DNA of 64,000 bases from Aurantiochytrium sp. KH105 (Eukaryota > Sar > Bigyra > Thraustochytrida > Thraustochytriidae): contig BGKB01000191.1 in the NCBI GenBank assembly GCA_003116975.1, positions 1 through 64,000 of the forward strand. Direction: 5' to 3'. The notes under the pieces were generated by a model. That model had not been told where the DNA came from. It made no database searches and was given only the letters and a program-made list of their open reading frames with translations. Below are positions 1-64,000 of this stretch, piece by piece. A program made the position numbers and the translations under genes. Every line of letters starts with the position of its first letter. Position 1 is the stretch's first letter.

Positions 1-86
1 AAAACCTAATCATGGACGGGGACAGGGAGGCCGAGGCGAAAAACGACTCCAGGCGGGACTGGAATCAGGATGTGTGAGCCAGCTGC

Positions 87-2327
87 CTAGCGCATGGTCT
101 CGAGGCATCTGTCGCGCAGAACGGGCAAAAGCTTGGGGGCGTTCACGACCACGTCGCCGAGGAGCGGCGTCTGGTGGACCTCGAGCAGCGGGTGGCGGCG
201 ACGCACATTGGCGAGGATCTCGGCAATGTCGCCGTCCTCGCCGGCATGGCGCCCAGGGGCCAGGAATGCCATGGCGAGAATAACAGGACCCTCACTGAGC
301 CCGCCCTGGTCGAAGACTCGCTCCAAAAGAGGGTCGTTGAAAGCGAAGGCGTCGCCGTCGCGGCGCTCCATGCTGCAATCCACAACGCAGCACGCCTCGT
401 CCCCGAGCAATCGCCTCACCTGCGCAGCGAGAGCGCGCCGCGTCCGGTTCACGGACCGGCTCGGAGATCCATGGTCGACCAGCACCACGCGAAGTGGGAG
501 GGACAAGCCCTGGTCCGCGGCTACTTTGCGCACGCTATCCGCAAGCATGCCGCCAATCCGGGCATCTGTACTCACCAATGGCGCGGCGACGGCCCAGTCC
601 TTGCCCTCGTTGCCCCCAAGGTACTGCTTGAGCTTGCTCGGGACGAAATCCGTCACCGTCTTGCTGGGCCCGAGGAAAAAAGGCACTGCCAGCACACGCG
701 GTGCGTCGTCGCCCTGGGCCTCTGCTGCGCTGGAGAGGGAAGCGAGCGTGGGCTCGAGGGTCATCGCCTTCGAGCCGTCCAGCTCTTCCGCGTCGATCCT
801 GTCGCTATAACGCGCGGACACCGCCAACACCTGAACATTGGCAACACCGCTACGGTGCAACTCGGCCTCCAAATTGCCCGCGTGCACACGAAGCTGCTTG
901 TACGAGTCCGCGCGAAGGCTCCCATTGTCAATGAGAAAGCATGTTGTCGGCTGTGAAGAACCGGGCGTGAGCCAAGGCTGGCGCGGCTGGCGAGGAACCC
1001 AACACCCAAGACCAAAGCTACGCAGCATGGACGCCAGGATGGGCGCCCACGGCCCTTGCCAGAGTTTTGCGTGGAGAGGCTCGAGAACACGACGCCACAG
1101 CAGGTCAGCCGCAAAACCGAGCCAGACCTGAGCCTGCTCCAAGGCCCATTCTGTCGAGGACTTGGCCGTGGTTGGTCCGCGAGTGCGTGGCCGGACAACC
1201 GGGCGCGGTGAACCAGTCTGTTGCGAGTTCGTGCCGGCTTCCTGGGGCTTGGCGCTCTCGTTCTTGAGCTCTGTCTGCTTGGCGCTGTTTCCTTTGCCGT
1301 CTTCGGCGTTGGGGTCAGCTTCGACAACTGTCCATCCAGCGGCTACTTCTTCTTCGACTTGGGCTGCAAGACCTTCGCGGTACGTCCGGTATTGCAGAGC
1401 GTATCCGAGCTCCTCGGCGAGCCGCTTGTTCGACACCCGCTTACTTTCGGAGAAGAAGCCGCGACGAAAGGCGCTCATCGAATCCTTGATGTCCTCGTAG
1501 TTTTGTCTCTTGATCTTTCGCACGCCGAGCAGCTCGCACGCATATTCGGTGACAATGTGGTTCATTTCCGGTTCGTCATCCACGACATTGTATACACGGC
1601 CAGGGTTAGGTTTCGCCATTGAAAGCTCGACTGCGCCGACAACATCGTCGACATGAATTCTCGAGAATACCTGGCCTTCCTTGACAATCCCATTGGCCTC
1701 GCCGCGGCGGATGCGCGCGACCGGTCCTCGGCCCGGCCCGTAAATGCCTGGCAGGCGAAAGATCTGGACCGGGAGCCCAGACGTGAGAAAGTCGCGCTCC
1801 ACACTGGCACGCAGCTTGCCCCGTCGCAAAGTCGGGGTCACAGCCGTCGTCTCGTCGACCCAGCCGCCCTGGTGGTCTCCGTAGACTGAGGTTGTTGACA
1901 GGTAGGCGGCCCAGTCGATCTCGCCTTCCTGCGCAAGCTCGATCAGGGCTTGGCCCAGCACCGGGTCTCCGAGGAAAGGATCCTGGCCCGTCTCCTTGCT
2001 CACGGGCGCGGTGAAGAGAAAGTTGTCATAGGCGCGGAGCCAGGTCTTGCACGCTTCCAGATCTTTTTCCGCGCCTGGGGGAAAGGGAAATTGCACAACT
2101 TCGACGCTGGGGTCCAGGCTCTTGACGGGATAAAACTCGGCAAAGTCTTCGTCAAGTTCTGGCAGCACCTCGCGCACCGTGCCGCTCACCTTCCATCGTC
2201 CACCTTCGACGAGTTTGTTGGCCAGCCTCGTGCCCACGTACCCGATGCCAAAGATGAGCAGCGACTTTTTCTTCGCCTCTTCCGCGTTGGCCTTGCGACC
2301 TTGCGGGCCCGCCGCGTCGCTGCTCAT
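87..2327 (-). CDS. NAD(P)-binding SDR/epimerase fused to CbiX-like sirohydrochlorin chelatase domain
   Basis: A 746-residue protein counted from the ATG at 2327. The frame continues upstream for 57 Arg/Ser-rich codons without another ATG, beginning at a GTG. Residues ~20-330 form an NAD(P)-binding extended SDR (YeeZ-like), shown by the Rossmann motif FGIGYVG and a later YNVVDDEP-type segment. A low-complexity linker follows. Residues ~455-745 resemble two-repeat CbiX/SirB chelatases: a first-half motif IDNGS, where family members have HGS, a second-half VDHGS, and the late metal-site motif PGRHAGED. CbiX enzymes insert Co or Fe into sirohydrochlorin in cobalamin or siroheme synthesis; that role here is inferred. 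The SDR part has no obvious pathway link. The fusion is unusual. A mitochondrial target peptide could be supplied by the upstream frame if a non-ATG start or an unseen exon is used. Family assignment is firm for the SDR part and good for CbiX. Confidence 0.8.
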   Translation of the reverse strand: MSSDAAGPQGRKANAEEAKKKSLLIFGIGYVGTRLANKLVEGGRWKVSGTVREVLPELDEDFAEFYPVKSLDPSVEVVQFPFPPGAEKDLEACKTWLRAYDNFLFTAPVSKETGQDPFLGDPVLGQALIELAQEGEIDWAAYLSTTSVYGDHQGGWVDETTAVTPTLRRGKLRASVERDFLTSGLPVQIFRLPGIYGPGRGPVARIRRGEANGIVKEGQVFSRIHVDDVVGAVELSMAKPNPGRVYNVVDDEPEMNHIVTEYACELLGVRKIKRQNYEDIKDSMSAFRRGFFSESKRVSNKRLAEELGYALQYRTYREGLAAQVEEEVAAGWTVVEADPNAEDGKGNSAKQTELKNESAKPQEAGTNSQQTGSPRPVVRPRTRGPTTAKSSTEWALEQAQVWLGFAADLLWRRVLEPLHAKLWQGPWAPILASMLRSFGLGCWVPRQPRQPWLTPGSSQPTTCFLIDNGSLRADSYKQLRVHAGNLEAELHRSGVANVQVLAVSARYSDRIDAEELDGSKAMTLEPTLASLSSAAEAQGDDAPRVLAVPFFLGPSKTVTDFVPSKLKQYLGGNEGKDWAVAAPLVSTDARIGGMLADSVRKVAADQGLSLPLRVVLVDHGSPSRSVNRTRRALAAQVRRLLGDEACCVVDCSMERRDGDAFAFNDPLLERVFDQGGLSEGPVILAMAFLAPGRHAGEDGDIAEILANVRRRHPLLEVHQTPLLGDVVVNAPKLLPVLRDRCLETMR

Positions 2328-4371
2328 GCTCTTCGTCGCCGCGCGCTCCTTCGCCGCCACTCTCCGGCCCTTTCTCTCGCCTGCTCGCTCTCTCCTCCCG
2401 TGCGCGCTCTCTGCCGACGTCGACGCCCGCGACGCCCGCGACGCCTTCAAGTTGGAGCGCGATCTCCTGCCGCCCTTCGCGCGGGCGCGCGAGAGCACGC
2501 TGCGGCGGCCGGCTGTCCGGGCGTGCCGTCTGCGGCCGCGTCCGCGCTGTGTTCGCGCGCGCGAGCGTCGCGCCCTTCGCGCGCGTCGGGATGCGCGTCA
2601 GAACGGAGTCTGTCTCGTCTGTGCACGGGATCCGACAATCATTCCAGCAGCAGCTGCAGACGGAAACAGAGCGATGCGGAACATTGCGAAGCACTCACGC
2701 CCAGCAAGGGGGAACGACGTGAAGCCATGATGCGAAGCCAAAAGCAAAGTGAAGAGCACAAACCACAGCAAAGAGCAAAACACACAGCAAAGAGCAAGAA
2801 GCAAAGCAAAAAGCGAAATGCGAGCGAATGCAAGCCAAAAAAGTGAAGCAGGCTCTTGTGCGCGTATGTGACCGTCGACGGAACAAGTTTGGAATCTTTG
2901 GCGATCATCTTGGGCAGAAACGCGGTGGCGCAGAGGGAGGCGATGCTGAGGGCGACTCCCTCGAATAATCAGATCAGAGACTGGCGGCTACTTCGCGAAA
3001 AGTGATGCTTCGATTGCTCAACCAACCAGATCATGACATATCGGACCGCATCCGACAACTCTCTGGTCTCTCCAGAGAAGGAAGAGATCAAGAGATCGGA
3101 TCGACTTAGCTTAGCACACGCTGCTTCGGGACATCGCCGCATGGCGCAGTTCACGGCGATCCTCCTGGACGCAGACTTCTTCACTTCTCCTCCAACTCCT
3201 CCAACTCACAGTCATTCTCGGAGCTTGGAGTCCCAAATCGGGAGGACATTTTGATAGGTCTCTTCTTGAGCCTTTTCATTTCATGCCCCCTCGCGCTCCT
3301 TTCTCTAAGCGGCCTATCCCACATAGACCATTACGCGGCAGCTGACGCAATCGACGGTCTGTCTGTGGGGACTGTGGTGACAAATCCGGGGTGTGCACCT
3401 TCTGGGGACCCCTCGGGGACCTCTGCTGCGGCGAGCTCGATCGGTTCCGTGCCACTTCGCTCTGCTCGCCCGGCCGGCGGCCCAGGACGACAGCACGCGT
3501 TTCGCGCAGAGACGGCAGTTTAGAGGCTCGTGCTTTGCATGAGATATGTCGAGGCTGCCGCGGGCGTGCGGCGCGAAGAGCTCGGATTCGTGGCTGCGCG
3601 AGCCCAATGTAAGCGCGTCGCGCCCCCGGATGAAACCGGAACTTCGCCCCACAGCTGCAGGCTGCTCTTCATTTCTTTCTTTCCTTCTTTCCTTCTCTTG
3701 CCGGAGGTCTGGAAACTCAAGAACCCGCGGCGCCGTGGACCTGCGGCGGCCGAGCGCTGCTGCCGCCGCCCCACTCCGCGCTGCTCTTCGAGAAGACGCC
3801 GCAGATTCTTGGGCTCTGATCGAGGCTGGGATGGTTTATGCTGTACCGTGCTTTGCGACTCAGGTCACACACATTCACTACCTTCCGAACTACGCTTACG
3901 CTCATCGCGAAGACGATATCGATGAGGCCGCGCGAGTTTTCAAGACCATCCAGGAGCGCGATGACCCCGCCGATCATCGACGGTGCGCTCCGCCCTTCAC
4001 GGCCTCGCGCTTCTGATCTGCAGCGAAAGCAGCCGCAGCTGCAGCACCAGCAGCTCGTGCAGGCCGTGGCCGTGGGACCCGACGCGACACGGCGTGGCTC
4101 GACGCGGGGGGGCACGGTGGGTGCGTGGTACGTACGTCCATGCCAACTTCAACTTTTGCTCTGGCAATAGGCGAGGCAAGGCTTTGCTTGCAAGCGAGCA
4201 AGACTTGAGGGAAAGAGGCGCCCCTGCTCCAGACCCGGAACTGGCCAGACCGCACGCGAGTCAGCCGAGCCGACGGACGCTCCTGGCGGACGTGCAGCAG
4301 CAGCAGCAGCAGCAGCAGCAAAAGGAGGAGAAGAAGGGGAAGAAGAAGCAGGCAAGGGGAATCTGTGAGAG
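2328..4371. other. Intergenic region with simple repeats, no gene seen
   Basis: Lies between the divergent SDR-CbiX and elongase genes, so it should hold both promoters. Around 2737-2850 there is a purine-rich run of degenerate AGCAAA/GCAAAG units. Several short open frames exist but none has a recognisable domain or coding-like composition. A CAG run lies just ahead of the elongase start. Confidence 0.5.
4295..4320 (+). repeat. CAG trinucleotide run in elongase leader
   Basis: About 26 bases of perfect CAG repeat, some 50 bases before the elongase ATG, probably in its 5' UTR. The run is followed by purine-rich sequence. Confidence 0.9.
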
Positions 4372-5552
4372 ATGGCGTCTCACGCAGAGCCTGCGATGCC
4401 CGTGGAGCTGCCGGACCCAAAGAAGGTGACAGGAGCCGCGGGAATCACGGCTGCTGCGCAAGCGGAAAAGACGACCAAGCCACGCGGGGCCGGAAGGGCC
4501 ATCGACAAAAGTGACGGCTTCTTCCGCACCTTTAACATCTGCGCGCTCTTTGGCGTAGCCTTCTACTACGCCTTCCAGAATGGGCCAAATGATAACGACG
4601 GCAAAATGGTCTTCAATCGGAGTCTCTTTTACGACACCATGGTCTCCGAGCCGGTCTACATGGGCATCCCCGCGTTGTATCTGGTCGCGGTCTGGACGCT
4701 CAGCCGGTTCATGCGTGACAAGCCTCCAGCTACAGAGTTTTTACGTAACCGCGTTCAGCCCATTTACAATCTCACGCAGATTGTGCTCTGCGCTTACATG
4801 AGCTGGGGTCTTTTTCCGACAGACCTGCGCAATCCCTTTGGTCTGAACAACAAGCGCGACGCCGACATCGAGTGGTTCGTCTTTGTTCACTTCCTCTCAA
4901 AGTACCTTGATTACGTCGACACCTTTGTCATGGTCTTTAAGAAGAGCTATAGGCAAATCTCGTTCCTGCAGGTATTCCATCACGCCACCATCGCCATGGT
5001 CTGGCCTTTTCTTCTCAGCCGAGGCTGGGGATCCGGCACGGCTTCGTACGGCGCCTTTATCAATTCGGTGACGCACGTTATCATGTACACTCATTACTTT
5101 GTTTCGAGCTTTGGCATCAACAACCCCTTCAAGAAGTGGATCACCACCTTTCAGCTTTCCCAATTCGCAAGTTGCATCGGTAAGTTTAGTCTTGGCTCAT
5201 GCATTCAGACAATGTTCTCCCGTTCCATGTCCTCGTCGTGTTTTGAGGGGCGTACTCGCAGACTTGAAAAGGGGAGTATCGCAGAGAAGACTTAGACTTG
5301 GCAGTACTCTGACTTCGTTTCTTTCCCACGCGGAAAACTAACTTTCGCTCGCTCGCTCGCTCGTTACCATCATTTCAAACAGTCCATGCCTTGCTCGTGC
5401 TCTCATACGAGACCGTGTACCCGATCGAGCTGTCGTACCTCCAGGTCGCCTATCACATTATCATGCTCTACCTTTTTGGATTCCAAATGCTTTGGGCTCC
5501 TCAATGGTGCACAGGTCCGATCCCAGGCGCCGAGAAATCCAAGAACGAGTAA
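4372..5552 (+). CDS. ELO-family polyunsaturated fatty acid elongase (3-ketoacyl-CoA synthase), two exons
   Basis: Condensing enzyme of ER microsomal fatty acid elongation (malonyl-CoA plus acyl-CoA). Exons are 4372-5179 and 5383-5552, giving 325 residues. The intron, 5180-5382, has GTAAGT donor, a CTAAC branch-like site and a CAG acceptor in phase 1; without it the protein would end early in non-coding sequence. Seen: several hydrophobic spans, the KYLDYVDT and TFVMVFKK motifs, the histidine box QVFHHATI near residue 201, and HVIMYTHYF. The glutamine at the start of the box (QxxHH) is typical of PUFA elongases of algae, plants and lower eukaryotes rather than the HxxHH of animal ELOVLs. Exon 2 ends with the usual last membrane span and a charged tail, KSKNE. 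Substrate (delta-5, -6 or -9 product) cannot be told from the sequence. The start follows a CAG-rich leader. Confidence 0.9.
5180..5382 (+). other. Intron of the elongase gene
   Basis: 203 bases, GTAAGT at the donor and TTTCAAACAG at the acceptor. ACTAAC-like branch sequence near 5338 and a GCTC-repeat pyrimidine tract. Splicing restores the family's C-terminal membrane span in frame. Confidence 0.88.
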
Positions 5553-6683
5553 TAACGAAAAAGTTCGACACGGCCTGCCCTGGCGTGCCCGTTCATCCGG
5601 TCTTTCCACCCACTCTGCCACAATGTTTGGCTGTTGCTCAGGCCCGTATTTCCCGCAGCCACACCCGCCCATAACCCCCCGCCCCCACTCCTAATACGCA
5701 ACAATCTCAACCCCTGGTGTGTCCGCTGGGGGTTCAACCGTCCTTGTTCATTCAATTTCCATCCTCCTTGATTCTTTTTTCATTTCCTTCTCGATCAAAA
5801 ACTCGGCCATTTGCACAATTCTGACCGATACTGTTTCTTTATCCTCGTCATCCTCCGCGCCCAAAAGACGCTTGGCGCGGACCCCCGTTCCGCCGTCCCC
5901 GTAGGAAGGGAAGAGTCCGCGCCGCACGCCTCTCGGAACGAAAAGAATCTGATGGACGAAAAGGTCTCTGGAGGGGCAGGCTAGGTGAGATACATCAATT
6001 GGTGTTCATGATGCTCACCTTAACAGATAGGGACAAAGATAGTTCGTCCCAATCATAACTCATCGTATATCCTATATTTCCGTTGGATGGCGTTAAGCAG
6101 ACTGTTCGTTCAAGCCCAAACAAGAATAGATTAGTAGGGTTCGGTCCACTTCACCAGGCTTGTTAGGTTTTCTTTGCTGCTTCGACCTTCTAAATAATAT
6201 AGCGGCATCCGGAGAAGAGAGTTAACGCCTCGCAGCTGTTGCTGCTGCTGCTGCTGGCAGTGGCGCGGAAGACGAAGCTACCTAAATCCAAGGTAAGAAT
6301 AGGTCTGTAGAGTCTTCCTCCTTTCCGTGCGTCCGACGCGAGGTCGAGCGCGACAGCTTGAACGCGCGCAGGCGCAAAGGCGTAGCGCGGTTGGAGAGGC
6401 GCATCCCCGCGCACTTGCACTTCTCCGATTCCCCTCGCTGCACCGTGTCGCGCTCGACAATAGACCCGCCGCAGACGCGAATCGGGAAAGCTCGTCGAGG
6501 ACTGACTTCTCGAGCTGGGTTCGCGAGCACGACCGCGAGGTGGCTGCGGCCGAAGGTAGCGCACCACGAACGCGGCGAGGCGCTGGCTAGAGGCCATTGC
6601 ATCCTCGCTCGCGACGCCGGGTCGCCGCGAGCAGCAAGAGTGACGCATCACGGTACGCGAGTCCACGCGCGACTAAAAGCAAA
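5553..6683. other. Intergenic region, elongase 3' flank and PKG leader
   Basis: Between two genes on the same strand. Contains a short CTG run near 6237-6256 and no recognisable coding domain. The frame of the downstream kinase is open from about 6597 but has no ATG before 6684. Confidence 0.5.
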
Positions 6684-9410
6684 ATGGGCGGCGGCGCGTC
6701 AAAGAAATCGACGCCAAGCGAGGTGCCCCTCGATGAGCCATTCACGCCCGGCAGCGAACCGATGTCCGCGCCTGTCGAGAACGACCATCGCGGCAGCGCA
6801 GAGACCAAGGGTGACTATGACCCTGCGCCGAGTAGCCGCAGCACCAAGGATGTCGAAGTCATGAACGAAGAAAAAACCAAAGACCCTGAAGCTCGAACCA
6901 AAGCGAATGATCAATCCCGTGCTCAAAGCGCAAATGTCACAGAGTCCAAGGACGATGACGGCTCCGGCACCTTGCAGATCGGTCAGCAAGTCATGGGCCG
7001 CGATGAGGAGAGCAAGCGATTCCGCGAAAAGAAGAAGGGTTTCACGGGATTCCGCGCCGAGCTGGAGGGTGATGATCCGAACAGCGGCCTGCAGGCCAGC
7101 GGCATTCGCATCGAGGGCGAGCGCGCCAAGAGCGAGGAGGACAAGGAAAAAGCGCGAGAGCGGCTCAGCGATTTTCCACTCTTTGATCCCGAGCTGTACG
7201 ATGACTTGTACGAAGGCATGTCTGAGGCACGGTGTCCGGCGGGCAGGGACATTTTCATCAAGGATGCTCCTTTCATGTACTTTGTCCTCCTCATTGAGGG
7301 AGAGATGCAACTTGACGACGAAAACGTCAACTTCGGCAACGAGCAAGCTCTCCTCGGCCCTGGACTTTGTGTGGGGACTCTGCGTGCAGTCACAGACTGC
7401 CGCCTCTGGGTGATCTCCCGCCTCCAGTACCAAAAGGTCACCGTGGAGGCTCTCAAGCGCAAGCTGGAGCGTGGTGGGTCACTGCTCGAAAATATCACCG
7501 AGATCCCAGGTCTTCGGGAGCTGCCACGCGAAACCCGCGAGGCCATTGCCGCAGCGCTCAAGCCCATCACATTTGTCAAGGGCGAGTATCTCATGCGCCA
7601 AGGCGAGCAGGGCCACACCATGTACTTCATTGAGGAGGGTGAAGTGATCATCACGCAGTCCAGCAACCGCCATACGAGCGTGCCGGCATCCTCGACGCCT
7701 GCGGCGCCGAATGTGGTGGCTCGCCGCACGCGAGGCGAATACATTGGCGAAGGCGCGCTCTTGGATGAAGGCAACGAAAGCGCTGGGGAGGCCTTTGGCG
7801 TCCGCAATGCCAGCGCCATCGCTGACTCCGATGTGGTCAAATGTCTGGCGCTCGGCCGAAACGAGTTCCAAGAGTACATGGGCTCGCTCCGTGAGCTCTT
7901 TGAGCACAACCTCTGCTACCGCGTGCTGTCCAGTCTCGACCTCATGAAGGATCTCGACAGCTCGCAAATTGCGCTCATCGCTTCGACACTCGAAGAGGTC
8001 GAGTTTGCCCCCGGGGAGTACGTCGTGCATCAGGGCGAAGAGGGTGACATCTTCTACATTGTCAAGGACGGCACACTCGAATGTACGCTTACCGAGGAAG
8101 GCCAGGACAAGGATGCCGAGCCGAAGCGCGTCGGTACGCTCATCAGCGGCGACTACTTTGGGGAGGGCGCCCTCTTGACCAACGCACCGAGGCGCTGCAA
8201 CGTCTTTGCAGTTGGACCTGGAAGCACCAAGGTGTGGGGACTCCGGCGATCAAACTTTGAAAACTTTTTGTCAGAGGGGCTCAAGCAAAAGCTTGGCGAT
8301 ACCTTTATGCATCGCAAGTCCGCAAAGGAGAACAAGAAGCACGTTGTGCCGTGGGACAAACTGCAAAAGATCCAGACCCTCGGCAGTGGGTCCTACGGAA
8401 CTGTTGACTTGGTTCGCGACCGCGTCACGGGCGAGACGTACGCGCTCAAGCGCATCCGCAAGGCCACCGTTGTCGCCAAGAAGCAGCAGCGGTTCATCAA
8501 AAATGAGCGCGAGCTCATGTCTGCCACGCATTCGCCGTTTCTTGTCAATCTGGTGTGCACCTATAACAAGGGTGATTCCGTGTACATGCTCACAGAGGTT
8601 TGCCTGGGTGGAGAGCTGTACTCGCTCATGAAGGACACTGTCGACGCGCGTAACGCCGATCTTGACGACGACGACGACATCATCTGCGGCTGCTTTGAGC
8701 TCGAATCGCAGTGCCGCTTCTACACGGCGTGTATCGTTCTTGCCATCGAGTACATGCACTCGCAGGGCATTATTCATCGCGACATGAAGCCAGAAAACCT
8801 CTTGCTTACCGAGAATGGATACTTGAAGCTGGCAGATTTTGGGTTCGCAAAAATGGTTCACGATCAGCGCACCTATTCACTTTGTGGTACACCCGAGTAC
8901 ACGGCGCCAGAGGTTTACAAACGGAGTGGACACTCCAAGGGAGTCGACTGGTGGAGTCTTGGTGTGATCTTGTATGAAATGGCTTCCGGGTTTTCGCCTT
9001 TTCATGTTGTGTCGCAGAACTCGTGGGACTGCTACATTGAGATTTCAAAATACGAAAAGTACTACCCGTCCATCCAGTTCCCTCCGCTCTTCGGCCCGGA
9101 GTTGTGCTCGCTTCTGCTGCGACTCCTCTGCCCCTCCCCTAGCAAGCGCTACGGCACCCGAAAGTCGAATGCATCGCACGTGAAGGAGCACCCGTTTTTT
9201 GGCGTCACCGAAGAGTTCAAGTTTGCGGTTGACTGGGAAAAGATTGAGAATCGCTCCTATAGCCTTGCAGAGCAGTTCCGTCCGCGTGTGCCCGAGTCGG
9301 GTCTCGATGCGAACAACTTTGACTCATGCGACGATCGTCACGAGGAGGATGAAAAGTTCGTCGATGAGTCGATGATGGAGTCTGGAGGGACATGGTACAA
9401 CGACTTTTAA
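6684..9410 (+). CDS. cGMP-dependent protein kinase-like AGC kinase with three cNMP-binding domains
   Basis: 908 residues. The start is set by the N-terminal MGGGASKKS, a textbook N-myristoylation signal (Gly2, Ser6), implying membrane anchoring. Three cyclic-nucleotide-binding domains follow: a degenerate one at about 180-270, then two better ones with phosphate-binding cassettes GEYIGEGALL and GDYFGEGALLTNAPRRCNV, the last carrying the expected Arg. The kinase domain (~558-830) has the G-loop LGSGSYGTV, ALKRI lysine, HRDMKPEN near 698, DFGFAK and CGTPEYTAPEV of AGC kinases, then an AGC tail ending near NNFD. An aspartate run sits in the insert before the catalytic loop. The layout resembles multi-site alveolate/stramenopile PKGs. 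cGMP rather than cAMP specificity is inferred. It converges on an MBL-type candidate phosphodiesterase, which suggests shared cyclic nucleotide signalling. Confidence 0.9.
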   Translation: MGGGASKKSTPSEVPLDEPFTPGSEPMSAPVENDHRGSAETKGDYDPAPSSRSTKDVEVMNEEKTKDPEARTKANDQSRAQSANVTESKDDDGSGTLQIGQQVMGRDEESKRFREKKKGFTGFRAELEGDDPNSGLQASGIRIEGERAKSEEDKEKARERLSDFPLFDPELYDDLYEGMSEARCPAGRDIFIKDAPFMYFVLLIEGEMQLDDENVNFGNEQALLGPGLCVGTLRAVTDCRLWVISRLQYQKVTVEALKRKLERGGSLLENITEIPGLRELPRETREAIAAALKPITFVKGEYLMRQGEQGHTMYFIEEGEVIITQSSNRHTSVPASSTPAAPNVVARRTRGEYIGEGALLDEGNESAGEAFGVRNASAIADSDVVKCLALGRNEFQEYMGSLRELFEHNLCYRVLSSLDLMKDLDSSQIALIASTLEEVEFAPGEYVVHQGEEGDIFYIVKDGTLECTLTEEGQDKDAEPKRVGTLISGDYFGEGALLTNAPRRCNVFAVGPGSTKVWGLRRSNFENFLSEGLKQKLGDTFMHRKSAKENKKHVVPWDKLQKIQTLGSGSYGTVDLVRDRVTGETYALKRIRKATVVAKKQQRFIKNERELMSATHSPFLVNLVCTYNKGDSVYMLTEVCLGGELYSLMKDTVDARNADLDDDDDIICGCFELESQCRFYTACIVLAIEYMHSQGIIHRDMKPENLLLTENGYLKLADFGFAKMVHDQRTYSLCGTPEYTAPEVYKRSGHSKGVDWWSLGVILYEMASGFSPFHVVSQNSWDCYIEISKYEKYYPSIQFPPLFGPELCSLLLRLLCPSPSKRYGTRKSNASHVKEHPFFGVTEEFKFAVDWEKIENRSYSLAEQFRPRVPESGLDANNFDSCDDRHEEDEKFVDESMMESGGTWYNDF

Positions 9411-10327
9411 AAGAATCTCAAGATGCCGGATTCTCACCATGCGGTGTTTGTACTGTATTTCCTTTTCTCCATTTTTTTTTTCACCAAGCTCTCCCTCTTA
9501 CGTTTCCCTGACTAGGCCTAGCCACATAAAGTAGGACAGGACAAGGATAAATTTCCAGTTGCATGTTTGCGTGCATCAATATTAATCACAGTCTAAGTCA
9601 TGCGCGTGTGCTCGAGCTTGCCTCTCCAAATAGGAATTTTGGTCAAGACCTTGAGGATTGCCCAATTCGGCAGCTGTCAACAGAACCAGCCAAAGGGGTG
9701 TTTTAAGCATCCAAGTATAAAAAGTTGAAGCAGTCGAATCTTGACTACATATTTCGACCTATTTCTCAGGGATAGACTGGCCCCTTCTTTGGCAAAGATA
9801 TTCTGCCGGCGCATTTAACCTGCTGTAGGAAGTCTAACCAGCGCAAGTCTCGTCATTCCGGCGCAAGTTACACTGCCAGCTGACCTGATGATAGAAGCAT
9901 CGAGATCAGTTCACGCATTGCCAGGCATTGCGAAAGAGTCGATTGGTCCGTATCAAAGAGTGTCTGCATAGATTTACTTTATTTCATTGGTGAAGGGGAA
10001 AGAGGGAACCAGGAACAGGCCTACCGTCGAAGGCGAGTTGAGCGATCACAATCTTCGGTGCTCAACTGTTTACTTTCCTTTTTGCTAGCAGCAAATAGTA
10101 AAAAACAACAACAACAATGCAGTCTCCGATTTTTTTAATGAATAGAAATGGCATTGCTCTCGGCGCTCATCGTCTCTGACAGCAGCAAAGAAGTACTACC
10201 ACCACAGCCCCTGACGTGATCTGAGAATGGAAGCGGAATAATGCCTCCTCTACCGTTTCACAAAAAGCATCTCTGTATTTCTTACCGATCATCAAAGTAG
10301 CTGCGGCTCGGCCATCAGCCAAACATG
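9411..10327. other. Convergent intergenic region, nothing recognised
   Basis: Lies between two convergent stop codons and should hold both 3' UTRs and polyadenylation sites. It is more AT-rich than the flanking genes. I see no ORF, RNA gene or clear repeat. Confidence 0.5.
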
Positions 10328-13177
10328 TTATGAAGCCCGAATATACAGAGTATCAAGAACCTGCACGAGAAAGCCCGGGAACTGCTTTAGAAAATTGGCA
10401 AAGTCTGTCTGGGCAATCTTGTAGTAATACCCATCATTCTCTGCCCTAATCTCCAACGTGGAAGCATTCCCCTTGGCAATGTTGTTCATGTTCCCCAGAA
10501 AGACACCTTTGCCGAGTCCACTCTTTGGCTGAAAGTCAATCGTGGTGTGCGAAATGCCGCGGAAGGTCCCGCCACTCGCTTCTTGATTTGTTGCAGTGAC
10601 ACTGCCTTCAATAATGATGGCCGGCTCCGGTAAAATATCGTCCTTTGCAAAGGGCTTCTTGTGAAGTAATTTGAGAAATTCCTCGATGCACATTTGGTCG
10701 ACAAGAATCTCATAGAGACTGCTGTTGCTGGAAATGACATGCAAGGCCTCGACCGTGGCTTCTTGACTTGAGAGAAGAAGGGAATCGCACACGAGGGTCC
10801 CCGACCGGGACGCCAGAAGTGCCGAGACGACCCCATCAATAGGGAACTTGACAATGCACAGGTCCGTCTCCGACGTCACGGAGAATCCGTACGTGTTTTG
10901 CGAGGTGGAAGGCTTGGCAAGCTTGGAGGCCTGCGCGAAGGGAAGTCCAGAAAAGCGGGACGCACGGCGCGTGGGAGCTGCTTTCTCTGTACTCTGCGAT
11001 GACGACTCCACGAGGTAGGCAGCGGACGACCCGCGCGGCTTGGACTTGAAGGACGATTTCAAGCGGAGCTTTTCCTCCAACAGTAACGTGATACCTTCCT
11101 CTCCAAAGCAATCTGAGACGCTGAGCAACAATTTGCTGCTGGCAGAAATCTGATTCCCGAGACACCTTTCCGAGTCGTGCAAGAGGCGAGGCGCCTGTGC
11201 CGCGGAGGCCGCGGCAAGGGCCATGTGTGCCTCGCCCGAGAATGACTTGGCAACAACTTCATCCGAGGCCGGAACTGAAACGCGAGCAGCTCCTGACATG
11301 ACAATGTAAAAGAAGTCGGCGCTTTCGTCGCTGGAGATGATGGTCGTGTCGGGGCCCACACTTTGAATTTCACCGAGCGAGGCCAACTCCTTGAGCAACT
11401 TTGGATGCTTCCAAATGTGTCGAAAAAAGTATTGTGCTTTGAGATTGCGGAGAATCTCTCGTTCTTCGCAGTGTTTGCAACGCTGCACCGGCAGACTAAT
11501 GGTGTCGATTTCCTTGAGCTGCTTGAATTTGAGAGAAGAATTTGGGGCAGTGTGCACAATGAAGAGACGGTCTGCCAACGTTGCGTCTTCCTTGCACTTG
11601 GCTTCAATCTCCAGACTCGGAGTGTGAATCGGGGGCACCCCCATTTCGTGGAGAACAACGGTGGAGTCCCAAGGAAACTGGAGCAGCTGCTGCTTGCGCT
11701 CAAGGCCAATAACACCATCGTGGTGCAGCTGCTCGATCAGCGAGGGCGAATAATTCGTGTCTGCACTGTACGCGATCGACAACGAGTTCCACGAGGCCTG
11801 AAAGCCTATACAAGGAATGGTATGCAGAGCATAGAAGCACTTGATCATGGCACAACCAATGCGGAGAGGCGATCCAATGACGACCTCCTTGAATTCGAAG
11901 AGAGTGGACAAAAACTCTACCGAAAAGCCGGTGATTGCTGCATACTTGCGCATAAAAGACTCCTTGATGGTCGTCGTGGTGTAAAGACGAACTTGTCGCT
12001 GCCGTAAAATCTTTTGGAAGGTCCCGGCATCGTGGTCCGCGTGACAGTGTGTGAGGATGATGCCCTCAATTGCGCTCGGCGAAACGCCAATACGCTCCAT
12101 GAGCTGGGAGCTATTTGGAGGTGGGTCCACCATGATGCCGGCGCGGTTGATCCAGAGCACAAAGCCAGTCGTGTTGCCCTTCGGGTCGAATCCGTGTGAA
12201 GATCCGAGCACTGTCACGCCAAACATGGGGGGTCTGTACACATTCTTTGCGAGACGCGGATGCTGCGGGACGGAAATGGTCAGCTTGGCCGGGATGCGCG
12301 CAATACACTCTCCGGACTCGTAGACTCTGAAAAAGGATTCATAGGACCCCTTCATGTTTGACTCCTTGGCGAGTTTAATGGCAATGTTGTCGTTGAGCAT
12401 ATTTTCTTGGAACTCGTGGAAGGGAATAAACTCGAGAAGATCTTCGAGCGTGAGGGTTTTACGCGCGCCGTCAAGCCCGATGCCTTCTCCCTCAAAGTTT
12501 GGCCAGAAAGACTTGCGCATTTGCGAGGGTGCAAAGTCGCTGTCAAACCTGAGATTTTCCTGCGCTGGTCCAAAAAGGGTCTCTTGGAAAGCCGTTCGAA
12601 TTCGAGACTCCAAGGACGAGGTCGTGAGAATGGTCACCTTGCGCTTCTTGACAAAGTAATTAAAGTATATGGGGAACTCGAATTCTGCTGTGCTGAGCCC
12701 ACAATTGCGGTCGAACATTTCTCCAAAGATAACGTAGAACGTTGGTACCTCGAGACCGTAGTTCATGCAGTCCTTGATGGACTCTGGCGGGATACCAAAC
12801 TGGATCGCGCCGAGCGAGCTCGTCTGCACAAGGTATCCGTCACGATTGAGTCGAAACAGGTTGGGATACTCTGGATCTACCGGGGTTGGGGACAGCGTGA
12901 CACTTCCTCTCGAGTCTGGGGATGACGCTAAGCCTTCGACGTCGCCTCCTAGGCGAATACATGCCGGTTCGTGGACAAACAGTGGTTCTTCTGGCCCTAC
13001 GTTGCTCTGGCCGCAGCTTGGGTGGACCATTGCGCCGTCAAAACTATCGACGCTATCGAATTCAGTGACAACAGGGTACCCTCCATCTCCCTGGTGTTGT
13101 TCGGGTCCGTTTGCAAAGAGGATGGCATGGGCGAAGGCTTTGGTGCCATCGATATTCACAGAGGCGCACGCTCCCAT
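10328..13177 (-). CDS. Metallo-beta-lactamase fold protein with cNMP-binding domains, GbpA/PdeD-like candidate cyclic nucleotide phosphodiesterase
   Basis: 949 residues, starting MGACASVN, a myristoylation signal (Gly2, Ser6) with an adjacent Cys suited to palmitoylation. Residues ~80-320 are a conserved-looking region with no name I know. The MBL domain has HCHADHD at 377-383 (the HxHxDH metal motif) and later candidate ligands in HTIPC, SADTNYS and VHTAPN. After a CxxC-like segment (RCKHCEE) come cyclic-nucleotide-binding modules: one at ~580-770, with a cassette-like DCFGEEGITLL, interrupted by Ser-rich insert, and a second degenerate one at ~840-945. Dictyostelium GbpA/GbpB (PdeD/PdeE) pair an MBL phosphodiesterase with cNMP-binding domains and are activated by cyclic nucleotide. 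I infer the same here. An alternative is a cNMP-regulated MBL hydrolase acting on another substrate. Neighbour PKG ends about 0.9 kb away, convergent. Confidence 0.8.
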   Translation of the reverse strand: MGACASVNIDGTKAFAHAILFANGPEQHQGDGGYPVVTEFDSVDSFDGAMVHPSCGQSNVGPEEPLFVHEPACIRLGGDVEGLASSPDSRGSVTLSPTPVDPEYPNLFRLNRDGYLVQTSSLGAIQFGIPPESIKDCMNYGLEVPTFYVIFGEMFDRNCGLSTAEFEFPIYFNYFVKKRKVTILTTSSLESRIRTAFQETLFGPAQENLRFDSDFAPSQMRKSFWPNFEGEGIGLDGARKTLTLEDLLEFIPFHEFQENMLNDNIAIKLAKESNMKGSYESFFRVYESGECIARIPAKLTISVPQHPRLAKNVYRPPMFGVTVLGSSHGFDPKGNTTGFVLWINRAGIMVDPPPNSSQLMERIGVSPSAIEGIILTHCHADHDAGTFQKILRQRQVRLYTTTTIKESFMRKYAAITGFSVEFLSTLFEFKEVVIGSPLRIGCAMIKCFYALHTIPCIGFQASWNSLSIAYSADTNYSPSLIEQLHHDGVIGLERKQQLLQFPWDSTVVLHEMGVPPIHTPSLEIEAKCKEDATLADRLFIVHTAPNSSLKFKQLKEIDTISLPVQRCKHCEEREILRNLKAQYFFRHIWKHPKLLKELASLGEIQSVGPDTTIISSDESADFFYIVMSGAARVSVPASDEVVAKSFSGEAHMALAAASAAQAPRLLHDSERCLGNQISASSKLLLSVSDCFGEEGITLLLEEKLRLKSSFKSKPRGSSAAYLVESSSQSTEKAAPTRRASRFSGLPFAQASKLAKPSTSQNTYGFSVTSETDLCIVKFPIDGVVSALLASRSGTLVCDSLLLSSQEATVEALHVISSNSSLYEILVDQMCIEEFLKLLHKKPFAKDDILPEPAIIIEGSVTATNQEASGGTFRGISHTTIDFQPKSGLGKGVFLGNMNNIAKGNASTLEIRAENDGYYYKIAQTDFANFLKQFPGFLVQVLDTLYIRAS

Positions 13178-14120
13178 GACTGCGTTTTACTATGCTTTCC
13201 GCGAGCCACCTATTCCCGCACGTCCTCGCTGTAGTTGATGTCCTCTTCCTCTCCCTCCTCCTCGTCGTCGTCGTCGCCGGCGGCACCCCCCACCAGGCGA
13301 TAGGCAGGCGGAATTAGAAAATGGACGTTCAGGCAGCACGTCACCAAAACCTTTCCCCACAACGTCGTCGCTTGTTCGTTCGCTTGAGTTCGCTCGCTCC
13401 TTCCCTCGCGCCTTTGGCCAGCCGCGCCTGCCGAGGGAGGACGCTCGCCTTCCGTCGGCAGCAGCCCCGTCCACCTGCCTGAGCCAGCGCGGACCGGAGT
13501 CCTCGCTCTGCGGCCGCCGAGGACCTGCCGTGCGCAGTGTTTCTCCTGCTGCTCCCCACCCCCCTCCCCGGCCCCCTCGCGCACGCTCGCACGCACGCCT
13601 TACTCGCCCGCGGTCGCGCGCACAAGGCGCGCTTTTGACCGTTGCCAGGAGGCTCGCTTCTACGGTACACACCTTGGTACACACCCCGCACAACCTACCG
13701 GTATGGTATAGTAGAGTCTAGTACTAGCTGCAGCAGCAGCACGCACGGCTCTTCACTCACTTTGTCTCAGGGTTGGCGGCGCCCTCCTCCTGCTGGGACA
13801 AAGCGGCCGGCCGAGCGGAGGCACGGAGCCGCGGCGGACCACCCTGCGCGGTGAGGGTCGCCCCGGGGACCGCTCGGGCCAGCGCCGGCGGCATCGCGTG
13901 GCGTGGTGTTGTGTCGCGTGGTATCGGGTCGAGGCGGGTCAGGGTCCATGGCGTCTCCTGGTCTTGTGCGGCCTGAGAATCACGATTACAAATGTGCTTA
14001 GATACCGGAACAAGCGTTTAAGGGGCCTAGCGAGCAAGTCAAAGATTGACCGGAGTCAGGATAGATCGATCATCTGCGACAAAGCGAAGACTCACTCGAC
14101 GCCGCGCGAGGAGCGGCGAC
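13178..14120. promoter_or_regulatory. Shared upstream region of MBL/cNMP gene (-) and BLOC1S2 gene (+)
   Basis: Head-to-head gene starts bound this 0.9 kb stretch, so it must contain both promoters and leaders. It is GC-rich with several imperfect short repeats. No TATA box or defined site can be supported. Confidence 0.5.
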
Positions 14121-15047
14121 ATGGAGGACGCCGCGCAGCGAGCCGCGGGCACGGTTCATGCCCGCGAGAGCCGCTCTCCGGGCGCGCTGGGCGACGACGC
14201 GGAGATCGACGAGGCGGGGAATGGCGACGGCCCAGGCATGGCGGCGACCACGACGCGCGGAGACGCCGCTGCGCGCGACGAAACGGCCGCGGCAGGGCCG
14301 GAAAAGATCGCGGCAGCGCCTCCCAGCGGCGTGGGCGGCCTGCTGCGAAGGATTCTGGCCTCTGCACGAGATGCCAGTGAGAGCCTTGTGCGGCCAGCGG
14401 AGGTCATTGACGCGAGCAAGGAGGCCTCGGTCGCGCGCGGGACCAGCCCGCAGACGCTGCAGCAAGAGATGAATACTTTTTTGGGCACTGTTGACGCCTA
14501 CGCAAAGCTAGAGCTCAAAGGTAAGCTAGCGAATCGATGATGGCGCGACGTGACGCGACGCGACGCATGCCCGTTGCAAACCGGACGTATGTTCACGATC
14601 AGAAGGCCGACCGTTCACGCGACTAAATTGGAATATCTTTGCAGACGCTTTGAGCGACTTTGAGTGTCTTGAACAGATGAACAGAGTCTCGTACGCTAAA
14701 TACGGTGAGCTGGCTTCTACGCTGGGTGGCCTTTCGGCTATCCAAGATGACATGCAGGCCAAATGTAAGTAGATTTCCAGCAACGTTGTGCAACATACTT
14801 GTATGTATGCACGAAGGAACGAACGAACGAACGAACGGATGGACGAATCCAAAAGTCGAAGAATCACTAACTTTGTTGCATGTCGGTGTGAATTGGATAT
14901 TTTGAGTACCCAGATGAAGAGATGCGGCCCGTGCTCGAGGAAGTGGACCGCCTTCATGCAACCGTCCTCGACCTCGAACGAGTCGTAGAACACTTGGAAT
15001 CTTATTCAGAGCGCCTTGTCACCAAAGCCTCTAACGCGCTCCATTAG
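14121..15047 (+). CDS. BLOC1S2: BLOC-1 complex subunit 2 homologue, three exons
   Basis: Exons 14121-14520, 14645-14764 and 14914-15047, giving 217 residues. Both introns have GTAAG donors and CAG acceptors, all phase 1. The spliced protein has an Ala/Glu-rich N-terminus of ~110 residues and then the conserved helical core: DFECLEQMNRVSYAKYGEL matches the animal DYKLLENMNKLTSLKYLEM block, and YEEMRPVLEEVDRLHATVL with the LESYSERL block matches the second half of BLOC1S2. BLOC1S2 is a coiled-coil subunit of BLOC-1 and BORC, which act in endosome and lysosome sorting and positioning. Animal proteins are ~140 residues; the extra length is all in the N-terminus. The gene is invisible to a single-exon search. 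The family call rests on this alignment from memory. Confidence 0.82.
14521..14644 (+). other. Intron 1 of BLOC1S2 gene
   Basis: 124 bases, donor GTAAGC, acceptor TTTGCAG, phase 1. Joins LELK to DALSDFE. Confidence 0.85.
14765..14913 (+). other. Intron 2 of BLOC1S2 gene
   Basis: 149 bases, donor GTAAGT, acceptor TACCCAG, phase 1. Contains a short GAAC tandem run near 14815-14836. Confidence 0.85.
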
Positions 15048-15656
15048 TCGTGGGCAACCGACGCTTGGCTTGACACGCATCTGAAAATTGTATCTATACT
15101 ACCCCTTTAAATTGTTTCTCGATTTCTGTTTTCTTTCAAAAAGCAACGGCATCGCGTCGCTGGCCTGGCGACCATCCGTCTCTTCTGGTCTGCTCTGTTT
15201 CGCTTTCTCTACTCACCGTCAACGCGCTGGTCAAGAAGTGGCCACCCACCAGCTGACTGTGAGTGAGGTCATCAAAATGTCCATGAATACCAACGACGTG
15301 ACTGGCAGGTGATAATGAGGCGCAACCTTCCTGCCTACCATGAACAGGCAAGCAGAACTCTGTCTGTCGCGCCCGGCGTGCGCGCCCGCGCGCGTCGGCT
15401 GGCAGCCCGCCTGCAGAGCACGGGCGCGCGTGCACTCGAGCAAGCGCGCTGCAACGAACGCGCTCGGACCAGCGGGTCCTCGTTCGCTTGCGTGCTTGCT
15501 GGAGCGCCAGCGCCGGACGCGCCGGCCACCAGGGTGTGGCGGGGCACGCGCCGACGGCACCGCCTTTGCTGGCCACGCTGCGAGCGCTGCGAGCAGCTGT
15601 GAGCGCCGGGTAGCGGCCGTGCCGTCAACGCGCGTGCGCCCCGTGGCCCCAAGAGA
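15048..15656. other. Intergenic region, no gene seen
   Basis: Between two genes on the plus strand; presumably BLOC1S2 3' UTR and the next gene's promoter and leader. GC-rich second half; open frames on the minus strand there are composition artefacts. Confidence 0.5.
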
Positions 15657-17540
15657 ATGCGGTCGTACCCTTCGTACTCGCCCATGCGGTCTTATCCGTC
15701 GCAGCAGCAGCAGCAGCAGCAGCAACAAGAACAGCAGCAACCTCAGGCCGCGCGCGGAGCCGCAGCAGACCCGGGCGTGGCTCTTCTGCACGGCGAAGGA
15801 GCAGAGGCCAGTCCGAGCCCGCGGAGTCACAGGAACTTGCTGCGCTGGCGTGGCAGCTCCTATGAAGAAGTCTCAGACTCGGAACAGGTGACGAGACAGT
15901 GGAGTGATTCTGAAGACAATGTCTTGCGCAGAATCAGCGTGGCAGGATGTGCCTTCTTTTCGCAAAAGTCTGTGTGGTTCGGCATCCTGCTGGTGACGGG
16001 AATGACCTCTTTCGTGTTGACCATTTTGCTACCCAGCATCGTGCAACAAGCCGTCGACGAGTCATCGCTGCGACTTGCAAGTCTGCAGCTATCCCGACCC
16101 CAGGCGAATCGCCTCGTCATGAACGCTGTCGTGGAGGTACACGACGGCGGCCAAAGCACCAAGCAACTTCATCCCAGCGCCTTTGATATTTCCGCGGATG
16201 GTGTCAAGATTGCACACGTATCGTTGCCAGCACTATCGCTGTCAGGCGTTGGACCTTCGCGCGTTGCCGTGACGAGCCAGCTTGAGGTCCGGAATCAAAC
16301 TGCTTTTTCACGCGCAATGACGCAGCTCATGGTCGGCGATGCCACATGGCAGCTTCATGGGCACTCGCGACTCGGAGCTGAGATCTTTGGGCGCTGGAGG
16401 CGAACTTTCGATGTCAATATCAACAAGCAAATTTATATCCTGGGTGGCATGCTCAGCAACGCTGCCATCACGTCTCTGGATGTAAAGGATGGAGCAGGAA
16501 ATCGCGACGCGCTCAACATGGTTGCACGTTTGGCCGTGTACAGCTCGTCCGTTGTGGAAGTTCAAGACTTTGGTACTTTGGCCTTTGAGCTTTCGTCGAA
16601 AAAGACCCTCTTGGGTCAGCTCATTTTTGATGATTTCGCGGTGCGACGAGGAGCCAACACGTTCGCGCCGCGACTGCGATTTGTAAAGTCTGCCGACAAC
16701 GAGGCGGAAACGGGGGCGTTTTTAAGCCGATTTCTCGAGGACAAGGATCAGGTTGCTGAGTTGCGAGGACCCTTTGCGCCCTCTGGCGTCGTGGCATCCG
16801 TGGGGACGGGTGCGATCGTGCAGGCGATTCGTGTTGCGGGATCAGGGGATCACCGGACCTCAGAGGTGGCCATTCTCGACAAGGCTGCGACTTTTGAGGG
16901 CTTTAGTGTTTCCACCGAGGAGCAGGCTGGACAGAATAGGACGATGCGCGGCCCCTTGACAATCGCGCACAACCCTTTTTCTGCGCCAATTGTCCATCGG
17001 AATATTTCGTCGCAACTCTTTCTCGAGGAACCGATTGCGTATATCGTATCGCACCCCGTGCTTGGTCGGCACGTGTGCAATCAAACGAACAAGCTCGCTG
17101 AGCTCGTCACTATGGAGGGAATGTACAGAGACCACCCGGATTGGGCTCCAGAGGTGGGCTTTGCGTCAAAAGCGCGTCGAACAATATTTCTCCCGGCGCA
17201 GCCCATGAAGGGACAGAGCTCGGGGCCTTCATGTGTCTTTGATGGCAAAGCAGTTGCGAATGGGGCGGACTGCTGCTTTGCCACTGCAAGCATTGCGGCC
17301 GCATGTCGCGCCGAGCATTCTGGCGCCCAATTTTTCAACACGGCACTGGTTTCTTCGTATCAGCTTTATATTGGCGATTTCGATGTCGCCATCAATTCCG
17401 TGCAGACATCTTTGGCGATGACCTTCACGCCAGGGGTCTCGGCCGGCTTTCTTTTGCAAGCGAATATTTCGTGTGCAAACATCAAGCTCCTCGCCGGAAA
17501 AAAATCGGCACGGAGCTTGAGCAGTGGATCACTCTCATAA
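15657..17540 (+). CDS. Single-pass membrane protein with DUF3712/LEA2-like extracytoplasmic domains
   Basis: 627 residues. N-terminus has two SYPS motifs and a polyglutamine run at ~16-28. One membrane span at ~106-128 is followed by ~500 residues likely on the lumenal or outer side, with N-glycosylation sequons such as NQT, NRT and NIS. The post-membrane part reads like DUF3712 (Tag1-like) or LEA_2 beta-sandwich modules: a valine- and leucine-rich strand pattern around NRLVMNAVVEVHDGG, then KIAHVSLPALSLSGVG and an RVAVTSQLEV strand. At least two such modules may be present. Fungal DUF3712 proteins are vacuolar or secretory membrane proteins of poorly known role. Orientation fits a type II protein with a ~105-residue cytosolic tail. 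Cysteines late in the protein (ADCCF, AAACRA) may pair. Function unknown. Confidence 0.7.
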   Translation: MRSYPSYSPMRSYPSQQQQQQQQQEQQQPQAARGAAADPGVALLHGEGAEASPSPRSHRNLLRWRGSSYEEVSDSEQVTRQWSDSEDNVLRRISVAGCAFFSQKSVWFGILLVTGMTSFVLTILLPSIVQQAVDESSLRLASLQLSRPQANRLVMNAVVEVHDGGQSTKQLHPSAFDISADGVKIAHVSLPALSLSGVGPSRVAVTSQLEVRNQTAFSRAMTQLMVGDATWQLHGHSRLGAEIFGRWRRTFDVNINKQIYILGGMLSNAAITSLDVKDGAGNRDALNMVARLAVYSSSVVEVQDFGTLAFELSSKKTLLGQLIFDDFAVRRGANTFAPRLRFVKSADNEAETGAFLSRFLEDKDQVAELRGPFAPSGVVASVGTGAIVQAIRVAGSGDHRTSEVAILDKAATFEGFSVSTEEQAGQNRTMRGPLTIAHNPFSAPIVHRNISSQLFLEEPIAYIVSHPVLGRHVCNQTNKLAELVTMEGMYRDHPDWAPEVGFASKARRTIFLPAQPMKGQSSGPSCVFDGKAVANGADCCFATASIAAACRAEHSGAQFFNTALVSSYQLYIGDFDVAINSVQTSLAMTFTPGVSAGFLLQANISCANIKLLAGKKSARSLSSGSLS

Positions 17541-18616
17541 ACTGACATATGGCAACATTCTCGACGCAGACGAGCCGTCTCTCTTTCTCTCATCATGCGA
17601 GCACGAGAAACGAAAAAGGCTTAAGATCTCGCTGCGTCCCTCATCGAAAAGGTTTACTATAACTGGCTGAATAACCCTTTCTCTTGATCCATCACGGTTG
17701 CCTTTTTTTTCCATTTGTTTTAGAGCACAACCTTGCGAGCAAATCAATCTACATTTGATTTCTAGATGTGCCTCTTTTTCCATTTTGGTGGCCAAGAACG
17801 AGCTCGAAGCATGAAGTTATGATGATGATCATCAAGTTGGCGTACGCCACGAGCTTTAAAAAACAAAAAGACTTTTCTTTACCCCTTTGTCTCTATTAAG
17901 GCCTCCTTGCTTGAAAGGGAAGCACGTGCCATAGGGGCTACAAAAAGACTTTACTGCAATGTGTGCAAGTCAAGTTTTTCCGCCACTATGGCACCGTCAG
18001 CAGACCGTACCTTCCTCTTCCACCCAGTGTTCCCCACCTCTACTTCCCCACGCGAGGAGGACCTTTCCATGCGTCTCCCTTCCCCTCGGCATAACCTCCT
18101 ACCACTACATGCATCGCCTCGCAGCATTCTCAGTGGAAGCACGTGGGGATAGGCAGCAGACCAGGGGTGAAAAGGGCTCCGAACGAGGGAAGGAAGGCGC
18201 GCGGGTTTCTCCGACGCGGCGCGGGGGATTCGGGCCCGCAAGTGGCGAAAAGCGCCGCGCGCAAGTGGGGTATCCCTGCACGTGCAAGTGGAGCGGGGCG
18301 CGCGCAAGTAGAGATTGGGCTCCGGCCAGCGCGGGCCTCGCTCGCACGGCACACGCGGCAAACGCGAGACGAGACGACACGAGACGAGACGACACGAGAC
18401 GAGACGCGAGGCTCGAGGCCGCGCGCGAGAGCGAGAGCGAGAGCGCTTGCGCGAGCGCGCCGCGCAGCCCGCGGCCCTCTCCCCGCGCCGCAGCCGGCCG
18501 TCGCAGGAGGCGGCGGGGAGGCCATCCATCGCTCGGCCGGCGAGGGAGTCCAGTTCGCGCGCTCGAGCAGCGCGTGCAGCGCGTGAAGCCCGGGCGCGAG
18601 GGAGGAGCTCGCGACG
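17541..18616. other. Intergenic region and PAK-A leader, no gene seen
   Basis: AT-richer 3' flank of the membrane protein gene up to ~17960, then the GC-rich leader of the kinase gene with a GAGAC tandem stretch near 18367-18412. A long antisense frame across this region and the kinase gene is a shadow. Confidence 0.5.
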
Positions 18617-19996
18617 ATGGACAGGGTGGGCGCGCCGCAGGGCGTGCGCCGCGTGATGCACGTGGAGTGGGACGAAGCCAACGGCACGTTCAAGGGCCTG
18701 CCGGACGTCTGGAGCGGCGCCGCCGGCGGGCAGAGCCGCCTCGAGGCGAGCTCGCGCGCACTCAATACGCTCGGCCAGCACGTGCAGCCGGCGCCGCCGT
18801 CGCGCGCGAACAAGAAGAAACCCAAGAAGCAAAAGAAGAAGGCCAAGAAGAGCAAGAAGAAGAAGAAGGGCGGCTACGATTCGTCCGATGATGAAGACTT
18901 TGCCGTCTCCATGCCCTACCAGGTGCAGCACGTGGAACACGTGGGCGTCGACGCGCGGTCGTCGACCGGCTTCACGGGCCTCCCCGACAGATGGCGGAAC
19001 CTGCTCAAGGTGTCGGGTATCAGTCGCGAGGATGTGCAGGCCCATCCTGACGAGGTGCTCGACGTGCTCAAGTTCCACCTCGAGGGCCCCGCGGCCCCGC
19101 CAAAGCTGCCGACGCGGCAGACGCTTCAGCGCGACATGCTTCGCGCCGTCGAGATTGCCTCTTTTGACCCCGAAAAGGTGATTCACCGCGAACGTAAAAT
19201 CGGCGAGGGTGCCGGCGGTACCGTGTACATTGCGACGGACAAGCGCACCAAGGAAAAGGTCGCCGTCAAGGTGAGCCCCATGAGTGACCTGGAAAACATC
19301 AAGAACGAAATCGCCATGCACTCCCTTTCGCGGCACCCCAATATTGTGGGTATCCTTGAAACCATTTCCTGGCAGGAGGAACTGTACATCATCCTGGAGC
19401 TCATGGACGGTGGTGCGCTTACGGACTGCCTGGGCCGAGGCGTCAACTGGGATGAGTCGGACATTGCCTACGTGGCACGTGAGTCCATCCAAGGTCTGGC
19501 CTTCTTGCACAAGTACCATCGCTTGCACCGCGACATCAAGTCCGACAATATTCTCGTCGATTACCATGGCCGCGTCAAGCTGGCCGATTTCGGCTTTAGC
19601 GTTGGCCTCACGGAGGAGGAGAACAAGCGCAAGTCTGTGGTCGGCACGCCATACTGGATGGCCCCCGAGCTCATTCGCGGCCTCGAGTACGATTCCAAGG
19701 TCGATGTGTGGTCGATGGGCATCACTGTGATTGAGTGCTGTGAAGGAGAGCCGCCCTTGATCGACGAGCAGCCTTTGCGAGCCCTTTTGCTCATTACGAT
19801 TCAGGCACCGCCTGTCCTGGAGCGCCCGGAGCGCTGGAGCGTCGAGCTCAATCATTTCCTCAAACGCTCGCTCATGACGCGCCCGGAGCAGCGCCCTGAC
19901 ACCACGGCGCTGCTGATGCACCCTTGGTTCCGTCTTGCTAGCGACGCGCAGCACTTTTCAAAGCATGTGCAGCGTGTGCTCGACGCAAGGCGGTAG
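18617..19996 (+). CDS. PAK-like Ste20 kinase with CRIB domain (copy A)
   Basis: 459 residues. A CRIB-like half motif, MHVEWDEANGTFKGLPDVW, lies at ~14-32. A lysine-rich stretch at ~66-85 could bind acidic lipids. A fuller CRIB follows at ~101-126 with HVEHVGVD and STGFTGLPDRW. The kinase domain (~190-440) has G-loop GEGAGGTVYIATD, AVKVS lysine, HRDIKSDN near 304, DFGFS, and GTPYWMAPE of Ste20 kinases. p21-activated kinases are released from autoinhibition by Rac/Cdc42 binding to CRIB and act in actin and polarity control; that is inferred here. The kinase is compact compared with animal PAKs (~545) because the linker is short. A close paralogue lies on the opposite strand, tail to tail, 560 bases away. 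Confidence 0.92.
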   Translation: MDRVGAPQGVRRVMHVEWDEANGTFKGLPDVWSGAAGGQSRLEASSRALNTLGQHVQPAPPSRANKKKPKKQKKKAKKSKKKKKGGYDSSDDEDFAVSMPYQVQHVEHVGVDARSSTGFTGLPDRWRNLLKVSGISREDVQAHPDEVLDVLKFHLEGPAAPPKLPTRQTLQRDMLRAVEIASFDPEKVIHRERKIGEGAGGTVYIATDKRTKEKVAVKVSPMSDLENIKNEIAMHSLSRHPNIVGILETISWQEELYIILELMDGGALTDCLGRGVNWDESDIAYVARESIQGLAFLHKYHRLHRDIKSDNILVDYHGRVKLADFGFSVGLTEEENKRKSVVGTPYWMAPELIRGLEYDSKVDVWSMGITVIECCEGEPPLIDEQPLRALLLITIQAPPVLERPERWSVELNHFLKRSLMTRPEQRPDTTALLMHPWFRLASDAQHFSKHVQRVLDARR

Positions 19997-20556
19997 TAGT
20001 CAATCTCTTGTCTGATCGCTGGTCGATCTCTCTCTCTATCTCTCTCTCTCTCTCGTCCCTCTTTTCCCCGCTGTGTTTGTACTACAAGCCCAAGTTCTGT
20101 GCGCTCTTTCGCCACGTTTCTTTCTTTACAACTAAAGAATCCAAACTTTTGCTGTTGTTGTTTTATTTCTTTACTTTGATTATTCTGGGTCCAAGTGTTT
20201 GCGCGCGGAAATCCCAAGCTCTTTTTGCTCGGAGACTAATGTATTCGTACATCATTATCATCATCATCATCGTCATCATCATCAAGGCGTGTTGTTTAGT
20301 CTTGGTCAGGTGACTCCACATGGGCTGCGACGCTCGGAAGACACGCCGAGAGAGTTTTGTTGTCTTGTAAGTAAGTACTTGTTTGTTTGGCTGAGGTGGT
20401 TGGCTGGGTGGCTGGCGCTCCTGCTCCATCTCTCAGATTATCTTTCTCACATTATGCGATTTGTTTGGCTGCTTTACTTGTCATTTCAGCAGAGACTGAT
20501 GATTCATTGTGAGCGAGATGGCTGGCTGGGTAGGTAAATGAGCGAGTAAGCCGAAG
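19997..20556. other. Tail-to-tail spacer between paired PAK genes
   Basis: Convergent 3' flanks. Contains a CT-rich run (~20027-20055) and a CAT/ATC trinucleotide run (~20249-20284). No gene or RNA seen. Confidence 0.6.
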
Positions 20557-21993
20557 CTACCTTTTGGTCCCAAGAACAGTCTGTACGTGCTGCGCGAACA
20601 CGTTGCGAGGAGAGGCAGTCTTGACCCAAGGATGCAAAAGAAGCTGGTCTGTGGATGCACGTTGCTCTGGTCGAATGGCCAAGCATCGTTTGAGAAAGTG
20701 CAAAAAGGCAGGGCCCCACTTGTCAGGCTGCTCCACGCTGGGAGAAGGCTGAATGGTAATGAGCAAAAGAGCGCGGAGAGGCTGCTCGTCAATGAGAGGC
20801 GGCTCGCCGTCAGCACACTCGATCGCAGTAATGCCAAGAGACCAGACATCAACCTTGGAGTCGTACTCAAGGCCACGAATGAGTTCGGGAGCCATCCAGT
20901 ATGGCGTTCCCACCACGGACTTGCGTTTGTTCTCTTCCGATGTGAGCGAGACCGCGAAGCCAAAGTCGGCGAGCTTGATGCGACCATTGACGTCAACGAG
21001 GATGTTATCCGACTTGATGTCGCGGTGCAGCCTGTGGTGACGGTGTAGGAAACTCAGACCCATGAGCGCCTGCTGGCACACATAAGCGATGCAGGACTCT
21101 TGCCAGTCGACGCCGCGGCCCAAGACGTCGGTGAGTGCACCTCCATTCATAAACTCTAGCATGATCCACATTTCGTCTTTCCAGGCGACAGTTTCCTTGT
21201 ATCCGACAATGTTTTCGTGGCTACTAAGCGCGTGCAATGCAATTTCTGAACGTAGAGTCTCCAGCTCGGTCATGGGCGCCACCTTGACGGCGATGCGCTC
21301 TTTGGTGCGCAGGTCCGTGGCAAGGTAGACGGTTCCCCCGGCACCCTCGCCAAGCTTTTTCTCGCGCCGGACGACCTTGTTGGGATCAAAGGACTTGATT
21401 TCCGCGGCCTCGGCCATGTTGCGCCGCAGTGTCTGGCGACTGGGAATCTTTGGCCCAGGTCCCTCGAGGTGAAATTGCAAGACATCCAAGACTTCTTGAG
21501 GGTGTGCGGAGACCTCTTCTTTGGAGATTCCGCTCGCCTTGAGCAGCATGCGCCACTTGTCCGGGAGGCCCGTGAACCCGGTGGAGGACCGCGGGTCCAC
21601 GCCGACGTGCTCGTTGTGCTGAAAGTTGTAGGGGCGCCCGATCGAGAGACCATCGTCGCCGGCCAATCCGAGGTCGCCGCCGCGGTTCCGCGTTTTCTTG
21701 AAGATATTCTTGTACGAGGGTTTGGCGGGTGCTACGTGGCTGCCGAGCACGGCCATGGCGCGCGTCGACGTCTCGTTCTGGCTTGCGGCCTTGGGCACCA
21801 TGCTCGCCCATACGTCAGGAAGGCCTTTGAAGGTCCCTGTGGCCTCGTCGAACTCGACGTGGACGCACCGCAGAACGTTCGTCGGCCCGCTGATCTCCTG
21901 CTTTGGCTCCGCGTACTGCTGGTGGTGTTGCTGCTGCATCGTCGCGCCGCCGGCGCCGGCGGTCGCGGTCGCGGTCGCGCCCCCGTTATTCAT
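20557..21993 (-). CDS. PAK-like Ste20 kinase with CRIB domain (copy B)
   Basis: 478 residues, co-linear with copy A. N-terminus is Ala/Thr/Gly- and Gln/His-rich. CRIB-like half motif VHVEFDEATGTFKGLPDVW at ~44-62, full CRIB at ~123-147 with HNEHVGVD and STGFTGLPDKW, then kinase domain with GEGAGGTVYLATD, HRDIKSDN near 323, DFGFA and GTPYWMAPELIRGLEYDSK. The last segment is identical in copy A. The pair differs mainly in the linker: copy A has a polylysine block, copy B a KNIFKKTRNR patch, so membrane affinity may differ. Inferred role is Rac/Cdc42 effector kinase. The inverted arrangement points to a local duplication in this lineage, with later divergence of the ends. Confidence 0.92.
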   Translation of the reverse strand: MNNGGATATATAGAGGATMQQQHHQQYAEPKQEISGPTNVLRCVHVEFDEATGTFKGLPDVWASMVPKAASQNETSTRAMAVLGSHVAPAKPSYKNIFKKTRNRGGDLGLAGDDGLSIGRPYNFQHNEHVGVDPRSSTGFTGLPDKWRMLLKASGISKEEVSAHPQEVLDVLQFHLEGPGPKIPSRQTLRRNMAEAAEIKSFDPNKVVRREKKLGEGAGGTVYLATDLRTKERIAVKVAPMTELETLRSEIALHALSSHENIVGYKETVAWKDEMWIMLEFMNGGALTDVLGRGVDWQESCIAYVCQQALMGLSFLHRHHRLHRDIKSDNILVDVNGRIKLADFGFAVSLTSEENKRKSVVGTPYWMAPELIRGLEYDSKVDVWSLGITAIECADGEPPLIDEQPLRALLLITIQPSPSVEQPDKWGPAFLHFLKRCLAIRPEQRASTDQLLLHPWVKTASPRNVFAQHVQTVLGTKR

Positions 21994-22365
21994 GGCAAGC
22001 TAGCAGGCTATCAATCTAGCTACCTAGCGAGCGAGGGCCGAACTGAGCGAGGTCGGGTCTTGCCTTGCTCGCTTCGCTTGCTCGCTTCGCTTGCTTGCGT
22101 GCGTGGATAGCCAGCTCGCTCGTTCCCGCTGGGATGATGATGCCTCGCCGGCCGGGGCCCTCCGCCTTTTCCTGCCGCCGCTGACGCTGCCGCTTCTGCT
22201 GCAGCTGCTTCTGCCGCCCTCTTCTGCTGCTCGTCCACCTCCCGCGACCTCTGGCTCGCGCGCGCGCTCGCTCGCTCGCGCGCGGGCTCTGCGCGTCTCC
22301 CTTTGGCCGCCCCTGGGCGCCTCTTTTCGGTCTGCCTGCCTCCCTCCCTCTCCTGCCTTCCTCCC

Positions 22366-22400
22366 CTTCTTTCTTTCTTTCTTTCTTTCTTTCTTTCCTT
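22366..22400 (+). repeat. TTTC microsatellite
   Basis: About eight tandem TTTC units inside a pyrimidine-rich tract of the PAK-B / DDRGK1 intergenic region. Confidence 0.85.
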
Positions 22401-22462
22401 CTTCTTCTTTCGAGTTCGAAAGTTCCTCCCTGTGTCTACCGCTTCGAACCGCGGGTTTGACG

Positions 22463-22581
22463 TGAATCCAGGTTTGAAAAGCCAAGAAGGCAGGCAGGCA
22501 GGCAGGTAGGCAGGCCAGCCGGCCGGTTTGATTCAAAAAGGCGCGGATTTGGATTTGAATTTTTGAATCCAGGTTTGAAAA
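22463..22581. repeat. Two copies of an 18-base TGAATCCAGG-TTTGAAAA motif
   Basis: The same 18 bases occur at 22463-22480 and 22564-22581. Between them lie a palindromic TTTGATTCAAA and a TTTGAATTTTTGAA stretch, and a third GTTTGAAAAAG follows near 22592. The surrounding DNA is GC-rich, so these AT islands stand out as possible factor sites or the remains of a small repeat. Confidence 0.7.
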
Positions 22582-23660
22582 AGCACGCTCTGGCAGTTTG
22601 AAAAAGCCCTGCCGCCAGGGCATACTGCTGTGGCTCGAACAGTAAGGCCCGCCTAGCAAGGCGAGAAGTGAAAGCAGCGAGAGAACGCTCCGCCTCTCGC
22701 CGTGCAGGGCGGCGTAACTAACGCTCGCCGAGGAACTCGGGCGCCTGGCGCGGACGCAGACCCCACTCGCCCCGCTCGCTGCTGGCTGCTGGCGGAGCGA
22801 CGCGCCGCCGCGACAGGGGCCGCCCGAGGCGAGATGAGATGAGACGAGATGCAAGCAAAGCTGGGACGCATCTCGTGGATGGACGAGTTCTTGCAGCCCG
22901 GAGGCGATGGGCAAAGACCGCGAGCCGCCCCGCGTGGATGCGCCGCAGGCGGCGGCTACGCGCTAGATCCCGCTCCGACCCAGCGTGCATGCCTGCCGCA
23001 GCTGGCAGTGGCCAAAGGTGAGAACGGCGTCAGCGCTGGCTTCTGCGCAGTCGAGGATCCTGCGTCGGCCATGGTTTTGGCAGGGATAAGGGCATAATCA
23101 TGAACGACAGTCGAGACGGCCGACTGTCCTCAACGTGGTGTGGATGGCGGCAAGCTCCACTGCCACTGCGAGGTCTCCGAGCGGCGAAAGCGTTTGTTCT
23201 GCAGCTGCCTGCAAGAGATTGTGGATTCGGCTGAGACAAGCGCACCTCAGGACGCATGCTTCAAGATGGGAAAGGAGCGCAATCGAAGACATGCAGTAGC
23301 GGCTTTTGACGCCGACGCTACCTGGCGCCGAAAGTGTATAGTATGTATATCTTTTGCAAGCCGCAGCCGCAGCCGCTGCCGCACCGCAGCCGCATGCTGC
23401 AGTCGTCAGCGCCATGCGTGCCGCAAGAAGACGCCAAAAAGCCAAGCCAAGCCAAGCTAATGAGGCGACGCACGACAAACGCAGCGTACGCTCGCTCTCG
23501 CGCGGTCGCTCCTGCTTGGAGAGACAGACCATCACAGCCCCTCTAGTCTCTTGTGGACACACTGGCAGCAAGTTAGCCCAGTGGCTTCGATCGACCACTG
23601 TCAAGCCGCCGACAGCGACCAAAAAGCGCTCCGCAGACCAAGGCCGAGGGGACGACGGCG

Positions 23661-24695
23661 ATGGCTACCGCGGCGGCGTCAGCGGCCGCGCAGGAGTCCT
23701 TGGCACCCGTGGACGGCGCGACGCTGCTGCTGACAGGTCTGCTCGGCGTCTTGGTGCTTGTCTACCTGCTGAATGCCGCAACGCAAGGACTTGGCGGACC
23801 AGCCAGCGTGGCGGACGTCCTCGCGGTGCTGCGACAGGGCGTGCGCGACCCGCGTAGAGCGGAGCTGCGCGAGAGAGCCTTGCGAGAGGCAGAAGACGCC
23901 GAAGCAGAACGGGTTTTGCATCACGAAGAGGTGGACCATCTCGAGCGTGACGTCGAAGACGATGATCTCAGCGACGATGACGAAGACGACCTCGACGATG
24001 CGGATCTCGGCTTCGTGGACAATGGAGACGACGAGATTGCTGCTGCCGCCCTAGACGAAAACGCCCAGGATGTCGACGGAGAAGCACCTGCAGGGGCAGA
24101 GCCTGACTTCGACAACATGACCGAGCGACAGATGCAAAAGGCAATGCGCAAGCGACGCAAGCGCGATGAAAAACGTGCTCGTCAAGAGTGGATTCGCGAG
24201 CGCGAGCGCCGACGTCAGGCCGAGCGCGAGGCATACCTGGCGCGGCAGCAAGAGCGCGACGAAGAACACGAGCTCGAAGCTGCCGCGCAAAGAGAGACTC
24301 TCGAGGAAAAACGTAAAGAGGACGAGGCTCTCTACAAGCAATGGCGCGGTGCCATTACTGTGGAGCGCCAAGGTGAGGATGCTGGCGATGCTGATGACCA
24401 GGTCGCGGCTACCATTGTCAAATATATTAAAGAGAACAAAGTTGTACGTCTAGAGGACCTGGCTGCTGACATGGAGCTCCGCACACAAGATGTCAAGCAA
24501 CGTCTCGAGGCCATCGTGGCAGAGGGCCGCATCGATGGTGTCTTTGACGATCGAGGAAAGTTCATTCATGTCACAACACAAGAGCTCGATGCGCTCGCCC
24601 AGTATATTACTGAACGCGGGCGCGTCAGCATTCGCGAGCTTACTCAGGCTCAGCTCGTTTCGACAACCGCCGCATCGACTGAAGCCGAAGCTTAG
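23661..24695 (+). CDS. DDRGK1: DDRGK domain-containing protein 1 (UFBP1), UFM1 ligase component
   Basis: 344 residues. A single N-terminal membrane span lies at ~20-38 (LLLTGLLGVLVLVYLL), then an acidic region, then a long charged helix rich in Arg and Glu beginning near MTERQMQKAMRKRRKRDEKR. The C-terminal winged-helix/PCI-like domain carries the diagnostic DDRGKFIHVT and the family's RGRVSIRELTQA. DDRGK1 is an ER membrane protein that, with UFL1 and CDK5RAP3, forms the ligase attaching UFM1 to ribosomal and ER targets. Length is close to the ~315 of animals. The start has an in-frame membrane anchor directly after it, which supports this ATG. Its presence predicts a UFMylation pathway elsewhere in the genome. 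Confidence 0.93.
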   Translation: MATAAASAAAQESLAPVDGATLLLTGLLGVLVLVYLLNAATQGLGGPASVADVLAVLRQGVRDPRRAELRERALREAEDAEAERVLHHEEVDHLERDVEDDDLSDDDEDDLDDADLGFVDNGDDEIAAAALDENAQDVDGEAPAGAEPDFDNMTERQMQKAMRKRRKRDEKRARQEWIRERERRRQAEREAYLARQQERDEEHELEAAAQRETLEEKRKEDEALYKQWRGAITVERQGEDAGDADDQVAATIVKYIKENKVVRLEDLAADMELRTQDVKQRLEAIVAEGRIDGVFDDRGKFIHVTTQELDALAQYITERGRVSIRELTQAQLVSTTAASTEAEA

Positions 24696-24967
24696 TGTTA
24701 GTCTCGCACGAACGTTGCTGCAACAATCTAACATCAAAACGAAAGCCCACGCGTCCGTGAGCATATATCTTGGGACAATGGGCGGTGCGTCAAATGGCGC
24801 GGGGTCACGAAGAAACCTTCGTGAACGGGCGACCCTTTTGGAACATTCGCCCGGCTTGTGCAAGACAATACAAGCAAGTGCCGCCCCAACAATGGACGCA
24901 TGTTCACAGAACGAGGGCTACTGTTGAAAAAATTTCGTAATATATCTGCTCTCCTTTTATAATGTGG

Positions 24968-25576
24968 TCATCGATTCGACAAGATTGAGGACATGCGCTC
25001 GTACGCCTGTATCTTGCGCTGCCAGACCACGTATAGCGAGCCAGCGGCCCCAAAGACCATAAACATCTCAAAGTACATTACTTCGTCCGTGGTGGCGCCC
25101 AGCGGCGGGTCGCATGCAAAGTAAACGTTCACCTCCTCTGTTTTGGGTTCGCAAGCCTCGCTGCCAGAGACGCTCGCGACGGACGACGCGCTGCTGGGAT
25201 CTTGTGAAGACATTCCTACATTCGCGTCACCGGCAGCACTGTTTGCATGCTCGCAGGCTTCGGGTCGCTTCCTTTCGATCTTGCACGTGTGCTCCTGCTT
25301 AAAGCCCGTCCCGAGGCATGTCGGGTCCGTGGCCGCCCACTTATGATCCTCCGCAGAACATGGGGCGCAGAGACCGCGAGGAACACAGTTCGATCGAGGG
25401 ACCCGCTTGGACCGGTGCTGGCCCGCCGCGCTGCCGCCGCTGCCAAGCGCTGACCCGTCAGGCGCCACCTCGACTTCGGCGTGGACCATGACCAGCATGT
25501 TCGGCATTAGCGGCGTCGTCGCTGCCGCCAACAGCGTTGCCGTGGCCAGCACGGCCCGTGCGAACACCAACCGCAT
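24968..25576 (-). CDS. JTB-like type I membrane protein
   Basis: 202 residues. Signal peptide-like N-terminus (~1-33), then a lumenal cysteine-rich part with CVPRGLCAPCSAED, a later DPTCLGTGF, HTCKIERKRPEAC, and a final cysteine before a membrane span at ~166-185 (MYFEMFMVFGAAGSLYVVW). A short basic cytosolic tail RKIQAYERMSSILSNR follows. The pattern CxPC, then C in a TGY/F context, then two more Cys, then a span and a tail of the form RQRxLxRxxxEKV, matches JTB (jumping translocation breakpoint) proteins of ~146 residues. A Ser/Ala-rich insert between the cysteine module and the span accounts for the extra length. JTB function is poorly defined (reported at Golgi, mitochondria and spindle). 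Match is from pattern memory, so moderate confidence. Confidence 0.6.
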   Translation of the reverse strand: MRLVFARAVLATATLLAAATTPLMPNMLVMVHAEVEVAPDGSALGSGGSAAGQHRSKRVPRSNCVPRGLCAPCSAEDHKWAATDPTCLGTGFKQEHTCKIERKRPEACEHANSAAGDANVGMSSQDPSSASSVASVSGSEACEPKTEEVNVYFACDPPLGATTDEVMYFEMFMVFGAAGSLYVVWQRKIQAYERMSSILSNR

Positions 25577-26189
25577 CTCCCCCTTCCCCTCCTTGCGCTC
25601 GTCGCGCCCGCGCCAATCTGCAGGCGTGACGGCTGGCGGCGGCGTGCGCGACTAACGCCTCTGCAACGTGACCCAGGCCCGGCCCCCCGAAAGCTTTCAA
25701 TCGATCGTGGCAGAAGAACTCATGTCGGCTTGGCTCAGCAACGAAGAAGGCATAAGAAGATCAATGGTTCCCTATTGATGTATATCCAACGACGAGGACG
25801 CATTGTTTGCGACGCCATAATGATGAAACACAGGATGGAACAGTTCCCAGGAGGCGATCAGACTCCCAAAAGTATCGTCCAGAAATTTGCCAACGAACAG
25901 ACTGCCGACGTGAACGTGGAAAAGTCGTTGTTGAACGTCATCATTCCTAAATCACAAGGAGAAGGATGGCGTTGACGGTGTTGATAATGAAAGCAATTCC
26001 AACAAGGACGAGGACGACTTGGGTGAACTAGTCAAAGTTCAAGATGGGCGAGTCGAGGCGAACGGTGTAGACGACGGAGAAAGTTGTTTGTTAGAATAGG
26101 CCACAAGTCATCGTCTCCGTTGTGAAGTAGTCGTGAGATGTCGTGACACCACCCGAGTGTCGGATCTTGGACGATCATGTTGTGTCGAT
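25577..26189. other. Start of low-coding island, nothing recognised
   Basis: Between JTB and the multi-copy gene remnant. Short open frames on the plus strand (25730-25975 begins at TTG) have no ATG or domain. AT-richer than the flanks. Confidence 0.5.
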
Positions 26190-26940
26190 TCAATGCTGGC
26201 GCGGTGTTGTTGCAGTCGATGCAGCAGCAGCAGCTAGGGATGTGCTGTGTGCGATAGGTGCGTTTGCTTCGTTAATTTTTTTTGTGAATATTGACTCCGC
26301 CGCATCTATGGTCTCATAAGGACTGTTCACATCTGCAGCTCGTGCGAATTCGTTGACAGTAGATTTAATTGCAGCCCTTTTGGAAATTTCCAGAAGGGTC
26401 ACCCCCTCAGCAACTTCTGCTGTTCTAGTTTTGACGACAGGGCCGGCATTTGCACGTGAATGCCACTTGGAGAAGAACTGATTTGCTGCGTCAGTACTTT
26501 GTGTGTTGATGCCACCCACGAGTCTTGTGACATCGCGGACCGCCAGAGTGTCGCCTGTGCCTTGCAGTACGGCTGCACTCGTCGGACAGTATGAGATGAG
26601 CGCGTCTTTCAGCAATGCGCTTGCAAAAAACCGCTCTTGTGAGCCCGATTTGTGCAATGCTTTCTACGAAGACTCTCGTCCCTTTGTGCGCGTGCTTCGC
26701 GATTATAGTGGCGACTGTATGAAGTGTACTGTTGTTCACTCTTGGGACCGTGTCCACAGAAGTGCATACGAGAAAGGTATCGAACTTGTTGAGACAGTGT
26801 AGTGTCGTTGCGAATCTGTCTCCGCTGACGTCGATGACTGACGGTTTGAGGTCGGCGATCAGGCGCATGTTTCTGTCGACCATGCGCCTGCTTTCGTTTT
26901 TGTAGTCACTTAAGATGCATATTTTGGGTGTCTCACTCAT
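26190..26940 (-). pseudogene. Unknown multi-copy gene, broken or intron-split
   Basis: Two overlapping minus-strand frames look like one gene read in two parts. The first starts with an ATG (SETPKICILSDYKNESRR) and has an alpha/beta pattern with conserved-looking blocks FDTFLVCTSVDTV and KGTRVFVESIAQIG. The second carries TSAAVLQGTGDTL and ends in an Ala/Thr-rich tail. I do not recognise the family. A partial copy of the second part lies at 29096-29290, in the same orientation, on the other side of the REase-kinase gene. It appears to carry about one break unless an unrecognised intron is present. Only 81 bases separate it from the REase-kinase stop. Confidence 0.5.
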
Positions 26941-27021
26941 GAAGTGTCACGATCGACGGCAACAGTGCGGTGCAACGTCGGAAGTACCTTGCCTCGCATT
27001 GACTATGGTAAACTTAATTGA

Positions 27022-29037
27022 TCAGACGATACTTCTCAGTTGCGGAACCAATGTTTCCCTCACGATCTTGAGCTCATCAGATGCCTCGCCCGGGCTCAAC
27101 AGCTTGCGTGCGCGCCCTAGGTCAATGAGCTTGACATCTCCGGAACTATTGATAACGATGTTACGTAGCGCCACGTCTCCGTGCAAATACCCGGCCGTGT
27201 GGAGCGCACTCAGCGCTCCCTCAATCTTGTTGGCGAGGGTGGCAAGTCCTCCGGAGAGTGAGATGCGCTCTGCCACTTTCGATCCACCAGCGCTCAAGGC
27301 CACACCTTCCTGTGTCGTAAGCACGCCACGGAGTGCAAAAAACGCGTCCTGGCCATGTAGAACGAGTTTTGGCAGAACTTCACCCTGGAGGTGCTCGAGC
27401 TCCCCGTAAACCTGTGCTTCGTGCAGTAGTTCGCGGTTCGCGGACTTGGCGTGGAGGGACACCGTCTTTAAAAAGCACCGGTGACCCTCAACATCAACGT
27501 CACCCATACCAAGCCCGGCGCTACACAGCACGTCCGTGCCTTCGTGCTTAATCCAGTACCGCTCCCCCAGGTCGAGCTTGATGGCGCGCGAGCCGTCGTC
27601 GGCAACGAGATTGAGTCTCTGCCCGAAAAGAGCCTGCACGTCTTGCGTGTACATGCCCTGTATGTCGGGCGTATCATCTGGGTCGTCGTTACTCCCATCG
27701 CTGTCCTTCTGAGGCGTGTCATCGAATCGCGTGTCTTCGTCAGCACCCTGTACGTTTGGGCAATTGAACCAGTTCCAGAACGGCTTCCGCGGCTGGCCAC
27801 GCACATGCTCACCGAGGGCGTGCGCATAGAAGAGCAGAGTCGCGTGGCCAAGAGCCATGCCGTTTGGGTTGCGGTGAGTGTCGTCTTGCTCTGGGTAGAA
27901 GGCATCCGTAACGTAGACGGCGCGTGGACGATTGCCGAGGCGAACAAAGAAGGTCCTGTAGCTGTTGGTGAGCATTCCGAACTTGCACCCAGACATGACC
28001 ATATACATGACGAGCTGTCCCAAAGGGTCTGCGACCGTCAGCCGCCAGCTACACACATTCTGACGGGGCTCGGTGCGATCGCCATTTTCATCGAGTCGGA
28101 TAACAGTCCTATGGGAGCCCGAGGGTAAGCACCGGTTGTTCTCATTCATGATCGAGATCCAGGGCATGGTCGCCGTCCGCTTGCACTCAACGCATGCTAC
28201 AAGAGAGCCGTCGTCTACGGAATAAGTCTCACCGTCCACGAAACGGTCCCCAAGGCCAAAGCCGAGGCGCACTTCTCGCTTCATCTGATAGCTGCACCCA
28301 AGAGTCACGGAACCACGCGAAAGATGTTCGATGACGGGGTGGAGGCCGTGGGCGAGTACCTTGTCGTGGTACCTCAATGCCCAGGACTGCACCGGCGTCT
28401 CGCGCTCCGTAGCGTACTCCGCGGCGGAGTCCGTGGCAAGAAGCTGGGACATAAGATTCGGATTCCCAACTTTTCTAGAGAGCAGCGTGGACTTGAAGAT
28501 ATCGAGCGCCTTGTGGGTGTCATCGCCAAAGTAGGTCCAGGGTTCGATGAACCTGGGCTGGAAAATCCAGGGGACGCTACCCGCGGATCTAGTCGCTCGA
28601 GACGATCTCACCGCTAAGGACCTGGGGTGGGGCGGCACGGCTTCGGCTTCGGCTCCATCGGAAGCCAGAGCGGCATTCGCGCTCCTTCGAAGTTCGCTCG
28701 TTCGTTCCCGCGCGGCGACAGGGGGAGCGACGTACGCCACGTCGCTGTCGAACCACTTGTAAATCGTGCGATTGTCGCCCTGCTGTATGGCACCGAGACG
28801 TCTTTCCTCTTTTCGGCCGAGGTCCACACCGAGCGTGTCCGCACACTTGCAGATTGCGCCAACTTGAGCGGCGCTGAGTCGCTCGATCCATGGGAAAGTG
28901 ACCTTGGCTGCCAGCTTCGCTTCGTCCCACTCCTCCACGCCTGCGAGCTCCTCGTCCGGTACAGGCACCAGGAAAGGCGCACCGACGCCATCCTGGGGTC
29001 GGATGCCAGTGTTACGAGCGCGCGCGTCCTCCGCCAT
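27022..29037 (-). CDS. REase-fold nuclease plus protein-kinase fusion, Crinkler-RHS (CR) type
   Basis: 671 residues, intact. The N-terminal ~150 residues have no assignment. The middle (~160-430) fits a PD-(D/E)xK nuclease: an aspartate in VDGETYSVDDG, a VECKR strand with the E-x-K pair near 285, and a later GQLVMYMVMSG helix and FGMLTNSYRTFF strand. C-terminal ~475-670 is an atypical kinase: FLKTVSL lysine, an HEAQVYGELEHLQG helix, LHGDVALRN near 617 as catalytic loop, and LIDLGRA as the metal motif. REase-kinase fusions of this sort are known in the CR class of eukaryotic effector/conflict proteins, often linked to transposons and expanded in oomycetes, chytrids and other protists. No header domain or signal peptide is seen. 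The gene sits in a disrupted island between two copies of another gene. Cellular target unknown. Confidence 0.7.
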   Translation of the reverse strand: MAEDARARNTGIRPQDGVGAPFLVPVPDEELAGVEEWDEAKLAAKVTFPWIERLSAAQVGAICKCADTLGVDLGRKEERRLGAIQQGDNRTIYKWFDSDVAYVAPPVAARERTSELRRSANAALASDGAEAEAVPPHPRSLAVRSSRATRSAGSVPWIFQPRFIEPWTYFGDDTHKALDIFKSTLLSRKVGNPNLMSQLLATDSAAEYATERETPVQSWALRYHDKVLAHGLHPVIEHLSRGSVTLGCSYQMKREVRLGFGLGDRFVDGETYSVDDGSLVACVECKRTATMPWISIMNENNRCLPSGSHRTVIRLDENGDRTEPRQNVCSWRLTVADPLGQLVMYMVMSGCKFGMLTNSYRTFFVRLGNRPRAVYVTDAFYPEQDDTHRNPNGMALGHATLLFYAHALGEHVRGQPRKPFWNWFNCPNVQGADEDTRFDDTPQKDSDGSNDDPDDTPDIQGMYTQDVQALFGQRLNLVADDGSRAIKLDLGERYWIKHEGTDVLCSAGLGMGDVDVEGHRCFLKTVSLHAKSANRELLHEAQVYGELEHLQGEVLPKLVLHGQDAFFALRGVLTTQEGVALSAGGSKVAERISLSGGLATLANKIEGALSALHTAGYLHGDVALRNIVINSSGDVKLIDLGRARKLLSPGEASDELKIVRETLVPQLRSIV

Positions 29038-29095
29038 AGCTCGATGTCTTCTTGCTGACCAGACTTTCTTTCTTTCTCTGTCTGTCAGCTGTGCC

Positions 29096-29290
29096 TTATA
29101 ACAACTTGTATTTGCGCCTGCCGACGATCCTGGTGCAAACCGTCATCAGAGTGTCTTCGATGCCTTGCAGTACGGCTGCGCTCGTCGAGTAGCGTGCGAT
29201 GAAACGCACTCTGGAATGGAGACTGTGATTGTTGTCTGCCCGTCCGCAGAAGAAGCCTTTGCTGAGTCCGACTGCGAGTACGTTTTGCAT
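29096..29290 (-). pseudogene. Partial copy of the unknown multi-copy gene
   Basis: Encodes a STSAAVLQGIEDTL segment matching the TSAAVLQGTGDTL block of the 26190-26940 gene. At DNA level 26544-26584 and 29147-29187 agree at 36 of 41 positions by my count, in the same orientation. It is too short to be a whole gene and looks like a fragment. Confidence 0.6.
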
Positions 29291-30071
29291 TAACAGTAAG
29301 AATCAGAATTCAAGATCCAAGAGGGTATAGGTGTGTGTGGTTCGGGTCGTTTCGACAGCCATAGATAGACTGGTCCGTCAGTGTGAGAGCAGGAAGAACT
29401 GATCGCGAAGTGTGTTATATAAAGTCACGATGTCTCTTGAGAAAAAAGAAGAAGACGCAGTACATACAACGTTGTAGAGACGGAGCATGCACGGCGTCAG
29501 CAGTAGCAGCCACTCGGAGACTCCATATATTTCGTCTTCTTCCTCTCCATCGACAGGGCTCGGCAGCAGCAGCAGTAATTATTATCATGTTCCTTCTATT
29601 TGGACCGTGTCTGTTAAAGACTCCGAGCCCTTGACTGCAGGACTCGTGATGCGTCCTGATGGCAAGATGTGGTGAAAATTCGAGAGCTCCCTGCCTCGCA
29701 TGCGTAGAAGTCCTCTCAAATATCTCACGATCGCAACATCGTTCGCAAGTTCTTTTCCTTCACGGTCGTACTTGATCGAGCATTTAATGCTATTAATGAT
29801 CGCTTTCAACGATCGCGCGCTTGGCCGCGCTCAGAAGTTCATAATTGACGGCTGTGACTTCGTGTACTTTCTTGATAAAGGGGAAAAGATCACGGTCCCG
29901 CATTTACAGTTACCACCTAGGGTGCGAATAAAGTTGTCACTGTGGGGCGAATACAAAGTTCGCGTTTTGGGAGGCAACGACGACGACAACGACAACGACA
30001 TCGACAATGGCAAACCCCAAACGCCCATTGCACTTGGCTCAAAGCGTAGACGCCGAGGCGGCGATGAGTGA
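29291..30071 (+). pseudogene. Possible decayed gene of unknown family
   Basis: Open segments at 29487-29675 and 29700-30071 share a frame and strand. They begin with a Ser-rich stretch, pass through SEPLTAGLVMRPDGKMW, and end in an acidic Asn/Asp run and a basic SKRRRRGG patch that could act as a nuclear localisation signal. The part FVYFLDKGEKITVP reads like folded protein. It is interrupted, so I take it as a remnant or a wrong exon reading. No family recognised. 29291-29486 holds nothing I can name. Confidence 0.3.
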
Positions 30072-30589
30072 GTGAAGCAGGGGCGATACTTGATCACACG
30101 ATCCTCCGTGTGCACGATGATGGGCCGAGTCGGCCAGATTTGACCGCTTGTTGTCGTGTGAACTAACTTGCAAATCCCAGGCGCTCCATCGCGATCAACG
30201 ACAGCAAGCTGCACGCTGGCGTGCGCCTGAGCTCACTACCATGGTCAACTTTATTTCCCTCCCTTGCGAATTTGCGCTGCAAATTGCGGGCTAGGCCTGC
30301 AGTTAGCAATGCAAATCGTGCAACAACAACAACAACAAAAACAAAAACAACGACGACAATTATACGACCAACAATTGCAGCACATGTATTGTAGTCATTG
30401 CAGCACAATACTAGCACTAGTAAAAGCAATAGATCAACAGGGAATGCAGCATTTGATCAAGACAACATCAGTCGCAATGTCGTTCTACCTCGATGGTGGG
30501 TCTGGATTCCACCAGCAATCTCAATCGCAACCACATAAATCATGTCAAAATTCTATGAAAAGCTCAAATAAACTCACCATGGCCAACTC

Positions 30590-30780
30590 CACTGACGTCG
30601 ACTCATAGTTAAAGCAAGTCAACTCAACTTTCAATTCTCGAGTCGCAATTCTCAACTCTCTCAACTCGCTCAACTCTGTTTTTTTTTTAAATTTTAAAAA
30701 ATTAAGTCGACTCAAAAGCAAGTCGACTCAAGACTAAACTCTCAACTCTTACGACCTTCGACTTTCAACTTTGAGCTGGG
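30590..30780. repeat. Degenerate AACTC and GTCGACTCA repeat tract
   Basis: CAACTC-like units recur many times. The 12-base AAGTCGACTCAA occurs at 30704-30715 and 30720-30731, with a related GTCGACTCA near 30596. A T/A homopolymer tract lies in the middle (~30679-30702). Confidence 0.75.
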
Positions 30781-31929
30781 GCTGTACAGATTTGAGGCTA
30801 CAAAGCTTCTCTATACATCGACGGCCTCCCATAGCGTGACTCTCGCCGCTATTGTGAAAAGCGACGTGATTCGTCACGTCATGTGAATCGCGATGCGACT
30901 CGGCCAACTTGAGTTCGTTGGTGGTTACATCACATGCGCTTCAGCCATTCGCTTCAAAAATTCCGCTCACGCGTTCGGACTTGTGCATTCTCTCACATGC
31001 GGCTGCGGCGCATGCAGGGCGTTGGTCTGAACCCTGGACATTCGCGATCGCGGTGCAGCCACACCAGTCGTCGTCGCCTCTTGCGACTTGCCATCTCCAT
31101 CGACTCGGCTCCCAGACTCGCTCAATCGCCCGAGAGGTCACCGCCCGCGCTTCCCGGGATCTTTGCGGCACGGCCGCCTGCCTCACCATTCATTGCCTCG
31201 TCCATCAATCTCCCGGACAAACCCCCAAATTGTGATCCCTGCACGCCCAATTCAGAGCACGAAGCCTGTTACGCGAACACCTACGATTTGTCGATTCAGC
31301 CGCCACGGCCTGCTTCTCGCCCTCCACAGCCATCCGCACGTCCTTGCCATCCACGCCGCGACTGCGACTGGCGGCCGAGATGCGGTTTCTTTCGCCATCC
31401 ATCCCGCTCCCCAAGTTGGACGCAAGGAAAGATACAAACGCCCAGGAAGGGCAGGAGCCACAGCCTCGCAGCCACCGATGTCGCTCGCCGCAGCCGTCTG
31501 CTGCTGCAGCCGGCAGCGGCTGCTGCAGCGTGCTGGGCGAGCGGGCGTGCATCTGTTTTCTCGCAGACGGTGCAGTGAGCGAGTGCCCGTGAACTCCCCG
31601 GCCGCACTCGTGCTCGATCTTCTTCTCGCCTCCCAAGTGTGGTAGTAGTAGTATACCACCCACTTTATCGCACCATGCGCGTCGCAGTCGCTGCGTCGTT
31701 GCTGCCCGCACGCTTCGCAGGCGCCCGCGCCAAGGCATCTGCGCGGCCGGCCGGCTCGAGCTGAACGGGCGCCGTCGTGGCGAGCTCGCACCGGCGACGT
31801 CGGCCCGAGCCGCTGCTGCGTGCGTCGCAGCCGCGTGCCGATGCTCCGCCGCGAGGCAGCGCAGTGGCCGCGCCTTCCGAGGGGCGGGACCGGGCGCGTG
31901 CGTCCCCGCCCTCCGTTCCAACCATGAGC

Positions 31930-31935
31930 ACGATG

Positions 31936-31967
<32 letters not shown>

Positions 31968-32000
31968 GAGGACGAGGAGGAGGACGAGGAGGAGGAGCAG
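31930..32000 (+). repeat. GAGGAC hexamer/trinucleotide run
   Basis: Repeats of GAGGAC and GAG units. In the frame of the downstream transporter they would encode a poly-Glu/Asp stretch, and that frame remains open to the ATG at 32115, though no upstream in-frame ATG is seen. A spliced upstream exon cannot be excluded. Confidence 0.8.
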
Positions 32001-32114
32001 CTGCAGCAGTCCGGCAACCAGGCGCGCGCTTGGTTGCCGAGGGACGCGGAGGAGAGCGCAGGCAAGGCGGGCGGCGAGGCGCGCGGGCGCGAGCGAGAGG
32101 CGCGGCGCGGGAGG

Positions 32115-33584
32115 ATGGCGGCGCAGCATCAGGCGCGCGGCAGCGACCTGGAGCTCACGAATGGCGACGTCGTGGACGTGTACGGCGACGGAGACGCGCG
32201 CGGCGCGGAGGTGCCGGACGGACGCGACGCGGAGAAGATGCACGGCCGGGGAGGCGACGACGACGACGAGGACGAGGAGGCGGAGGCCGCTGCGCAGGCG
32301 GCGCTCTTCGCCGGGTGGAAGACCCGCGCGCTGCGGATCGGCATGGTCGGCGCGCTCGTGAACTGCCAGCCCTCGGAGCCCTACCTGTCCAAGTACCTGC
32401 TCGAGGACAAGGGGCTCACCGAGGATGAGGTCAACCTCTACGTGTGGCCCACCAACACGATCTCGACGCTCGTCTTTCTCATCCCCGCGGGCCTCTTGGC
32501 CGAGCGCATCGGATACTGGCGCGTGATTCTGCTCGGTCTCCTCTTTCGCGTGGCGACGCGCTGCTTGCTCATTTGGGGCGAGGGCCTCGACCCCATGGTC
32601 GCCATGCAGGTCACCTACTCTGGCGCGATTGCCTGCACAAGCGTGCTTTACGCCAGCGTGCTCCTGGTCGTTCCCAAGGTACGGGCCGCGCATGCCTCGG
32701 CGCTCGTGTACTCCATGTACCACTTTGGCAACGTCATTGGCTCGCTCATGGGCGAGGGCATCGAGCGCGCCACGGGCAATCTGCGGCTTCTCTTTTTCAT
32801 CTCCTTTGGATTCACGCTCTCAGGCCTCGTCTTCTTCCTCGTCCTATTCCCCAAACTTCCTGCCCGCAAGGCGCTCGGCCTATTGTTCGACACGAGCAAG
32901 ATCAGCTTCAAACACGCCTCGAGCAGCGTCAAGAACGAGGTTGCCAACTTCTTGGCCTTTGGCAATCCCGTCAAGCTCTGGACTGCCGCTGCCATGTTCA
33001 GCTTTGCGTCCACCTTTATGTGGGGCAACTACTACCAGGTCCTCTTTTACGACATTGACCCGGATACCAGCTTTGGGTTCCTGGAGATGGGCCTCGAGCT
33101 CTGCAATGCCATCGGGAGCCTGACGCCGCTCATCATCGCCTATCACCGCGATGCCACGGCCCTGGAAAGGTACTCTGCCCCGCTCGCTATTTTGGCTTGT
33201 GTGGTCATTGGCTCCATGGAAACGGCATCTGCAGAGATCAACGTTGTCGGCCCTCTTTACGCATTCGCCATCATCCGCTCGCTGGCTTCTGCTTCGCTCG
33301 AGGTAGCGCTGCAAACGGTTGTTGGCACAGACAAGAACACCAAGCGTTACGCGCTCTTCCTCACGAGCATTCAGATGTTCGGCCTTACTTCGGCGGTCAT
33401 CGTGCAGAGAATCGGCAAGGCGCTCGTCTTTGACGCGCTCAAGTTTGTTCTCTGCGGCGCCTTTCTCAACGCGATCGGCGCCTTTGCAGTGCTCTGCACC
33501 TGGGCGTACCTTCACTTTTCGCACAACACTGTCGTTGACGAAGGTTTCGAGTCCATGCAGACACGCGCCGAGCCCGAGCTTTAG
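32115..33584 (+). CDS. SLC19-family transporter, probable thiamine carrier
   Basis: 489 residues. Start at the first in-frame ATG, in a good context (GAGGATGGCG). An acidic cytosolic N-terminus of ~60 residues is followed by about 12 hydrophobic spans of the major facilitator fold. The first loop and helix pair, PSEPYLSKYLLEDKGLT with the following EDEVN, matches the reduced folate / thiamine carrier signature (human SLC19: GESFITPYLL then FTREQV). Other family-like parts are the mid-protein VVPKVRAAHASALVYSMYHFG and the central loop near FPKLPARKALG. SLC19A1 carries folate, SLC19A2/3 thiamine. A TPP riboswitch begins ~135 bases after the stop on the same strand, so thiamine is the better guess. 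Thraustochytrids in culture are commonly supplied with thiamine, which fits. Confidence 0.85.
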   Translation: MAAQHQARGSDLELTNGDVVDVYGDGDARGAEVPDGRDAEKMHGRGGDDDDEDEEAEAAAQAALFAGWKTRALRIGMVGALVNCQPSEPYLSKYLLEDKGLTEDEVNLYVWPTNTISTLVFLIPAGLLAERIGYWRVILLGLLFRVATRCLLIWGEGLDPMVAMQVTYSGAIACTSVLYASVLLVVPKVRAAHASALVYSMYHFGNVIGSLMGEGIERATGNLRLLFFISFGFTLSGLVFFLVLFPKLPARKALGLLFDTSKISFKHASSSVKNEVANFLAFGNPVKLWTAAAMFSFASTFMWGNYYQVLFYDIDPDTSFGFLEMGLELCNAIGSLTPLIIAYHRDATALERYSAPLAILACVVIGSMETASAEINVVGPLYAFAIIRSLASASLEVALQTVVGTDKNTKRYALFLTSIQMFGLTSAVIVQRIGKALVFDALKFVLCGAFLNAIGAFAVLCTWAYLHFSHNTVVDEGFESMQTRAEPEL

Positions 33585-34244
33585 GTGCCAGCAATGACGC
33601 AACCGACGAGCTGACTTCTTGTACAGCCGTCGACCGTCGGGCTCTACTCGCTCGCTTTGAGCTCTGCCTGCGGTCGAGGAGCACTGGTTTATTCTGGTCC
33701 ACTGGCTTTTACAATGCACAGGGTCGGGGGTGCGTCGAAGTTTCGACGCTGAGATCACACCCTTTGAACCTGAACAGATTGGTAATACCTGCGGAGGGAG
33801 AAAGTTGGGCACGGTTCGCATGCGCGGAAAAACTACAGTTATGTTTTTTGTTTTCGCGTACGCCGTTTCGTGCTCTTCCGCCCTGTGTATTGTAACCTAA
33901 GGTCCTAGCATTCCCTTGCATCCTCCACTCTTTCTGGAGTTTTCATTAAACTTTACCAAGAGAATTTCAATGTCCTTTTTCCCTCGTTTCGATTTCGTAA
34001 ACTTCTTTCCTTGTGCACACACTCGTTGCCATAGAGAGTCATCCCAATCGTCTCTTTCTTTTGGATAGCCGCGCTGTCCGCGAGAACCTTTACGGTGATA
34101 GTTTGCTCATTCCCCCTTGCATAATCCTCTTGTCAATCTATGTGCTCCATCATCGTAATCCAACACAAAAAAAAACTAAAATCAACTTATGTAAAACAAC
34201 CAAAGTCTAAGCCTGTCCACGGGCCGTCTTGGATATGAGCCTGC
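33585..34244. other. 3' flank of SLC19 gene and convergent FRD 3' flank
   Basis: Holds the TPP aptamer near its start. The remainder is AT-rich with no ORF or RNA gene recognised. The FRD stop codon lies at 34245 on the other strand. Confidence 0.6.
33720..33806 (+). promoter_or_regulatory. TPP (thiamine pyrophosphate) riboswitch aptamer in 3' flank of SLC19 gene
   Basis: Conserved elements in order: GGGGGTGC (P2 5' arm, GGGTG at 33728-33732), a P3 hairpin CGTCG/CGACG with AAGTTT loop, the pyrimidine-binding CTGAGA at 33749-33754, CACCC (33758-33762) closing P2, TTTGAACCTGA, a P4/P5 arm with CAG..GGTAATACCTG, and the pyrophosphate-binding GCGGAGGGA. This is nearly the Arabidopsis THIC aptamer core. 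P1 is weak. It lies on the same strand as the transporter, 136 bases beyond its stop, so it should be in the 3' UTR or a 3' UTR intron. In plants a 3' TPP aptamer controls splicing and mRNA stability. Feedback lowering of transporter expression when TPP is plentiful is the natural inference. Confidence 0.92.
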
Positions 34245-37200
34245 CTACGGACCGTCTTCGTCCGAATACGCGTAAAAGTGCTTGCGGGAGAATCCAAGAT
34301 CGAGAAGCGTCCGAACCATGATGCGCTCAAAGATAGGTGGTCCGCAAATGACAATGAGTTGATCGTCCGCAGGTGGAAAAAACACATGGCTTCGAATGTT
34401 GCTTGGCTTGATAAATCCAACGCCCTCGGTCCAGCCAAGCGGTGGCTTGTTCAAAATGCAGTAGTACCTAAAATCTTGCGGAAACTTGTCGCAAAGATCC
34501 TCGAAACACTTGACAAAAGCGAGATCGTCCTCTTCTTCGGCAGCGTAAAGCAAGTTCGCGCCAAGCTGCGCAACTAAATCCTCGCGCCCCCGTTTGCGCA
34601 GCTTGACGGCGCAATGAGCATACTCGCGAATGATCTGCACCATGGGCGCAACGCCAGTCCCGGCCGACAAGAGTCCAAGTCGCCGGATCGGACGGCCCGC
34701 ATACTCCATACCTTCGTCAGAGAACTTGATGCGAAGACCGCCCATCGCCTTCATTTGCAGGACCGACCCAGGACGAATGTACTGCAAAAGCTTGTGAATC
34801 GGTCCGCCGCGCTCATCAAAGCGGCACAAGATGCCAATGACTCCTTCGTCGCCGGGACGCGTCACGGGCGAGAAAAACCCTTGCAGCGTTTCGCCGTCCA
34901 GCTCCCCTCGCAAGGCGACGTACTGACCCACCTCGAGACCTGAGCTTTGCAAGGACCCGTGTAGATTGAAGCGAATTTCGCGGGTGTTCTTTCCGTACTT
35001 AAAGTCGGTATTGCGCGTCTCGCGCAAAACACACGGAACCCATCCGGCCGAGGTCTCGTGCGCCTTGTCGACGAAAAGTGAAGTCTTGGGTTGCCGAATG
35101 GTCGCGGCGCGCTCGCCGGCAATCCGACCAAAAACAACGCACTCGAGCAAACTGTTTCCGCCCAGACGGTTTGCGCCATGCACGCCACCAGTCACCTCGC
35201 CAGCGGCAAACAGGCCAGGAATGTGCCGATGATGACCAATCACAGAGTCTGCAATGAGCACTTGCACCTCGCCACTCGCATTGATGTCGAGGCCACCCAT
35301 TGTGTAGTGGATACTCGGGGTCACGCGAGCAAGCACCAGCTTGGTGTCATTGGGCGTAAGATTCGAGGGGAAGACCATTTTGCCCGTCTGCTCGCAGATT
35401 CCCCCGCTTCGAGCAGTCTCGTAGGCTGCAACTGTTTCCTTGAGTACCTGAGGATCGCAACCGATGCACGCGGCACAGGCGTCAATGTCGTCACAGGCCT
35501 CAAAAAGTCCGAGACGGTCTTTGTAGAATCCAAGCGTGGGCGGACCAAAGAGCTCTTGCGCCTCCTGTGATAGAATGACCCAGGCAAAAGGAAGTCCAAC
35601 AAAGTCGCCGTCCCTGTACGGGTCGCAATTCTTTTGAATGGCAGCCGCCACAACGCTGCGCAGATTGAGCTCATCGACAAAGCGCCGGCCTTGGCTGTTG
35701 ACAAGAATGCCGCCGGACCCGCGAATGGCTTCAGGGGCGAGAAATTTGGTTGGGTTTCCGGGATCTTTCGGATCAATGAAACCGGTCGGGTGCAGCTGAA
35801 CCTTGTCCATGTCGATAAGGTTGGCACCGAGTGCGACGCCCATGCGCACGCCATCGCCCGTGGCAAAAGGACCATTCGTGGTCGGGATACCTTCGAGATC
35901 CGGACGGTGTTGTTTTAGAAGGCTGTCGTTGCTCTTGTCGCATCCGAAGCCACCCGTCGTGAGAATGACAGCATCGCCCTCGATAAGACAGTCCTCTTTT
36001 CCAGACTCGGATGTCTGCTCGTAGTGAACTCCGCACACTCGGCCATCACGCTGTTCGAGATTGGTGGCACGACAGCTCGTCCTAATTTCAATCTTGTCTT
36101 GGTAATTGGCCTCTACGGCTTCGCGCAGCGTCTTCATAATAAGGTAGCCGATGGGCACCGGGTTGCCATGTTCATCGGGCGGTGCGCGATGCGTTCGCTT
36201 CGTGCTGTGACCTCCAAGCTGACTGAGAACGGTCAGAGGTACATGAAAGCGCTCCTTAAGCCAAGCGATGGCCGGAGCAGACTTGGTAGAGAGCGTGCGC
36301 ACGAGGCTCTGGTTCGTGTTGCCACCTTTGCCACTGCGATGCGTGTCTCGTTCAAAGAGTGCCTCCCGATCGGCCACGGCAAGCTCTGCCTGCGTGGAGG
36401 TGCCCCAGCCATTGATGCCCGAAGTAGCCTTGGCCGAATTACCTCCTGTGCGGGCCTCCTTTTCAAGGAGCACGACACTTGCACCAGCGTCGGCGGCCTC
36501 GATGGCGGCACTGAATCCGGCCAGACCTGCACCGACGACAACGACCTTGGCTTGTTCATGCTCGCGCCAGCGCGCCTGCAAGCTCTCCTTGCGCTCGACG
36601 CCTGGCACTGCGAGCTTGACAACCCGGGGCCCGGCCCGAGCGTAAAGAAGAAAGTCCGAAAGCGGCTTGTGAAACGCGGTTCGGAAAGGATCAAGCAGCG
36701 CGCGCGCCTCGGGTGGAGATCGCACAGCAAGAGAAGCTGTAGCCAGAGCATCCGCGTACATGGCCGATCCGCACACCACCGTAGTCTGCGCAAGACTCTC
36801 TTCGTTGATGAGGGACATGGTGGCCTTGCGAGGGTCGAGCACGTGAGAATACAAGCGACCCCGATGACGAAAGACTTGCTCATAATCTCCCGAAGTGGCC
36901 ACGGCCTGGCCAGGCCGCAGTTCGAGTACTGCCAAGTAAGAAGTCTCTACATCCTCAGAATCCTCATTGGGGGCACTCGCATCCAAATCTCTACCGAGAT
37001 GTAGGGAAACCTGATCGCCATCACCAACGAGGCGTCGCGCAGCGGCCTCGATGCGACCAAGGCTCGGAGGCTCTGCGACGGCCACGGTCCAAGGGCGGCC
37101 GTCGGCATGGGTGCCAAGAACCTTGATGTCCCCTGCCCAGTCGACAAATGCACTTGTAAAGCCTTTCGACTTGAGGCGATCCACGATTGCGTCAATTGCC

Positions 37201-37907
37201 CAGCCTTTGGCGATGCCGTTGAGGTCGAGACGGGCACCGCCCAGGATCTTGGTGAGCGACTTTTGGTCCTCGCTGAGCTGAAAGCCAGTTTGCCAGCTTG
37301 CATGGGCGCGTACCTGCTCCACAGCACGAGAAATGCCTCCTTGATCGCCGAAGCCTCGATCGAGGAGAGAGCGCCATAGCGAGACGGCACGCTCGCCAAG
37401 CTTTTGTTCCCAGTCCTTGGGAGCTTCTTTGGAAGCGTTGTCTTCCTTGGCAAGGTCCGTCGAGGAGTCTTCGCGCGCAATACGCTTTTGCGCAGCGGCG
37501 ACATAGTGATCGAGTAGCGGACGAAAAGCAGGGTCGTAGGCGCCGCGGGTCTGCGAGTACATTTCCGAGGCCGCATATAGGACGGTCTGCATGGGACCCG
37601 AGAGCGAACATGTCTCGCCTTCCTTCATGTTGTTGATCTTGCTCAGCTCGCTGTCTTCTACCCAGAGACTAAAGGTGGCTTCGGTCTCGTCAAAGACTTG
37701 CTTGCAAACGGCTTGCACTTGCTGCTGGGCCTCGTCGTCCCCGCCGCCGTCCCCCGGAGGCGCATAGAACTTGATCTTGTAATGCATGGCGCAGCGCGTG
37801 CCTTCCACCATGAGCATATCGCTCGCGACATGCTCTTCGACCTGCGTCGGGCGCTCGAACGCCACAGACCCGACCACGCGGCTGGCCTTGGCGTCCCCGT
37901 CGGGCAT
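34245..37907 (-). CDS. NADH-dependent fumarate reductase: ApbE, fumarate reductase and cytochrome b5 reductase domains in one chain
   Basis: 1220 residues. Residues 3-9 are DGDAKAS, close to the D-G-x-x-x-A-S/T FMN-acceptor motif of trypanosomatid fumarate reductases. Residues ~20-430 are ApbE-like (FAD:protein FMN transferase) with LDLNGIAKGWAID, DWAGDIKVLG, ATSGDY and ADALATAS. Residues ~450-900 are a flavocytochrome c-type fumarate reductase: GAGLAGFSAAIEA dinucleotide fold, GGNSAKATSGING, EAIRGSGGILVN with the active-site Arg, and GEVTGGVHGANRLGGNSL. Residues ~950-1220 are a cytochrome b5 reductase/FNR module, GLLSAGTGVAPM and ICGPPIFERIM. The same order occurs in trypanosome FRDg/FRDm1, where NADH reduces fumarate to succinate to reoxidise NADH. 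Compartment is not evident; no clear PTS1 (ends EDGP). Confidence 0.92.
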   Translation of the reverse strand: MPDGDAKASRVVGSVAFERPTQVEEHVASDMLMVEGTRCAMHYKIKFYAPPGDGGGDDEAQQQVQAVCKQVFDETEATFSLWVEDSELSKINNMKEGETCSLSGPMQTVLYAASEMYSQTRGAYDPAFRPLLDHYVAAAQKRIAREDSSTDLAKEDNASKEAPKDWEQKLGERAVSLWRSLLDRGFGDQGGISRAVEQVRAHASWQTGFQLSEDQKSLTKILGGARLDLNGIAKGWAIDAIVDRLKSKGFTSAFVDWAGDIKVLGTHADGRPWTVAVAEPPSLGRIEAAARRLVGDGDQVSLHLGRDLDASAPNEDSEDVETSYLAVLELRPGQAVATSGDYEQVFRHRGRLYSHVLDPRKATMSLINEESLAQTTVVCGSAMYADALATASLAVRSPPEARALLDPFRTAFHKPLSDFLLYARAGPRVVKLAVPGVERKESLQARWREHEQAKVVVVGAGLAGFSAAIEAADAGASVVLLEKEARTGGNSAKATSGINGWGTSTQAELAVADREALFERDTHRSGKGGNTNQSLVRTLSTKSAPAIAWLKERFHVPLTVLSQLGGHSTKRTHRAPPDEHGNPVPIGYLIMKTLREAVEANYQDKIEIRTSCRATNLEQRDGRVCGVHYEQTSESGKEDCLIEGDAVILTTGGFGCDKSNDSLLKQHRPDLEGIPTTNGPFATGDGVRMGVALGANLIDMDKVQLHPTGFIDPKDPGNPTKFLAPEAIRGSGGILVNSQGRRFVDELNLRSVVAAAIQKNCDPYRDGDFVGLPFAWVILSQEAQELFGPPTLGFYKDRLGLFEACDDIDACAACIGCDPQVLKETVAAYETARSGGICEQTGKMVFPSNLTPNDTKLVLARVTPSIHYTMGGLDINASGEVQVLIADSVIGHHRHIPGLFAAGEVTGGVHGANRLGGNSLLECVVFGRIAGERAATIRQPKTSLFVDKAHETSAGWVPCVLRETRNTDFKYGKNTREIRFNLHGSLQSSGLEVGQYVALRGELDGETLQGFFSPVTRPGDEGVIGILCRFDERGGPIHKLLQYIRPGSVLQMKAMGGLRIKFSDEGMEYAGRPIRRLGLLSAGTGVAPMVQIIREYAHCAVKLRKRGREDLVAQLGANLLYAAEEEDDLAFVKCFEDLCDKFPQDFRYYCILNKPPLGWTEGVGFIKPSNIRSHVFFPPADDQLIVICGPPIFERIMVRTLLDLGFSRKHFYAYSDEDGP

Positions 37908-39035
37908 CCTGGTGCAGCTTGTGCTCTACGCGAAAAAGAGGACTTTTCCCGGCTCGATAAACGCCCAGACAGTGACTTGCCTTCGAGGTCTTCGTCGCCG
38001 CCGCGCTTGACTTCCCGATCTCTGCGAGGACCGACGCGGTCTTGGCTCGCAAAGGGTGGTGCCCGTCTTCTCGGCGCGCGTGACGTCGTTTGTCGCTCTG
38101 CCAATGGCGATCTCATGCATGCATTGCCTGAGCTCGGACACAAAGATCTGGCTGCTTGCGGGGACGCCGGGAAAACCTTTCCCACGCTCGAAGATTATCC
38201 GGCGCCCACGGTTTCTCCGGTGAAACGAGCCTGCTTTATGAACGGCCCGAGTCAAGTTGGTGCCCACTGACATGAAACTCTACCACGTACAGGACGAAGG
38301 TATGGAACGGAGTATCGCCGGGGTTGGCGATACGCATCGCGCACCGCAGCAGTATACACCCTTGTGTAGCGGCGCTGCGACCCAAATTAGGATCAACAGC
38401 GATGCAAAGGCGGCTGCGGGCGGGTGTAGGAGCACCACAGAGCCGTTGGAGGCTGGACGGAACTTGAGTTGAACTTAAAGTTCACTTGGCAAAGTCTTTC
38501 TTTATACACAAGCGCGCTTACGAAACGAGCTAGCTCACCAGCAGCCCGCCGCGCCGGCGTCCATTCAGCTTGAGATGTGCTGCTCGGGAGGAAGTCGGAC
38601 AACTGTACAGCCTGCGACATGAGGAAAACGCGCAAAAAAACTTACACAAGTGTGGCAATTCTATGAACTGGACTTGTAGAGTCCATTTTTGTTCCTGCTT
38701 GTGCAGAGAGGAGCCTGCTCGAGCGAATGAAAATCTCCACCGCTTTACACGCTTGTGGAGTCCTAGTAAGGCAACGAGCCTTTTGGCCTGCCTGTCTGCG
38801 CCGGCAAAAGGTCTGGCAGGCAGGCAGACAGACCCTTTTTGCAGCCAAAGCTGCGCCATTTGGACTTCAAGGCGCAGGGCGCTCGTGGTGAGACGAGAAC
38901 GTCTTGTGCATGCCACTGAGTGCGCTACGGACGCGCTTCTCCCAAGGCTGCGAAGCGCTCTCGGCGTCTCTTCGCTGTCCAGGTGCGCGAGGAGGTGCTC
39001 AGACGCGAATCGTTGTAATCAGCTTGGCTCAATCT

Positions 39036-39074
<39 letters not shown>

Positions 39075-39182
39075 AATATACATACGTAAGCACGCGCACA
39101 CATTTCTAGTACGCACAGCGTCGAAAACTTTGCATTGTCGCGCGTCAAGCAACACAACTTGTTTGAGAGGCAAGTGGAAAAA
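37908..39182. promoter_or_regulatory. Shared upstream region of FRD (-) and sulfotransferase (+)
   Basis: Head-to-head starts. A CT run (39039-39071) is followed at once by TTATAATATA, a TATA-like stretch ~110 bases before the sulfotransferase ATG. An inverted pair of CTGTCTGC/GCAGACAG arms sits near 38795-38832. No gene seen. Confidence 0.55.
39039..39071 (+). repeat. CT dinucleotide run
   Basis: About 16 CT units directly ahead of a TATA-like stretch in the sulfotransferase promoter region. Confidence 0.9.
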
Positions 39183-40142
39183 ATGATGAATTCATTGGGC
39201 ATCGGTTTGTCGTCGAGCGACGAGTGCCGACGGGTTCTGAATGACTCGAAAGAGAGCATCGAAGAATGGCTGCAGATTTTCCAAGACAGCGATGTGGCCT
39301 TTATTCATGTGCCTCGCGCAGGCTCAACCTCGCTGCAGACGGCAATTTTTGGCCAAGACGGCGACAAGCTACCCCCACGCGTATTTCTTGCTGCGGAACA
39401 GATCGAGGCACGTTGTAGCTACGGGCGATTCCAGGAAATGTATCGAATTGGCTGCGTGCGCAACCCGTGGGCTCGGCTCGTCAGTGCATATGAGGCACTC
39501 CGGACAGTACCTCTCGACGGAACAGCACCAGCGGAGGATGTGATCGGTTCGCAATTGGTGCGCAAACTGGGGTCTTTTCCTGCCGTGGTGGACTATCTGT
39601 TCAAGCTTCACTGCAAGGACGCGCTCAACGACTCGCGGTGGCCGCTGCCTCTGCCGGTGCTGGGATCGAATATTGGACAAAACTTTTGCCCTGTTCAATT
39701 CCGTCCCCAGTATACCTTTCTCACAGATGCAGACGGCAACCTTCTCGTCGACGCGCTTTTTGCGTTGGAGCGCATCAAAGAAGGTGTAGAAATGCTCAAG
39801 TCTGGAGCGGCTGACACTCGCAATTTGGGGCGGCGCCTCAATGTAGGCAAAATGCCGCAGCTGTGCGAAGGCCCTTATGGCGGAGACATCGACTACTTGC
39901 TATACTATCACGACCCGTGGTTGGTCATGAAGGTTTCGCGCATTTACGAGCGCGACTTCCGACTCTTTCATTATGACGGCGAAGGCCCTCCGGACGAACA
40001 GTGCCCGCGTCGTACAGATCAGCCGCGTCGCGACAAAACAATCAAGTCGATCAAGAAGAAGAAGCCCGCCAAAGACAATGTCGAGGGTAAAAGTGAGGAG
40101 GAGCCCATGAGTCCGAGTGAGCAAGATTGCTCGGTCATGTAA
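39183..40142 (+). CDS. Sulfotransferase family protein (carbohydrate-type)
   Basis: 319 residues from the first in-frame ATG; the frame is open upstream to about 39135 without one. FIHVPRAGSTSLQ near 40-52 is the 5'-phosphosulfate-binding loop of PAPS-dependent sulfotransferases (compare HIPKTGGTSL), and CVRNPWARLVSAYEAL is the 3'-phosphate-binding motif. The C-terminal VSRIYERDFRLFHYD is the usual end of Sulfotransferase_2 domains. After it comes a lysine-rich charged tail, IKSIKKKKPAKD. Golgi sulfotransferases have an N-terminal membrane anchor; none is seen here, so the enzyme may be cytosolic or lack an unseen first exon. Acceptor substrate unknown; sulfated wall galactans or lipids are possible in this group. 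No coupled neighbour. Confidence 0.78.
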   Translation: MMNSLGIGLSSSDECRRVLNDSKESIEEWLQIFQDSDVAFIHVPRAGSTSLQTAIFGQDGDKLPPRVFLAAEQIEARCSYGRFQEMYRIGCVRNPWARLVSAYEALRTVPLDGTAPAEDVIGSQLVRKLGSFPAVVDYLFKLHCKDALNDSRWPLPLPVLGSNIGQNFCPVQFRPQYTFLTDADGNLLVDALFALERIKEGVEMLKSGAADTRNLGRRLNVGKMPQLCEGPYGGDIDYLLYYHDPWLVMKVSRIYERDFRLFHYDGEGPPDEQCPRRTDQPRRDKTIKSIKKKKPAKDNVEGKSEEEPMSPSEQDCSVM

Positions 40143-40570
40143 GTGCATTTGCGCGTCGTGCTCGCGTGCGACATTTGAAGAGCCTGGTGATGGGGTTTTG
40201 TTCTATTGTTTCCATGAAGATTGCCGCTGACACAGAGATCAGGGAATAAGACGCGTGACGTGATGCAAGAAGAGACGAAAGAAGAAGACGATACGTTTGG
40301 ACAGATTTTTTGAAGTAACAAGGTTTTCTCCAGGCTATTCAAAGACAGCGACATAAGATTTCTCTTCCTTGGTGGAAACTAAACCCACAAAACGCGACAA
40401 CTTGCAGACCAACGACCCGGTTCCTGGGCTTTTGAGGGAGGGGGGGGGGAGGGGAGGAATTAAAAAGACGAGTGTGTGTGTGTGTTAACAACCGATGGAC
40501 CGACGAAACAAACGAACGAGCAAACAAATGCATGAATGAACAGAGAGCTCCTCTACGAGAGCTCTCTTGA
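40143..40570. other. Convergent intergenic region, nothing recognised
   Basis: Between sulfotransferase and S49 protease stops. Contains a G-run (40437-40454) and a short TG run (~40470-40484). No gene or RNA recognised. Confidence 0.55.
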
Positions 40571-41338
40571 CTAAAAAAGCTGGGGAAAGGCGGTGCGAGG
40601 CCGAAAGAAGCGGAATCCAACCTTGTCTCCATACTCGCGCTGGCAGTAATCGTGTAAGGAAGAGACTTCATCTGCAAGGCCAAGTTCCTGAGCGCGTTTG
40701 CCGTGGAAAAAGTCGCCATTGAAGAGCTCATCGTCAGGTGCCCGGAGGCGATCTTTGCGTGATTTCTTGACGACATCAATGAAGATTTCGTGCATGCCGT
40801 TGAGCGTCGCCTTGACCTTTTCGATTTGAGCGGGGTCTTCGGGGAGAAAAGGATCGAGTTGATTTTTGTTGGAGCCTGCCGTGTAGACGCGTCTTTCGAG
40901 ACCCACTTTATCGGCCAAGCCTTGGAGTCCAAAGGAGCTGACGATGACGCCGATGCTGCCAACAAGGCTCGACTCTTCGCATACGATTGTGTCCGCGGCG
41001 CACGCCAGGTAGTAGCCTCCGGAGAGTGCGGAGTCTTCGAGGAATGCGACAACGGGGATTTCACGATCGTAGATTTTCCCGTATTTTTCTTTGAGCTGGC
41101 GGACCCGCTTCACAATGAGCGAGCTCTGGACGGGCGACCCGCCTGGCGAGTTGATTTGCAAGGCAACTGCACGAGGATTGCTTGCAAAGGCGGACGTGAG
41201 GCACACGTTGTAGCGCTCCAGGTTGATGTGGTTCGGCCGCTGCACTGACTGCTCGACGATGGTGCCGCTCATGCGCACGATGGCGACCTGGCGGCCTCCG
41301 TAGCGCCGGGCGAAGGTCTCTGCAAGGCGCCGCAGCAT
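40571..41338 (-). CDS. S49-family serine protease (SppA/SohB-like signal peptide peptidase)
   Basis: 255 residues. LQINSPGGSP at ~60-69 is the family's oxyanion segment; SALSGGYYLA carries the nucleophile Ser106; AGSNKNQLDPF near 155-164 supplies the general base Lys158. VGSIGVI precedes it as in bacterial SppA. Ser-Lys S49 proteases cut hydrophobic peptides at membranes; in eukaryotes they are mainly plastid proteins of bacterial origin. This one has no N-terminal anchor. The N-terminus MLRRLAETFARRYGGR is basic and amphipathic and could be a mitochondrial presequence. It is short and single-domain, like the smaller bacterial SppA form rather than the double-domain E. coli protein. No linked partner gene. 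Confidence 0.9.
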   Translation of the reverse strand: MLRRLAETFARRYGGRQVAIVRMSGTIVEQSVQRPNHINLERYNVCLTSAFASNPRAVALQINSPGGSPVQSSLIVKRVRQLKEKYGKIYDREIPVVAFLEDSALSGGYYLACAADTIVCEESSLVGSIGVIVSSFGLQGLADKVGLERRVYTAGSNKNQLDPFLPEDPAQIEKVKATLNGMHEIFIDVVKKSRKDRLRAPDDELFNGDFFHGKRAQELGLADEVSSLHDYCQREYGDKVGFRFFRPRTAFPQLF

Positions 41339-41989
41339 CTTTCCTTGCTCGTTCTCTTTGTCGCTCTCCCGGGACGCTCGGCAGCGATTCTTCGCTCGAT
41401 TCAGAATTGCTGCAGAGCGTCTGACTCATCATGGCGGGAAAAGAAGATATTTCGATTTTTTCCTTGTTCCTCGCCGACTTCGTTTCGCCACCGTGAGAAG
41501 CCGCCTGGCCTTTGTCCTTTGATTAATTTTGCACGTGCCGCCTCGCGAGAGCACGTTCCGTATCGTTGCGCAGAATGCGAGACTTTAGTGGAGGGGGGGG
41601 GGTGATGCCGAGGATCGGCGAGAAGACCGGACTACGGATGCCTCGGGCAAAGTAAATAATGATTTTTGCTGAGCAGCGTTGTGAATTGAGGCATAGAGGC
41701 TCATCAACTCAAGAAGCACATGTTGGATGGACTTGGTTGCTGGAGCAGACATCGCCTGCGGGACTGGGGTTTCATGAGCAAGTTGAGTTGAGCATCAGCA
41801 GTAGACTGATCAATTTTCGAGTGTTGTTTTGAAAAGGCATATCTATAACGAGGAGGGGGGTCCGCCACTCCAAATCGGCGCCATCGACACTTTTTTGCGA
41901 TTTTTTTTTCCAAGATTCTATTTAAAAATGGTCTATCTTACAACTTGGGGCACTTTGGCTCTAATAATACCTGGTAGCATGGGATAAAA
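41339..41989. other. Intergenic region between SppA and zinc-finger gene
   Basis: Both flanking genes are on the minus strand, so this holds the SppA promoter and the zinc-finger gene's 3' flank. AT-richer from ~41640 on, with G- and T-runs. No gene recognised. Confidence 0.5.
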
Positions 41990-42743
41990 TCACCCTTGCG
42001 AAGAGCCTGAGCCATCACAGAACGCTTTCGGCCCTAATAAGCGCCTGAGAGTAGTCTTCGACATCACTTCATGCAAAATGGACTTCTCTTCTTCAGAAAC
42101 CGCAACATAGAGTTGCTCGGTGATTGTTTGTTTGCCCTTCTTCTTGAAGAACAGCTTCTCCGGAATCTTCGAAACTCTAGCTCCTTGGAATTGCGAGCAG
42201 TTTTCATAATGCGTTGGTAAGTTGAAGCGCCACTGCAGAGATCCGCACGGACATGGCACGATCACGTTGGCCGCACTTTTCTTCACGGCAGCCATGGTGT
42301 TGTAGCGCATGCCTTGTCTCCCAACACTGGTGTCCTGGTAGGTTTTGCAGTGCGTGAGCATTTGCTCGTTTGCCGCCTTCTTGATTGTGCACGTTTCTTG
42401 ACTCTCAATTCCGCACCATCCGCAAGGGTTTGGTGGGAGCAAGTGACGATGAAAATGGATGTGAGCTGCCATATGCTCGCGCAGACTTCTTTTTGCAACG
42501 TAAACGCTTTCTCCCTTTANTCTTCGGATGCCGATTTCGCAAGAGGTGCTTCCGGAGATTGCCGTAATTGATGATTCCGTGCTTGGATACGTTTTCATTA
42601 TAGAAAACGAACGACGGCTTCTTGCAAGCTGATCCGCAGCAGGACATCGCGATGGATCCTGACTTGGATCGGACGAGCTCAAAAATCTCGCCTTCATCAT
42701 TCTTGCCAAAGGGCGGGCCCTTGTTCTCCACCAGTTTACCCAT
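41990..42743 (-). CDS. Zinc-finger protein with BED-like finger, frame disturbed at an ambiguous base
   Basis: An ATG-started frame at 42743 reads MGKLVENKGPPFGKNDEGE, then a Cys/His finger: CCGSACKKP, spacing, then NLRKHLLRNRH, like a BED-type C2H2 finger. The frame that continues downstream gives further Cys pairs, CGWCGIESQETC and CPCGSLQWRFNLPTHYENC, and a basic C-terminus. The two frames overlap around the single N at 42520, so a local sequencing indel is the likely reason rather than true decay. Total length would be ~250 residues. BED fingers occur in transposases and chromatin proteins; no transposase catalytic domain is seen. Family assignment is weak. The two flanking stretches are repeat-rich. 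Confidence 0.5.
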
Positions 42744-43243
42744 GGAGTCTTGCGATGACGCGACGAAAAAAATCGAATGAAATCCTCGTTATATTCGCCA
42801 TTGAAACGCGTCTCCCAGTTGACAAATCCATTGCGATCCTCCAGGGTCGACTGCACCCACTATTTCAAGTGATTCAACTCCCCTGACACCCAAGGAATGT
42901 CGTTAGTCATGGTTGCGCGCTTGGGCTTCCTAATCAGCTGTTATACTGCTGCGTGCTGCTGCTGCCTCCTGTTGCCTGCTGCTGCCTGCTGCGTGCTGCT
43001 GCTGCTGCTGCTGCAAATACTAATGTGTTTGTTTTCGTGGTGATTGTCAGCCAAGCGCAGTGGCCGCGGTGTGCGAAACCCAATATACATTAAGAGTCTC
43101 TTAGGAGTATACACTAAGTAGACTGCCGGCCGGCTCAAATCGGCGAAAAAAAATGTTTTACATCCTCGTGTTCGAAATGTTTTTTCAGAACGCCACTCGT
43201 CAATTTTCATATAAAATGTAAGAGTTGCAAAGAAAGAAGGGAA
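42744..43243. other. Intergenic region with CTG run
   Basis: Upstream of the zinc-finger gene and 3' of the PNPOx-like gene. Contains CTG/TGC runs (~42950-43013) with TGTTGCC interruptions. No gene seen. Confidence 0.55.
42950..43013 (+). repeat. Imperfect CTG trinucleotide tract
   Basis: Two CTG-rich runs with GCGTG and TCCTGTTGCC interruptions, the last six units perfect. Confidence 0.85.
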
Positions 43244-44056
43244 TTAGGCAGAGATGCGCGCAAGAGACCGGCGAGCGGCGTGCACGAAGAAGCAGCCGAG
43301 CATGAAGAAGACTGCATCACGTTGGCGACCATTGAGACCACTGGCCCAAAGCATGAGCAGACGGACTCTCATGCGGCCGAGCACACGAGAGATGACTCCA
43401 GGAGCGGCTCCCTTCCAATCTTCGGGGCCGATGTAGAGGCCATTCTCCTCCATGCGTTTGGGGGGAATATCATCATAAAGCACTTGAGCGAAGCTCTTGA
43501 GACCATCAATGGAGAAGGCGTTGGCCTTGCTCCTGTACGCGTCGAGGTCTTGGCCCGTGCTAGCATCGGTGAGCGTGGTACGCTCTTTGACGTAGTTGTA
43601 AATGGGAATGGAGTATCCGCAAGAATCGGAATAGCGGTCCACGTGGAGAAGGATGATGCTGCGCGCTGTGACCATGGCATCCCACTCGTCCGTGGAGTCA
43701 AGACCCCAGATGTCGCGCAAATGCGCGCGGCGCGGGTCATGGAAGATCTCCTCGGGTGTGACGAACTCGGCCCGTCCGTAGAAGCGCATGATTTTGGGCG
43801 CGCCCTCAAAGGCCACGAACATGATGGTGATGCGCGAGGTTTCCATGATGTGCGCGGCAGTCTCGGATCCAGACCCGGTCAGATCGACGTAGCCGACGGT
43901 GGAATCATCCACGAAGCGAAACTCGGCTGCCGACTTGGGCGAGACATTGACGCGGTTGCTAGGGCTCAGTGGCGCAGACGCCACAAAGAAGACCTTTTGT
44001 TTGGAGACCCAGCGCCGTTGCTTCTCCTCGAAAGGGGGCTGGTACGTCTTGCCCAT
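43244..44056 (-). CDS. Pyridoxamine 5'-phosphate oxidase-like flavin-binding protein with C-terminal membrane segment
   Basis: 270 residues from the ATG at 44056; the frame continues upstream into a GTGCC repeat with no ATG. FFVASAPLSPSNRVNVSPK and YVDLTGSGSETAAHI, then ITIMFVAFEGAPKIMRFYG, are the FMN-binding split-barrel signature of a bacterial PNPOx-like family. Later SCGYSIPIYNYVKERTTL and the NAFSIDGL block are also usual for that family. Its members bind FMN or F420; few are true PNP oxidases. The last ~40 residues add a hydrophobic stretch (DAVFFMLGCFFVHAA) not found in the bacterial proteins, suggesting a tail anchor. Likely bacterial origin, inferred from family distribution. Substrate unknown. 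Confidence 0.8.
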   Translation of the reverse strand: MGKTYQPPFEEKQRRWVSKQKVFFVASAPLSPSNRVNVSPKSAAEFRFVDDSTVGYVDLTGSGSETAAHIMETSRITIMFVAFEGAPKIMRFYGRAEFVTPEEIFHDPRRAHLRDIWGLDSTDEWDAMVTARSIILLHVDRYSDSCGYSIPIYNYVKERTTLTDASTGQDLDAYRSKANAFSIDGLKSFAQVLYDDIPPKRMEENGLYIGPEDWKGAAPGVISRVLGRMRVRLLMLWASGLNGRQRDAVFFMLGCFFVHAARRSLARISA

Positions 44057-44099
44057 GTTTTTTTTTTCTCTACAAAGTTTCAGGTTCTGTGCCGCGCCA

Positions 44100-44222
44100 A
44101 GCGTTCTGTGCGGTGCGATACGCCGTGCCCTGCCACGCTGTGCCGTGCCGTGCCGTGCCGTGGGGTCCCGTGGGGTGCCGTGCGGTGCCGTGCGGTGCCG
44201 TGCGGTGCCGTGCGGTGCCACG
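44100..44222 (+). repeat. GTGCC / GTGCG pentamer tandem tract
   Basis: Tandem TGCCG/TGCGG pentamers with a few point changes, starting ~40 bases upstream of the PNPOx-like ATG on the opposite strand, so it lies in that gene's leader or promoter. Confidence 0.9.
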
Positions 44223-44683
44223 CCAACCCGGCGCTGTCTCGCTGTACCGCACGCTGCTGCCGGATAGGGATTTGCTGCCACAAACCTTGCCGCCTTTCAC
44301 TCTTGACGGTATCGGTGAGAATCACCGGGCGCAGAACACTGCCAACGAGGGAGGGATTTTTTCATGGTCATTTGGTCCGGCCGAGCGAGCAAGGGTCCCG
44401 TTGTTTGTACCATTTGCACGCATGCATGGCGCCACGCTCTTCGTCCTTCATCAAGGTCTTTGGCAACAGCCAGCACCCACGTTCGCTAGGTCCCGGGGCT
44501 GCATCGCGGCGCGACCTCGCATTGATTGACTGCTTGATTGATTGATTGACCAAGGGCTTGATCGATTCAGCCAAGAAGCCCTCGGAATTCAGCCCCAGGC
44601 GCCTGCGCGCGGCGGGCGACAAGGAAGCCTCGCTGTCGCCCGTCTTCTCGGGCCCTCCCGTCGCGGCTGCGAGCAGACCAGCA

Positions 44684-44684
44684 A

Positions 44685-44719
<35 letters not shown>

Positions 44720-44720
44720 G
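44684..44720 (+). repeat. CGCA tetramer tract
   Basis: About nine perfect tandem CGCA units, soon followed by a GCTC tetramer run. Confidence 0.9.
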
Positions 44721-44855
44721 CACCCTGTCTCGCTCGCTCGCTCGCTCGCCCGCGCGTCGCACGCAGCCTGCCCAGCAGAGGCAGTGCGCTCCCCGGCAGC
44801 TCCGCCGGGCCAGCTATCCCAATCTCCAGCAACTGTGAGTTGGCGCGTCAGCACC

Positions 44856-44935
44856 TGCACAGCAAGCACAGCAAGCGCAGCAAGCACAGCAAGCACAAGC
44901 ACAGCAAGCACAGCAAGCACAGCGGCAGCAGCCAC
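44856..44935 (+). repeat. AGCAAGCAC nonamer-like tandem tract
   Basis: Units of AGCAAGCAC with an occasional GCG or AGCACA change, around eight copies. Confidence 0.85.
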
Positions 44936-47185
44936 AGGCGCGTTGCGGTGTGCCCCGCTCTTTCGCCCTGCGTCCGCGCGAGAAGCGGCGCGTCCGCCCG
45001 CGCCTTTCCCCCTCCTTCCCGCCCTCCCGCCCTCCCGCCCGCCGCGGCTCGGGGACCCGGCGCGCGTGTCCCCCTGCTCGAAAAGGAGATCGGCCTCGGC
45101 GGTTTGAATCGGCGCCGCGCCGGTCCGGGTTTGGGATTTTGAAAATCCGGGTTTCAAAAACTCGCGCTTGGAACGATCGGAGTCGTCGTCCAGCCCGCAC
45201 TGCCAGCAGCAGCAGCGCCAGCAGGCAGCGGAGCAGCCAGGTTTGCTTGGAATCGTTGCCCTGGTCTCGGCTCCGAGCTTGCTTGCTCCTTTCTGCGAGT
45301 AGAGAGAGAAAGGAGGCGAGTGCGAGTCGTGTCGCAGCCGCGTCGCGGCGGCGTCCGCGTCTTACGAACTTACAGGCCTACGTCCCCTGTGGCCGCTCAC
45401 GCCCCGCACGCGTCCCAGCCGGCCGGTGCGGGCCGTGTCGGCTAGCCAGCCGACTGCGATTCGCAAGCTAGCAGTAGCTCGCTGTGCTGTGCGGAAGCGA
45501 CAGCAACCAACACATCAGCCAGGGGGTTTGCAAAGTTTGCAAAGTTTGCTTTTTGTATTCACCTTTGCATTTGCATTTGCACTTGCAGCCGCATCCGCAT
45601 CCGCATCCGCAACCGCACCCGCACCCGCATCTGCAGCAGTGCTGCTGCTGCGTCTGCGTCGCGGCTTCGTTGCACTCGCGCTAGGGCAACAGCAAGAGCT
45701 CGCTCGCCGCAGCTGCTCGGACTGCTCGCGCGGGCTGGCGCGGATTGGCACGGATCGGCTGTTGAGTTTTGAACTTGGGACAGGCGGGCGGGCGAGCGAG
45801 CGAAGAACCCGCCGCCGCTCCCCCGGCCGACCCCCCTCGGGCGGTTCTCCTCTCCCCGCCGTGGACACGAGCTAGGCCCCGCCACGCGCCCGCCGCGCCT
45901 CGGCCCCGCTCCGCTCGTCTCGGCCGGCACCCCGGCGCCTCCCGCTCGCTCTCATCCATCCAGCTCGCCATCCATCCAGGCGGCAGGCGTGGAGCTCGCG
46001 ACGGCGCAGCAGCAGGTCGCAGGCGCAGGCGCAGCAGCAGACGCAGACGCCGCGCTCTGCCTCGCCCGCGCGGCTCGGCTCGGCTCGGCTCGGCTTGGCT
46101 TGGCCTCTTTCCTTCTCCCTGGCGCGCTGCGAGCGGACCTCGCGCTGCTTGCTTGCTTGCTTGCTGTCTGTCTGTCTGTCTGTTGCTTTTTCTGCTCCAA
46201 GCTGCGCGCTTTGGGGCTCCAGCTTCTGCACCAGCCGGCGAGCGACCTGGCCGAGCGACTGCGACGGGAACAGCAAGTCGCAGTTGGGAGCTTTCTCCCT
46301 CCGCCGCTGTCGGTGGCGCCGCGAGCTCGCCTGCGACAGCGACTGCGAACTGGAGGCGAGGTCGAGACTTGAGCTCGAGGCAAGCAAGGCGCGCGGAGCT
46401 GAGGACGCGAGGGGGACCAGGGTGAGTTGGCCGCAGTCGGCATCGCGGAGAGTTGGTGAGCGAGACGCGACCCGCACCGGCGAACGAGACGCGACCCGGC
46501 GAACGAGACGCGAGTGTTTTGGGCGAGTGCTGTAGAAGTTGAGACCGGATTCGGTCGATCATTTTGGACCGAGTTCTTCTTCCCTCTCCCACAGCAGCAG
46601 CTGCCGCAGCTGCAGCTGCCGCTGTTCTCGTGATCGATCATTACACCAGCCAGGCTGTGCTTTGCTTTGCTTTGCTTTGCCCGAAGGCAGGCCGTCTGCG
46701 CGCCGCACGCACGCACGCACGCACGCGCCCGGACCGCGCCTGCCAGGCTCCGGCATCGGCCAGCGCGCGAGACCTGCGCCGCCGCTGCTTCCTTCTTCCT
46801 CTCTTTCTCTCTCTCCTCCTCCAACGAGAAGCCCCGCCACGTACAGTGACAGAGAGTGAGCCAGAGAGTGAGCCATAGAGAAACAGGGCCGCGGCGCACG
46901 TACGCCGCTCTGGGCCGCGTACGCTGCGCGGAGCCTGCCGTCGCTGCGGCTCGCCAGCCACAGCCACAGCCAGCAGCTGCAGCTGCCGCCGGTCGCGGCC
47001 CCGGCCCCGGCCCCGGCCGCGTCTCGGCGCAGAGCGGCGGGAGGGAGCGCGCGAGCGCGGAGCCTGAGGGAGCGGGGCGCCGCGCTTCTTTCTGCCTCTC
47101 TTCCTCTCTCCTTCACTCTGCCTCTGTCTCTGGCCCCTTTCATCTACGATCCGCGAGCTCTTCAAGAACCCGGAGCCGCCGCGCG

Positions 47186-50041
47186 ATGAAGAAGCCCGGC
47201 GCCGCGAGACCCGCGCCGCCGCGCGCGGGAGCAGCAAACTGCGAACCCGGGCCCGGCCTCGCGCGCGACCCGAGACCCCGCGGCGGCAGCGGCGGCAGCG
47301 GCGGCACCAGCGCGAGCTCCTCGGGCTCCGAGTCGGCGGCGTCCTCGCCGCCGTGCCCCGCGGCATCGACAGCGGCATCGACAGCGGCCTCGGCAGCGGC
47401 GAGACGGCGAGGCGCGCTCGGCATGGCGCGGCGCGGCGTGGCGGCGCTCTTCGCGCGGCGGGCGGCGGCCTCCGCGCGCGGCGGCGGCGGCGGCGGCAGG
47501 CGCGCGGAGGAGGAGGACCCGGCGCGCGAGGAGGGCGACCCGGCGCGGCCCGAGCAGCAGCAGCAGCGGCAGCAGCAGCAGCAGGCGCGCAAGAGACCCC
47601 GCGTGGCGAGCCTGCGCGCGCTGGGCAGGCGCAGCAGGGCGGGCAGCAGCGGCAGTACCGAGTCGCGGAGGGCGCGCGGGGCGCGGGCGTCGCGCGGGTC
47701 GCGGGCGTCGCGCGGCGAGGACGAGGACGAGGACGAGGAGCAGGAGCGGCGCGGCGCGCGCGGCGCGGCGGAGGAGCAGGAGCAGGAGCAGGAGCGGGAG
47801 CGGGAGCGGCGGGACGGCCGCCGCGGCATGGCGGCTGAACGAGACCAGGCGGCGCTCGCGAGGGCGCTGGCCAAGGAGGCGCAGCGGCGCGAGGCGGACG
47901 CGCAGAGAGACGCGCGTCTGGGCCGGAGCCCCGGCGCGGACGCAGCCGGAGCAGCGGGAGCAGCGGGGGCGGCCAGCAGCGCCGCTGGTGCGGGCGTGGC
48001 GGGCGCCGGCGGACCGGAGCTGGAGCTGGAAGCGGAGGAGGAGGCCCTCGAGGCGCTCAGCGACGAGGAGAACGACACCCCGCGCAGCCCCAGGCCCTCG
48101 CCCACGCCCTCGCGGTCCCGGTCGCCCTCGCCATCGGGAAGACACACCGGCCGCAGGATCCGCAAACTCAGCAAAACGATCATGCAGAACCTGAAAAAGG
48201 CCGCCTCCGGCGCCAAGTCACATGAAGACCTCGCCAGCGAGGTCGGCAGCGCGCGCGAACGGGCCAGCACCGGCAGCGTAGGGAACCCGAACGAGATTCT
48301 CCACGGCTTCGAGCGGCTCGACATGGACCCCAACGCCCGCAACCCCAATGACCTCCCCGAAGGATGCGTCGTCATCGGCTATCACGTACAGAACGGAGAC
48401 ACCATCAACGGCGTCGCCATGCGGCACGCCATGACCGTCGGCCAGTTCCGCCAGCTCAACAAAATGTTCGGCAGCGCCTCGCTCTTCCCCGGCCAAACCG
48501 TTCTCGTCATGGAACCTCCCGGAGGATCGGCCGGCGCGACGGGGGCATCGGCCGTCTCAGACGCGGCCCTCCCACCGCCGGTCCTCGTGCGCCAGCGCAG
48601 CAAACTCGGCGGGGCCATCTATGAAGACGTCACCTTGGTTGACCAAAACATCCAGATCGGCGGCACGCTCGAGGTCAACGCTTACTATGTCGGCTTTACG
48701 GCCTCGCACGTCACGGGCGCACACGCCTCGCAAGAGGTGTGCTCCTCGACCGCCAGCGCCCGTCTCGCCAAGTCGTACCAGTTTCGTCTCGACATCCGCG
48801 ACATCCAGGGCTGCAGCGCCTCGGAGCTGCAACCGGAGACGCACGCCGCCGGGGCCAGCGCGCCGTCGTCCTCTGCTGCACCTGGAGGAGGAACCGCGTC
48901 GCACAACTTTTGCATGCGTGTGTACTGGACATTCCCGTCCGCGGGCTTCATGAACCCGCCTCCACTCACGTTCTTCGCTCGAGACCACGAAAGCTGTGCA
49001 GCCCTCGTGACGGACATTCAGACCGAGGTGCAGCGACAGCAAAACAAGTCGGCTCGGCTTGCCAATTTCAAACTCGACGAGTCAGAGAGCATCACCGGCG
49101 GCGCCGTCATCTCGGGCCTCTTGTGCAAGCCCGATCAGGTCCGCTCCAGCGAGATCACCGAGCACCCTGTCGATCTTGTGCAACACGCCCTTCTCAATGG
49201 CGAAGTCTCCGAAGAAGAGGCCAGAATACTCCGCGTCAAGAATCGAGAAGTCGAGGACCGCATGGCTGCTTTGGCCGAAGCGCAACGCGCCGCCGAGCTC
49301 GAGGAAGCACAACGCGCACGCAAGGCGTCTTCGCCCCTGACGATCATCTCCAATACCGCCGCCAAGGCCACGGGCCACCGCGGCAGCATCAACAGCGATG
49401 GTAGCAACGATGCGCCCGAGCGCAAGCTGGCAGTGATCGAAACCAAGGTTCTCCCGCACTTTTCCAACTTTCCGAGCTCAATCATCGAGGACGACCAGGA
49501 ACTCATTGACATTAATCGCGAACTGCCGGACCGGCTCCGGAACAAGTCGTGGGTAATCTCATACTCTTCGAACCGCCAGGGCGTTTCCCTCAAACAACTT
49601 TATCGTCATGCTAGTGGAAACGCCGAGACGCTCATGCTTTGTGAGACGCGGACCGGAGAAAAATTTGGTTGCTTTGCCTCTGAAATGTGGACGCCAACGC
49701 GTCCCCGCGAATTTTACGGAACCGGCGAAAGCTTTGTATTTAGCCTGCGCCCCGATCTCTGCGTCTACAAATGGACGGGTGCCAATGACTTCATCATGTC
49801 CAGCTCAGCCTCCCATATCGGCATGGGTGGCGGCGGAGGGTTCGCTTTCTGGCTTGATGAAGACCTGGACTGCGGGTCCACCAGCAAATGCGAGACTTTT
49901 GGTAACAAGGAGCCTATTCTGCTCGAGCCCGAGTTCCGGCTTTCGCAGATCGAGCTCATTACTTTTGAGAGCAAGCACCGCCGAGGAAGCGTTGCAAGTG
50001 AGGGCGAGACTCGCTATCTGTTTTCCCCCGACAACTCCTGA
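47186..50041 (+). CDS. LysM-TLDc protein, OXR1/NCOA7-like
   Basis: 951 residues from the first in-frame ATG; upstream the frame stays open to a GTG at 46856. Residues ~1-390 are low complexity, first Ala/Arg/Gly then Arg/Glu/Gln, ending in an SRSRSPSPS-like stretch. A LysM domain follows at ~395-442 (YHVQNGDTINGVAMRHAM, then LFPGQTVLVM). Residues ~477-615 are a beta-rich GRAM/PH-like part. The TLDc domain at ~769-945 has WVISYSSNRQGVSLKQLYRH, GEKFGCFASEMW, FGNKEPIL and the final QIELITF. LysM plus GRAM-like plus TLDc is the layout of OXR1/NCOA7, which protect from oxidative stress and bind the V-ATPase to disassemble it; that role is inferred. The acidic/basic N-terminus has very high GC and may be poorly conserved. 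Confidence 0.88.
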   Translation: MKKPGAARPAPPRAGAANCEPGPGLARDPRPRGGSGGSGGTSASSSGSESAASSPPCPAASTAASTAASAAARRRGALGMARRGVAALFARRAAASARGGGGGGRRAEEEDPAREEGDPARPEQQQQRQQQQQARKRPRVASLRALGRRSRAGSSGSTESRRARGARASRGSRASRGEDEDEDEEQERRGARGAAEEQEQEQERERERRDGRRGMAAERDQAALARALAKEAQRREADAQRDARLGRSPGADAAGAAGAAGAASSAAGAGVAGAGGPELELEAEEEALEALSDEENDTPRSPRPSPTPSRSRSPSPSGRHTGRRIRKLSKTIMQNLKKAASGAKSHEDLASEVGSARERASTGSVGNPNEILHGFERLDMDPNARNPNDLPEGCVVIGYHVQNGDTINGVAMRHAMTVGQFRQLNKMFGSASLFPGQTVLVMEPPGGSAGATGASAVSDAALPPPVLVRQRSKLGGAIYEDVTLVDQNIQIGGTLEVNAYYVGFTASHVTGAHASQEVCSSTASARLAKSYQFRLDIRDIQGCSASELQPETHAAGASAPSSSAAPGGGTASHNFCMRVYWTFPSAGFMNPPPLTFFARDHESCAALVTDIQTEVQRQQNKSARLANFKLDESESITGGAVISGLLCKPDQVRSSEITEHPVDLVQHALLNGEVSEEEARILRVKNREVEDRMAALAEAQRAAELEEAQRARKASSPLTIISNTAAKATGHRGSINSDGSNDAPERKLAVIETKVLPHFSNFPSSIIEDDQELIDINRELPDRLRNKSWVISYSSNRQGVSLKQLYRHASGNAETLMLCETRTGEKFGCFASEMWTPTRPREFYGTGESFVFSLRPDLCVYKWTGANDFIMSSSASHIGMGGGGGFAFWLDEDLDCGSTSKCETFGNKEPILLEPEFRLSQIELITFESKHRRGSVASEGETRYLFSPDNS

Positions 50042-50716
50042 GCCACTTACTATACATGTATACATGTGAAAATTGATCTTTTTCGTCCAGAGAACAGAAG
50101 CCTCTCATTTCATGATTCGGCACACCGAGTCTCTTCAGCGAGAGACTCTTGATGAAATCTGACACGGCGAGTCGCTTTAATTAAAATTAATTGAGAGTCT
50201 CCTGTCTGCGAACTGACGGACAGACAGATGGCTTCTTAATAACGCCCGTACAGCAGAGACTCGATCATGACACGTGAATAATTATGTTGCGCAGCATTGC
50301 GACTCTGCCAACTTTGTATTATGAAGAGCACTGATTCCTTATTGGAAAAAGGAAACGTGCAAACCCGTGTTTCGAAAGCAAGTATGGTGTTTTGTTGCGC
50401 AGCATTGCGACTCTGTTAACTCCGTAATCTGAAGCGCAGTGACCTCTCCCCGCAACGAAAACCTGCAAAGTTGTTTTTTTATAAAAACGATATGTATGAT
50501 GCATGTTGCGCAACTTTGTTTCCTGAAGAGCAATCTTCCGGATAATTCTGCTTTCGTGCGGAAAAATAGCTTTATCAATACAATGCAAATGCCACGCAGC
50601 GCCCGAAAAATATTTACTTCTTGTTACGAGACGGAAACGTGTCGGTAAAGAACCAGACGAACTATCTGCTCTTCAAGGTCTCCATCATACTCCCTTTCAC
50701 GGAGAAGAAAAAAAAT
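50042..50716. other. Convergent intergenic region with tandem repeat
   Basis: AT-rich compared with flanking genes. Contains three ~109-base degenerate tandem units (50286-50600). No ORF or RNA gene. Confidence 0.6.
50286..50600. repeat. Three-copy ~109-base degenerate tandem repeat
   Basis: GTTGCGCAGCATTGCGACTC begins at 50286 and again at 50394; a diverged GTTGCGCAACTTTG begins at 50504. Spacings are 108 and 110 bases. Sub-motifs (GAAAACcTGCAAA, TGAAGAGCA) recur at matching places, so the whole unit was duplicated. Confidence 0.75.
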
Positions 50717-52579
50717 CTAAGGTTCCTCATTCGTGTTGAGAAGAGGCTGCGTGTTGGAGCCACCCGGCGAGACGCGATGCGAGCGACGTCCAATAAGAAC
50801 GCCCGCAGCGACGCAAACGATGGCAGTAATGACAAAGACCGTCACAGGAAAGCCGCGGCCCTTGTCCGGATGATCGTGCGAGCACGCACCATGCACAATA
50901 TCCTGCACCGAGTGTGCCTTCCAAAAGGTGCTGTCCAGACCAATGTCCCTGAGCCAGGCCGCTGGGTAGCCGTAACGCTGCGCCGGGTTCTTGGGGCTGT
51001 GGCCGGGAAAGTAGTTAAAGGTACCGTCATTGTAACGCACAATCAAAAGGTCAAAAAGACCCCACCACGCACTAACGAGATCCTCTTGGAATTGGCGCGT
51101 CGCCGTCGTGGTGCCCTTCTCGAAAGCCTCCATGGCACGTGCCTGCCATTTAGCCATAGCAGGACGCACAAATTCTTGGCTCATGTTGCGGTAGTTGATG
51201 TTCATCCAGTTGGCCACGATATCAAAGGCCCACCACGCGCTCTCGCGCGAAAATTGATCGCGACGGTTCAGCTGGTAGGCGCTCGCGTAAAAGTTGGCGG
51301 TCTCGTGGAGCTCAACGGTGGCAGCCTCGCGCAAGGTTGCCGTGAGAAAGGGCGCAAAGACACCCGAGGCAGGTTCGTCAACGCTGAAAAAGGTTGCGCC
51401 CTTGGTCGCCGAGGCGTAGCCCAGATGCGTGTGCGTGGTGCGCGGAATGGAGATGCCCCGCGCAAACTGACCAAACTTGGAAATCGCCCCGCCCTCGACG
51501 CGCTTGGGATTGCCAAAGGGACCCGCCAAAATACCCTCAGTCATGTCCCACTCCGTGCCCTCGTAAAAGTGCTGGTACAGGTGCATGATCTCCGTGAGAT
51601 TCAGCTTCCTGTCAACGGGGACCGAAAACGGCATGTCGACGGGCGCGTCCTTGAGCTCCAAATTGAGCGAAGGAGCCACGCGAGAATAGATCCAGTGCTG
51701 CCGCAGGGTCGCGTATAGGTCCGATCGCATCGTCTTCTCCATGCCAAAGACCTTTTGGAAGGAGAACTCACCCTCGCCGCTGTAGTAGCCGGCCTTCTTC
51801 GCCTCGTCACGCATGTTCGCGCTGTGCAGAAAGTCCGGGTGCTCGCCCTCAGGGATGGCCTTGATAGTGAACTCGTTGGCCACCACGGCAAGGTGGCCGG
51901 GCGGCACGCGCTGAGCGGCCCAAATGGCAGACTTGTGCGTGCTAATGTCCTGGACAATGTGGAAAATCCAAGCGTCGCCCGACGGATCCGCGATCGAGAG
52001 CGCCTCGCCCTCATCGTAGCCCTCACCGTAGAAACCGTGCTCTTCGGCGAGTGCGCCCATGGTCTTGATGGCGCACACGGCCGTCTTGCACCGCTCAAGG
52101 CCAAGACGCATCAGCGCGGCAATGCTAAAGTAAGCCTCTCCGAACTTGCCCGTCTTGGGATCAGCCGTATCCACGCCGGCGTTTCCTACCTTGCTGCCGC
52201 AGCTCGACTCGCCAAAGCTCAGTCCGTGCTCATTGATCATCGAGTACGTAGCCTCCCACACGCCATAGGTGTGAGCGACCTCGGGAATCTGCCTGTAAAC
52301 ACGGGCTTCGCCCGTGACATTTTCGTAAATCACCGCGCGGTCGCCGTGCATGCGCGGGTAAATGTCCGCCACGCCGTAGATGTCGTGCATGGCGCCCTCC
52401 TCATGATCGCGGCCGGGCACGAGGGCCAGTCGCGGGTCACATACTTCGCAATCGGTCGTGTGCACCGTCACGGAGACGCCGTCCACCGTCGCCTCGCCGT
52501 TGATGGCAACCGTCGTGCATGCCTCGCTGCTCGCGACCAGCGTTGCCGCCACGCTCACGAGCACGGCCAACGACCTCAT
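50717..52579 (-). CDS. C69-family dipeptidase with C-terminal membrane anchor
   Basis: 620 residues. Signal peptide 1-20 ends SSEA, so the mature protein starts at Cys21 (CTTVAINGEATVDG), the N-terminal nucleophile of C69 peptidases. Then come TVHTTDCEVCDPRLALVPGR, the EATYSMINEHGLSFGESSC block, and EALSIADPSGDAWIFHI, usual for PepD/secernin relatives. A membrane span near 576-598 (FPVTVFVITAIVCVAAGVLIG) and a short tail with NTQPLLN follow. Bacterial C69 dipeptidases are soluble; the added anchor and the dileucine-like tail suggest a lysosomal/vacuolar or surface enzyme, which is inference. Four or more Asn-X-Ser/Thr sites (NVT, NLT, NMS) fit a secretory route. Related Ntn hydrolases (phospholipase B-like) have other motifs and seem less likely. 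Confidence 0.87.
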   Translation of the reverse strand: MRSLAVLVSVAATLVASSEACTTVAINGEATVDGVSVTVHTTDCEVCDPRLALVPGRDHEEGAMHDIYGVADIYPRMHGDRAVIYENVTGEARVYRQIPEVAHTYGVWEATYSMINEHGLSFGESSCGSKVGNAGVDTADPKTGKFGEAYFSIAALMRLGLERCKTAVCAIKTMGALAEEHGFYGEGYDEGEALSIADPSGDAWIFHIVQDISTHKSAIWAAQRVPPGHLAVVANEFTIKAIPEGEHPDFLHSANMRDEAKKAGYYSGEGEFSFQKVFGMEKTMRSDLYATLRQHWIYSRVAPSLNLELKDAPVDMPFSVPVDRKLNLTEIMHLYQHFYEGTEWDMTEGILAGPFGNPKRVEGGAISKFGQFARGISIPRTTHTHLGYASATKGATFFSVDEPASGVFAPFLTATLREAATVELHETANFYASAYQLNRRDQFSRESAWWAFDIVANWMNINYRNMSQEFVRPAMAKWQARAMEAFEKGTTTATRQFQEDLVSAWWGLFDLLIVRYNDGTFNYFPGHSPKNPAQRYGYPAAWLRDIGLDSTFWKAHSVQDIVHGACSHDHPDKGRGFPVTVFVITAIVCVAAGVLIGRRSHRVSPGGSNTQPLLNTNEEP

Positions 52580-53127
52580 GCTTCTTCTCTCTCCTTGGTT
52601 CCGCTGCCTCCGGGCGAGCTGCTCGCTCGCTCGCTCGTTCGCCTGCTGGCTAGCTAGCTGGCTTGCCTACCTGCGAGCCGCGGTCTCCGCGCGCGCACGA
52701 GCCTGCCTTCGTGTCTGCGCGAGCGACGTGCCCGCCGCGGGTCTGCGCGTGGATGTACTGCGCGATGATTCCGCTTTGCCTCCGCATCCGACCTCGAAAG
52801 ATAGCCGATAGATATCCCGGAGCTCACTCCTTTGGCCCCGGATATCCGGGCCGTTCCCCGCCAGCCAGCCAGGCCAGGCCCAGCGCTTTTTCTTTTTCTC
52901 TCATTCGGCGCCCGATGATCTATCCAATCTATCTGCGATGATTCTGCCACCGCTGGAGCTGGCCGCCTCCATCGGCAGCGGCTGCGAGTCTGCTTGCGAG
53001 GCTGCGCAGCGGAGAGCTCGCGAGTGGGAAAAATGCGCAAAGGCTCGGAGGTCGCCAAGAGATGTCGTAGAATCTTAACCTCGTAGGATCAGCTGGGATC
53101 ATCGCCTTATCATCATCACCGCCCACC

Positions 53128-53160
<33 letters not shown>

Positions 53161-53514
53161 TCATCATCCCGGCAACGCAGCGATCGTAATCTGAAGGTCG
53201 GAGCCCGAGACGCGCAGCGCAGCGCCGCGCAGCGACCGCGGGGCCAGGCGGCCGGGCAGCCGCTTGCCTGCCTGCGCAGCCGCTCGTGCCTTCCGCCTCG
53301 CGCGAGCGCGCAGAGGCGGAAGCGAAGGCGCAGCAGCAGGCGCTAGCCGCGGAGGTCCTGAAGCTCGCTTGGCTGGCGACCGGCGACGAGGTCGAGGTCG
53401 AGGAGCAGGACGAGCAGGACGAGCAGGACGAGCAGCAGTGGCAGGCGGTGGAAAGAAGAAGACGAGGAAAGGCAGAAGCAGAAGAGCGAGTGCAAGGACC
53501 GGGGCGTCGAGACG
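52580..53514. promoter_or_regulatory. Shared upstream region of C69 dipeptidase (-) and RMD/DUF155 gene (+)
   Basis: Head-to-head starts 0.9 kb apart. GCTC runs near 52624-52640, a CAG/CAT run at 53132-53166, and a GACGAGCAG run near 53408-53434. GC-rich open frames here have no domain. Confidence 0.55.
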
Positions 53515-55266
53515 ATGGCGGACCGCAGACCGCTGCTGCGCAGCGCCGGAGACACGAGCGTCGATGAAGAGTACTACGAGCAGGGCTCCAAGGCGTCGCC
53601 GCTCTCGTCGCGAGGATCCATGCACGAGGTGGTGGCGCGGCGTGCCTCGACCGGAGACTACGACCGCGAGGACGAGGGAATGCGGCGGCACCACGATGAT
53701 CACGACGAGTACGACTCGGACGAACACTCGGACGAGTACGAGCGCTCGAACTCGCGCGGGAAACGGCACACAAGATATCACAGCGACGGCGCCCTGAGCG
53801 ACGACGAAGACCGCCGTCGTAGCTCGCGCACGCGGCCTATCGAAGAGCGTCTCACGCTTCTTCCGTCAAAGGCAAGATTCTCTGCAGCCACGTCGACCAA
53901 GCGCGGAATGAGCAACAAGCTCCCGCGCAAGATTCCGCGCCGTATCAAGGGCAGGTATCGGCGCATTGTAGCCGACGCCGCCGAGGAACGCACGGGGCGG
54001 ATTGCTGTATATTGTCCCGCCAATGAAATCGATCTCGACGACCTGTACGCGCACATGCTTCAAGTTCGCCAGCGGAGCGGGTCTGCGTCGAGCCACTCGA
54101 GCATGCTCCAGAACGCGACCCTGTCGGATCCGCATACGTTTAAGATCGGCAACAACAAGAGCACGATTCTTCCGCCCGTGTCTTGGAATGCGAGTCGCCG
54201 CACCGTGCCTCTCTCCCCCAAGAGCCAGGCCCTCGATCTGCACACGCGTGACACCATTGACAGCCCCAACTGGCAGGCTTCGATCTTCTTTGACGTCTTG
54301 CACTTGCGGCAACGCATCGACAACGCGCATGCTACCCCTAGCGAGGACTCGTCCAAGACGGCCGCCGCTGCCATGGCCGCTTCATCCAGTGCGGCTGCCG
54401 TGTCCGCTTCAGACATGGACGTGAGCGCCGCCGAGCAGGAGGCCAACGGGGGAGCCAAAACCATCGCCGCACCTCGGCCTGGACGCAGGACATTTTCCAA
54501 GCAGCAGTCGTCTCGCATCCTTTCGGACTTTGAGGAGGACGAATACTCTGACACCGATGCCGGCCGCTGGAAGGATGCCGTCATTCCGCGTTCGGGCCAT
54601 CGCGAGGTCTTTCTCTTTGGTTTCGGCTGCATTGTATGCTGGAACTGGGAGAGCGAGGACCACGAAATGCGTCTTGTGCGTTCGCTCGCACCCTTTTCGA
54701 GGCGCATGCTCGATGAGGACGCTGCAGAGTCAGCCTCGGATGACATGGAGTACTTTTTCGGCTCGCAGAGCCGCGTGCGCAACGACACGATCGAGCTTTC
54801 CTCGGGTGACCCCGTCGAGCGTCTTGCCGTTTCTTTTGCTATTGCACAGTCCTCGCTGCTCTCCGTCTACGAGTACCGACTCGACCAGATCATCGAGCGT
54901 AACGAGCACATTCCCATTACCTTGGCGCGCGAGGGCAAAATTCACATGTCGCAGACGGCAATTTCGCGCGAGATCGGGCGCCTCTTTTTGGAACGCAACA
55001 TGATCAATCTTGAAAGCGACATTCTCGGCACGCCCGAGTTCTTTTGGCATCACGACGAGTTTGATCCTGTCTATCGTCGCATGTGCGACTACATGGAGCA
55101 GGATGACCGTCTTGAGATTCTCAATAAGCGCCTCGACTGTGTGCGCGAGCTTCTCGATGTGCTCAGTTCCCAGGTTGAAAATCAACACGCCAGCAAGCTC
55201 GAGTGGATCATCATTTGGCTCATCCTGTGTGAAGTGGTCGTCCAGGTCGTCTGGGGAGTTCTGTAA
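53515..55266 (+). CDS. RMD1/RMND1-type DUF155 protein with C-terminal membrane span
   Basis: 583 residues. The first ~130 residues are charged and Ser/Arg-rich. A conserved strand GRIAVYCPANEIDLDDL at ~162-178 opens the DUF155 region, matching the CTAxEYD-type start of the family. Core DUF155 follows a disordered insert: EVFLFGFGCIVCWNW near 364-378, then IAQSSLLSVYE, ISREIGRLFLERNMINL, TPEFFW and LNKRLDCVRELLDVL. A single span IIIWLILCEVVVQVVWGVL ends the protein. In yeast, Rmd1 and Rmd8 are needed for meiotic nuclear division; human RMND1 is a mitochondrial inner membrane protein that supports mitochondrial translation. This protein has no clear presequence and starts with a dileucine-like RRPLLR, so a mitochondrial role is not shown. 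Confidence 0.87.
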   Translation: MADRRPLLRSAGDTSVDEEYYEQGSKASPLSSRGSMHEVVARRASTGDYDREDEGMRRHHDDHDEYDSDEHSDEYERSNSRGKRHTRYHSDGALSDDEDRRRSSRTRPIEERLTLLPSKARFSAATSTKRGMSNKLPRKIPRRIKGRYRRIVADAAEERTGRIAVYCPANEIDLDDLYAHMLQVRQRSGSASSHSSMLQNATLSDPHTFKIGNNKSTILPPVSWNASRRTVPLSPKSQALDLHTRDTIDSPNWQASIFFDVLHLRQRIDNAHATPSEDSSKTAAAAMAASSSAAAVSASDMDVSAAEQEANGGAKTIAAPRPGRRTFSKQQSSRILSDFEEDEYSDTDAGRWKDAVIPRSGHREVFLFGFGCIVCWNWESEDHEMRLVRSLAPFSRRMLDEDAAESASDDMEYFFGSQSRVRNDTIELSSGDPVERLAVSFAIAQSSLLSVYEYRLDQIIERNEHIPITLAREGKIHMSQTAISREIGRLFLERNMINLESDILGTPEFFWHHDEFDPVYRRMCDYMEQDDRLEILNKRLDCVRELLDVLSSQVENQHASKLEWIIIWLILCEVVVQVVWGVL

Positions 55267-55697
55267 GTTTGGCAATTTGTCTCATCACGTCATCGAAGTT
55301 GTCGGCGACGATGCGTGTTTTGTGGGGGGAGGGAATGAAAGTATGGATGGGGGAAAGCCGTTTTGCGAAAAATTCGGATTCACTCGTGGCTCAAATTAAC
55401 GGAGTGCAATGGAGGGGCCCAGTCGAGAATGGGTTGGCGTGGTACAAGTGAGATCGGAAAGAGGAAGACTAACAAAGAATGCACAATACATCTCGCTGAT
55501 GGGGTGTCGTGCCAATTACAACACAGTATCAAGGACATTCTCGGATTCTTTCAGCGATGCAACGGTAGCGATATTTAGATTGTTTCCACGTCGTAGTATA
55601 CATTTCTCGCAAACACACACTCACACATACCAATAAAATAATCAAAAAAAGGAGTTTCAAACATCAGAGGACTTGCTCGAGCACGCTCGTGTGAATC
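55267..55697. other. Convergent intergenic region, nothing recognised
   Basis: Between the DUF155 gene and the unknown membrane protein. Has an ACACTCACACATAC stretch near 55613-55630 and an AATAAAA near 55632 that could be a polyadenylation signal for the plus-strand gene. Confidence 0.55.
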
Positions 55698-56972
55698 TCA
55701 AAGCTCTGTCGGATCCGCAAGCCAAGCGTTTGGGATCTCGTGAGCTTTTGCAAGCCTACGGATTTGATCGAGCACACGGCGACGCGCATCCGTGTCCGAC
55801 TTAACACTATGCCACGTGGTGCCAAGCTTGCGTACCTTTTCGCCGCCCAGGCGAAGGAAGCGAAGCATCGCTTTGAGTGCTTGACTACGAGACTCTGAAG
55901 GGACATGGAGCCCAAGTCCAGCCACGAGGGCGTCCTGTGAGGCCTTGGCGCAGCTCAATTCCTCGATCGATCGTTTCTCGTCCAAAAGACCTGTATCCTT
56001 TTTCACACACGAACGTGCCGCCTCAACAAGCTCAGCGTTGTCGAGAACCTCGAGTGCCTTGGCAAAAAAGAGGTCGCCGGCCTCTTGTCCCGTAGGGACT
56101 ACGGCAAGATGGCTCACACGAATAGGTTCGCCTTTGGTGTCGACCACGCCATTGGGATGGTACAAGAAATGCTCGCGACGAAGCTTTTCCAGTTCCTGGT
56201 CGTCTGCTCGGACGCCTAGTCGCAACAAGGCCGTATTAACGCGTCGTAGAGAGGCCTCGTAGTCCCGTGCGAGGTCCTCCCATTCCCTTCGCTGCTCCTT
56301 GACGCCGACATCAAGGTCATGCACAACACCGTTGCGCATGTGAGCCAAAGTGTTGCGAGTTTGTTCAAGACTTTGCTGCAAGAGTTCACGATCCAATGCG
56401 GTCTCTGCTTCGAGTGCGTTAAAAATGCCTTCCACCACGGCACGTGCTTGCTCAGCACGAGGTGCAAGTGAGCCTTTGAGGGCCTGCAGAAATGCATCGC
56501 CACAAGCGCCTCGACCTACGCCGGCCCCACCACCACCACCGAGCGCTCGAAGATGCAAATCCTCATTCATTTGCACCAAAAGCGTGAGTGCATCGGGTCG
56601 TACAATACCTCGCGTGCCAGTAAAAGACCTCGAGGTTGTTTGGGCTTGGAAACTTGCAAGATCCTCATCTCCACCGGCCGTCGTCCAGAGAAGTTTCGAG
56701 GCCAAGAAGGTGACAGCGATGATAATAAATGTCAGTATACATCCGAAAGCGGCAGCTTCTGCCTCGGCAAGAGGCTTCCGTCGGCGCTTCTTGCCTGACT
56801 TGGCGTTGGCATCCGCATCGCCAGCCGCGTCTCTAACGTTCGTCGGCAGCAGCGTCGACGACGTCGAGGAGTCGTCCTCGCGTCGAAATTGATCCACGAG
56901 CCCTGTCGGCGCGAGCAGCAGAGCCACGTCACAGACCTTGCGCACCGCCCCGGTTGCCAAACGGACCGCCAT
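55698..56972 (-). CDS. Unknown single-pass membrane protein with coiled coil
   Basis: 424 residues. Residues 1-70 are cytosolic-looking and end in a basic KKRRRKP patch. One membrane span at ~73-96 (AAAFGCILTFIIIAVTFLASK). Then a Gly-rich stretch (LGGGGGAGVGRGACG) and a long charged helical region (~170-265) likely to form a coiled coil, with periodic Leu in LLQQSLEQTRNTLAHM. The C-terminal half has mixed helices, cysteines in two pairs, and ends in NAWLADPTEL. I do not recognise any family. Head-to-head with MMAA, about 1 kb apart. The basic patch before the span suggests the N-terminus is cytosolic. Single exon, codon use like neighbours. Confidence 0.7.
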   Translation of the reverse strand: MAVRLATGAVRKVCDVALLLAPTGLVDQFRREDDSSTSSTLLPTNVRDAAGDADANAKSGKKRRRKPLAEAEAAAFGCILTFIIIAVTFLASKLLWTTAGGDEDLASFQAQTTSRSFTGTRGIVRPDALTLLVQMNEDLHLRALGGGGGAGVGRGACGDAFLQALKGSLAPRAEQARAVVEGIFNALEAETALDRELLQQSLEQTRNTLAHMRNGVVHDLDVGVKEQRREWEDLARDYEASLRRVNTALLRLGVRADDQELEKLRREHFLYHPNGVVDTKGEPIRVSHLAVVPTGQEAGDLFFAKALEVLDNAELVEAARSCVKKDTGLLDEKRSIEELSCAKASQDALVAGLGLHVPSESRSQALKAMLRFLRLGGEKVRKLGTTWHSVKSDTDARRRVLDQIRRLAKAHEIPNAWLADPTEL

Positions 56973-57961
56973 GCCCGCCCGTCAACCCCCCTTCCCCGCG
57001 CTCTCGCCTGCGCAGCGAGCGAGCGGTCTGATCGTTCTCGATTTGGTTTTGGCAATGGCAACTTGTGTCCCTACGTGTAGTGGAGAGAAACAGAATTGAA
57101 AAAGAAGTGATTGTGTGATGACGCCTCCATGATGGGCAAGAGCAACAATTTCGTGCGTAAACGTTCAAGCCTGCTGGCTAGGGCATTGGCCACGTGAAAT
57201 ACGAGAAGAGAAAGGCGGAAAACGATCTTACAAACAAAGAACTGAAGCTCGCTCTACATTTTGAACACCCTTCGCGGGCGGCATTTAATCATTGCTCGTC
57301 TTGCGTGGGCAAATATCTCCGCACGAGAGCGTGTGTTCCGTGATCTGCAACAAAGATATCCCGAGATGTTTTCCAATAGACAGCAAAGTGACTTTTGGTG
57401 TGCACGAGGAGCTTTCATTCATTTGAGCATCTTCGAAACCTTATCGCCGACCCATGCCGCTTTGCTTTATCCCCCCAAAAAGTACGTATACACAATAGGC
57501 CTGAACCTATGCCTAAGAGTAAGATCAACGCTCACGTTGGACCCTCGACTCTTGGTTTTCTGCTTGAAAACTCTGTCTGGCTCAAGTGACTTCGTTCGAA
57601 AGCGCCGACTGTGAGTCATCAAAGATTCCAGGTCGACACGTATCTTTCTTCCCAGCAAGTATCATTCATTCGAAGCCTGCTATCTCGCAGGAAAAGCATG
57701 AGCCATGTGGCGCAAATTGTCATTCGTCGCGGCACGACAAAGGAACCCCGCACTCTGGACCAAACCCGAACACAAGATTTTTTTTCTTCTGTTGGTCGTG
57801 TTGGTCTCCCCTCTTCGCAAGGCGGCTCGCAGCACCAGAACTCTGAGTGCCTGCGCGGGGGGCGCAGCGCCACGTTGCGCGCGCGGGGAGCGCAGCGACA
57901 TCGCCAGGCCCTCGAGGCTCGGGTGGGTGGTGCGGGACAAGAGACGCTGCACGAGGGCACG
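56973..57961. promoter_or_regulatory. Shared upstream region of unknown membrane gene (-) and MMAA (+)
   Basis: Head-to-head starts about 1 kb apart. AT-rich middle (57100-57600), GC-rich near MMAA. Contains one T-run (57778-57786) at which open frames change; no domain is seen in any of them. Confidence 0.5.
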
Positions 57962-59296
57962 ATGCAAGTCGCAGCGAGGCTGGCGCAGAGGATGCGGCAT
58001 GCGCAGCGAGCGCATGGGCTCGCGCAGCGACGCGGGCTCTCGCGCGACCTCGGCGCGAGGCTCGAGAAGAGCGACAAAGGCCTCTTGCGCGCGACGAGGA
58101 CGTGGAGCAGGGTTGCCAGCAATTTCACAGGCAGCGCGAGGCTCGAGACCTTTGGGTGCGCGAGGATGCTGGCCACCAAGACAAGGGACGTCGAAGCGTC
58201 GGACGTGGAGCAGGCCCGCGAGGTCAAGGCCGAGGTCAAGGAGGAGATGGAGCCCGCAACGCTGGAGATGGCCAAGGGCGTGCTTGCGGGAAATCGTGTG
58301 AGTCTTAGTCGCGCCATCACGCTCATCGAGTCGTGGAAGGAATCGCACACGCTGCAAGCGCAGTATCTGCTCGAGTATGTACTCAAAGACCGCCAGGAAA
58401 AGGGAATCGACGCGACCTCCTCGTTTCGGCTGGGCATCTGCGGGACTCCAGGTAGCGGCAAGTCCTCGACCATTGAGCGCCTGGGAACAATGCTGGTTCG
58501 TGATAAGGGTCAACGCGTTGCAGTCCTGGCCGTGGACCCAAGTTCTGCGCGATCCGGCGGGTCAATTTTGGGCGACAAGACCCGCATGACGGAGCTATCC
58601 AAGCTAGAGGAAGCCTATGTGCGTCCGTCTCCGACACGCGGGTCCCTTGGCGGCGTCGCGCAGCACACAAACGATGTGGTTCTTCTTTGCGAGGCGGCCG
58701 GTTTCGACATCGTAATTGTCGAGAGCGTCGGTCTCGGGCAAAGTGAGGTCCTCATTGACGAGGTGGTGGATATGACTGTTTTGCTGGCGGCTCCAGCGGG
58801 CGGCGATGAACTTCAGGGCGTGAAGAAGGGCATCATGGAGATTGCCGACATGGTCGTTGTGAACAAGGCGGATGGCGATCTCGAGAAGGTCGCTCGGCAC
58901 GCCGCCACCGACTACATGCACGCGCTGCAGCTCATGCGGCGCAAGCGGGAGGCGTGGCGGCCTCGCGTGAAGAAATGCTCGGCTCTGCGCAACACCGGCA
59001 TCGAGGATGTCTGGCAGGTCGTAGAGAAGTTCCGCAAGACCATGACCGAGTCTGGCGATCTCCTGCTCAAGCGCCAGCAGCAGAACCGTTCTTGGATGTG
59101 GAACCAGTTCAACGAGCAGCTCATGTTCCGCGCCAAGCACGACCCCGAATTGCACCACCTCGCCGACGATCTGGCCGAGACGCTCGGACAGGGCTACGGC
59201 ACTCCGCGTCACGCCGCGCGGACGCTCGTCTCCGAGTTTTTGCGCAAGAATGCCCCCGCTCCCCCTTCTTCTTCGTCCTCTTCGACCTCTTCGTAA
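57962..59296 (+). CDS. MMAA: Methylmalonyl-CoA mutase-associated GTPase MMAA/MeaB
   Basis: 444 residues if the ATG at 57962 is used. I prefer it because MQVAARLAQRMRHAQRAHG and the following residues look like a mitochondrial presequence; an in-frame ATG at 57698 would add 88 residues of non-coding appearance. The G3E GTPase domain has P-loop GTPGSGKSS near 162, DPSSARSGGSILGDKTRM, ESVGLGQSE, a Gly-rich PAGGDELQGVKKGIME and NKADGD. A C-terminal dimerisation helix (SWMWNQFNEQLMFR) and a Ser-rich tail end it. MMAA gates delivery of adenosylcobalamin to methylmalonyl-CoA mutase and protects it, in propionate and odd-chain fat breakdown. It predicts B12 use by this organism. Human MMAA is 418 residues. 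Start choice is the only doubt. Confidence 0.92.
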   Translation: MQVAARLAQRMRHAQRAHGLAQRRGLSRDLGARLEKSDKGLLRATRTWSRVASNFTGSARLETFGCARMLATKTRDVEASDVEQAREVKAEVKEEMEPATLEMAKGVLAGNRVSLSRAITLIESWKESHTLQAQYLLEYVLKDRQEKGIDATSSFRLGICGTPGSGKSSTIERLGTMLVRDKGQRVAVLAVDPSSARSGGSILGDKTRMTELSKLEEAYVRPSPTRGSLGGVAQHTNDVVLLCEAAGFDIVIVESVGLGQSEVLIDEVVDMTVLLAAPAGGDELQGVKKGIMEIADMVVVNKADGDLEKVARHAATDYMHALQLMRRKREAWRPRVKKCSALRNTGIEDVWQVVEKFRKTMTESGDLLLKRQQQNRSWMWNQFNEQLMFRAKHDPELHHLADDLAETLGQGYGTPRHAARTLVSEFLRKNAPAPPSSSSSSTSS

Positions 59297-60000
59297 TAGC
59301 TTGGAAATCCATTTTTTGCATCATCACCATCAACCATCCGAATCCCGAGTCGCAGTCTGACTCCCAGCGCCAGCGAGCGGTCGCGGCGCGCGCCACGAAA
59401 TCGTGTCCCGAATCCCTCCCTCGCCCGCCAGCGTCCTATTTCGCCGGAAGGAGCGAGAGAAGATCGCGGGCGCCGTTCAGCCCGAGAGAGCCCCAGCCGC
59501 GAGGATGCGGACGATGATCATCATCATCGTCGGAGTCGCCTTCGCTCTCCCTGCCCTGGCCTGCCTGCCGCGTCCTCGCCGAGGTCGACGCCTTGCCTCG
59601 CGCCGGCAGTGCGTGCTTGCACACACAATGCTTGCACAGTGCTTGTTCACACACTGGCAGGCTTGGGACGATGCGCACTCTGGGATAGCACTCACTACCT
59701 TCCCCACCTCCATCTCGCCCAAGTTGTGCACGCTCCATCTGCGCGGGGAGGGGGGTCCGGTGTCCGGGCATCCATTTTCTCCAGACCCTTCAAGTTGTCC
59801 TCGAGCTCTCTCTCTCTCACGCGGCTGCAGAGGTTCGCGTCTTCGCGGGCTGCAGCTCGTGATGCTGCCTGCTGCAAGTTCACGTTCTTGCTCTTGCTCT
59901 TTCGATCGCTCTTTCGCTCTTCCGCTCGCTGGCCCTTCCAGCGTGTACTTTCCCACTTGCGCCCCCTCGCGCGTGCAGCGCTGGCACGCCTCGCCCTCTT

Positions 60001-60087
60001 CCTTTCCTTCTTCCTTTCCTTTCCTTCTTTCTTTTCTTCTTTCTTTCTTTCTTTCTTTCTTTCCTTCTTTCTTCTTCTTTCTTTCCA
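60001..60087 (+). repeat. TTTC / TTCC pyrimidine tract
   Basis: Polypyrimidine run of TTTC and TTCC units, similar to the one at 22366-22400, ~0.5 kb ahead of the myosin gene. Confidence 0.9.
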
Positions 60088-60341
60088 TCCATCGCGCGCG
60101 TACACCCGCACTGCGCACACGCGCGCACTCGCCAGCGCCCAGTAGCCGCTGTCGGGGCAAGTGGAACAAACGCGCGGGCGAGTGAACAATGGCCGGCCTG
60201 CACACGGCGCGAAGAGGCGGCGCGTGCACGCGGCGCAGGGGGCGCGCGCGCAGAGGGGACGCGGGCGCGGCGTCCCAGGGCGACCAGTACCAGCAGCGAG
60301 GAGGAGGAGGAGGATAAGTTGCGCAGCAGCACTCAGACCCG

Positions 60342-60374
60342 CATCGATCATCGATCGATCGATCGATCGATCGA
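60342..60374 (+). repeat. ATCG tetramer run
   Basis: About eight tandem ATCG units, one interruption. Self-complementary, so it could fold or extrude. Confidence 0.9.
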
Positions 60375-60600
60375 GCATCCGTCGCCAGACGACGAACGCA
60401 GCAGCGCTCGCGAGGGAGGGAGAGGCCCGCGGACACCAAGGCGCGCAGGCGAGGCGAGGCGAGGCGAGGCGTCGGTCGCAGGGCCGGCGAGAGAGAGGGC
60501 AGAGCGCGGAGGCCGGGGCGCGAGGGAGGGAGGGAGTGCGCCAAGGAGTGTCCCGTGTCCCTCGCACGCGGGCGTCTGCAGCAGCAGCGCGGCAGCAAGG

Positions 60601-63600
60601 ATGCCGCGCTTCGAGAAGGGGAGCTTCGTGTTCATCCCGTCGGAGGAGAATGTCTTTGAAGCAGCGCAGGTCGAGGCCGGCTTCGACCCGAGCAAGCCGG
60701 GCATGGTCAAACTCGTCGAGACGGGACGACGCATGAAGCTCGGTGCCGCAGAGACAGCCGGTGTCTTCGAGATGGACGAACAATGCCTCGATCCGGTCCC
60801 GGATATGGTCACGCTCAAGCAGCTCGACGAGGCAAGCATCCTTCACAACCTGCGCACGCGCTACACCCAAGACGAAATCTATACTCTCATCGGCAGCATC
60901 CTGGTGGCCATCAACCCCTTCAAGGTGCTCAGCATTTACAATCCCCAAATCGTGCAAGACTACGTGCACAATGGCGCCGCCAACATGCCCCCGCATGTTT
61001 TTGGCGTCGCAGATACCGCGTACCGCAACCTGGTCAATTTTAACACCGACCAGAGCTGCATCGTTTCCGGAGAGTCCGGCGCAGGCAAGACCGAGACCAC
61101 CAAACTCTTCCTGCAGTACCTCGGCGAACGCTCCGGAAGCTCGGAGCGCTCCGCTAACCTCCGCGAGCAAATTCTCGAGGCGAACCCGCTCATGGAGGCC
61201 TTTGGCAATGCCAAAACAGTCCGCAACGATAACTCTTCGCGGTTCGGCAAGCTCATCCAGGTCCACTTTGACAACCGTCGGGGCGAGATTGTCGGCGGCT
61301 CCATCACCCAGTACCTCCTGGAAAAGTCGCGCCTGGTCCAGCAAGCCGAAAACGAGCGCAATTACCACATTTTTTATCAGCTCTGCGCCGCCGCGTCCAG
61401 CGATCCGGCCCTCATGGATCGCCTCACGCTGCAAGATGCCGACCAGTACTGGTACTTAAACCAGAGCACCGGTAAATCGAGCACTCACGTTCCCTCGATC
61501 TCCGACACTGCAGACTGGTCCAACACGCTTCTCGCCATGGAGGTCGTGGGCATCTCGCCCGAAGAACGCAGCGACATTATGCAGGTCCTCGCCGGCATCT
61601 TGCACCTCGGCAACATTACCTTTACTGGATCGGCCGAAAGCAGCGCCGTCGAAAACTCCGAAGTGTTGACTCTTGCAGCCGCGCAGCTCGGCACCAAGCC
61701 TGCCGCGCTGGAAAAGGCGCTTACGATGCGAAATCGTGGCAATGCACGCGAGTCCGTCTATAGCAAGCAAAGCGTTGACGACGCTCGCAACTCCCGCGAT
61801 GCCTTGGCCAAGGCCACGTACTCCTTTCTTTTCAACTGGCTCATCGCGCGCATCAACGACTGTCTTTCCTCGCAAATGAATGCCGGTCGCAAATTGGCGC
61901 CCGAGGAGCGCAGCATGATTGGTGTGCTCGATATTTTCGGCTTTGAGTTTTTCGAGCACAACTCCTTTGAGCAGCTCTGCATCAACTATTGCAACGAAAA
62001 ACTCCAGGGCCATTTCAATGCCCACATTTTCAAGCTTGAGCAGGAGGAGTACAAAAAGGAGAACCTCGACGTGAGCCAGGTCGAGTTCGTGGACAACAGC
62101 CTGGTCCTCGAAACGCTCGAGGCAAAGACAACCGGCATTTTCTCCGTCCTCGATGAAGAGAATCGACTTCCTCGTGGTACGGACGAGGGTTTTCTCACAA
62201 AGACTCTCAAGGGCGCGAACGAGGTCCTCTATGCGCCCAAGGCGTCTCGCAAGGACAAATCGGCAGCCTTCAAATTCATCGTGGTGCACTACGCTGGCGA
62301 TGTCGCGTACGACTCGCGCGGGTTTCTTGAAAAGAACCGGGATCTCCTCCTCGCTGACCTCGCGACTCTCGGCACCAAGTCCTCCTTTCCTTTTATGGCA
62401 ACTCTCTTTCAAGCTGGTCAGAGCGGATCGGGTGGAAAGCGCGGCCCGGACGCCAATCGCAAGACCATCGGAACGCAGTTCAAGGAGCAGCTGGTCGACC
62501 TCATGGATTTGCTCAACTCCACCGAACCGCACTACGTGCGCTGTGTCAAGCCCAACAAGGAAAAGGTACCGGGTCGTTTCGATGCCCCACTCTGCTTTGC
62601 ACAGCTGCGCTCTGCCGGTCTCCTCGAGGTCTGCCGCATTCGCCAGATTGGGTACCCGGTTCGCAAGACCTTTACCGAATTCGTTCGTCGTTATTGGCCC
62701 CTCGTTCCGGGCAGCGCAGATGTGTCAAGCTCACCCGCAGAGCTTGGCGCTGCCCTTGAAAAGGCCGGATTCCTTGTCCACGGCGAGTGGCAGGTCGGTA
62801 AGACCAAGGTGTTTATGCGTACCGCCCAGTTCACCGATATTGAGGCCGCTCGCGACGAGGCTGTTACCGCCAAGGCAACGCTGATTCAAAGCGCGGCCCG
62901 TGGCTTTGTGGCACGTCGCCGCTTTGAGAACCTTCGTACCTTTCAAAAGGACCTCGCAGCCGCCATCAAGACACGCGACGCCGAGAACATCAACGAGGTC
63001 CTTCTGCGCACCGGAACACTTCCGTTCCAGGGGCGTCATTTGCCCGAGGTCAAGGATGCGCGCGAGCTTCTCGCTCGTCTTGCCGAAGAAGGCCGCATCG
63101 CTCTCATGCTCGAGGAAGCCATTGCCACACGAGACCGCAGCGCACTCGAATCCGCCATCAGCGCCGCGCGGGCCATGGAGATGGACCGCCAGCCCGTTGT
63201 CAAGAACGCGCTCAAGGCGCTTGAGCTTATCGAAAAGCAAAAGGCAGCCGCTGCGGCGCTCACGGCCGCAATGGAGACCCGCGATTTGTCTAAACTCGCA
63301 GCGGCTCTCAAGAGCGCCTCCTCGCTCGACATGGCCGAAAGCTCCGAGTTTCGTGACGCCTCCACGCTCGAGGTGCAGATCAAGCAGGAGCAGACTGCGC
63401 TTGCAGATCTCAACAAGGCAATTAAAAAGAAGGACGTGGCTTCCATCAAGCGACTCTTGCAAAAAGTCGCCGAGCTCGGTCTTGAGGATGACCCTTTGAC
63501 TCAGGAAGGTCAAGAAATTGCCAAGGCCGAAGCCAAGCGCTCCGCAGCCGCCGAAGAGGCAATGCGCATGGTGCAGCGCAGGCTCATTGAGGCCATTGAC

Positions 63601-64000
63601 AGCCGCGACCTCAACGCTCTCGAATTGCTTTCGAACCGCGCAATTGAACTCGGTATCAAGGGCAGCATCATTGATGAGGCGAACCGTATCCGTGCAGAGC
63701 TCAAAGACAAGGCGGACGTCATCAGTGACATCTCGGCCGCCATCAAGACACTCGATATCCGTGCAAAGTCCCACGAGGGAATCACCGATGCCGACATTGC
63801 TCCGCTCTCCGAAGCGATTCAACGCGCCGTGGACGCGGGTTTCCCGTCCGACGACGACGAAGTCGCCTACGGCATCGAGTTCGAGGAACGCATGCAGCGC
63901 CAAATCGAAGTGCAGCGCCAAATTGACGCTGCACTCAAGGAACGCTCTGACGCAGCCTTCAACGAAGTGGCGCCCCTCATCCGCGAGCTTGGCCTCGAGA
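60601..64000 (+). CDS. Myosin heavy chain, motor, IQ and helical tail, cut by window edge
   Basis: First 1133 residues; the frame is still open at the window end. Motor domain ~60-735: P-loop GESGAGKT near 157, switch I NDNSSRFGK near 209, switch II DIFGFE near 443, HYAGDVAYD, and the actin-side LNSTEPHYVRCVKPNK. A converter leads to one IQ motif (LIQSAARGFVARRRF, ~760). The tail is helical, with four or more degenerate ~40-65 residue units, each with a TRD/SRD/KKD turn followed by a leucine-rich helix, as in ETRDLSKLAAALKSA and DSRDLNALELLSNRAIELG. Class is uncertain; stramenopile-specific myosins are likely. No SH3-like domain is clear at the N-terminus. The start ATG follows a GC-rich leader and the first residues (FEKGSFVFIPSEE) fit a myosin start. 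Confidence 0.93.
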   Translation, partial: MPRFEKGSFVFIPSEENVFEAAQVEAGFDPSKPGMVKLVETGRRMKLGAAETAGVFEMDEQCLDPVPDMVTLKQLDEASILHNLRTRYTQDEIYTLIGSILVAINPFKVLSIYNPQIVQDYVHNGAANMPPHVFGVADTAYRNLVNFNTDQSCIVSGESGAGKTETTKLFLQYLGERSGSSERSANLREQILEANPLMEAFGNAKTVRNDNSSRFGKLIQVHFDNRRGEIVGGSITQYLLEKSRLVQQAENERNYHIFYQLCAAASSDPALMDRLTLQDADQYWYLNQSTGKSSTHVPSISDTADWSNTLLAMEVVGISPEERSDIMQVLAGILHLGNITFTGSAESSAVENSEVLTLAAAQLGTKPAALEKALTMRNRGNARESVYSKQSVDDARNSRDALAKATYSFLFNWLIARINDCLSSQMNAGRKLAPEERSMIGVLDIFGFEFFEHNSFEQLCINYCNEKLQGHFNAHIFKLEQEEYKKENLDVSQVEFVDNSLVLETLEAKTTGIFSVLDEENRLPRGTDEGFLTKTLKGANEVLYAPKASRKDKSAAFKFIVVHYAGDVAYDSRGFLEKNRDLLLADLATLGTKSSFPFMATLFQAGQSGSGGKRGPDANRKTIGTQFKEQLVDLMDLLNSTEPHYVRCVKPNKEKVPGRFDAPLCFAQLRSAGLLEVCRIRQIGYPVRKTFTEFVRRYWPLVPGSADVSSSPAELGAALEKAGFLVHGEWQVGKTKVFMRTAQFTDIEAARDEAVTAKATLIQSAARGFVARRRFENLRTFQKDLAAAIKTRDAENINEVLLRTGTLPFQGRHLPEVKDARELLARLAEEGRIALMLEEAIATRDRSALESAISAARAMEMDRQPVVKNALKALELIEKQKAAAAALTAAMETRDLSKLAAALKSASSLDMAESSEFRDASTLEVQIKQEQTALADLNKAIKKKDVASIKRLLQKVAELGLEDDPLTQEGQEIAKAEAKRSAAAEEAMRMVQRRLIEAIDSRDLNALELLSNRAIELGIKGSIIDEANRIRAELKDKADVISDISAAIKTLDIRAKSHEGITDADIAPLSEAIQRAVDAGFPSDDDEVAYGIEFEERMQRQIEVQRQIDAALKERSDAAFNEVAPLIRELGLE

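Follow-up and report, generated by a model that had tools for sequence, protein, structure and literature searches.

A TPP-class riboswitch aptamer on the 3' side of an SLC19-family carrier gene in a thraustochytrid

In the 64,000-nt stretch of Aurantiochytrium sp. KH105 DNA analysed here (contig BGKB01000191.1, positions 1 to 64,000; hereafter, the window), a gene resembling SLC19 transporters is followed by what looks like a TPP riboswitch, which raises the question of whether a vitamin-transport gene can be controlled from its 3' end in a heterotrophic stramenopile. An initial annotation, made from the letters alone, had proposed such control, with an RF00059 match as its test. In a 501-base scan against 4227 Rfam families, the TPP aptamer model (RF00059) matched 33716-33816 on the forward strand with 45.6 bits over model positions 1-105 (the whole model) and an E-value of 7.9e-8, or 2.9e-6 genome-wide. 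The scan of the whole window at Rfam gathering scores returned no match, because 45.6 bits is below the gathering score of 54.3 bits, a cut-off that was operational in that 13 of 14 control genomes gave a match and 10 gave one above it. Hence, the predicted match stood as to its significance and full length but fell short as to the threshold: it is far beyond chance, yet under the curated cut-off. By its sequence and structure, the element is a genuine TPP-class aptamer, for which TPP binding is predicted.

The search of the assembly (76.0 Mb, 367 contigs) with RF00059 at E<=10 gave four matches of 45.6-45.9 bits, none of them above the cut-off. Of its 1986 first-look candidates, this search scored only 49, so weaker aptamers could escape it. 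The assembly is diploid, and the four matches represent two loci with two alleles each, C191 (the window) and C239 at the window locus and C3 and C176 at the second, all of them sitting 3' of an SLC19 gene or a FOLR gene. The second aptamer (L006, on C3) starts 187 nt past the stop of a 315-aa folate-receptor-family (ATS1/FOLR-like) gene, and the SLC19 and FOLR open reading frames are both unbroken and on the same strand as the aptamer. At the window locus, the spacing of about 135 bases given in the initial annotation proved to be 136 nt, from the SLC19 stop, which ends at 33584, to the P1 position, which begins at 33721, with the same-strand arrangement found on both haplotypes; the next gene, a long ORF at 34245-37907 (-), does lie on the other strand as had been noted. 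This convergent neighbour encodes 1220 aa with ApbE, FAD_binding_2 and oxidoreductase FAD/NAD domains, and presumably resembles an NADH-dependent fumarate reductase fusion. The next ORF 3' of the second aptamer, about 1.7 kb on, encodes an SH3/WW protein unrelated to the window's neighbour. Because the downstream genes are unrelated, the common factor at the two loci is the uptake-type gene upstream, and the recurrence of the same 3' placement at a second locus makes a chance placement unlikely.

With regard to the structure, the core elements that had been reported from the letters were present where stated, comprising GGGGGTGC, CTGAGA (33749), TTTGAACCTGA, GGTAAT and GCGGAGGGA; P2 in the model alignment, however, is GGGG.U with A..CCCU, and P1 is unformed (Table 1). 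The model alignments indicated that the ligand-binding core (CUGAGA, UUGAACCU, UAAU and GCG.AGGGA) and helices P2-P5 are present at both loci. Pairs were counted on the structure written out from the RF00059 alignment and put on the alignment of the four aptamers (three distinct sequences), with the model's fourth P4 pair, G-G at the window and G-A at the second locus, left out, and all 17 of the 17 counted P2-P5 pairs were held. Between the loci, one P3 pair is changed on both sides, from U-A at the window to A-U, and one P5 pair is changed on one side, from G-C to G-U; covariation over the three distinct sequences was not significant, being reached by 159 of 500 shuffles. The P1 closing helix is absent, with 5 of 15 cells paired over the three distinct sequences. 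As the P1 sequence is variable within the TPP riboswitch family, the missing P1 was taken as a variant and not as a reason for exclusion. P3a is also absent from the window aptamer, and a plausible reason for the low RF00059 score is the lack of P1 and P3a together with the P5 bulge. The stand-alone fold energy of the aptamer was no better than that of shuffles (z 0.07; 105 of 200 shuffles folded equally well or better), and unconstrained folds at both loci favoured pairings other than the aptamer.

Table 1. Features of the SLC19 locus, in window positions.
Feature	Position	Strand	Remark
SLC19-family (reduced folate/thiamine carrier) gene, unbroken 516-aa ORF	32034..33584	+	PF01770 89.3 bits
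TPP riboswitch aptamer, full-length RF00059 match	33716..33816	+	45.6 bits, E 7.9e-8; genome-wide 2.9e-6
P1 position, 5' strand GGGTC	33721..33725	+	With 33800-33804 (GAAAG) only 2/5 pairs; canonical P1 unformed
P2 5' strand, partner 33757-33763	33726..33731	+	Model alignment
P3 hairpin	33732..33749	+	One pair U-A here, A-U at second locus
CTGAGA core motif	33749..33754	+	Sequence
P4/P5 arm, L5 UAAT at 33783-33786	33769..33797	+	Three P4 pairs held
ATT insertion (AUU bulge), P5 5' strand	33778..33780	+	Inserted relative to RF00059 at both loci
17-nt element TTTCAATGTCCTTTTTC	33965..33981	+	4 exact genome copies, both alleles of both aptamer loci

Comparison of the alleles gave 1 difference in 172 aptamer positions (86 nt each, two loci), 14 in 376 positions of the 3' flanks, 6 in 306 positions, plus indels, of the stop-to-aptamer parts and 42 in 2417 coding positions. 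Relative to the 3' flanks, the aptamer had a Fisher p of 0.045, but the difference was not significant when the reference was all UTR (p 0.10) or coding sequence (p 0.36), so that the allele differences lend weak support to constraint on the aptamer. The C239 allele lacks 17 bp (33647-33663) of the stretch that separates the aptamer from the SLC19 stop, and the other 119 aligned positions of this stretch carry no substitutions. The core pattern that includes the ATT insertion had no match in genome_contigs, where the same pattern without ATT had at least 119. Bacterial contamination or recent transfer was rejected because the P5-bulged pattern had no match in genome_contigs and because both haplotypes, as well as a second locus, carry the element. 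The aptamer patterns found nothing in viral_contigs, nor did a shorter ATT pattern there (its ATT-free control pattern concerned genome_contigs only), and the plasmid search gave one partial match, in Spirosoma, over 55 query bases. The genome also contains pieces of a PfaA-type PUFA synthase (one of 930 bits at positions 6-1035, another of 456 bits at 1759-2567), which are below the 1010-bit cut-off of a profile that matched 11 of 14 control genomes with none above that cut-off. We take such PfaA-like pieces to mark thraustochytrids, and they agree with a thraustochytrid host.

The assignment of the upstream gene to the SLC19 family was borne out by PF01770, which matched the N-terminal half of the protein with 89.3 bits against a cut-off of 27 and which matches one gene per haplotype, namely this one. 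The ORF opens at a TTG as its putative start, the first in-frame ATG being at 32115. The NCBIfam equivalog rfc did not reach its cut-off (60.8 against 227.4), and a simple hydropathy count gave 8 strong segments rather than 12. In their last 480 codons, the two alleles differ by 24 synonymous and 4 nonsynonymous codon differences. With the SLC19 protein, 341 pattern matches were obtained in viral_contigs, none of which was confirmed. The best solved relatives of the N-terminal half are thiamine transporter 2 (46.4 bits) and thiamine transporter 1 (43.0), followed by the reduced folate carrier (<=41.2), and the C-terminal half aligned with animal SLC19 without significance. Among the thiamine-site residues of hSLC19A3, Glu32, Tyr113, Asn297 and Glu320 are kept, Asn297 and Glu320 lying in the stretch aligned without significance, and Phe56 is replaced by Trp, Glu110 by Gln and Trp59 by Asn. 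In hSLC19A3, E110Q lowers the affinity from 12.7 to 85 uM, as given in an excerpt of PMC11447181. The position of Arg133 of SLC19A1, which an excerpt of PMC9794768 describes as folate-determining, is Thr202 here. As for the substrate, the earlier assignment to thiamine is supported in that the thiamine transporters rank first, but it is unproven, because the relatives are only a few bits apart and the thiamine-site residues are partly kept and partly changed. On these alignments, thiamine is favoured over folate, and the gene probably encodes a thiamine carrier.

The protein encoded at the second locus matched PF03024 with 98.4 bits against a cut-off of 29.8; according to the parts of PMC4260697 and PMC9544697 consulted here, the algal ATS1/FOLR genes belong to this family. 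Its N-terminus is hydrophobic and a single hydrophobic segment lies close to the C-terminus, suggesting the topology of a type I membrane protein. Four more PF03024 matches in the genome (C7, C10, C76 and C14; one of them below the cut-off) look like two loci with two alleles each; those in L015 (C76) and L016 (C14) are weak folate-receptor-domain matches of 33.8 and 29.1 bits (the latter below the cut-off) within open frames of about 1000 aa. A motif scan of 25 loci, which included about 1.5 kb around the four PF03024 and three SSF matches, found the aptamer core nowhere beyond the two known loci. On the 3' side of the FOLR aptamer, L006:5175-5670 contains a tandem repeat that has diverged to about 70% along 316 bases (offset about 150-175), in which the C176 allele is without about 100 bases or more.

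The thiamine pathway was searched exon by exon, with THI4, THI5/NMT1, ThiD and ThiM outside the set. ThiC had no match in the genome, in a search in which 13 of 14 control genomes gave one. The matches to TMP synthase (L017, C82) turned out to be nitronate monooxygenase and those to ThiG (L024, C14) to be PdxS, of vitamin B6 synthesis, so that no genuine TMP synthase or ThiG was found, one of the two alleles having been judged in each case; the capture of PdxS and nitronate monooxygenase by these profiles is a trap for automatic pathway annotation. TPK was found. Because neither ThiC nor a genuine TMP synthase or ThiG was found and TPK is present, the gene content suggests that the organism is likely a thiamine auxotroph. 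A thiamine requirement is reported for several thraustochytrids in earlier work cited by an excerpt of PMC12734794.

The downstream flanks of the two aptamers share a 17-mer, TTTCAATGTCCTTTTTC, which blastn detected with an E-value of 1e-4 and which lies 160 nt past the P1 3' position at the window and about 200 nt past it at the second locus. In the 76 Mb genome it has four copies, all on the aptamer strand and at these two loci only, and its reversed control has none. When the flanks were dinucleotide-shuffled, a common word of 17 occurred in 0 of 2000 trials (maximum 16); among 14 real 3' flanks from elsewhere in the window, no more than 12 letters were shared in 91 pairs, and these 14 control flanks shared at most 13 letters with the two aptamer flanks in 28 comparisons. 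The repeat at L006:5175-5670 also includes the 17-mer core in several degenerate versions. A role of the 17-mer as an anti-aptamer strand was rejected, as 1858 and 1837 of 2000 shuffled versions equalled or exceeded its pairing with the aptamer. A larger duplicated 3' block was not supported either: the downstream flanks align locally with a score of 36, of which 34 points come from the 17-mer and which was reached by 21 of 300 shuffles. The score of the upstream flanks was reached by 298 of 300 shuffles, and the whole downstream stretches had no counterpart at the other locus. A larger shared 3' block is thus unsupported apart from the aptamer and the 17-mer, and the latter may be part of a 3'-end signal or a protein site.

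The reading that we favour, and hold with reasonable though not high confidence, is that of a 3' riboswitch by which TPP exerts feedback on a two-gene thiamine-uptake regulon, SLC19 and FOLR. The aptamer would be placed in the probable 3' UTR of the only SLC19-family gene of the organism and would be retained in the mature transcript. When thiamine is scarce and TPP is low, the aptamer would be empty and both uptake genes would be expressed; as TPP accumulates, it would bind to the RNA and expression would be lowered. With no consensus splice donor nearby, the likelier route would be TPP-dependent 3'-end choice or mRNA stability of the unspliced message, in which the downstream 17-nt element may belong to the 3'-end signal. 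A more specific proposal, which we put forward tentatively and regard as considerably less probable, is that the P1-less, P5-bulged TPP aptamer and the unique 17-nt element form a two-part 3' cassette, acting as a splicing-free, TPP-gated switch of 3'-end formation or stability on two unrelated vitamin-uptake messages, those of the SLC19 carrier and the FOLR receptor, and thereby making up a thiamine-uptake regulon in a heterotrophic stramenopile.

The chief competitor of feedback regulation, to which we give a minor but real share of the probability, is that the aptamer is conserved and does not switch, the RNA having retained the TPP fold, or what is left of it, with no regulation under natural conditions. 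Such a state is illustrated by the identically placed and likewise good-looking aptamer of the diatom PtTHIC, which was unresponsive in RT-qPCR, 3' RACE, reporter and chimera tests (PMC9544697, in excerpt), and it would suit the lack of P1 and of an identified expression platform at either locus. However, all four alleles of the two diverged loci keep the core and P2-P5, a part in thiamine uptake suits both target genes, and the Micromonas ATS1 gene, whose riboswitch lies in the 3' UTR, responds strongly to thiamine (PMC4260697, in excerpt), all of which argues for a working switch. It is improbable that TPP governs the use of a 3'-UTR intron, and so the 3' end, by splicing as in plant THIC: no donor with at least 7 of 9 consensus positions occurs in 500 bases per locus, as judged by a generic consensus and not one of this organism, and the SLC19 and FOLR frames are both unbroken, even though an acceptor-like CACAG (AG at 33720-33721) with pyrimidines at 12 of the 20 preceding bases borders the aptamer on its 5' edge. 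The 5' flank can also pair with the P4 5' strand as a splicing switch would have it, but not clearly beyond chance, this pairing being matched by 119 and 306 of 2000 shuffles and, among local windows, by 32 of 889 and 89 of 989. Least probable of all, and only slightly below the splicing reading, is that the aptamer serves as leader to another plus-strand transcript, located downstream and distinct from the SLC19 message. An ATG does follow the aptamer at 33820; this reading is nevertheless unlikely because substitutions and indels between the alleles at 33827-33850 shift the short 33820 frame, and no downstream gene is common to the two loci, the next long ORF being antisense at the window and that of the SH3/WW protein at the second locus.

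As for known systems, the plant THIC switch also lies in a 3' UTR and has the conserved TPP core and a short P3 without P3a, as here. That switch acts by splicing of a 3'-UTR intron and its target is a synthesis gene, whereas no consensus donor is found here and the target is an uptake-type gene. The closest solved relatives of the carrier are animal SLC19A2 and SLC19A3, from which it departs at Glu110 (Gln) and Trp59 (Asn), and we know of no riboswitch in animals. The initial annotation had regarded a vitamin-transport gene controlled from its 3' end in a heterotrophic stramenopile as a new arrangement; this went too far, since diatom 3'-UTR aptamers on transporter genes are published (PMC9544697), as are 3'-UTR TPP riboswitches of Micromonas and a TPP riboswitch of Aplanochytrium (PMC4260697), both sources having been covered as excerpts. 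According to the excerpt of PMC9544697, the TPP aptamers of diatoms lie in 3' UTRs and occur with 12 of 13 SSSP transporter genes and with some FOLR genes; the diatom targets THIC, SSSP, FOLR and NMT1 share the stramenopile host, the 3' UTR position and the transporter and FOLR targets with the present case, whereas the diatom aptamers have P3a, absent here, their transporter is SSSP instead of SLC19, and PtTHIC does not respond. In Micromonas RCC299, according to the excerpt of PMC4260697, riboswitches occur in 3' UTRs and ATS1 is up 80-fold without thiamine; these ATS1 switches have a folate-receptor-family target, as at our second locus, and single-exon, unspliced targets are described, whereas the SLC19 and FOLR pair, the P5 bulge and the shared downstream 17-mer are features of the present loci and that excerpt names no SLC19 target. 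The same part of PMC4260697 reports TPP riboswitches in Aplanochytrium, Phytophthora and Perkinsus; the Aplanochytrium switch likewise belongs to a labyrinthulomycete and has a putative transporter target, but one of the SSSQ type (sodium:solute symporter family) instead of SLC19. Fungal and oomycete targets include NMT1, THI4, HMP kinase and transporters of the nucleoside, urea, amino-acid and sodium-symporter types (PMC5882874, in excerpt). Within the open-licence literature, no SLC19 riboswitch target appears in the excerpts of PMC4260697, PMC9544697, PMC5882874 and PMC11683625 (SLC19 occurs in those of PMC9544697 and PMC11683625 in reference titles only), and no paper naming both a TPP riboswitch and a thraustochytrid was found. 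Accordingly, the TPP-class aptamer sits in a known kind of place, the 3' side, on a gene family previously unlinked to it in the literature covered; the SLC19 link, provisionally, and the companion 17-mer of a TPP aptamer appear to be new.

SLC19 carriers are the animal route of thiamine uptake, and a TPP riboswitch on an SLC19 gene would tie the family to thiamine by regulation, far from animals. The pairing of SLC19 with FOLR suggests a thiamine route composed of a receptor and a carrier, and hints at a role for the ATS1/FOLR genes, which are thiamine-responsive in algae and described as of unknown function in the excerpts of PMC4260697 and PMC9544697. The manner in which riboswitches act on unspliced eukaryotic genes is an open question in the covered part of PMC4260697, and two loci with a common aptamer and a short common element offer a concrete candidate expression platform. 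Furthermore, because thraustochytrids are grown for oils and several of them reportedly need thiamine (PMC12734794, in excerpt), a 3' element of their own that responds to the vitamin could be of use.
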